Assembly: GCA_016219235.1 (NCBI GenBank) | Contig: JACRBO010000341.1 | Span: 1 to 10,467, forward strand | DNA: 10,467 nt | Origin: Chloroflexota bacterium | Lineage (GTDB): Bacteria > Chloroflexota > Anaerolineae > Fen-1058 | Direction of reading: 5' to 3' | Shown here: positions 1-10,467 of the stretch, piece by piece | Layout: every line of letters starts with the position of its first letter | How positions within the stretch are numbered: position 1 is the stretch's first letter | Translations under genes and position numbers: made by a program | Notes under the pieces: model-generated | Seen by the model: only the letters and a program-made list of their open reading frames with translations | What the model was told of the DNA's origin: nothing | The model's database searches: none

Positions 1-350
1 GCCAGTGTATCCTCGTTCTTGAGAAACCACCCCCACGTGGCCGAATCGCCGATGACGATCACGCGGAACTCATCGGCAGCTGTGGGCCGCGCCACGCTGT
101 GACTGTTGATCATCGCGGGGATGTTGTAGAGGCTCAGGCTAAATGAACGCGCCGCATCTTCGCCATAGGGCAGGCGTTCGCGCCCCGGCAGCACTGTGTT
201 GTAGAGCGACGCCGATCCGATCGCCTCGATCGGATCGAGCAGCGCAAACACGATGTTGATCAAGGCGAACAACAGCGCCGCTTTAACCACCACTCGAAAG
301 ATCACGTGCCATTTGGCGGATAAATTTACAGTTGTTGATGCTTCGGTCAT
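1..350 (-). CDS. Membrane-anchored SGNH/GDSL hydrolase-like protein, partial (C-terminal part beyond the left edge)
   Basis: Reading the minus strand from the ATG at 350 gives 116 codons that run off the window without a stop. Residues about 17-38 form one hydrophobic helix after a short cytoplasmic N-terminus. About 60 residues later comes VIVIGDSATWGW (residues 98-108), a beta strand ending in the GDS block I of SGNH hydrolases, with Ser103 as the expected nucleophile. Blocks II-V lie outside the window. The layout (one N-terminal anchor, then an extracytoplasmic SGNH domain) matches the acyl-transfer partners of MBOAT proteins such as AlgJ/AlgX, PatB and DltD, and the gene lies just downstream of an MBOAT gene on the same strand. 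Inferred role: transferring or removing acyl groups on an envelope glycan. No strong ribosome site is visible before the ATG, and a palindromic repeat ends 34 bp upstream. A plain esterase cannot be excluded. Confidence 0.75.
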   Translation of the reverse strand, partial: MTEASTTVNLSAKWHVIFRVVVKAALLFALINIVFALLDPIEAIGSASLYNTVLPGRERLPYGEDAARSFSLSLYNIPAMINSHSVARPTAADEFRVIVIGDSATWGWFLKNEDTL

Positions 351-383
351 ATCATCAACCATTCACCGTAGCGGCCAATTGCG

Positions 384-489
384 GGCGAATGAATTCGCGC
401 CGACAGTTACACAAAGCCGACCTGCGTCGGCTCGGGTCTTAGTCGGCGTAGGCCGACTTCGTGTAGTTGTTGCTGCGAATTCATTCGCC
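384..489. repeat. Palindromic interspersed repeat (REP/MITE-like) with two inner hairpins
   Basis: Two 49-nt arms, 384-432 and 441-489, are inverted copies of each other with 38 of 49 positions matching, around an 8-nt centre. The outer 15 nt of each arm match perfectly (GGCGAATGAATTCGC, itself containing GAATTC). Each arm also folds alone into a perfect 7-bp hairpin with a 4-nt loop: AGCCGAC/GTCGGCT at 415-432 and AGTCGGC/GCCGACT at 441-458. Inside these hairpins the arms differ at two base pairs, and both differences are compensated, so both stems stay intact. Flanking octamers CCAATTGC (375-382) and CCAGTTGC (488-495) could be a decayed target duplication, but one mismatch and an overlap with the arm make this uncertain. 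No protein is encoded. It lies between the MBOAT and SGNH genes, and the MBOAT reading frame ends inside its right edge. Confidence 0.8.
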
Positions 490-612
490 AGTTGCCACAC
501 CAAACAACCATGCCAGCAAGCGCGTCGCCTGTCCCACATCCGGCAGCGCGAACCATAGCCAGCCAATCACGACATACTGGAACGTCACGAACCAACTAAA
601 TGCCGCCCACAG
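481..612 (-). other. Conserved C-terminal tail of the MBOAT protein, in frame after an internal TGA
   Basis: Directly after the TGA at 615-613, in the same frame, the minus strand stays open for 43 codons to a second TGA at 483-481. The translated stretch includes FVTFQYVVIGWLWFA followed by an amphipathic segment ending WLFGV. This resembles the usual last transmembrane region of MBOAT proteins (a T/F-rich helix with GW and F/W-F-R/A, then a helix with spaced Leu/Ala). The tail is therefore probably part of the upstream gene, which would be about 486 residues long without the internal stop. The end of this frame falls in the first bases of the palindromic repeat at 384-489, so the natural terminus may have been altered by that insertion. 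Confidence 0.7.
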
Positions 613-1941
613 TCACTTCTGTGCGGGCTTGTCCTTCAGACCGCGATACCACTTGCGCGTGCGATCGCTCCACTGTTTGTGGACGAACAGCGCCACGCCG
701 TGCCACATGCCCCACAGGACAAAATTCAGCGCGAGGCCGTGCCACAAGCCAATCACGATCATCGTCGCGAGTTGCGTGATCACCACAATCACCGTCGATG
801 AGGGTCGGCGTTTCAGCATCAACAGCCAGCGCGACAGCGGCGAGAACACATACGCCCGCGCCCACGCGCTCAACGTCATGTGCCAACTCTGCCAGAACGT
901 CGTGATATTCGTCTTCAAATACGGACGATTGAAGTTGTCCGGCAAATGAATCCCGAACAACAAACCAAGGCCGATAGCAATATCGGTGTAGCCGCTGAAA
1001 TCGAAATATAAACGCAGCGCGTAACCATACAACAACGCCCACAAGCCCAGCGGATTATCGATCTGGGCGGCGTTGATGGCATTGAGTGATGCGCCTTGCG
1101 CCAGCACATCGGCAATCGCGAATTTCTTCAACACCCCGATCGCGATCCGATTAAGCCCGACGGCCCAGCGTTCTGCGTCGAAGCCGCGCAGCGCGGGCAG
1201 GGCGCGCACATCGCCGACGAAGCGCTCGGCGCGATCGATCGGCCCCGCCGTGAACGACGCGAAGAAGATGATGTAGGTCACATATTCGCGCAGGGACAGT
1301 GCCGGCAATTGCCCCGTCTGTCGATCGCGCAACGTGTGCAGCCAGCGAAAGGCTACATACGAAAAGCCCAGCCAATTGAGATCGAGCAGACTCGCCAGCG
1401 AAGTGTCCTGGCCCGTCGCGCCGCGCCACAGTTGACTGACGGCTTTCGCTAACGGCTCGGCCTTCAGCACGATGAATAGCCCGATGATCAACACGCCGCC
1501 CAGCGTGACGATGTGTCTTCGATCGGCGCGGTGAGTCAATCGGGTTGTTGCGATGAACAAGGCGCTCACGATCAACACCGCGACGATCACCATCACTGGA
1601 TCGGGCGGGCGCGACGGCGTCAGGCGATAGTCCGCATCGACGAAGCGGAACAACGACAGCCCGATCACACTCAGCGTCATCGCGCCGATCGTAACTACAT
1701 CGTCGTGGGACGGGCGGGTTTGATCGGGCGATCGGGTCCACCACCACGCCGCGATCGTGATCGCCAATATCGCCGTCGGCAGGATGTAGTCGCTAAATCG
1801 AATCGGCAGGGGCGGTTGCAGCCAGTAGATGGCGATGAGGCTGCCGACAAACAACGCCCACGACCGCGCGCGGGCAGGCAGTCCGGCATAGACGATGGCG
1901 AGTCCGCCGAAAATAGCGATGGCGCGCAGATCGAAGGTCAC
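613..1941 (-). CDS. MBOAT-family membrane O-acyltransferase (AlgI/DltB-like), probably cut short by an internal TGA
   Basis: A polytopic membrane protein of 442 codons, starting at GTG 1941, three bases after the stop of the microprotein gene. MBOAT hallmarks appear in order: FFASFTAGPIDR (226-237); LYFDFSGYTDIAIG (311-324); NFNRPY (336-341); FWQSWHMTLSAW (349-360, His354); and two WHG motifs (400-402 with His401, 413-415). His354 and His401 match the two histidines found in this family (WHxxLS and the membrane-buried catalytic WHG). Such proteins move an acyl group across or out of the membrane for O-acylation of alginate, peptidoglycan or teichoic acid; the substrate here is unknown. SGNH proteins lie on both sides, and a one-helix peptide precedes it. 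The frame stops at TGA 615-613, yet the conserved last helix continues in frame to 481, so this is either a nonsense mutation, a sequence error, or a shortened but still active enzyme. Confidence 0.9.
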   Translation of the reverse strand: MTFDLRAIAIFGGLAIVYAGLPARARSWALFVGSLIAIYWLQPPLPIRFSDYILPTAILAITIAAWWWTRSPDQTRPSHDDVVTIGAMTLSVIGLSLFRFVDADYRLTPSRPPDPVMVIVAVLIVSALFIATTRLTHRADRRHIVTLGGVLIIGLFIVLKAEPLAKAVSQLWRGATGQDTSLASLLDLNWLGFSYVAFRWLHTLRDRQTGQLPALSLREYVTYIIFFASFTAGPIDRAERFVGDVRALPALRGFDAERWAVGLNRIAIGVLKKFAIADVLAQGASLNAINAAQIDNPLGLWALLYGYALRLYFDFSGYTDIAIGLGLLFGIHLPDNFNRPYLKTNITTFWQSWHMTLSAWARAYVFSPLSRWLLMLKRRPSSTVIVVITQLATMIVIGLWHGLALNFVLWGMWHGVALFVHKQWSDRTRKWYRGLKDKPAQK

Positions 1942-1944
1942 GAC

Positions 1945-2061
1945 TTAGAAGCCTTGATAGATCCACTGCGGCGCGCTGTCGGTGGTGGCGATGATCACGA
2001 GGAGCGCGATCACGCAGAGCGCCAGGGCGATGAGGTTTTCACGCGAGAAGAGTCGGGACAT
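1945..2061 (-). CDS. 38-residue single-helix microprotein upstream of the MBOAT, DltX-like C-terminus
   Basis: A short frame from ATG 2061 to TAA 1947-1945. It encodes a basic N-terminus (MSRLFSREN), a hydrophobic helix of about 17-20 residues (LIALALCVIALLVIIA), and a short polar stretch ending APQWIYQGF at the C-terminus. It is on the MBOAT strand and ends three bases before the MBOAT GTG, which suggests translational coupling. In Gram-positive dlt operons the microprotein DltX also has one membrane helix and ends in an aromatic motif of the F-I-Y-x-x-F kind; its C-terminal tyrosine is reported to act as an acyl relay between DltB and the acceptor. W-I-Y-Q-G-F fits that pattern. By analogy, Tyr36 could carry the acyl group delivered by the MBOAT. 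That is inference; the size, topology and position are directly visible. No clear Shine-Dalgarno sequence precedes the ATG. Confidence 0.7.
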   Translation of the reverse strand: MSRLFSRENLIALALCVIALLVIIATTDSAPQWIYQGF

Positions 2062-2112
2062 GGCGAATCTATGAATCAGCGATAAAGCGAGTCAGCGAGC
2101 ATTCATTACCTT

Positions 2113-2147
2113 CACTCATCACTCATCACTCGTCACTCGTCACTCAT
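2113..2147. repeat. Five tandem heptamers (CACTCRT)
   Basis: Five consecutive copies of CACTCAT or CACTCGT (order: CAT, CAT, CGT, CGT, CAT) cover 35 bp. The last copy reaches into the stop codon of the minus-strand lipoprotein gene (TGA at 2149-2147). The array sits in the 85-bp gap before the microprotein gene. On the minus strand it reads as a run of GAGTGA-type units with no hairpin potential. It is a simple repeat able to change copy number by slippage, and it would alter operon spacing but not a reading frame. Confidence 0.8.
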
Positions 2148-2548
2148 CAGTTCGTCTCGCCGCAATACTTCCATTCACCGTCTTCCTGCACGACGGTGTA
2201 CGTGCCCAGCGGAAATTCATTCTTCTCCTGGCCGTAGTCGGCGATGATCTTGCCCTGACACGTGACCTTGCCCACGCCGTTGGCCGCGCACGTCATGCCG
2301 TCGAGTTTGACGCCGGTCGTGCCGAGGAAGGTAGTGGCTTCCATCTGCAGATCCTTTTCCATCGCCGCGCACAACAGCGCTCGGAGGGCGGGTTCGTCGC
2401 CCGTAATCTTGGCCTGCAAGTATTTCTCGATCATTTTTGCCGAATCGCCGCCGGCCGCCGGAGCGGCGGGCGCGGGAGTGCCCGTCGGGCCGCCGCAGGC
2501 TGCGAGGATCACCACGAGAAGGACGAACATCGTAAGTTTCTTGAACAT
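2147..2548 (-). CDS. Small secreted lipoprotein, probable NTF2-like fold
   Basis: This 133-residue product has a lipoprotein signal: MFKK, a hydrophobic core, then ILAAC with the lipidated cysteine at residue 18. After a Gly/Pro/Ala-rich spacer, the segment SAKMIEKYLQAKITGDEPALRALLC resembles the first helices of NTF2-like/DUF4878-type domains, with later beta-rich stretches ending in EDGEWKYCGETN. Four further cysteines (LLC, MTC, VTC, KYC) could form disulfides outside the cell. The start at 2548 is chosen because AAAGG lies 7 nt upstream and a signal peptide begins at once; the ATG at 2599 would overlap the preceding gene and hide the signal. It lies 29 nt after the LysM/SGNH lipoprotein on the same strand, so the two are probably co-transcribed. 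The molecular function is unknown; it may bind a ligand or serve as an accessory subunit. Confidence 0.8.
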   Translation of the reverse strand: MFKKLTMFVLLVVILAACGGPTGTPAPAAPAAGGDSAKMIEKYLQAKITGDEPALRALLCAAMEKDLQMEATTFLGTTGVKLDGMTCAANGVGKVTCQGKIIADYGQEKNEFPLGTYTVVQEDGEWKYCGETN

Positions 2549-2577
2549 GAATTTGCCTTTACTTTGAAAGATGAATT

Positions 2578-3789
2578 TCAAGGATTCAGTACCCGCCACA
2601 CCCGATTGAGCATGATGAGCGCCGTCAGATTGTGGATAGCGTGACCTTTGGTAAACGCGATCGGCACGCTGTAGTCGTGCGCAAAATAGAACGTCATGTG
2701 CGTGCCATCGACGGGATCGATGCCGGAGTCAGGCAGCGTCTGCGCCACGATGTCAAAATCCCAGAGCGGCAGGTTGTTGTCGGCGGCCAGTTCACGCAGG
2801 ATGTTGTTGTTGAGGTTGCCCTCGCCCTCGTGCCGATCGGCCTTGGTGCCGATGATGGGAATCACGCCCTGCTGAATGCAATACGTGATGGCGTCCTGCA
2901 TGCCCTGCCTGAACAGATCGGGCGCGCCCACATCATTGGAGCCGAGCCGGAAGATTGCCACACTGGGATTGTGCAGGCGAATCTCACAGGGCAACGGCCC
3001 TTCATTCGGCTCGCATTGATCTTTGTCCGCCCACTGCGGATTCATCAATGACCAGGCGTGAATGCCGCGGTGTACGGCGACACTGTAGCGTGCGTGCGAA
3101 CCGAGATAGACGTTGATGATGTCCTGCAGATATGCATACCGGCCCAGATCATATGGCCCGCTGTCGAAGCGCAACATGAAATGCGGATTCTCGATGGTGC
3201 TGTCGCCGACTTTGGAATAGGCTCGCGCGTTGCGACCCAGTGCCTGCCCGGCGGCGAAAATCTTGAGCATGTTCGCCTGCACGGCGGGCGGCATGATCAC
3301 AAATTGATCGATCGCGATGCCGTTGACGTCGGTCGATGGCACGAGTGTCGCCGTCGGCGGGTCGCCCGGCGTGAGCGTGCCGCCGGGCACGGGCGTGCTG
3401 ACGGGCGCGGGCGTCTCGGTCGGGCGTGGCGTGATCGTCGGCGTGGGAGTGGCCGTGGCTGGATCGGGCTGCGTGCCCAGCGGAATGGTCAGTTTTTGCC
3501 CGATGCGGATCTGGGCCGGATCGCTGATGTGGTTGATGCGTGCCAATTCACTCAGCGAGACGCCATATTGCTGCGCGATGCGAAACAAATTGTCACCTGC
3601 CTGGACGGTGTGAACGATCGCCATGCTCACTGCGGCATCAATCGTCAAGGTTGGTGCGATCGGTGCTTCGATCGATCGAGGCGCGGGGGTGGCCGCCTGA
3701 TCGGGCGTGAGGCTGCCGGCCGGTTGGCAGGCAGTGATAATCGTCAGGCAAAACAGACCCGCCAGACCTGCGATAAGCGTGTGGCGCAT
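2578..3789 (-). CDS. LysM-domain lipoprotein with C-terminal SGNH/GDSL hydrolase domain
   Basis: 403 residues. Residues 1-21 are a lipoprotein signal with lipobox IITAC (Cys21). A LysM domain covers about 59-104 (HTVQAGDNLFRIAQQYGVS at 60-78, ending IGQKLTIP), which usually binds peptidoglycan or other GlcNAc polymers. A Thr/Pro-rich linker (about 108-152) leads to an SGNH hydrolase domain: block I KVGDSTIE (Ser197), block III LGSND (Asn285), and block V DPVDGTH (Asp361, His364). All catalytic elements are present, so an active O-acyl esterase or transferase at the outer membrane face or cell wall is plausible. It begins the minus-strand run that includes an MBOAT and a second SGNH protein, pointing to acyl modification of an envelope polymer. 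The ATG at 3789 is followed directly by a proper signal peptide, and a promoter lies about 40 bp upstream. Confidence 0.88.
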   Translation of the reverse strand: MRHTLIAGLAGLFCLTIITACQPAGSLTPDQAATPAPRSIEAPIAPTLTIDAAVSMAIVHTVQAGDNLFRIAQQYGVSLSELARINHISDPAQIRIGQKLTIPLGTQPDPATATPTPTITPRPTETPAPVSTPVPGGTLTPGDPPTATLVPSTDVNGIAIDQFVIMPPAVQANMLKIFAAGQALGRNARAYSKVGDSTIENPHFMLRFDSGPYDLGRYAYLQDIINVYLGSHARYSVAVHRGIHAWSLMNPQWADKDQCEPNEGPLPCEIRLHNPSVAIFRLGSNDVGAPDLFRQGMQDAITYCIQQGVIPIIGTKADRHEGEGNLNNNILRELAADNNLPLWDFDIVAQTLPDSGIDPVDGTHMTFYFAHDYSVPIAFTKGHAIHNLTALIMLNRVWRVLNP

Positions 3790-3827
3790 GATCTAGACCG
3801 ACCGTCACTTCCCTTAGTCTGCGCGCG

Positions 3828-3856
3828 GTTATATCACACTCCGAGGCTTTTGCCAA
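3828..3856 (-). promoter_or_regulatory. Sigma-70-type promoter for the LysM/MBOAT operon
   Basis: On the minus strand TTGGCA (3856-3851) and TATAAC (3833-3828) are separated by exactly 17 bp, and TG stands one base before the -10 hexamer (TGATATAAC), an extended -10 form. Transcription would begin near 3821, giving a leader of about 32 nt before the ATG at 3789. Nothing resembling an operator was seen around it. Confidence 0.6.
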
Positions 3857-3921
3857 AGAGTTGATCACTGGCCGCAGGCGTGCGACGGACGTCAACCATG
3901 CGCCGCGGCTGGCGTTTTCCG

Positions 3922-4032
3922 CAGCAATTCTCAATTTGGCAGATATGCTCCCGCTGGATTGCCAAATCCAGCGGCCTGGCGACGGATTGGGCAATCCGTC
4001 GAGAGCGGTCAGATTCAAAATGAGAATTGCTG
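3922..4032. mobile_element. 111-bp MITE-like element with 12-bp terminal inverted repeats and 9-bp target duplication
   Basis: The ends are perfect inverted repeats: CAGCAATTCTCA (3922-3933) and TGAGAATTGCTG (4021-4032), with further near-matching bases inward. Immediately outside both ends is the same 9-mer CGTTTTCCG (3913-3921 and 4033-4041), flush with the termini as expected for a target-site duplication. Inside are two perfect hairpins: a 10-bp stem CCGCTGGATT/AATCCAGCGG (3951-3974) and a 9-bp stem CGACGGATT/AATCCGTCG (3980-4001), both with 4-nt loops and sharing the core GGATT....AATCC. It encodes nothing, so it would need a transposase supplied in trans; the family is not identifiable from this window. 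It lies between two divergent promoters, about 28 bp upstream of the ATPase -10 element. Confidence 0.85.
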
Positions 4033-4068
4033 CGTTTTCCGTCCGGCTCTCGTTGAGCACAAAGGTGA

Positions 4069-4077
4069 TGGTATAAT
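4069..4077 (+). promoter_or_regulatory. Extended -10 promoter of the P-type ATPase gene
   Basis: TGGTATAAT (4069-4077) is a full consensus extended -10 element, ending 36 bp before the ATG at 4114. No good -35 hexamer is present at 16-18 bp; TTGAGC at 4053 is too close (13 bp). This fits an extended -10 promoter that does not need a -35 box. The leader would be about 30 nt and contains GAGGG (4106-4110) as ribosome site, 3 nt from the ATG. The MITE-like element ends just upstream and replaced whatever lay farther upstream. Confidence 0.6.
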
Positions 4078-4113
4078 CGCCGCCACTAGCTAAGTTAACC
4101 GGGGCGAGGGCGT

Positions 4114-6621
4114 ATGAGTGATTCTTCTGCACCACTGTCGGCTGTATCGATCAACGGTTTGTCCACGCAGGAAGTCACCGAGCGGCGGGCGAAGGGCCTA
4201 GGTAACAGCGCGCTGCCGCCCACCGGCCGCACGTATGCGCAGATCGTGCGCGAGAATGTCTTCACCTTCATCAACATCGTGATCTTTGTGCTGGCCGTCG
4301 CCTTGATTCTGGTGGGCCGCGCCAGCGATGCCCTGGTCTCGGTGGGCGTGATCTCGCTGAACATCGCCGTGAGTGTGGTGCAGGAGATTCGCGCCAAACG
4401 CACGCTCGATCAGATCGCTTTACTCACGCGGCCCACGGCCACTGTCGTCCGTGACGGTCAGGAGCGCAGCGTCCCGCCTGAAGAATTAGTCGTGGGCGAC
4501 GTGCTGAAGGTGGGGCCGGGCGATCAGATCGTGCTGGACGGCAGAGTGATCGGCGACGGCAAGATGCAGGTCGACGAATCGCAGTTGACGGGCGAGTCCA
4601 ATCTGATCCCGAAACAGGCTGGCGACGGCGTGTTTTCAGGCAGTTTCTGCGTCAATGGCAGCGCCCTGTTCGTGGTGGAGAAAGTCGGCACGCAAAGTCT
4701 GGCCAATGAAATCACCGCCGGCGCGCGCGCTTTTCGCCGTGTGCTGACCCCGCTGCAAAACGAAGTCTACCTCGTCGTGCGCATCATGCTTGTCATTGTC
4801 ATTTACCTTGAATTCCTGCTGTTTCTCAACTCGGTCATCAACAACCTCGCCGCGTCAGACAGTATCGCCGATGCAACGCTCGTCGTGGGGCTGGTCCCCA
4901 ACGGTCTGTTCCTGTCGATCTCGGTGGCGTACGCGCTGGGCGCGGTGCGCATCATTCGCTTTGGCGCGCTCGTTCAGCAGAGCAACGCGATCGAGTCGTT
5001 GAGCAATGTCGATGTGTTGTGCCTCGATAAGACGGGCACGCTCACGGCCAATCGGCTCAAGGTTGACGACGTGTACCCGATCGATTTTGATAAGGCGCAG
5101 CTGCAGCACATTTTGGGCACGATGGTGGCGAGTGCGGCCACGTTGAACAAAACCGCCGAAGCCGTGGCGGCCGCCTACAAAGCCGATCGGCAGCCGGTGT
5201 TAGCGGACGTGCCGTTTTCGTCGGCGCGCAAGTGGAGCGCGGTGGCGTTTCAAGACAGCGGCCTGTATGCGATGGGTGCGCCCGAGATGCTGCAGCCCTA
5301 TCTCGATGGCGCGAGCGAGGTGGATTCTGAACTGTGGCAATCCATCACGGCGCAGTCCAGCCAGTTAACCGATCAAGGCTTGCGCGTGTTGTTGGTGGCG
5401 CATCATCCCGATGGGGCACAGTTGCAGGATAACGGTGATGAGTCCAAATTGCCGGCAGGTATGCGGCCGATCGGATTGTTGAGCCTGAGCGACGAACTAC
5501 GGCCCGAAGCCAAGGAAACGCTGGAAGCCTTTATCAAATCGGGCGTGCAGCCCAAGATCATTTCGGGCGACAATCCCGAAACAGTCTATGCCCTGGCAAA
5601 GCAAGCAGGCTTGGGCGAAGGCGTGAACCTGGTCAGCGGCATCGAATTACAACAGATGACGGACGATCAATTCAACGCGGCGGCCTCGTCGGCCACGATC
5701 TTTGGCCGCATCACACCGCAGCAGAAAGAGCATTTGGTTGATGCGCTTAAACAGCACGGCCACTATGTCGCGATGATCGGCGACGGCGTGAATGATGTGT
5801 TATCGCTGAAGAAGGCGAACCTGGGTATCTCCATGCAGAGCGGCAGTCAGGCCACGCGCGCCGTGGCCGACATCGTGTTGATGAAGGACTCGTTTGCCGC
5901 GCTCGCGCCCGCCGTGCAAGAAGGCCAGCGCATTGTCAACGGCATGCAGGATATTTTGCGGCTGTTCCTGACGCGCATCCTGACGATGGCGCTGCTCATC
6001 GTCTCATCGTTGATCATCGGCGTGTTCCCGCTGGCGCTGCGACACGGCTCGCTGGTGACGTTGCTCTCCGTCGGCATTCCGGCGGTGATGCTGGCGCTGT
6101 GGGCGCGACCCGGCCAGACGCTTAAGGGCAGCATGGTGCAGCGGTTGGCTAACTTCGTGCTGACGCCTGTGCTGTTCACCAGCGCCATCGGCCTGATGGT
6201 GTTTTATGCGGCGTTGTTGCTGCCGATCAGCGGGCCGCTGGCCCCGGCCAATCTGTCGTCTACTCAAATCGCGCAGCAGTTCGCCTCCGCGATTCCGCTG
6301 GCGCAGACGACATTGACGTCGTTCCTGGTGGTGACGGGCTTGCTGTTGGTGGTCTTCGTCGAGCCGCCCATCGAGTGGCTGGCGGGCGGCGATGTACCCA
6401 GCGGCGATTGGCGGCCCACCGTCATGGCTGGCGGTCTGTTGTTGGCCTTCACCCTCATCTCGATCGTGCCGTCACTGCGCAACGTCTTCGCTTTGGCGAC
6501 ACTCGATCCCTTATCGGTGGGCATCGTTACTGTCGGCGTGGTCGTATGGTTCTTTGTCGTGCGCTTCGTGTGGCGGCGGCACATCATCACGCGCTTCCTG
6601 GGCATGAAGATTGTACAGTAG
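4114..6621 (+). CDS. P-type cation-transporting ATPase, CtpE/Exp7-like
   Basis: 835 residues with all P-type ATPase signatures: actuator TGES (159-162), phosphorylation motif DKTGTLT (305-311, Asp305), nucleotide-binding FSSARKWSA (368-376, Lys373), SGDNPET (484-490), and hinge GDGVNDVLSLK (556-566). Two helix pairs (about 50-90 and 220-275) precede the phosphorylation loop, and six helices (about 617-818) follow it. There is no N-terminal CxxC metal domain, which argues against a P1B heavy-metal pump. The VLSLK sequence after GDGVND and the compact 835-residue size resemble mycobacterial CtpE and pneumococcal Exp7, which are linked to calcium or other cation export. In M4 the usual PEGL reads PNGL (262-265), so the ion is uncertain. 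The ATG at 4114 follows a GAGGG ribosome site. A HypE-like gene follows 14 nt downstream and is probably co-transcribed. Confidence 0.92.
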   Translation: MSDSSAPLSAVSINGLSTQEVTERRAKGLGNSALPPTGRTYAQIVRENVFTFINIVIFVLAVALILVGRASDALVSVGVISLNIAVSVVQEIRAKRTLDQIALLTRPTATVVRDGQERSVPPEELVVGDVLKVGPGDQIVLDGRVIGDGKMQVDESQLTGESNLIPKQAGDGVFSGSFCVNGSALFVVEKVGTQSLANEITAGARAFRRVLTPLQNEVYLVVRIMLVIVIYLEFLLFLNSVINNLAASDSIADATLVVGLVPNGLFLSISVAYALGAVRIIRFGALVQQSNAIESLSNVDVLCLDKTGTLTANRLKVDDVYPIDFDKAQLQHILGTMVASAATLNKTAEAVAAAYKADRQPVLADVPFSSARKWSAVAFQDSGLYAMGAPEMLQPYLDGASEVDSELWQSITAQSSQLTDQGLRVLLVAHHPDGAQLQDNGDESKLPAGMRPIGLLSLSDELRPEAKETLEAFIKSGVQPKIISGDNPETVYALAKQAGLGEGVNLVSGIELQQMTDDQFNAAASSATIFGRITPQQKEHLVDALKQHGHYVAMIGDGVNDVLSLKKANLGISMQSGSQATRAVADIVLMKDSFAALAPAVQEGQRIVNGMQDILRLFLTRILTMALLIVSSLIIGVFPLALRHGSLVTLLSVGIPAVMLALWARPGQTLKGSMVQRLANFVLTPVLFTSAIGLMVFYAALLLPISGPLAPANLSSTQIAQQFASAIPLAQTTLTSFLVVTGLLLVVFVEPPIEWLAGGDVPSGDWRPTVMAGGLLLAFTLISIVPSLRNVFALATLDPLSVGIVTVGVVVWFFVVRFVWRRHIITRFLGMKIVQ

Positions 6622-6635
6622 GCCAAAGGGTTCAC

Positions 6636-7646
6636 ATGTTTCCACTGGGCAAACTCCCTAACCATTATCTGGCGCATTTGCTGAACCAACTTCCCGCGCG
6701 CGATACTGCCGTGGTGCTGGGACCGGGCGTGGGCCGCGATTGCGCCGTGCTCGACTTCGGCGGCGATCAACTGCTGGTCGCCAAGTCCGATCCCATCACG
6801 TTTGCCACCGACGAGATCGGCTGGTACGCGGTGCACGTCAACGCCAACGACATCGTCACCACGGGCGCGACGCCGCGCTGGTTTCTGTCGACGATATTGC
6901 TGCCGCTGACGGCGGACTCCGAACTGGTCGATAAGATTTTTCACGATATTCAAGCGGCCTGCGCCGAGTTGAAGGTGACGGTGGTGGGCGGCCATACAGA
7001 GATCACGCACGATCTCAAGCGCCCGATCGTGCTCGGCTCCATGCTGGGCCTCGTCCCGCGCGAGCGGTTGATCGTGCCCACCGGCGCGCGCCCCGGCGAC
7101 GCTATTATCTTGACGAAGCGGCTGGCGGTGGAAGCCACGGCGATTCTGGCGCGCGAGCGCTATCTCGAACTCGCCGTGGGCTTGAGCGCCGACTATCTGG
7201 AGCGCTGCAAGAATTTTCTGCACGTGCCGGGCATTTCGGTGGCAGCCGATGCGCGCCTGGCCATCGCGGCGGGCGGCGTTCATGCCATGCACGATCCCAC
7301 CGAAGGCGGGCTGGCGACGGCGCTGAATGAGCTGGCCATGGCGGCGGGCGTCAACTTCACGATCGATGGCGCGGTCGTGCCGTCGTACCCTGAAACGCGC
7401 ACGCTGTGCAACCGCTATGGCCTCGATCTGTGGGGCGTGATCGCGTCCGGGTCGCTGCTCATTGCCGCCGACGTGGTGGATGCGCGTCACATCGTCACGG
7501 CGCTGCGTGATGCCAACATCGATGCCACGGTGATCGGTCGCGTGACGGGCAAAAGTGATGAGCCGACGGTGTATGTGAAGCAGCGCGACGAACTGCGGCC
7601 CATTCCGCGTTTCGTCCGCGATGAAATCGCCCAGTTGTTTGAGTAG
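6636..7646 (+). CDS. AIR synthase-related protein (PurM/HypE-like fold)
   Basis: 336 residues in the PurM/SelD/HypE/ThiL ATP-binding superfamily. Visible signatures are GVGRDCAVLD (31-40), KSDPITF (50-56), VNANDIVTTGATP (68-80), VVGGHTE (116-122), and in the C-terminal domain MHDPTEGGLATALNE (218-232) and SGSLLIA (271-277). These give the N-terminal dimer/ATP site and the C-terminal phosphate-loop half of the fold. HypE of hydrogenase maturation ends in a cysteine-bearing tail (PRIC-like); this protein ends IAQLFE without cysteine, so it is a HypE-like paralogue and not a standard cyanide-ligand synthase. The substrate is unknown. The start at ATG 6636 is chosen because AAAGGG lies 5 nt upstream and the conserved fold begins at once; upstream in-frame codons overlap the ATPase gene. 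It starts 14 nt after the ATPase stop, consistent with one operon. Confidence 0.85.
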   Translation: MFPLGKLPNHYLAHLLNQLPARDTAVVLGPGVGRDCAVLDFGGDQLLVAKSDPITFATDEIGWYAVHVNANDIVTTGATPRWFLSTILLPLTADSELVDKIFHDIQAACAELKVTVVGGHTEITHDLKRPIVLGSMLGLVPRERLIVPTGARPGDAIILTKRLAVEATAILARERYLELAVGLSADYLERCKNFLHVPGISVAADARLAIAAGGVHAMHDPTEGGLATALNELAMAAGVNFTIDGAVVPSYPETRTLCNRYGLDLWGVIASGSLLIAADVVDARHIVTALRDANIDATVIGRVTGKSDEPTVYVKQRDELRPIPRFVRDEIAQLFE

Positions 7647-7651
7647 CCTTC

Positions 7652-7716
7652 AGATCTGTCAGGTGGCGCACGAAATGCCTGAAAAACAAGCACATTCTGC
7701 GCCACCTGACAGGTCT
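7652..7716. repeat. 65-bp long-stem hairpin repeat between the AIR synthase-like and methyltransferase genes
   Basis: A perfect 15-bp inverted repeat CTGTCAGGTGGCGCA/TGCGCCACCTGACAG (7656-7670 and 7698-7712) extends outward by one T/G mismatch (G-U in RNA) and AGA/TCT to a 19-bp stem around a 27-nt loop. There is no T-run after it, so it is a poor intrinsic terminator. It begins 5 bp after the upstream stop codon and ends 8 bp before the next ATG. It looks like an interspersed palindromic repeat that fills the whole intergenic gap. In RNA, the only weak ribosome-site candidate for the next gene, AGGT at 7711-7714, would lie in the 3' strand of the stem. Confidence 0.75.
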
Positions 7717-7724
7717 CAACCACG

Positions 7725-8909
7725 ATGACTTATTACACCTGGCAGCCAACCCACCTTACCGTGCGTGATCGCGAGTTCACCATCGCCACCAAACCCGGTT
7801 TGCCGGATACGTTGCTGGCCGAACGGCTGCTGGCCGACGCCGTCGACGTTGAACCCGGCGCGCGCGTGATCGATCTGCGCTGCGGCACGGGCCTCGTCGG
7901 TGCGGCGCTGCTGGCGCGCGGCGCAGAGGTGAAGCTGTACGATGATAACGGCGTTGCGGTGGAAGCGGCCAGGCGCACGCTACAGGCCAACGGTTTGCAC
8001 AGTGTCATTCCCGCAGGCACCTGGCGGGAATCCAGTGACCCGATCGATGTGGATGCCCGACGGAAGCACGCTACGCGGGGCATGACGGCTTCGTCCACGC
8101 GAGATGCTTGCGATGTGGCGATCATCAACGCGCCCAAAGGACGAGAAGTCGGGCGGCGGCTCATCCGATCGGCGATCCGCGCCCTCAAGGTCGGCGGACG
8201 ATTGTACATCGGCGGGGCGAATCGCGGCGGCGTAAAGAGCCTGATCGACGACGCGCGTGATCTCATCGGGTCGATGAACGTGATCAAGATCAAAGCCGCG
8301 CATCGAGTGGCGGTGGGCGTGCGGGGTGAATCGATCGACCTGAGTGACGATCCAGAGTTCACGGAACACACCGTCGCTGTGCGCGATCAGACGTGGCGCT
8401 ATACGGCGTGCCCTGGCGTCTTCGCCTGGGATCGATTGGATGACGGCAGCCGGGCATTGATCGAAACGATGCAGTTGAATCGCGCGGATTCGGTACTGGA
8501 TCTCGGTTGCGGCAGTGGCTTGATCGGGCTGGTGGCGGCCACGCTGGCCGATCGAGTGGTGAGTGTCGACGCCAGCGCGCTCGCCATCGAAGCGACCCAT
8601 CGGACGTATGAGATCAATCGGGTGTTGAACACCGAAGTGCTGATCAGTGATTGCGGTTCAGCCGTGTTCGATCGGACATTTGACGCGGTCGTGACCAATC
8701 CGCCGTTTCATCAGGGCGTAGGCACGGACTATGCGGTGGCGCGACAGTTTGTGATCGATGCAGCGCGCGTGCTGAGGTCGGGCGGGACGTTGTGGCTGGT
8801 GGCGAATCGGTTCTTGCGCTATGAACGCGAACTGGCCGATCGATTTGCACACGTCCGTGTGGCGTATGAGGATAATCGGTTCCGGGTGTTGGCGGCGATC
8901 AAGGGATAA
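7725..8909 (+). CDS. Two-domain class I SAM methyltransferase, RsmC/RlmG-like (rRNA guanine-N2)
   Basis: 394 residues built as tandem Rossmann methyltransferase domains. The C-terminal domain is intact: PGVFAWDRLDDGSRALIETM (230-249, the typical RsmC/RlmG lead-in), SAM motif DLGCGSG (259-265), acidic VDAS (281-284), and catalytic NPPFH (325-329) characteristic of N2-guanine methyltransferases. The N-terminal domain is degenerate: DLRCGTG (50-56) and NAPK (135-138) where NPPF would be, as known for RsmC, whose first half is non-catalytic and aids folding and RNA binding. The likely target is a guanine in 16S or 23S rRNA; which one cannot be told. Residues about 94-121 are encoded by a palindromic repeat-like insertion and look foreign to the fold. 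The ATG at 7725 has no strong ribosome site and lies 8 nt after a long hairpin. Confidence 0.85.
   Translation: MTYYTWQPTHLTVRDREFTIATKPGLPDTLLAERLLADAVDVEPGARVIDLRCGTGLVGAALLARGAEVKLYDDNGVAVEAARRTLQANGLHSVIPAGTWRESSDPIDVDARRKHATRGMTASSTRDACDVAIINAPKGREVGRRLIRSAIRALKVGGRLYIGGANRGGVKSLIDDARDLIGSMNVIKIKAAHRVAVGVRGESIDLSDDPEFTEHTVAVRDQTWRYTACPGVFAWDRLDDGSRALIETMQLNRADSVLDLGCGSGLIGLVAATLADRVVSVDASALAIEATHRTYEINRVLNTEVLISDCGSAVFDRTFDAVVTNPPFHQGVGTDYAVARQFVIDAARVLRSGGTLWLVANRFLRYERELADRFAHVRVAYEDNRFRVLAAIKG
8004..8086. repeat. REP-like palindromic element inside the methyltransferase reading frame
   Basis: Two hairpins lie head to head: ATTCCCG/CGGGAAT (8007-8013 with 8025-8031, containing an inner CAGG/CCTG) and ATGCCC/GGGCAT (8053-8058 with 8078-8083). 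The outer ends are near-inverted copies: GTCATTCCCGC (8004-8014) and GCGGGGCATGAC (8075-8086). GTCATTCCCGC...GCGGGAATCC is a well-known type of bacterial interspersed palindrome. It is translated in frame as residues about 94-121 (starting VIPAGTWRESS), in the loop between the NG motif (89-90) and the strand DVAIINAP (130-137) of the degenerate N-terminal domain. Confidence 0.65.
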
Positions 8910-8940
8910 GCGCTGCTACGTCAACACCGACCTGCCACAC

Positions 8941-9000
8941 AAGAACGCAGAGATCGCAAAGGCCGCAGATTTTCTTTCGTGCTCTGTGTGATCTTTTGCG
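8941..9000. repeat. Imperfect inverted repeat in the convergent intergenic gap
   Basis: Between the convergent stops at 8909 and 9012 there are 102 bp without a gene. Within them CGCAAA (8955-8960) pairs with TTTGCG (8995-9000), and CAGA (8966-8969) with TCTG (8983-8986), with unpaired bases between. The wording (GCAGAGATCGCAAAGGCCGC... CTCTGTGTGATC) resembles purine-rich dispersed repeats of environmental genomes, and it could serve as a weak two-way terminator. Support is modest. Confidence 0.3.
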
Positions 9001-9011
9001 GCGACCTGCCA

Positions 9012-9947
9012 TTATTTGCCAAGCGGGTGCACGGCGGGCTGCGGCCGGGCGGCCTTGCGCTTGAAAATATCTAGCCCCATCCCCGGTTCGAAAAGCATCA
9101 GCAGCAGGCTGGCGACCAGGATGAACGCGCCGATCCACTGGCGCGGCACCAGTTGTTCGCCCAGCGTTACGATCGCCAGGAAGACCGCCACCAGAATCTC
9201 GGTCACACCCAGCAGCGCGGTCTGAACGCTGCCCAGCTGCTTGACGCCCATGAACATCATCAGGCGCGAGAAGATCGTAATCGCGGCCAGGGCGAACATC
9301 GGCGACAGGCCGGCCACCGTCACATCGCCGGGGCCGTGAATCAGGAACGCCACCCAGACAACCGCCGTCATCGCCGTCAGGACGTACAACGCCACGGTTT
9401 GCGGCGGCATTTCATACAGCACGCGCTGGCTCACCGCCAGGTGCAGCGCGTACATGAAGCCCGCGCCCAACATCAGGCCCGCGCCCACCGGATCGATCTG
9501 GCCGCTGCCCACCTGCACCAACAACGCCACCGCGATTAGCGCCATCACCAGCCGCACTTTGGTCCAATTGGAAATCGCCTGACCGTCGAGCCGCCGCACG
9601 ACGACGACGAACAGTGGATACAGCGCGTACAACATCTGCCCCAGACCGGCGTCGATGCGGGTGAGACCGTTGTAGTACAGCAGCGAACTGAAGCCGTTGA
9701 GCGCGCCGGCGGCGAAGGAGATCATGATACCGGCCGGATAGATGAAGATGAATTTTCGGCGGCGTTTGCTGGAGAGAAAAATAGCCCACAGCACCAGCGC
9801 CGCGGCCAGTGTGCGGAGCGCCGTCAGACTATACGCGTCCATCCCGGCCAGATAGGCTTGTTTGCCCAGGATGGGCGTGGTGCCCAGCACCAAAGCCGAG
9901 AGCAGCGCGGCGCGAATGCCGTTGCGTTGGTTGCGTGACGGAGGCAT
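9012..9947 (-). CDS. EamA/DMT-superfamily transporter (RhaT/YdcZ-like drug/metabolite exporter)
   Basis: 311 residues with ten predicted membrane helices arranged as two EamA repeats (about 11-145 and 153-287). The first has G-T-T-P-I-L-G-K near residues 22-29 and a LRTLAAALVLW helix (44-54), typical of the first and second EamA helices. The second ends with GVTEILVAVFLAIVTLGEQL (247-266), the standard T-E...LGE signature at the ninth helix. A basic tail (KRKAARPQP) is cytoplasmic. Family members export or import small metabolites such as amino acids and purines; the substrate cannot be read from sequence. The ATG at 9947 lies 12 nt after the kinase stop codon on the same strand, and no clear ribosome site precedes it, which suggests co-transcription and perhaps translational coupling with the kinase. 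Convergent with the methyltransferase gene. Confidence 0.9.
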   Translation of the reverse strand: MPPSRNQRNGIRAALLSALVLGTTPILGKQAYLAGMDAYSLTALRTLAAALVLWAIFLSSKRRRKFIFIYPAGIMISFAAGALNGFSSLLYYNGLTRIDAGLGQMLYALYPLFVVVVRRLDGQAISNWTKVRLVMALIAVALLVQVGSGQIDPVGAGLMLGAGFMYALHLAVSQRVLYEMPPQTVALYVLTAMTAVVWVAFLIHGPGDVTVAGLSPMFALAAITIFSRLMMFMGVKQLGSVQTALLGVTEILVAVFLAIVTLGEQLVPRQWIGAFILVASLLLMLFEPGMGLDIFKRKAARPQPAVHPLGK

Positions 9948-9959
9948 ACTGTGTTTACA

Positions 9960-10467
9960 TCACTTGTCGTCGGGCTGCCGGGGCGACGGCGGCGTCAGCG
10001 GCAGCAGGATGTGAAACCGGCTGCCCGGCAGACGGGCTGCATCCAGCCCCTCACTTTCCACCCAGATGCGGCCGCCATGCGCGCGGATGATGCCGTGTAC
10101 CACGGCCAGGCCCAGCCCGAAGCCGCCGCCCAGGAAATTGTTGCGATGGGTGGAGTGAAAGTCGGTGTCTTCCAGCACGTAGAACTTATCGAAGATACGT
10201 TCCTGCTCGGCCCGATCGATCCCGATGCCCGTATCGGCCACCACCAGGTGGATGGCCTCCTCTTCCGGGACGGTGTCCAGGCTGACCGTGCCGCCATCGG
10301 GCGTGTACTTGATCGCGTTGTCGAGCAGGTTGGTGATGGCGCGACGCAGGTAGTTGGGATCGGCGGACAGCGTCGGCACGCGCGATAGATCGCCGACGAC
10401 CAGCTGGAGATTGCGCTGCTTCACAATCGGCTGCAAGTCCGCGACAACGGCCTGCGTCATCGCCGCC
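9960..10467 (-). CDS. Sensor histidine kinase, C-terminal ATPase domain (5' end outside window)
   Basis: An open frame enters from the right edge and ends at TGA 9962-9960. Counting from the first methionine (10460, internal), the HATPase_c motifs appear in order: N box NLLDNAIKYT (44-53), G1 DTGIGI (76-81), F box IFDKFYV (89-95), and G2 GFGLGLAVV (113-121), followed by IIRAHGGRIWVES and a C-terminal strand FHILLPL. The phospho-acceptor His box and any sensor domain lie upstream beyond the window. About 15 residues (FHSTHRNNFLGGG) separate the F and G2 boxes, a normal ATP-lid length. The final ten residues (PPSPRQPDDK) are a disordered tail. The protein would autophosphorylate and pass phosphate to a response regulator; the signal is unknown. 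It is followed 12 nt later by the EamA transporter gene, so the transporter may share its transcript. Confidence 0.9.
   Translation of the reverse strand, partial: AAMTQAVVADLQPIVKQRNLQLVVGDLSRVPTLSADPNYLRRAITNLLDNAIKYTPDGGTVSLDTVPEEEAIHLVVADTGIGIDRAEQERIFDKFYVLEDTDFHSTHRNNFLGGGFGLGLAVVHGIIRAHGGRIWVESEGLDAARLPGSRFHILLPLTPPSPRQPDDK

Follow-up and report, generated by a model that had tools for sequence, protein, structure and literature searches.

Does a frame of 38 codons, lying immediately ahead of an MBOAT gene with no dlt operon in sight, encode a working partner of that enzyme, and if so, in what kind of acyl pathway would the two take part? The locus belongs to a Chloroflexota bacterium (assembly GCA_016219235.1, contig JACRBO010000341.1, positions 1 to 10,467), and this whole stretch of 10,467 nucleotides is called the window below. 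The original prediction saw in the frame a DltX-like relay microprotein adjoining a DltB-like MBOAT outside a canonical dlt operon, which the loci of relatives and profile tests support. We propose that the microprotein is a trans-acting tyrosine acyl shuttle of a pathway parallel to Dlt, in which a carrier protein and a fatty-acyl-AMP-ligase-like enzyme supply the acyl group, a reading to which we give a probability of roughly 0.8. The argument draws on the following features:

3..362, minus strand: SGNH (DltD-like) transferase, N-terminal part cut by the window edge, with a membrane helix and block I (GDSATWGW)
481..612, minus strand: continuation of the MBOAT frame past a TGA, last helix region, ending ...LFGVATGE, with no shuttle motif
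613..1941, minus strand: DltB-like MBOAT, no fused shuttle tail (PF03062 81.5 bits; TIGR04091 219 bits, cut-off 375)
1945..2061, minus strand: shuttle microprotein, 38 aa, ATG start and TAA stop, with Tyr35 as proposed acyl carrier
2147..2599, minus strand: small lipoprotein-like gene, recurrent upstream neighbour of the microprotein
2578..3789, minus strand: LysM plus GDSL/SGNH-like secreted protein, recurrent neighbour of the microprotein

The translation of the small frame, MSRLFSRENLIALALCVIALLVIIATTDSAPQWIYQGF, consists of a basic N-terminus (MSRLFSREN), one helix, and a tail (DSAPQWIYQGF) that is proposed to be extracellular. Comparison of the window with its relatives confirms that the frame is a real, conserved Chloroflexota gene. 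When genomes were scanned with nothing but the neighbouring MBOAT as query, 26 loci came up, of which 24 belong to Chloroflexota MAGs, and a small frame ending in WIYxxF lies near the MBOAT in 19 of these 24; as the same kind of frame recurs at loci collected by the MBOAT alone, it is not a chance one. Among the loci without it (L002, L003, L004, L007 and L010), L002, L007 and L010 start near a contig end, and a microprotein profile (A1, 20 rows) found a copy in all 23 genomes behind the 24 MBOAT loci (22 of 22, plus G010), including G002, G003, G006 and G009, although their MBOAT loci show none. The family is large: out of 7992 candidates scored in a protein database against a 16-row alignment, at least 3919 clusters had E<=0.01. 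The best-scoring 120 of these 3919, a biased sample, all contain WIYQGF and have no Pfam domain, and the named ones are all "hypothetical protein"; among PDB sequences, the microprotein profile found nothing relevant. Two genomes, G018 (L019/L108) and G019 (L020/L109), each have two microprotein genes, every one beside its own MBOAT and SGNH genes. A short tandem repeat of TCACTCATCACTCGTCACTCATC type, seen by eye at 2101-2150 of the window, lies in the stretch from the microprotein to the lipoprotein-like gene.

The microprotein stops 3 bp ahead of the MBOAT start, a GTG at 1941, exactly as had been read from the sequence, and the histidine singled out earlier, His401, is indeed the catalytic-type residue of the GLWHG motif, invariant in 22 aligned rows. 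This conserved His and the PF03062 match place the protein in the MBOAT superfamily, and its best match in both NCBIfam and the PDB is DltB; a PatA/AlgI-type hexapeptide, looked for at its C-terminus, is not present. An in-frame TGA at 613-615 on the minus strand interrupts the window copy 44 codons ahead of the next stop. Because the frame stays open to 481 and a relative that is 91% identical (L001) reads on through a sense codon at this position, the 442 residues listed for the MBOAT probably represent a copy that is truncated or mis-sequenced, and the TGA may be either a recent nonsense change, a population variant or a sequencing error. An inverted-repeat-like stretch, GCGAATGAATTCGC ... 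GCGAATTCATTCGC, was noticed by eye at 380-490, where the MBOAT frame gives way to the SGNH gene.

The SGNH fragment of the window gave no Pfam match by itself, and the stretch present is 54% identical to the SGNH protein of L006, whose fold matches include DltD. In an alignment of 28 rows, GDS is invariant and H349 near-invariant (the window copy ends before this His), and the family has the SGNH fold, GDS serine and downstream His that characterize DltD/PatB-type proteins. The usual gene order is lipoprotein-like, microprotein, MBOAT, SGNH, sometimes a LysM/GDSL-like gene, carrier and ligase. The MBOAT is the next gene after the microprotein in 45 of 50 cases, L024 having one gene between them and L084, L105, L106 and L107 showing no clade MBOAT after the microprotein within the available sequence; with MBOAT starts picked mechanically, 37 of the 45 have a stop-to-start distance of -1 to +4 nt. 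Lipoprotein-like and LysM-GDSL genes adjoin the microprotein even where the MBOAT is elsewhere (L105, L106, L107), and their products may act on the acylated product.

Where, then, are the enzymes that would feed such a relay? The original prediction drew an inference from the lack of visible DltA and DltC, which turned out to be an effect of the window edge. Carrier and ligase are out of sight because the window ends within the operon, and, judging from related sequences, the counterparts of DltA and DltC seem to be replaced rather than absent: the loci or genomes of relatives contain a carrier and an AMP-forming ligase that the DltC and DltA profiles do not identify as such. Genome-wide, the carrier profile matches 46 of the 47 genomes that make up the set (>=94 bits in 45, 54 bits in G001, no match in G078), and the ligase profile 43 of 47 at E<=1e-100, those without being G001, G078, G198 and G007, the last of which has a ligase fragment at a contig end. 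The three ligases tested are closest by rank to fatty acyl-AMP ligases (NCBIfam NF006624 and NF005850), at best scores of 334-357 bits that all fall short of the curated cut-off of 572-600 bits. They keep the adenylation motifs, and the carrier has an invariant DSF with the phosphopantetheine serine.

On the reading that we prefer, the fatty-acyl-AMP-ligase-like enzyme would activate a carboxylic acid in the cytoplasm and load it on a dedicated carrier protein, and the DltB-like MBOAT, aided by its conserved His401, would take the acyl group off the carrier thioester and transfer it to Tyr35 by way of its tunnel. The microprotein helix would be placed N-in/C-out beside the MBOAT, and the acyl-Tyr tail would swing across to reach the DltD-like SGNH protein at its serine, and that protein would esterify a hydroxyl group of a polymer or lipid outside the cytoplasm. 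The data show that the gene exists and is conserved, how its operon is built, that it co-occurs with its partners, and to which family and fold these belong; the topology of the microprotein, the acyl-Tyr chemistry, the direction of transfer and the formation of a complex we infer. By analogy with DltX, whose mechanism is reportedly the subject of a 2023 Nature Microbiology study, the tyrosine very probably ferries the acyl group from the membrane acyltransferase to the surface enzyme. For DltX and PatA, PMC12148441 describes an MBOAT His that helps to move the acyl group from a cytoplasmic thioester to the hexapeptide Tyr, from which it reaches the SGNH serine. The components that such a transfer requires are present in the new system, its carrier and ligase being of another type than those of Dlt. 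A fatty or hydroxy-fatty acid is the preferred acyl group, as the ligase's relatives suggest. The wider idea, that Chloroflexota have a second family of trans-acting tyrosine shuttles, which moves a fatty (or hydroxy-fatty) acyl group activated by the ligase and carrier, and not D-alanine or acetate, across the membrane to a surface polymer or glycolipid, a "Dlt for lipids", is more tentative, its chances lying a little under even.

Occurrence across the phylum ties these components together. Of 301 sampled Chloroflexota genomes, 26 have a microprotein match that extends to the C-terminus with E<1e-12, and the MBOAT clade, at 560-700 bits with the next MBOAT at 256, is found in the same 26 (Fisher p 4e-38, relatedness ignored); the ligase clade (>500 bits) is present in 24 of these 26 against 1 of the 275 others (G246). 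Some rows of the profiles were drawn from the sampled genomes (10 of 22 for the MBOAT, 1 of 20 for the microprotein, 8 of 16 for the ligase); for the MBOAT and the microprotein, the gap in scores does not hang on a finely set threshold. Another 18 genomes gave weak microprotein matches (E 0.002-0.08), treated as chance, that of G167 being the DltX of locus L207. The clade ligase of G246 scores 957 bits, in a genome without the microprotein and without the clade MBOAT.

These data bear on the alternative that survives best, unlikely as it is, namely that the shuttle works as proposed and takes its acyl group from an acyl-CoA such as acetyl-CoA, the carrier and ligase belonging to another pathway. 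Genomes in which carrier and ligase sit side by side away from the MBOAT (for example G010 C26, G069 C8, G270 C64 and G143 C9) would agree with it, as would the two of 26 microprotein genomes with no ligase match. It fits poorly with the strong co-occurrence of ligase and microprotein, and with the operon itself: among 36 adjacent loci with >=5 kb downstream, the SGNH gene follows in 29, the carrier in 23, and carrier plus AMP ligase in 22, as counted by single-sequence searches, to which profiles run on the loci where carrier or ligase was missing added none.

Could the peptide instead be a subunit that serves the structure or stability of the MBOAT, with a tyrosine that carries no acyl group? 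Such small membrane subunits occur frequently, and when the microprotein was co-folded with the MBOAT (stop read through), the MBOAT was modelled well, and only the helix was set, at moderate confidence (block means 73 and 76), the tail being left unplaced. We consider this slightly less probable than the acyl-CoA alternative, as constraint is strongest at the extreme C-terminus and not in the helix. In all 50 Chloroflexota copies, which represent 49 different 32-residue cores and nearly all finish in WIYQGF, E8, P31, I34, Y35 and F38 are invariant, and N9 (48), W33 (49), Q36 (48) and G37 (49) nearly so, while helix positions mostly drift among hydrophobic residues. The uncorrected pN/pS is 0.19 for residues 27-38 against 0.44 for residues 7-26, which bears out the expectation that the C-terminal motif is kept while the remainder drifts. 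The pattern that collected these copies demanded [WF]IYxxF, and the motif columns are therefore conserved partly by construction; this is not the whole explanation, because every full-length profile-found copy ends in the motif (in the 26 genomes of the 301-genome search and at 24 places in the other). The sister DltB MBOATs have the same arrangement, and the tail matches a motif shown, according to PMC12148441, to bear acyl-Tyr in PatA.

Less probable again is an ordinary Dlt system, in which the acyl group would be D-alanine and DltA and DltC would be merely divergent or unlinked. The match of the MBOAT to DltB, the DltD-like SGNH protein and the weak resemblance of the carriers to DltC models speak for it, and Chloroflexota themselves provide positive controls. 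Beyond the new clade, the 301 genomes contain 57 MBOAT matches at E<=1e-30, of which 56 have a readable end: 42 have fused FxYxxF tails, two nearly so (L157 NIYKNF, L170 VLYAKF), two have ambiguous ends (L166, and L196 with an FIYP form), and 10 are tail-less. Eight of these ten were profile-tested and all are DltB, seven above the 375 bits of TIGR04091 and L213 at 366.7; true Chloroflexota DltB thereby span 367-450 bits, whereas the five members of the new clade tested reach 219-239. A separate upstream peptide ending in F[I/V]YQG[F/Y] is present at eight of the ten tail-less loci, the remaining two being cut by contig ends, and the DltX model PF12459 matches 8 of 8 peptides from true Dlt loci (six over and two under the gathering score) against 0 of 20 members of the new microprotein family at E<=10. 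In the 23 genomes, no DltA exceeds the curated cut-off, the best match reaching 288.8 bits on a 1729-residue frame, against 512-548 bits for two genuine Chloroflexota DltA (below TIGR01734's 559.85 and above NF003417's 476), and no DltC exceeds its cut-off of 52.35 bits (best 27.4). The linked ligases tested are nearest to fatty acyl-AMP ligases, and G051 and G291 contain both systems, G270 having the new system and a DltB-like MBOAT at a contig end. On profile evidence, genuine Dlt systems occur in Chloroflexota and are distinguishable from the new system, since the same tools recognise real in-phylum Dlt and not the new members; with these positive controls, the plain Dlt reading was rejected. 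Canonical dlt gene sets were seen at L207-L214: DltX is present in all eight, a profile-tested DltB in seven of them and DltA in two.

A leader peptide or spurious frame serving only translational coupling to the MBOAT, which the very short stop-to-start distances might suggest, is highly improbable and, like a chance frame, was dismissed on the conservation of the 50 copies, the tail being under amino-acid constraint while synonymous sites are near saturation (pS 0.67-0.84), and the microprotein being conserved away from the MBOAT in G002, G003, G006 and G009. The idea of a relay peptide has survived a search for the two findings that were to count against it, absence upstream of orthologous MBOATs and lack of coding constraint.

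How does this shuttle relate to those of other MBOATs? In a midpoint-rooted tree of 76 Chloroflexota MBOATs, 44 of them with fused tails, built on 272 columns and excluding L166, L196 and L206, the 22 members of the new clade form a single group (support 0.967), as do the 10 of the DltB group (1.0) and all 32 joined (0.987). The new MBOAT clade is thereby placed as sister to DltB, and the separate-peptide arrangement therefore looks like a trait common to the two. The suggestion that a relay peptide is general to MBOAT systems is in part established knowledge, since other MBOAT/SGNH systems have the motif fused to the C-terminus of the enzyme (PMC12148441; 42 of 56 here); among the MBOATs examined, the separate microprotein accompanies DltB and its sister clade. 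A strict rule, by which carrier-fed MBOATs would use a separate peptide and CoA-fed ones a fused tail, is broken by L237 (6877-8298, minus strand) and L238 (6011-7516, minus strand), whose MBOATs end in FIYP/FVYP, possibly a third form of shuttle tail, and adjoin a carrier protein and ligase. At 20 loci whose MBOAT has a fused or nearly fused tail, no carrier and one ligase (L236, 98 bits) were detected by profile, a weak test with a narrow carrier profile that missed DltC in all ten Dlt loci too. In L083, two fused-tail MBOATs (FIYFQF; 1822-3222 and 4273-5667) lie about 2-6 kb upstream of a separate-microprotein MBOAT on the same contig.

A literature search, mostly short of full text, found no published description of the new system, which looks new and undescribed, following Dlt logic without being a Dlt member, as no Dlt cut-off tested was passed. 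Its novelty is suggested further by PMC12148441 (JBC 2025), according to which MBOAT/SGNH pathways other than Dlt have neither a carrier protein nor a microprotein of the DltX kind: the sister group to Dlt has both, often with all components in one operon, and is a counterexample to that statement. It allows one to test whether tyrosine-shuttle chemistry takes acyl groups beyond acetyl and D-alanyl, and in what way fused and separate shuttle forms came about. It also suggests surface modification in Chloroflexota, whose envelope is, to our knowledge, poorly known.

Taken together, the system resembles three known ones. Fatty acyl-AMP ligase/carrier pairs usually belong to PKS/NRPS or lipid pathways; the likeness lies in the best ligase matches, the adenylation motifs and the DSF of the carrier, whereas the pair described here scores below curated cut-offs and is tied to an export-type MBOAT. 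With O-acetylation by PatA/PatB, AlgI and WssH, it shares the Tyr in a C-terminal hexapeptide and the MBOAT plus SGNH logic, but there, according to PMC12148441, the motif is fused to the MBOAT and the donor of PatA is acetyl-CoA, while here the motif has its own gene and a carrier is linked. With DltX-DltB-DltD-DltC-DltA, it has in common the one-helix microprotein with a C-terminal F/W-I-Y-x-x-F, a DltX feature present in the 50 copies, together with a tail-less MBOAT, an SGNH protein, a carrier and an AMP-forming ligase; in contrast to Dlt, its microprotein falls outside PF12459, its carrier below the DltC cut-off and its MBOAT far down the DltB scale, its ligase is fatty-acyl-AMP-ligase-like, and its genes run X-B-D-C-A where one Chloroflexota dlt locus runs X-A-B.
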